From Treponemataceae bacterium (GTDB lineage: Bacteria; Spirochaetota; Spirochaetia; Treponematales; Treponemataceae), in the NCBI GenBank assembly GCA_024402455.1, contig JAKSTS010000067.1:1-9561 (forward strand): a stretch of 9,561 nt of DNA, read 5' to 3'. Each line of letters starts with the position of its first letter. Position 1 is the stretch's first letter. Shown in pieces: positions 1 through 9,561 of the stretch. Both the position numbers and the translations under genes were made by a program. A model generated the notes under the pieces. The model searched no databases. It was given only the letters and a program-made list of their open reading frames with translations, and was not told where the DNA came from.

Positions 1-15
1 ATTTCCTTTTAGAAC

Positions 16-50
16 GACGATACCTCGAACGCTCTGCGTCGAGGTTCGTC
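16..50. repeat. GC-rich imperfect hairpin downstream of the ATPase gene
   Basis: The arms pair GACGA (16-20), ACCTCGA (22-28) and CGC (30-32) with GCG (36-38), TCGAGGT (39-45) and TCGTC (46-50). This gives about 15 base pairs with single-base bulges at 21 and 29 and a 3-nt loop. It begins 17 nt past the stop codon of the minus-strand ATPase gene. It is far richer in GC than its surroundings. No convincing T-run follows on the minus strand; on the plus strand only ATTGTTTT follows. It may be an atypical terminator or one copy of a dispersed palindromic (REP-like) element. The structure is directly visible; the role is inference. Confidence 0.5.
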
Positions 51-67
51 ATTGTTTTAAATTTCCA

Positions 68-1303
68 TCAGTTTTTGTTCTGCAAAAAATCTTTTATATG
101 AACAATTTTTATTCCGTCTTCGTTGCCGCAAACAGAAGAATCCATTGTTACGACATATTTCGGATAGTTATCTTTTATTGCTTTTAAGTTTGCAAGTTCG
201 CGGTCTGAATTTTCCGGCAAAGTTCGGCAGATCTGGACATACAGCTTTTCATTCTGTTTTACTGCAACAAAATCAATTTCTTTTTCAGCATATTTACCAA
301 TATAAATTGAATAACCACGGCGGCGAAGTTCAAGATAAACAAGATTTTCAAGTACAGAAGCAACTGCTTTGGGAGAATACCCTAACTGACTGTATTTAAA
401 ACTTATGTCCGAAAGATAATATTTTTCCTGAGTTTTTAAAACTTCCTTTCCCTGAATATCATAGCGGTTACAGCGGTAGATTATGAAAGCTTCTTCAAGC
501 CATGTAAGGTAATTGTAGATAGTTTCTATGGCAATTGAACGATGCTGACTTTTAAAAAAGTCAAAGATTGTTTTTGCACTAAAGTTTTTCCCAAGATTTT
601 CAAGAATGAACCGGACAACCCGGTCGAACATTTCAATGTTCGAAATATTATGACGTTTGGAAATATCACGAGTTACAACAGTAGAATAAATGCCGTCTAT
701 TATCTGGTAATTTTCTTCCTGAGTATGATTTGTTTTTGCAATAAAAGGGAAGCCTCCGGATTTTAAATACAAATCAAAATAAGCTTCGTCTGATTCATTT
801 TGCAAAGTTGAAACAAATGTTTTTTTAAATTCAATGAACTCAGTAAAAGAGAGTGTATAAACAGGAATTAAAACAAACCGACCAGTAAGATAAGTTGAAA
901 TCTCAGAAGAAAGTAGTTTTGAATTGGAACCAGTAACATAAATGTCTACATTCTGGTTTTCAAAAAGAGAATTAATGCATTTTTCCCAAGTTTGAACTTC
1001 CTGAACTTCATCCAGCAGCAAATATATTTTTTGTGCCTTATTACAGGATTTTATGGCAGAAAGCAAATCTTTGTGCATGGCTTCTGCATCAAAACCTTCT
1101 TTAAATTCCATTGAAGAATAAAGCCGTTCAATTATGTTTTGCGGATTTACTCCAAGAGAGAGAAGTTCTTTTTTATAAGTTCTAAGTATTGTTGATTTTC
1201 CACATCGACGAACACCGCAAAGAATTTTTATGATATTTTCGTCTTTGAATTTTTTAAGATTTTCAATGAATACTGTTCTGTAAAGTTCTGTTTCTTCTTT
1301 CAT
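68..1303 (-). CDS. AAA_14/DUF4143 family ATPase
   Basis: The product is a 411-residue cytosolic P-loop ATPase of the widespread AAA_14 plus DUF4143 type. Visible motifs are Walker A GVRRCGKST (residues 30-38), Walker B LLLDEVQ (95-101, D98/E99) and a sensor-like TGSNS (124-128). A middle part around 205-280 looks like a winged helix. The C-terminal part has E319, EIDF (342-345) and VQI (356-358), spaced like a degenerate PD-(D/E)xK nuclease fold. Length is normal for the family. The ATG at 1303 is the first good start, but no clear Shine-Dalgarno sequence precedes it. It is a single-gene unit with no recognisable partner, and a 9-bp inverted repeat covers its promoter. The cellular role of this family is poorly defined; members are often multicopy and sit in accessory regions. 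The family call is confident and no substrate can be given. Confidence 0.9.
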   Translation of the reverse strand: MKEETELYRTVFIENLKKFKDENIIKILCGVRRCGKSTILRTYKKELLSLGVNPQNIIERLYSSMEFKEGFDAEAMHKDLLSAIKSCNKAQKIYLLLDEVQEVQTWEKCINSLFENQNVDIYVTGSNSKLLSSEISTYLTGRFVLIPVYTLSFTEFIEFKKTFVSTLQNESDEAYFDLYLKSGGFPFIAKTNHTQEENYQIIDGIYSTVVTRDISKRHNISNIEMFDRVVRFILENLGKNFSAKTIFDFFKSQHRSIAIETIYNYLTWLEEAFIIYRCNRYDIQGKEVLKTQEKYYLSDISFKYSQLGYSPKAVASVLENLVYLELRRRGYSIYIGKYAEKEIDFVAVKQNEKLYVQICRTLPENSDRELANLKAIKDNYPKYVVTMDSSVCGNEDGIKIVHIKDFLQNKN

Positions 1304-1316
1304 ATTTGAGATAATA

Positions 1317-1352
1317 ACTGAAAAACTTTATAAAAACAAGAAATTTTTCAGT
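1317..1352. repeat. Inverted repeat over the ATPase promoter (possible operator)
   Basis: ACTGAAAAA (1317-1325) and TTTTTCAGT (1344-1352) form a perfect 9-bp inverted repeat with an 18-nt gap. The arms lie on the predicted start site and on part of the -35 box, with the -10 box in the gap. That position suits a repressor operator. This is inference; the arms are partly A/T runs. Confidence 0.4.
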
Positions 1353-1355
1353 CTA
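1327..1355 (-). promoter_or_regulatory. Candidate promoter of the ATPase gene
   Basis: On the minus strand a TAGACT -35-like box (1355-1350) is separated by 17 nt from a TATAAA -10-like box (1332-1327). The predicted start of transcription lies about 15-20 nt upstream of the ATG at 1303, so the leader would be very short. The match to sigma-70 consensus is good at -10 and moderate at -35. The region is AT-rich, so chance matches are likely. Confidence 0.4.
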
Positions 1356-1453
1356 TAACTTAAAAACTTCTTGATATATATTGGAAGATGTTATTTATGC
1401 AGACATTTTTTTCTTTCAAAAAGTCTGTCCTACATTTGGCAACACCACATTTC

Positions 1454-1459
1454 TATAAT
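1454..1459 (+). promoter_or_regulatory. Candidate -10 box upstream of the tandem small ORFs
   Basis: A perfect TATAAT lies 64 nt before the first small ORF. No good -35 is present at 17 nt (TACATT, 1431-1436). A transcript from here would run through both small ORFs to the terminator at 1804-1841, giving an RNA of roughly 380 nt. Its leader would contain a short GC-GAAA-GC hairpin candidate near 1482-1490. Confidence 0.35.
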
Positions 1460-1505
1460 AAAACCATAAAGTGAGTTGCAGAGCGAAAGCAAAAAAAACT
1501 GCAGC

Positions 1506-1611
1506 TGCACAGGAGGTTTATTATGAAAATTTTTATTGATAACTATGATAGTTTTTGGGTAACTTTGCTGAGATCAATATTTCATTGCTAATGCACAGGA
1601 GGTTTTTTATG
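1506..1611 (+). repeat. Duplicated ribosome-binding-site segment (two 20-nt direct repeats)
   Basis: TGCACAGGAGGTTTATTATG (1506-1525) and TGCACAGGAGGTTTTTTATG (1592-1611) differ at one base in 20 and lie 86 nt apart. Each contains a full AGGAGG Shine-Dalgarno core 6-7 nt before an ATG. These are the strongest ribosome binding sites in the window. The sequences after the two ATGs are not clearly alike, so only the translation-initiation segment is shared. Confidence 0.8.
1523..1591 (+). CDS. Possible 22-residue small ORF with TrpG-like N-terminus
   Basis: The ORF encodes MKIFIDNYDSFWVTLLRSIF followed by HC and a TAA stop. It has a near-perfect AGGAGG site 7 nt before the ATG. Residues 5-11 (IDNYDSF) match the usual N-terminus of class-I glutamine amidotransferases such as TrpG/PabA, but nothing resembling the rest of that enzyme follows in any frame. 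It could be a decayed trpG start, a leader peptide, or a genuine micropeptide that resembles it by chance. The stop codon overlaps the second copy of the repeated ribosome-binding segment, so translation of the next ORF may be coupled. Expression is not demonstrated; support is the ribosome binding site and the repeat. Confidence 0.35.
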   Translation: MKIFIDNYDSFWVTLLRSIFHC

Positions 1612-1728
1612 TTATATGCTATTAACTTTATTTTTGAGATTTTTCATGTTGAAAATTGCGGCATTATCACTTGTGGGCTTCCTTTTATTTTTTTTGTGAT
1701 TAAGACCAACAAACCTGCCACAGGGTAG
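1609..1728 (+). CDS. Possible 39-residue hydrophobic small ORF
   Basis: A second small ORF with an AGGAGG site 7 nt before ATG, 17 nt downstream of the first. It starts MLYAINFIFEIF, and residues about 18-31 (GIITCGLPFIFFVI) could form a short membrane segment. The tail is basic and polar (KTNKPATG) and the stop is TAG. I do not recognise it. A short hydrophobic peptide with a strong binding site followed by stable hairpins recalls type I toxins, but no antisense antitoxin is established and that label would be speculation. Confidence 0.3.
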   Translation: MLYAINFIFEIFHVENCGIITCGLPFIFFVIKTNKPATG

Positions 1729-1760
1729 AAATTTTGTTATTCTTAATAAATTGCATTCGG

Positions 1761-1790
1761 GAATAATACTTTTGTAAACAAGTATTATTC
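1761..1790. repeat. AT-rich 11-bp perfect inverted repeat
   Basis: GAATAATACTT (1761-1771) and AAGTATTATTC (1780-1790) form a perfect stem with an 8-nt loop. There is no T-run directly after it, so it is not a standard terminator by itself. It lies 13 nt before the terminator at 1804-1841, making a double-hairpin end for the small-ORF transcript. Confidence 0.6.
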
Positions 1791-1803
1791 ATTCCGCATT
1801 AAT

Positions 1804-1841
1804 AAAAAAGAGATTGTTCATTTTAGGGCAATCTCTTTTTT
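1804..1841. terminator. Bidirectional rho-independent terminator
   Basis: AAAAAAGAGATTG (1804-1816) and CAATCTCTTTTTT (1829-1841) form a 13-bp stem with a 12-nt loop and T-runs on both strands. On the plus strand it would end the transcript carrying the two small ORFs. Confidence 0.75.
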
Positions 1842-1947
1842 ATCATCGAATGATATTTATAATAATATCGTTGTAATTTCCCCAGCTCCATTAACAGTAA
1901 AATCTGACCTTTTTATGTACGCGTATAAAATTCTGTTCATCTGTAAA
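1842..1947. other. Non-coding remainder of the 1304-1987 intergenic region
   Basis: No ORF with a ribosome binding site was seen here. One weak 9-bp AT-rich stem with a G-T pair is present (1849-1857 with 1864-1872). Left of the small ORFs, 1360-1450 also lacks genes; it has an imperfect CAGAC/GTCTG hairpin (1400-1404 with 1423-1427). Confidence 0.5.
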
Positions 1948-1976
1948 AAAAGCTACCCGGCATTTGGGTAGCTTTT
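1948..1976 (-). terminator. Rho-independent terminator of cheX
   Basis: AAAAGCTACCC (1948-1958) and GGGTAGCTTTT (1966-1976) form a perfect 11-bp stem with a 7-nt loop. On the minus strand it is followed by a run of seven T (1951-1945 side), and it begins 11 nt past the cheX stop codon. It could also work weakly on the plus strand. Confidence 0.9.
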
Positions 1977-1987
1977 GGTTGAATTGC

Positions 1988-2449
1988 TTATTTAAAGCAG
2001 ACGTCTACTTCGTAAGCGCCGTATTTTGTAACAAATGGAATGGCGATTACAGGATAATTTTTCGGCCACGAAATCGAATGGTTTCTGCCGGAAATTGTTA
2101 CTGGCGGCGAAACCGTCAAATTCATGGCAGAAAGTTCAGAAATTGCATTTCCGGAAACAACGTTTGTGAATTCGGCAACCAGTTGTTTTGCCATTTCTTC
2201 TTTTTCTTCGTCTTTTATATCGCCCATGCCGGAAAGCTCAAGCATTTTATATGCAAGAGTTCGTCCAAGCCTGAATGCAACAATTCCGTTGCAGTCTCCT
2301 GTTATGCCCAGTAAACCTGAAATTTCCCATTGATGACCCATGCTGACATCCAGCAGGAAAGGTTCTTTGTTTGTTGAACCAAGGTTGAACATCGTTTCAA
2401 ATACTGACAGTCCGGCTGACAAAAATGGATTGATAATTTTAACATTCAT
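1988..2449 (-). CDS. cheX: CheX-like chemotaxis protein (CheY-P phosphatase family)
   Basis: The 153-residue cytosolic protein matches the CheX family, which removes phosphate from the response regulator CheY-P to end the flagellar-motor signal. The diagnostic helix is VAEFTNVVSGNAISEL (91-106), containing the catalytic ExxN pair E93 and N96 followed by the GNA turn. An N-terminal stretch NPFLSAGLSVFETM and the strand GLLGITGDCNGIVAF (45-59) also fit the family. Length is normal. The ATG at 2449 has a GGGG-type ribosome binding site 6-7 nt upstream. It stands alone between its own promoter and terminator, not next to cheA, cheY or cheW. The family call is firm; which CheY it serves is unknown. 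A related single-domain CheX-like regulator without phosphatase activity is possible, but both catalytic residues are kept. Confidence 0.9.
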   Translation of the reverse strand: MNVKIINPFLSAGLSVFETMFNLGSTNKEPFLLDVSMGHQWEISGLLGITGDCNGIVAFRLGRTLAYKMLELSGMGDIKDEEKEEMAKQLVAEFTNVVSGNAISELSAMNLTVSPPVTISGRNHSISWPKNYPVIAIPFVTKYGAYEVDVCFK

Positions 2450-2475
2450 AAAGAACCCCTTAATTTATGCTTTCT

Positions 2476-2505
2476 ATTATACCATATTTTTTAATAACCG
2501 GTAAA
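2476..2505 (-). promoter_or_regulatory. Extended -10 promoter of cheX
   Basis: On the minus strand, TTTACC (2505-2500) is followed after 18 nt by TATAAT (2481-2476), which has the TGG extension of an extended -10 promoter directly before it. The predicted transcript starts near 2469, giving a leader of about 20 nt that contains the ribosome binding site. Confidence 0.6.
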
Positions 2506-2563
2506 AAAAATATCTAAAATCTTTAAGGAGAAAATGAAGCTTTCAAAAAAATTAAGGTTGAAA

Positions 2564-2598
2564 AAAGCAGTTTTACAGTCTTTTAAGGCTGTTTTTGT
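2564..2598 (-). terminator. Possible terminator after the methyltransferase gene
   Basis: An 8-bp hairpin with a T-G pair lies at ACAG...CTGT (2576-2593), overlapping the stop codon. A wider alternative pairs AAAAA-CAG near 2565-2572 with CTGTTTTT near 2590-2597, which on the minus strand ends in six T. The structure is imperfect and coding sequence is involved, so the call is tentative. Confidence 0.35.
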
Positions 2599-3557
2599 TT
2601 ATTGCCTTTGTGCAGCCATGTAAGTTCGTGCTTATTATAATTAAGGTGAATTACTTTGCTATCTGGAATTTCATTGAATGCACGGATTATGTTCCAGTTT
2701 GTTTCACCTTGCATTTTTATGGTACAGATCATGTTTGGAACTTTCGGCCTTGAAGTCCACATTTTGACCCATTCCAAAAGCCGCTCCGGATAGCAGATAA
2801 CGTCCGAAAACACCCAGTCAACAGGTTCAATGTCTTCGCATTTCAGTGTAAAAGCGTCGTGGGCAAGAAATTTTACTTTTGGATCTGCCATAAGCTTGTC
2901 AACAAGCGGGCTTCTGTCAACAGCAAAAACTGAACAGCCAAGTTGAACAAGCACGTATGTCCAGCCTCCGGGGCATGCACCTGCTTCAAAGCAATGATGG
3001 CCTTTTTGTGGAAAATCGCCAAAAAAAGTCTGAAAATGCACCAGAGATTCTTGAATTTTCAGATAGGCTCTGCTTGGCGGGTTTTCATGGTCTTCTACAA
3101 ACTGAATGCGTCCGCATGGCAAAAAGCTTGAAGTTTTTGCAGAGGCAATTATTTCGTGTTCATTTATAAGAGTCCATGCGCCCATTGGAGTCTGCGGCAC
3201 GCTGTATGGAAATGTCCGTGGTTTAAGGTTTATATATGGAAGTTTTTCTTGAATTAGTGCGGCACGTCTGAAAAGTGTAAATTGATAAGGTGCCCAGTTA
3301 CGCTGAATCTGCTTTAATGAAGCTGCTGCTTCTGAAACGGAATTAAAAGAAACTGTAAAAGGTTCAAAATAAATTGTACTGCACCAGTAAGGATGAATGT
3401 TTTTTGACGGTGCATTTTTCCAGTAAATCAAATCACCGTAAAGTACTAAATCGCTGTTGCTTGCGCCAAAGCATCCGCAGAGTTCTTCAATGAGCCATGA
3501 ACATTTTTCTTCGAATGCAAGAAATGCACAGCCTTGCAGCGGCTTGGTTACAGGCAT
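2583..3557 (-). CDS. RlmM-like 2'-O-ribose rRNA methyltransferase
   Basis: The 324-residue protein is a SAM-dependent methyltransferase of the FtsJ/RrmJ fold, and its motif wording is closest to RlmM, which methylates the 2'-hydroxyl of a cytidine in 23S rRNA. The SAM-binding motif is EAGACPGGWTYVLVQLG (191-207), followed by AVDRSP (212-217). The K-D-K-E catalytic tetrad of this class can be placed at K167 (in SRAYLKIQE), D252 (in VFSDV), K281 (in CTIKMQ) and E311 (in KHELTW). Residues 1-150 form a separate N-terminal part, expected to bind RNA. The protein is about 40 residues shorter than Escherichia coli RlmM (about 366). The ATG at 3557 lies inside the end of the PilZ gene (10-bp overlap), so the two are co-transcribed and probably translationally coupled. 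Methyltransferase class is confident; the exact rRNA target is inferred. Confidence 0.82.
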   Translation of the reverse strand: MPVTKPLQGCAFLAFEEKCSWLIEELCGCFGASNSDLVLYGDLIYWKNAPSKNIHPYWCSTIYFEPFTVSFNSVSEAAASLKQIQRNWAPYQFTLFRRAALIQEKLPYINLKPRTFPYSVPQTPMGAWTLINEHEIIASAKTSSFLPCGRIQFVEDHENPPSRAYLKIQESLVHFQTFFGDFPQKGHHCFEAGACPGGWTYVLVQLGCSVFAVDRSPLVDKLMADPKVKFLAHDAFTLKCEDIEPVDWVFSDVICYPERLLEWVKMWTSRPKVPNMICTIKMQGETNWNIIRAFNEIPDSKVIHLNYNKHELTWLHKGNKQKQP

Positions 3558-3922
3558 AGTTCTTTTAAGAGGAGTTCGTCAGAATCGAGGGAGGCCTGGT
3601 GAAGGACATTAAGATAGCTTGAGAGGCGGCGTGTGTCTGAAGCGCCTATGATTGAAAAACCCGCTTCATTGTTGTCTTCTGCTTCTTCTGTCCAGACTGG
3701 TCTGACTGTAAGAGAAAATGGTTTTAACCCTTGCCTGCATGAAGGCTGAATATTGAGTTCACATTCATTTTCTTCGTTAATTTCTACAGGAACTGGAAAC
3801 TTTACACGGCAACCTGTTTTGCTTATATCAAGCAGCATGCCTGGCAAAACGCACAGCTCTGGTGCGTCTATTCTTGCATAGTCTTTGTAACGCCCGTCGT
3901 TCCTTTTTTCTTTCAAATTCAC
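3548..3922 (-). CDS. PilZ-domain protein (likely c-di-GMP receptor)
   Basis: A small cytosolic protein with the two PilZ signatures that bind cyclic di-GMP: RxxxR (RNDGR) near the N-terminus and DxSxxG (DISKTG) about 25 residues later. A beta-rich stretch follows with VRPVW and GFSIIG, typical of the PilZ barrel. The start is uncertain. There is no ATG before the RxxxR motif. A GTG at 3922 gives 124 residues (R7, R11, D32, S34, G37). A TTG at 4003 gives 151 residues but would put the 3962-4007 inverted repeat inside the coding region. I prefer GTG; neither has a good ribosome binding site. The gene overlaps the downstream methyltransferase by 10 bp and is divergent from an HD-GYP gene, which fits c-di-GMP signalling. 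Confidence 0.8.
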   Translation of the reverse strand: MNLKEKRNDGRYKDYARIDAPELCVLPGMLLDISKTGCRVKFPVPVEINEENECELNIQPSCRQGLKPFSLTVRPVWTEEAEDNNEAGFSIIGASDTRRLSSYLNVLHQASLDSDELLLKELCL

Positions 3923-3961
3923 GTAATTAGACTGTCTTTTTTTTTGATTAATGTCAACACG

Positions 3962-4007
3962 AAAATTGCCGATAAAATTGCAATTTTGCAAAGTTATCGG
4001 CAATTTT
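3962..4007. repeat. Perfect 14-bp inverted repeat between the PilZ and HD-GYP genes
   Basis: AAAATTGCCGATAA (3962-3975) and TTATCGGCAATTTT (3994-4007) are exact reverse complements with an 18-nt gap. The gap itself holds two copies of the palindrome TTGCAA (3978-3983 and 3986-3991). It lies upstream of both divergent genes, with a perfect TTGACA on the minus strand at 3957-3952 next to it. It could be an operator for a dimeric regulator, a 5'-leader hairpin, or a weak two-way terminator; the symmetry is direct observation and the role is inference. Confidence 0.75.
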
Positions 4008-4042
4008 GCTGAAGTTTTACAATTTTAAAAGAAAATCTGGTG

Positions 4043-4048
4043 TATAAT
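4043..4048 (+). promoter_or_regulatory. Candidate -10 box for the HD-GYP gene
   Basis: A perfect TATAAT lies 108 nt before the HD-GYP start. No good -35 is present at normal spacing. The leader would contain a weak hairpin, GTTTAT (4062-4067) with ATAAAC (4072-4077), followed by six T. This could be a weak attenuator but is mostly A/T. Ribosome binding site AAGAG at 4147-4151 is modest. Confidence 0.4.
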
Positions 4049-4156
4049 CATAATATTATTTGTTTATGTATATAAACTTTTTTGTTCGTTTTATGCAAAA
4101 AAACTTATATAACTTATGTAATTGTACTGTAGTTCATGTTGCTATAAAGAGTTGCT

Positions 4157-5401
4157 ATGTCAAATGCTGAAGTTGATGCAATAGAAAAACTTTTTTTGGA
4201 TAGCCATACAGAAAAAATGAATATGCTTGTTGTAAGAGTATATTCCGTAACCTGTCTGGTTCCTGCCCTTATTTTATGCGGCTGTTTGCTGGGACTTTAT
4301 AATTATTCTCCGTTAAAAGCTTTGGCTTCTCTTTTGCTGTCTTTAATTCTGCTTTTTGCGTTGAAGTTTTATTACAAAAAAAAGCCAAAATCGCAGTATT
4401 TTAAATATTTTGCAGCGATTACAATTCAAAGCATTGTTTTTTCACTTTCTTTAGATCCAAATTTGAAAATTACAGTTTCTTATTCTGTAATGCCGCTTAT
4501 TACTTTTCTTTATTTTGACCCGAAGTTTTCGTTTTGGGCATGCATTATCAGTTTTATAAGTGCATTTACTGCCTGGTTTTTGATAAGTGACGAAACGATT
4601 GAATTTTTCTCTCTTGGCGTAACAAAAAAGTTTTATTTAATTTCTTCTGGTTCTGCACTGCTGCTTGAATTTGGTGCAATGACAACCCTGTTGTGCATTT
4701 CTTCGATGCAGACGTATAGATTTAAAAAGTCGCTTATTGCGCATAACATAAAAAGGCGCGACATGCAGACAAGAGTTTTATACAGTTTTGCAGATTTGAT
4801 TGAACTGCGCGACGGTACGACAGGCGAACATGTAAAACGCACAAGTGCAATTGTGTCGCACATGGTTACTTACATGATTCAGAATAAAATTTACACAGAC
4901 ATCATTTCGCTTTCAGATTTGCATTATGTTATACTTGCAGCACCTCTGCACGACATTGGAAAAATGAACGTGCCGGATTACATTCTTTCAAAACCCGGAA
5001 AATTAACGGACGAAGAATATGAAATAATAAAAAAACATCCTGTTGAAAGCGAACGCATCATAAAACGCACGCTGAAGAATGTAGAAGATGACAAATTTGT
5101 AAACATTGCTTCTGATGTCTGTCTTTATCATCATGAAAAATGGGACGGAACTGGTTATCCTGAACAGCTGAAAGGTGAAGAAATTCCGATTTCTGCAAGA
5201 ATTATGGCAATTGCAGATGTTTTTGATGCATTATGCAGCAAAAGACCGTATAAAAAGGCTTTTTCTATTGATGAGGCTTTTAAAATCTTAAAAGAATCAA
5301 GGGGCAGTCATTTTGATCCAACGTTGGTTGATATTATGTTTGAACTGCGGTCTTATCTTGAAGTAATCTATGAATTAGATGATGTGGTTGAAGAAATCTA
5401 A
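4157..5401 (+). CDS. Membrane-anchored HD-GYP protein (likely c-di-GMP phosphodiesterase)
   Basis: The 414-residue protein has about six membrane segments in residues 27-180 (for example 27-47, 53-70, 82-98, 124-143, 158-180) and a cytosolic HD-GYP domain from about 205 to 400. HD-GYP enzymes hydrolyse cyclic di-GMP to pGpG or GMP using a metal centre. The signature residues are present: H225 (GEHVKRTS), H265-D266 followed by GK (LHDIGKMNVPD), H294, H325-H326, D330 with GTGYP (331-335, the GYP motif), and D354 (ADVFDAL). The membrane region is an undefined sensor rather than a named domain. The ATG at 4157 has only a modest AAGAG site 5 nt upstream. It is divergent from the PilZ gene, a plausible partner that would sense the same nucleotide. 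All catalytic residues look intact, so activity is likely. Confidence 0.92.
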   Translation: MSNAEVDAIEKLFLDSHTEKMNMLVVRVYSVTCLVPALILCGCLLGLYNYSPLKALASLLLSLILLFALKFYYKKKPKSQYFKYFAAITIQSIVFSLSLDPNLKITVSYSVMPLITFLYFDPKFSFWACIISFISAFTAWFLISDETIEFFSLGVTKKFYLISSGSALLLEFGAMTTLLCISSMQTYRFKKSLIAHNIKRRDMQTRVLYSFADLIELRDGTTGEHVKRTSAIVSHMVTYMIQNKIYTDIISLSDLHYVILAAPLHDIGKMNVPDYILSKPGKLTDEEYEIIKKHPVESERIIKRTLKNVEDDKFVNIASDVCLYHHEKWDGTGYPEQLKGEEIPISARIMAIADVFDALCSKRPYKKAFSIDEAFKILKESRGSHFDPTLVDIMFELRSYLEVIYELDDVVEEI

Positions 5402-5448
5402 AAATTCTGTATATATAAGAATACTCTGATTATAAAACAAAAATGATA

Positions 5449-5565
5449 TATAATCCAAAACACGGCTCTGTGCGCACGTCGCTGCAATTTTCTTTTGGCG
5501 GAATTCTGTGCAGGCACTTAAAAACATCTGTCCAGTGAATGAAATTAAGCGAGAGGTTTGTTTAA
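5449..5565 (+). promoter_or_regulatory. Promoter and structured leader of the NusG-II/Gx operon
   Basis: A perfect TATAAT (5449-5454) predicts a start near 5461 and a leader of about 105 nt. The leader is more GC-rich than its surroundings and has several complementary pieces: CTGCA (5482-5486) with TGCAG (5509-5513), AATT with AATT inside it, the palindrome GTGCGCAC (5470-5477), and GTGC with GCAC (5514-5517). No FMN-riboswitch core was recognised. Ribosome binding site GAGAGG (5551-5556) lies 9 nt before the TTG start. The -35 is poor, so the promoter is tentative. Confidence 0.4.
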
Positions 5566-5919
5566 TTGAAAAAGTTTAATCCAGGTTTTAAAATTCTAGA
5601 CATTTTTATATTTGCGGCAATTCTTGCTGCAGGCATTTTCCTTACAAAAAATTCACTTACAAAAAAAGGAAGCACTGTAAGGGTTCTTGCAAATGGCAAT
5701 GAATATGAATTTCAAATGAAAAATGGCATTTACGAAGTAGAAGGTGTCATTGGAACTACAACTTTTCAAATAGAAGACGGCAAGGTGCATATAATTGATT
5801 CTCCATGTCCGAATAAAACGTGTGTTGAACAAGGCTGGACAAGTCCTTTAATCTGTCTTCCAAATAAAGTTATTATTACCATTGCAAATTATGGAGATTT
5901 TGATGCTGTCTCAGAATAA
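5566..5919 (+). CDS. NusG domain II-containing membrane-anchored protein
   Basis: A 117-residue protein with one N-terminal membrane anchor (about 10-28) and an exported NusG-II domain. The family hallmark is SPCPNKTCVEQGW (79-91) followed by ICLPNKVIITI (96-106), giving three conserved cysteines C81, C86 and C97. It is not the NusG transcription factor; it only shares a fold with its second domain. Such proteins recur beside Gx-transporter, RNF and flavinylation genes in anaerobes, but their biochemical role is not established. The start is TTG: an in-frame stop codon (5563-5565) directly precedes it and no ATG occurs until residue 51, so TTG is forced. A GAGAGG site lies 9 nt upstream. The stop overlaps the start of the next gene, indicating an operon. 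Confidence 0.88.
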   Translation: MKKFNPGFKILDIFIFAAILAAGIFLTKNSLTKKGSTVRVLANGNEYEFQMKNGIYEVEGVIGTTTFQIEDGKVHIIDSPCPNKTCVEQGWTSPLICLPNKVIITIANYGDFDAVSE

Positions 5920-6898
5920 AAAACGTATTGCCTATCTGTCTGCGCTTACACTGCTGTTTTCATATGCTGAATTTCTGCTGCCGCGGTTTCTGCCGTTTTT
6001 CAGGCTTGGTCTTGGAAATGTAGTAATTCTTTTGTCTTTTTCACTTGATCCGTTAAGTTTTATCCTTCTTACTGCAATAAAAGCTGTTGCCAGCTGCTTA
6101 ATGTCTGGAACTTTATTTTCTCCGTTCTTTTTGATTTCTTTTGTTCAGTCTGTGGTAAGCGGCTTGTTTATGTATGGAATTGTTAAACTGTTTCACGGCA
6201 AATTGATTAGCGTTTATGGCATTTCAATGCTTGGTTCTGCCTGCAGCGCAGTAATTCAAATTTTGCTTAGCAGTCTTTATCTTGGCGAAGGAACTAATGC
6301 GCTGCTTGGACCGATGATTTTATTCAGTTTGTTTAGTGGAATTGTTACTGCCTGTCTCAGTCAGATTCTTCATATACCGGAAGATGTTCCTAAATTAATA
6401 AAGCAGAATAACGTTGAAACAAGCGGTGAAAATGAAAAAAAGCGGAAAACAAAAACTGTCTGCATGATTTTGGCAATTTTAATTGCTTCTGTAGTTATAA
6501 TGATTATAAAAAATCTTTATGTGCTGCTTTGCGCTTTAGCATTATCTTTTATTGCCCAGATTTTATCAAAGCGAAAAATTAAAATTTTGCCGCATATTTC
6601 TATATGGCTTTTTGTTATTATTTCAACTTTGATGATGCCGCAGGGAAAAATTCTTTATTCTTTGGCTGGCTGGAACATTACAAACGGCGCTTTATTTACT
6701 GGCATTGAAAAGGCACTGAAGCTTTCTGCGTTGTCTGCTTTAAGCCAGTGCCTTGCAAGTATTCGCCCGACCGGAAACGGAATTTTATCTTTATCGTTAG
6801 CTTATTTTGGTGGTCTTTGTAAAATTTTAAACGGTTCAGAAGGCAATCTTGTTAAAAGAACACGAACCGCATTAAGTACACAGACTATTTATGAATGA
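5903..6898 (+). CDS. Gx transporter family membrane protein with C-terminal EcfT-like domain
   Basis: A 331-residue polytopic membrane protein in two parts joined by a charged linker (about 165-184). Residues 1-160 match the Gx-transporter family (RLGLGNVVILLSF, 34-46), long mislabelled heptaprenyl diphosphate synthase component I and similar to ECF-transporter substrate-binding S subunits. Residues 185-331 form further membrane segments and end with ALFTGIEKALKLSALSALSQ (263-282), which resembles the coupling helices of the ECF T subunit. No ATPase subunit is encoded nearby. ATG at 5903 is chosen because GGAG (5893-5896) lies 6 nt upstream and it is inside the end of the NusG-II gene (17-bp overlap). 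TTG 5882 and ATG 5891 are alternatives. Context with ApbE and an FMN protein suggests support of flavin-based electron transfer. The substrate is unknown. Confidence 0.82.
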   Translation: MLSQNKKRIAYLSALTLLFSYAEFLLPRFLPFFRLGLGNVVILLSFSLDPLSFILLTAIKAVASCLMSGTLFSPFFLISFVQSVVSGLFMYGIVKLFHGKLISVYGISMLGSACSAVIQILLSSLYLGEGTNALLGPMILFSLFSGIVTACLSQILHIPEDVPKLIKQNNVETSGENEKKRKTKTVCMILAILIASVVIMIIKNLYVLLCALALSFIAQILSKRKIKILPHISIWLFVIISTLMMPQGKILYSLAGWNITNGALFTGIEKALKLSALSALSQCLASIRPTGNGILSLSLAYFGGLCKILNGSEGNLVKRTRTALSTQTIYE

Positions 6899-7889
6899 TA
6901 TTTACAGAATTAAAATCTGCAAGGAGATTTAATTCTCCCTGAAGTCCTTCTGTGTAATATAAATCCTGATTTTCTGTAAAGATAATCATCTCAAAATCCG
7001 GGTGCTGCTTCCAGTAAGAAGCGGCATTTTCAAGCCCCATTACAAACATTGTTGTGCTGAGTGCATCTGCGTATAAGCCAGATTCTGTTATTATTGTTAC
7101 TCCTGCAATTCCGTTGTTAACCGGCATTCCGGTTTTTCCGTCAAAAATGTGAATGTAGTTATTGCCGTCGTCTGCCGTAAAAAAACGTTCGTAACCGCCG
7201 CTTGTAATAACAGCTTTGTCAGCAATTTTGATTACTGCTGCTGCTTTGCCTGTCCATGGACTTTTTATGCCGATATTCCATTCTGTTCCGTCGGGTTTTT
7301 TGCCAAGAGCCTGAATGTTTCCGCCTAAATCTAAAAGAGCTGAATTAATTCCATTGTTCCGCAGAAGTTTAATGGCTTCATCTCCTGTGTAGCCTTTTCC
7401 TACGGCTCCAAAATCTAATGCCATTCCCGGTTCTAAGTTTATTAAACTGCCATTGATTTGAATTTTTGAATAGTCTGTCAGTGCAAGCAGTTCTTTTATC
7501 TGGTCTTTAGAAGGAACTTTGTAATCTCCTGTCGTAAAGCCCCATGCAGATGTAACAGGGTACAGTGCAGGATTAAAAACGCCGTCTGTCTGTTTTGCAA
7601 AATTCAGGCTGTATTTTGTCAATGTCAAAGTATCATTGCTTACAGAAATATTTTCACCGTGGTTTAACCTGTAAACATCAGAAGCTGCATTTGTTGTTGA
7701 TATGTTCTGTTCAATTTGCAGGATAAGCTCTTTTGTTTTTTCAAGTGCCATATCTGATTTTTTTCCGTATGCCTGAATTGTCATAAAAGTATCCATGGCA
7801 TTTAAGGAAGCTGAAGATTTTTTTTCGTTGCATGAAGCAAATAAAAGCGTAATGAAAACAACTGCAGAAAGTAATATGAATTTTTTCAT
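6885..7889 (-). CDS. apbE: ApbE-type FAD:protein FMN transferase, lipoprotein
   Basis: The enzyme moves FMN from FAD to a threonine or serine hydroxyl of exported target proteins, forming covalent phosphoester flavins; it needs Mg2+. The 334-residue length is normal. Residues 1-20 form a lipoprotein signal with LLFASC and lipidated C20, placing it outside the inner membrane. Family motifs are MDTFMTIQAYG (32-42), PVTSAWGF (111-118), DFGAVGKGYTGDEA (159-172), LDLGGNIQALG (187-196), VITSGGYERFF (227-237) and YADALSTTMFVMG (273-285), with metal ligands D275 and T279. Treponema pallidum Ftp is a comparable lipoprotein that can also hydrolyse FAD. The stop is TAG, and the gene overlaps the facing Gx gene by 14 bp. 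It is divergent from a reductase with two SGAT motifs, its likely target. No clear ribosome binding site was found. Confidence 0.95.
   Translation of the reverse strand: MKKFILLSAVVFITLLFASCNEKKSSASLNAMDTFMTIQAYGKKSDMALEKTKELILQIEQNISTTNAASDVYRLNHGENISVSNDTLTLTKYSLNFAKQTDGVFNPALYPVTSAWGFTTGDYKVPSKDQIKELLALTDYSKIQINGSLINLEPGMALDFGAVGKGYTGDEAIKLLRNNGINSALLDLGGNIQALGKKPDGTEWNIGIKSPWTGKAAAVIKIADKAVITSGGYERFFTADDGNNYIHIFDGKTGMPVNNGIAGVTIITESGLYADALSTTMFVMGLENAASYWKQHPDFEMIIFTENQDLYYTEGLQGELNLLADFNSVNIIHK
6906..6936. repeat. Hairpin at the convergent gene ends
   Basis: AGAATTAAAATCT (6906-6918) pairs with AGATTTAATTCT (6925-6936), leaving one bulged A and a 6-nt loop (12 bp). It lies inside the last codons of apbE, just past the stop of the Gx gene. 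It has no T-run on either side, so it is at best a weak or atypical two-way terminator. Confidence 0.4.
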
Positions 7890-7961
7890 GGCGTGAGCAT
7901 ATCATAAAAAATTAAAAAAATCTCCATAGAGAAAAGGAATGTATTGTTAGTTATCAAACCA

Positions 7962-7994
7962 TTTTATGAAAGAAAAATGAATAAATTCATAAAA
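7962..7994. promoter_or_regulatory. Inverted repeat between apbE and the reductase (possible operator)
   Basis: TTTTATGAA (7962-7970) and TTCATAAAA (7986-7994) are a perfect 9-bp inverted repeat with a 15-nt gap. A nested ATGAAT-AA-ATTCAT palindrome (7977-7990) shares the right arm, so three ATGAA half-sites lie within 30 bp. It sits in the 206-nt divergent gap, where one regulator could control both genes. The motif does not match the FNR or CRP consensus well. AT-rich context makes this tentative. Confidence 0.4.
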
Positions 7995-8051
7995 AATGCA
8001 CGTTTTCTGTTGAATATTAAAGATTTTGTACTAACTATTTTTATGATAAAA

Positions 8052-8088
8052 TGATATACTCATTATGAATTTTTTATTAAATGAAGGA
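8052..8088 (+). promoter_or_regulatory. Extended -10 promoter and ribosome binding site of the reductase gene
   Basis: TGATATACT (8052-8060) is an extended -10 element (TGn plus TATACT). No good -35 is present at the usual spacing, which extended -10 promoters tolerate. Predicted start is near 8067, giving a leader of about 30 nt. GAAGGA (8083-8088) lies 7 nt before the ATG at 8096. Confidence 0.5.
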
Positions 8089-8095
8089 TTTACTT

Positions 8096-9561
8096 ATGGT
8101 AAAATCAAAGTTATTTAAGGTTATTGCAGGCATTTCTGTTACTGCAATGCTTTGGGTAATGGTTTCTTGTGGTGGTGCTAAATATAACGACGGCACATAC
8201 ACAGGAACTGCTGCTGGTCGTAATGGAGACGTTGTTGTTTCTGTTACAGTTGCTAATGGTAAAATAGCTTCTGTTGAAGTAATTCAGCATGAAGAAACAG
8301 CTGGTCTTAGCGATGCTGCAATTACAGAAGTACCTGCTTCAATCGTAAAGAAAAACTCTACAAAAGTAGATGCTGTTTCTGGTGCTACTGTTACATCTAA
8401 GGCTATTATGGCTGCTGCAGATGCTGCCCTTGCTAATGCTGGTGGAAAATCTGGTTCTGCAAAAGCTGAAAAAGCACGCAAGAACGTTGCTATTTCATAC
8501 ACAGCTGGTACATACGAAGGTACAGCAATGGGTATGAATGGTCCTGTAACATTGGAAGTAACATTCTCTAGCGATGCAATTACAGACATTAAAGTAAAAT
8601 CATCTAAAGAAACAGCACATGTTGGTGATCCTGCTTTCCCAATCATGTTCAAAGATGCTATTGAAGCTAACGGTTCTGGAATCGATGCTGTTTCTGGTGC
8701 TACATTCACTTCTTTGGCTGTAAAGAATGCTTTGACAGACGCTGCTAAAAAAGCAAACGCTTCTAAGATTGAAGAATTCAAGAAAAACAAGGTTGTTCAT
8801 TCAGCTCAGAAACCAATTGAAGAAACATATGATGTTGTAATCGTTGGTGCTGGTGGTGCTGGTATCGCTGCTGCTGCTCAGTCAGTTCAGAACGGCTACT
8901 CTGTTCTTATTATTGAGAAAAATGCCGAAGTCGGTGGTAACACTGTAGTTTCTGGCGGTCAGTTCCAGTCTGTAATGCCTTACCTTGTTTGGGAAAAAGC
9001 TAATCCAAATGCAGAAGAAGGTGTTTGTCCTCAGGATGGAAAATCATACAAGAAAGTTAAGATGGCTAACGGTAACATCGCTGTTCTTAAGACAATTCTT
9101 AACTGGAGCGAGAAGCCGTTTGACCCGGCAGGTGCTTCTGAATGGTTCGAAGCCGGCGATATCGAAAGACTTTCAACCCATGGTGTTCATCAGGAATACC
9201 TGCCAGTTCTGAAAGAACTTAAACAGGAAATCAAAGATTACCTCGCTTGGGCAGAACCAAAACTTAACAAAGGCCTTAACGAGGGTGCTCTTACATTGTT
9301 CTCAACAGTTAATCTCCATATTTTCCAGACATACTACGGCGGACTTCGTCCAAACGCAGATTTCTCATCATGGATTTATGGTGACTACGACCTCGTATGC
9401 CAGTTCATTAAAGACGGTCAGGAACTTAAAGACTGGCTCGTTGATCAGGGTTCAGCTTTTGACAACGCTACACAGCCGACAATCGTTGGTGCTTTGTGGC
9501 AGCGCGAAAACGACTACCTCAAGAGCGGTCCTACAGCTTTCCAGTGGGGAACATACTTCCA
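8096..9561 (+). CDS. Lipoprotein flavocytochrome-c-like FAD reductase with two FMN-binding domains (3' end outside window)
   Basis: Only the first 488 codons are present. Residues 1-25 form a lipoprotein signal ending VMVSC, with C25 lipidated. Two FMN_bind domains follow in tandem, about 30-115 and 135-220. They carry DAVSGATVTS (92-101) and DAVSGATFTS (197-206); T98 and T203 are the expected covalent FMN sites made by ApbE. A FAD-dependent fumarate-reductase-type domain starts near 245 with YDVVIVGAGGAGIAAAA (GxGGAG at 251-256) and GGN (280-282). Family members reduce fumarate, urocanate, acrylate-type or other unsaturated acids outside the cytoplasm. The catalytic C-terminal part is beyond the window, so the substrate cannot be named. 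No haem-binding CxxCH is seen, so FMN would feed the FAD. Codons favour GGT, GCT, TTC, AAC and AAG more than in neighbouring genes, suggesting high expression. Divergent from apbE. Confidence 0.93.
   Translation, partial: MVKSKLFKVIAGISVTAMLWVMVSCGGAKYNDGTYTGTAAGRNGDVVVSVTVANGKIASVEVIQHEETAGLSDAAITEVPASIVKKNSTKVDAVSGATVTSKAIMAAADAALANAGGKSGSAKAEKARKNVAISYTAGTYEGTAMGMNGPVTLEVTFSSDAITDIKVKSSKETAHVGDPAFPIMFKDAIEANGSGIDAVSGATFTSLAVKNALTDAAKKANASKIEEFKKNKVVHSAQKPIEETYDVVIVGAGGAGIAAAAQSVQNGYSVLIIEKNAEVGGNTVVSGGQFQSVMPYLVWEKANPNAEEGVCPQDGKSYKKVKMANGNIAVLKTILNWSEKPFDPAGASEWFEAGDIERLSTHGVHQEYLPVLKELKQEIKDYLAWAEPKLNKGLNEGALTLFSTVNLHIFQTYYGGLRPNADFSSWIYGDYDLVCQFIKDGQELKDWLVDQGSAFDNATQPTIVGALWQRENDYLKSGPTAFQWGTYF

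What the first reader, a model, noticed from the sequence alone, without database searches (positions are those of the whole stretch)
5449..9561. Compact extracytosolic flavinylation and electron-transfer locus
A NusG-II domain protein, a Gx-transporter protein, a lipoprotein ApbE and a lipoprotein reductase with two FMN attachment motifs sit side by side with almost no spare DNA. Families are clear from motifs. It is established that ApbE flavinylates SGAT-type threonines and that these gene types co-occur in anaerobes. The inference is one functional unit: membrane redox partner, then covalent FMN, then FAD reductase for an organic acceptor. The roles of the NusG-II and Gx proteins in it are essentially undescribed.
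Basis: partly seen in the sequence, partly recalled or inferred. Interest (0 to 1): 0.7.

Follow-up and report, generated by a model that had tools for sequence, protein, structure and literature searches.

The report
Flavin export and attachment gene cluster
A spirochaete carries, side by side, a probable one-chain exporter for the vitamin B2 cofactor FAD, the enzyme that glues its flavin half onto outside proteins, and one such protein, an outward-facing respiratory reductase; the parts are of known kinds, but the exporter is a short, fused form that may also feed this process in the syphilis bacterium.

Summary
The four genes are real and conserved, but on two strands: NusG_II and Gx point right (17 nt overlap), ApbE points left, and the reductase diverges from ApbE and is cut by the window edge. 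All seven close relatives found, all spirochaetes, keep the block. In 118 genomes of their family NusG_II and Gx co-occur (both 102, neither 9); 20 have both beside ApbE. In 20 more distant loci the reductase is not a neighbour. Gx has the fold of EetB, published as a FAD-binding, FAD-exporting ECF S subunit in Listeria, fused to a shortened ECF-T membrane domain (profile match 94.9%; ten controls at most 0.7%). So NusG_II-Gx is most likely the FAD supply for ApbE, not a membrane redox partner; the role of NusG_II stays open. Electrons probably come from Rnf, found in 7 of 7 relatives. The Treponema pallidum genome has the same fusion, a candidate FAD source for its periplasmic ApbE (Ftp). EetB-ECF-T fusions are in print; I found no description of the shortened T domain or of the fusion in spirochaetes. 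New variant of a known kind; no transport, flavinylation or substrate is shown.

The parts
5566..5919 (+). NusG_II (DUF1312-like) protein: one N-terminal membrane helix, then a presumably extracytosolic beta domain with three invariant cysteines C81, C86, C97 (numbered from the TTG)
5903..6898 (+). Gx protein, 331 aa from ATG 5903: EetB-type ECF S domain fused to a shortened ECF-T-like domain; candidate FAD exporter
   Evidence: Pfam PF07456 E 2.7e-17; PF02361 CbiQ E 5e-4, below its cut-off; model and profile comparisons
5903..6385 (+). S domain (residues 8-168 of the 5882 frame)
6446..6895 (+). shortened T domain (residues 189-338): resembles the membrane half of ECF-T
6885..7889 (-). ApbE, FAD:protein FMN transferase, with a lipoprotein-like signal ending in FASC
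   Evidence: Pfam E 2.8e-82; PDB 7esa E 2.4e-51 and T. pallidum Ftp 4ifu E 2e-40; hydrophobic N-terminus
7890..8080 (.). divergent intergenic region between ApbE and the reductase
   Evidence: ORF coordinates; promoter-like sites not above shuffles; no Rfam match in the window
8081..9561 (+). lipoprotein-like reductase, 5' part only: two FMN_bind domains and the start of the FAD domain; 843 aa in L003 and L007, 854 aa in L005
   Evidence: Pfam; full-length ORFs L003:12054-14585, L007:12462-14993, L005:12191-14755; start at 8096 more likely
8369..8389 (+). flavinylation motif 1, DAVSGAT, T98 counted from 8096
   Evidence: T in 112 of 112 aligned
8684..8704 (+). flavinylation motif 2, DAVSGAT, T203 counted from 8096
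   Evidence: T in 110 and S in 2 of 112 aligned

Best explanation
The block is a flavin-supply and flavin-attachment module with one of its clients. Step 1 (inferred): FAD made in the cytosol is carried out by Gx, an EetB-type S domain fused to a shortened ECF-T domain, perhaps with ECF ATPases borrowed from other ECF cassettes of the genome; the NusG_II protein, anchored beside it with a cysteine-bearing domain outside, assists loading, hand-over or redox state. Step 2 (family knowledge): lipoprotein ApbE splits the exported FAD and attaches FMN to the two threonines of the lipoprotein reductase, and to other clients such as RnfG. Step 3 (inferred): electrons from Rnf pass through FMN1 and FMN2 to the FAD domain, which reduces a carboxylate-bearing enoate outside the cytoplasmic membrane. 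Shown here: the genes, their conservation, fold and profile matches to S and T subunits, the motifs, conserved catalytic residues in the reductase's near relatives. Not shown: any transport, flavinylation, electron transfer or substrate.
Confidence: 0.7

Rival explanations
1. One reading: NusG_II and Gx are a membrane redox pair that passes electrons to the flavinylated reductase.
For: Adjacent to the reductase in 7 of 7 close relatives; NusG_II has three invariant cysteines, which could carry a redox centre.
Against: Gx resembles S and T transporter subunits; the reductase is absent from the held flanks of 20 of 20 more distant Gx loci; Rnf offers an electron source in 7 of 7 relatives.
Confidence: 0.08
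2. Gx is a flavin importer, or a transporter of another compound, not a FAD exporter; ApbE is fed in another way.
For: ECF S components generally import (general knowledge); the fold cannot show direction or substrate; the Pfam name is heptaprenyl diphosphate synthase component I; 6 of 112 genomes have ApbE without Gx; another flavin exporter is known in some Gram-negatives.
Against: Strict directionality of EetB was reported in Listeria (PMC9973259, abstract and section 10); the ApbE neighbourhood (Gx beside ApbE in 22 of 118 genomes) fits export.
Confidence: 0.16
3. The genes are mere neighbours: housekeeping ApbE supply beside a reductase with no closer functional tie.
For: Three transcription directions; in most genomes of the family the genes lie apart; the reductase is a neighbour only in the close relatives.
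Against: The reductase carries two ApbE target motifs, the block keeps together in L005 where flanks differ, and presence of Gx, NusG_II and ApbE is correlated.
Confidence: 0.06

Closest known systems
EetB-FmnA ECF flavin exporter of Listeria monocytogenes (PMC9973259)
   Same: PF07456 S domain, an ECF-T-like partner, neighbouring ApbE; fused EetB-ECF-T chains are already reported there
   Different: here one chain in a diderm spirochaete, with a short T domain (median 157 residues, linker included, against 233 in the 34 ECF-T compared) and no ECF ATPase among the nine main window proteins; I could not compare with the Listeria sequences themselves
FLEET extracellular electron transfer locus of Gram-positive bacteria
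   Same: EetB-type protein, ApbE (FmnB) and a flavinylated lipoprotein near each other; NusG_II probably corresponds to EetA (recalled)
   Different: no Ndh2, demethylmenaquinone genes or PplA among the nine main window proteins; the client is a reductase with its own active site
Ftp (TP0796), the ApbE of Treponema pallidum
   Same: same family, E 2e-40; its genome (G027, ApbE identical to 4ifu over 340 residues) has a 374 aa Gx fusion and a NusG_II
   Different: there the three genes lie far apart
Urocanate reductase UrdA and fumarate reductases FccA, FrdA
   Same: FAD_binding_2 enzymes, FMN_bind in UrdA and the Listeria FrdA (PMC8238504); catalytic Arg, His, Arg kept
   Different: two FMN domains, roughly 100 residues inserted after the SGG motif (my reading of the Pfam positions), and, by alignment, Met at the FccA H365 / UrdA Y373 position and Gly at the UrdA D388 position in 112 of 112: substrate unlikely to be urocanate or plain fumarate
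DUF1312 / NusG domain II structures 4esn, 4obi, 3ld7
   Different: Lin0431 (2kpp) lacks two of the three cysteines in the alignment

Membership tests
EetB-type ECF S component (FAD exporter) | PF07456 match over cut-off | tested here: met
   63.6 bits against 30
EetB-type ECF S component (FAD exporter) | ECF S-component fold | tested here: met
EetB-type ECF S component (FAD exporter) | binds FAD and exports it | not testable with these tools
   needs protein
ECF-T subunit | membrane domain homologous to ECF-T | tested here: met
   hhalign 94.9%, E 4.4e-8, columns 18-123 of 256; Pfam CbiQ only below its cut-off
ECF-T subunit | coupling helices with Ala-Arg-Gly type motifs | tested here: inconclusive
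   ARG in 0 of 62 T domains but also in only 11 of 34 ECF-T; LRG 9 of 62 and 15 of 34; R[GS] 30 of 62 and 33 of 34; the alignment stops before that half of ECF-T
ApbE FAD:protein FMN transferase | family match and signal peptide with lipobox-like cysteine | tested here: met
   276.7 bits against 25.6; FASC by reading, hydrophobic N-terminus
ApbE FAD:protein FMN transferase | FMN transfer activity | not testable with these tools
   needs protein
Flavinylated fumarate-reductase-like enzyme | FMN_bind with DxxSGAT and a FAD_binding_2 domain | tested here: met
   FMN_bind and motifs in the window; full FAD domain in L003 E 3.3e-51
Flavinylated fumarate-reductase-like enzyme | catalytic Arg/His/Arg | tested here: met
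   112 of 112 aligned near relatives; in the window's own copy they lie beyond the edge
Urocanate reductase | imidazole-binding Asp388 and Tyr373 | tested here: not met
   Gly and Met in 112 of 112, by alignment
FLEET locus | Ndh2 and PplA encoded in the cluster | tested here: not met
   none among the nine main window proteins; the flanks of the relatives were not scanned for them

The most novel reading that the evidence does not exclude
Gx is a minimal one-chain flavin exporter: an S domain with half a T domain that has lost the usual ATPase-coupling part and moves FAD outward without an ECF ATPase of its own. It would be the general FAD supply for periplasmic flavinylation in its spirochaete family, including Treponema pallidum, where the source of FAD for Ftp is not named in the papers I saw.
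Probability: 0.2. Interest if true: 0.75.

Novelty: new variant of a known kind. Interest (0 to 1): 0.5.

Why it matters
Periplasmic flavinylation needs FAD outside the cytoplasm. For spirochaetes I saw no exporter named in the papers opened here. If Gx is that exporter, it explains how ApbE is fed in a family that includes the syphilis agent, and it offers a reduced ECF transporter for asking how ECF export works and whether it needs ATPases. It also turns a vaguely annotated pair (Gx transporter, NusG domain II) into a testable system.

Tried and rejected
Rejected: one operon of four genes (strands differ). Rejected: urocanate reductase label. Rejected: Gx as a prenyl synthase part from its Pfam name, since the fold matches are transporters. 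Led nowhere: PDB sequence searches with Gx; Rfam scan of the window, 0 matches; promoter and terminator scan, 8 and 4 found against 11.3 and 3.1 in shuffles; ECF ATPase model TIGR04520, which gave 26-79 matches per genome and reached its cut-off in 0 of 8 genomes, so I could not assign ATPases to Gx; plain Foldseek with the Gx model, best E 0.13, its first hit an S component. A first, shallow profile comparison of the T domain gave 40.8%, and 35.9% and 1.8% for two subsets; the deep one is. A remnant of the GGDEF/EAL-type gene of L003 was sought in the window and not found. Literature: Treponema with EetB, one paper, seen in the listing only; NusG with EetA and flavin, none; EetA with PF07009, none; Treponema with flavinylation and ECF, two papers, read by passages; 'Gx transporter family', one unrelated listing. 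No description of this fusion in spirochaetes came up, but supplementary tables could not be read, and Data Set S1 of PMC9973259 may list such genomes.

Dropped rows: the nine 'main' window proteins are my choice out of 21 ORFs. For the reductase alignment 111 of the 120 listed homologues were used (780-900 aa), plus L003; the 120 are the best of 2,502, so the invariance is that of near relatives. For the Gx model 24 sequences were chosen by me from the window, the 120 listed homologues and three of the loci. For one search two second-fragment Gx rows (of 112) and one second-fragment ApbE row (of 118) were not retyped. The 20 loci (19 genomes) were chosen because Gx and NusG_II lie close together, so they do not sample the family; three genomes of the 29 with adjacent genes (G045, G061, G064) were not fetched there.

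Full report
What is there. I took nine main proteins from the 21 ORFs of the window. In the right half: a NusG_II protein (5566-5919 +), the Gx protein (start most likely ATG 5903, end 6898, +), ApbE (6885-7889, minus strand) and a reductase (ATG 8081 or 8096, +, cut by the window edge). Families are firm. NusG_II and Gx overlap by 17 nt and are probably co-transcribed; Gx and ApbE converge with a 14 nt overlap; ApbE and the reductase diverge from a gap of 191 or 206 nt. So the locus is compact as claimed, but it runs in three directions.

Whose it is. The seven genome relatives found with Gx (83-87% identity) are MAGs titled Treponema, Spirochaetaceae, Spirochaetales or Spirochaetes; one title names water buffalo rumen. 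No whole genome is held for the window itself. All seven keep NusG_II, Gx, ApbE and reductase in the same order and strands (L002 ends inside the reductase). In L005 the neighbours on both sides differ from those in L003 and L007, so the block is a unit beyond general gene order.

What its relatives do. In Listeria, EetB (PF07456) binds FAD, resembles ECF S components and, with the ECF-T protein FmnA and the ECF ATPases, is required for flavinylation of PplA in the absence of added FAD; eetB colocalises with eetA in 3,328 and with apbE in 2,169 genomes of that survey, and EetB-ECF-T fusions are named (PMC9973259: abstract, sections 7, 9-12, 21, 22 and passages read). That study finds eetB most abundant in Firmicutes and in a subset of other phyla. 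I did not see spirochaetes discussed in the parts read; its data set was not readable here.

Spread. The family of G003 includes T. pallidum (below), so it is Treponemataceae by inference. In a sample of 118 of its genomes, PF07456 is found in 107, NusG_II in 104 and ApbE in 112. From those coordinates: Gx and NusG_II both in 102, only Gx in 5, only NusG_II in 2, neither in 9; within 3 kb of each other in 29; with ApbE too in 20. ApbE without Gx: 6; Gx without ApbE: 1. Longest Gx frame 300 aa or more (fusion length) in 82 of 107, 260 or less in 24, one of 281. Among the 14 control genomes both families occur in the same two, Thermotoga maritima and Lactococcus lactis. In a sample of 149 genomes of the phylum 70 have PF07456; 12 of these show frames of 300 aa or more, and 10 of the 12 belong to the first sample (my count), so the fusion looks like a trait of this family. 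Neither kinship nor genome completeness is corrected. In 20 loci chosen for close Gx and NusG_II, 13 have ApbE adjacent, convergent with Gx in 12 of 13; none shows the reductase in the held flanks.

Treponema pallidum. G027 (one contig of 1,139,633 bases) has an ApbE identical over 340 residues to PDB 4ifu, which PMC12052999 lists as TP0796 of T. pallidum (passages). It encodes a Gx fusion of 374 aa (L141:1461-2585) and a NusG_II, far apart. A public record names a 371 aa Gx transporter family protein of T. pallidum (P0243). Papers on its flavin biology describe riboflavin import by an ABC system and the periplasmic Ftp (PMC10194888, PMC7512555, passages), and one says that FAD export in Shewanella was by an unidentified mechanism (PMC4767422, passage); I saw no exporter named for T. 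pallidum. Gx is a candidate.

ApbE and its clients. Of the 112 genomes with ApbE, 107 have one match, four have two and one has three. The seven relatives hold 4-5 FMN_bind matches each: this reductase (two domains) in 7 of 7, a protein of about 600 aa frame in 5, a small one of 136 aa frame in 3, and RnfG in 7. Those read carry the SGAT or SGAS motif. RnfD is present in 7 of 7, with a second, weaker PF03116 protein in each as well. Rnf is therefore a plausible electron source; a published survey notes for characterised reductases of this kind that electrons come from components encoded elsewhere (PMC8238504, passages).

Reductase. L003 and L007 have 843 aa and L005 854 aa, with two FMN_bind domains and a FAD_binding_2 domain (E 3.3e-51 in L003) that carries roughly 100 extra residues after the SGG motif. 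By alignment to UrdA and FccA the catalytic Arg, His and Arg are at 639, 779 and 819 of L003 and invariant in 112 of 112 aligned sequences; the position of FccA H365 / UrdA Y373 is Met and that of UrdA D388 is Gly in 112 of 112; both flavinylated positions are Thr (Ser in 2 at the second), and 103 of the 111 homologues match the motif pattern at least twice. So it should reduce a carboxylate-bearing enoate, unlikely urocanate or plain fumarate. The family is broad: 2,502 proteins at E 0.001 or better, with names from Treponema, Solobacterium and Clostridiales among the listed 120; one source calls a relative fumarate reductase, another urocanate reductase. The window's own catalytic residues lie beyond its edge.

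Verdict. Best reading: a FAD export and attachment module with one respiratory client. New variant of a known kind.

Noticed in passing
window 4157-5401 +: Membrane-anchored HD-GYP protein (HD_5 E 6.7e-38), with a PilZ protein (3548-4003) and a CheX protein (1988-2449) on the other strand: a small c-di-GMP and chemotaxis neighbourhood kept in L001, L003, L006 and L007.
   Followed up: partly
window 2583-3557 -: FtsJ-type methyltransferase resembling RlmM (88.1 bits, far below the equivalog cut-off of 176), 81-82% identical in four relatives.
   Followed up: no
window 68-1303 -: AAA_14/DUF4143 ATPase with no match in the seven relatives' loci, followed by about 680 bases without a listed ORF of 60 aa; in L003 a GGDEF/EAL-type protein lies next to CheX instead, of which no trace was found here.
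   Followed up: partly
L009, L011, L029, L033: S and T halves of Gx as separate adjacent genes; the separate T proteins have no Pfam match and some carry an extra C-terminal hydrophobic segment.
   Followed up: partly
L087, L088, L090, L092, L093 and L091, L095, L096: Further ECF cassettes in the relatives: a double ATPase chain next to a full ECF-T, and a chain with two ATPase domains and a T domain fused (frames of about 720-800 aa).
   Followed up: no
L003:14660-15262 and L007:15146-15748: A TetR-type regulator (scanned in L003; the same ORF in L007) lies convergent just downstream of the reductase; L005 has a different membrane protein there, MATE-like by reading.
   Followed up: no
P0195, P0198, P0210, P0231: Reductase relatives of 1,414-1,457 aa, long enough for a second oxidoreductase domain.
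   Followed up: no
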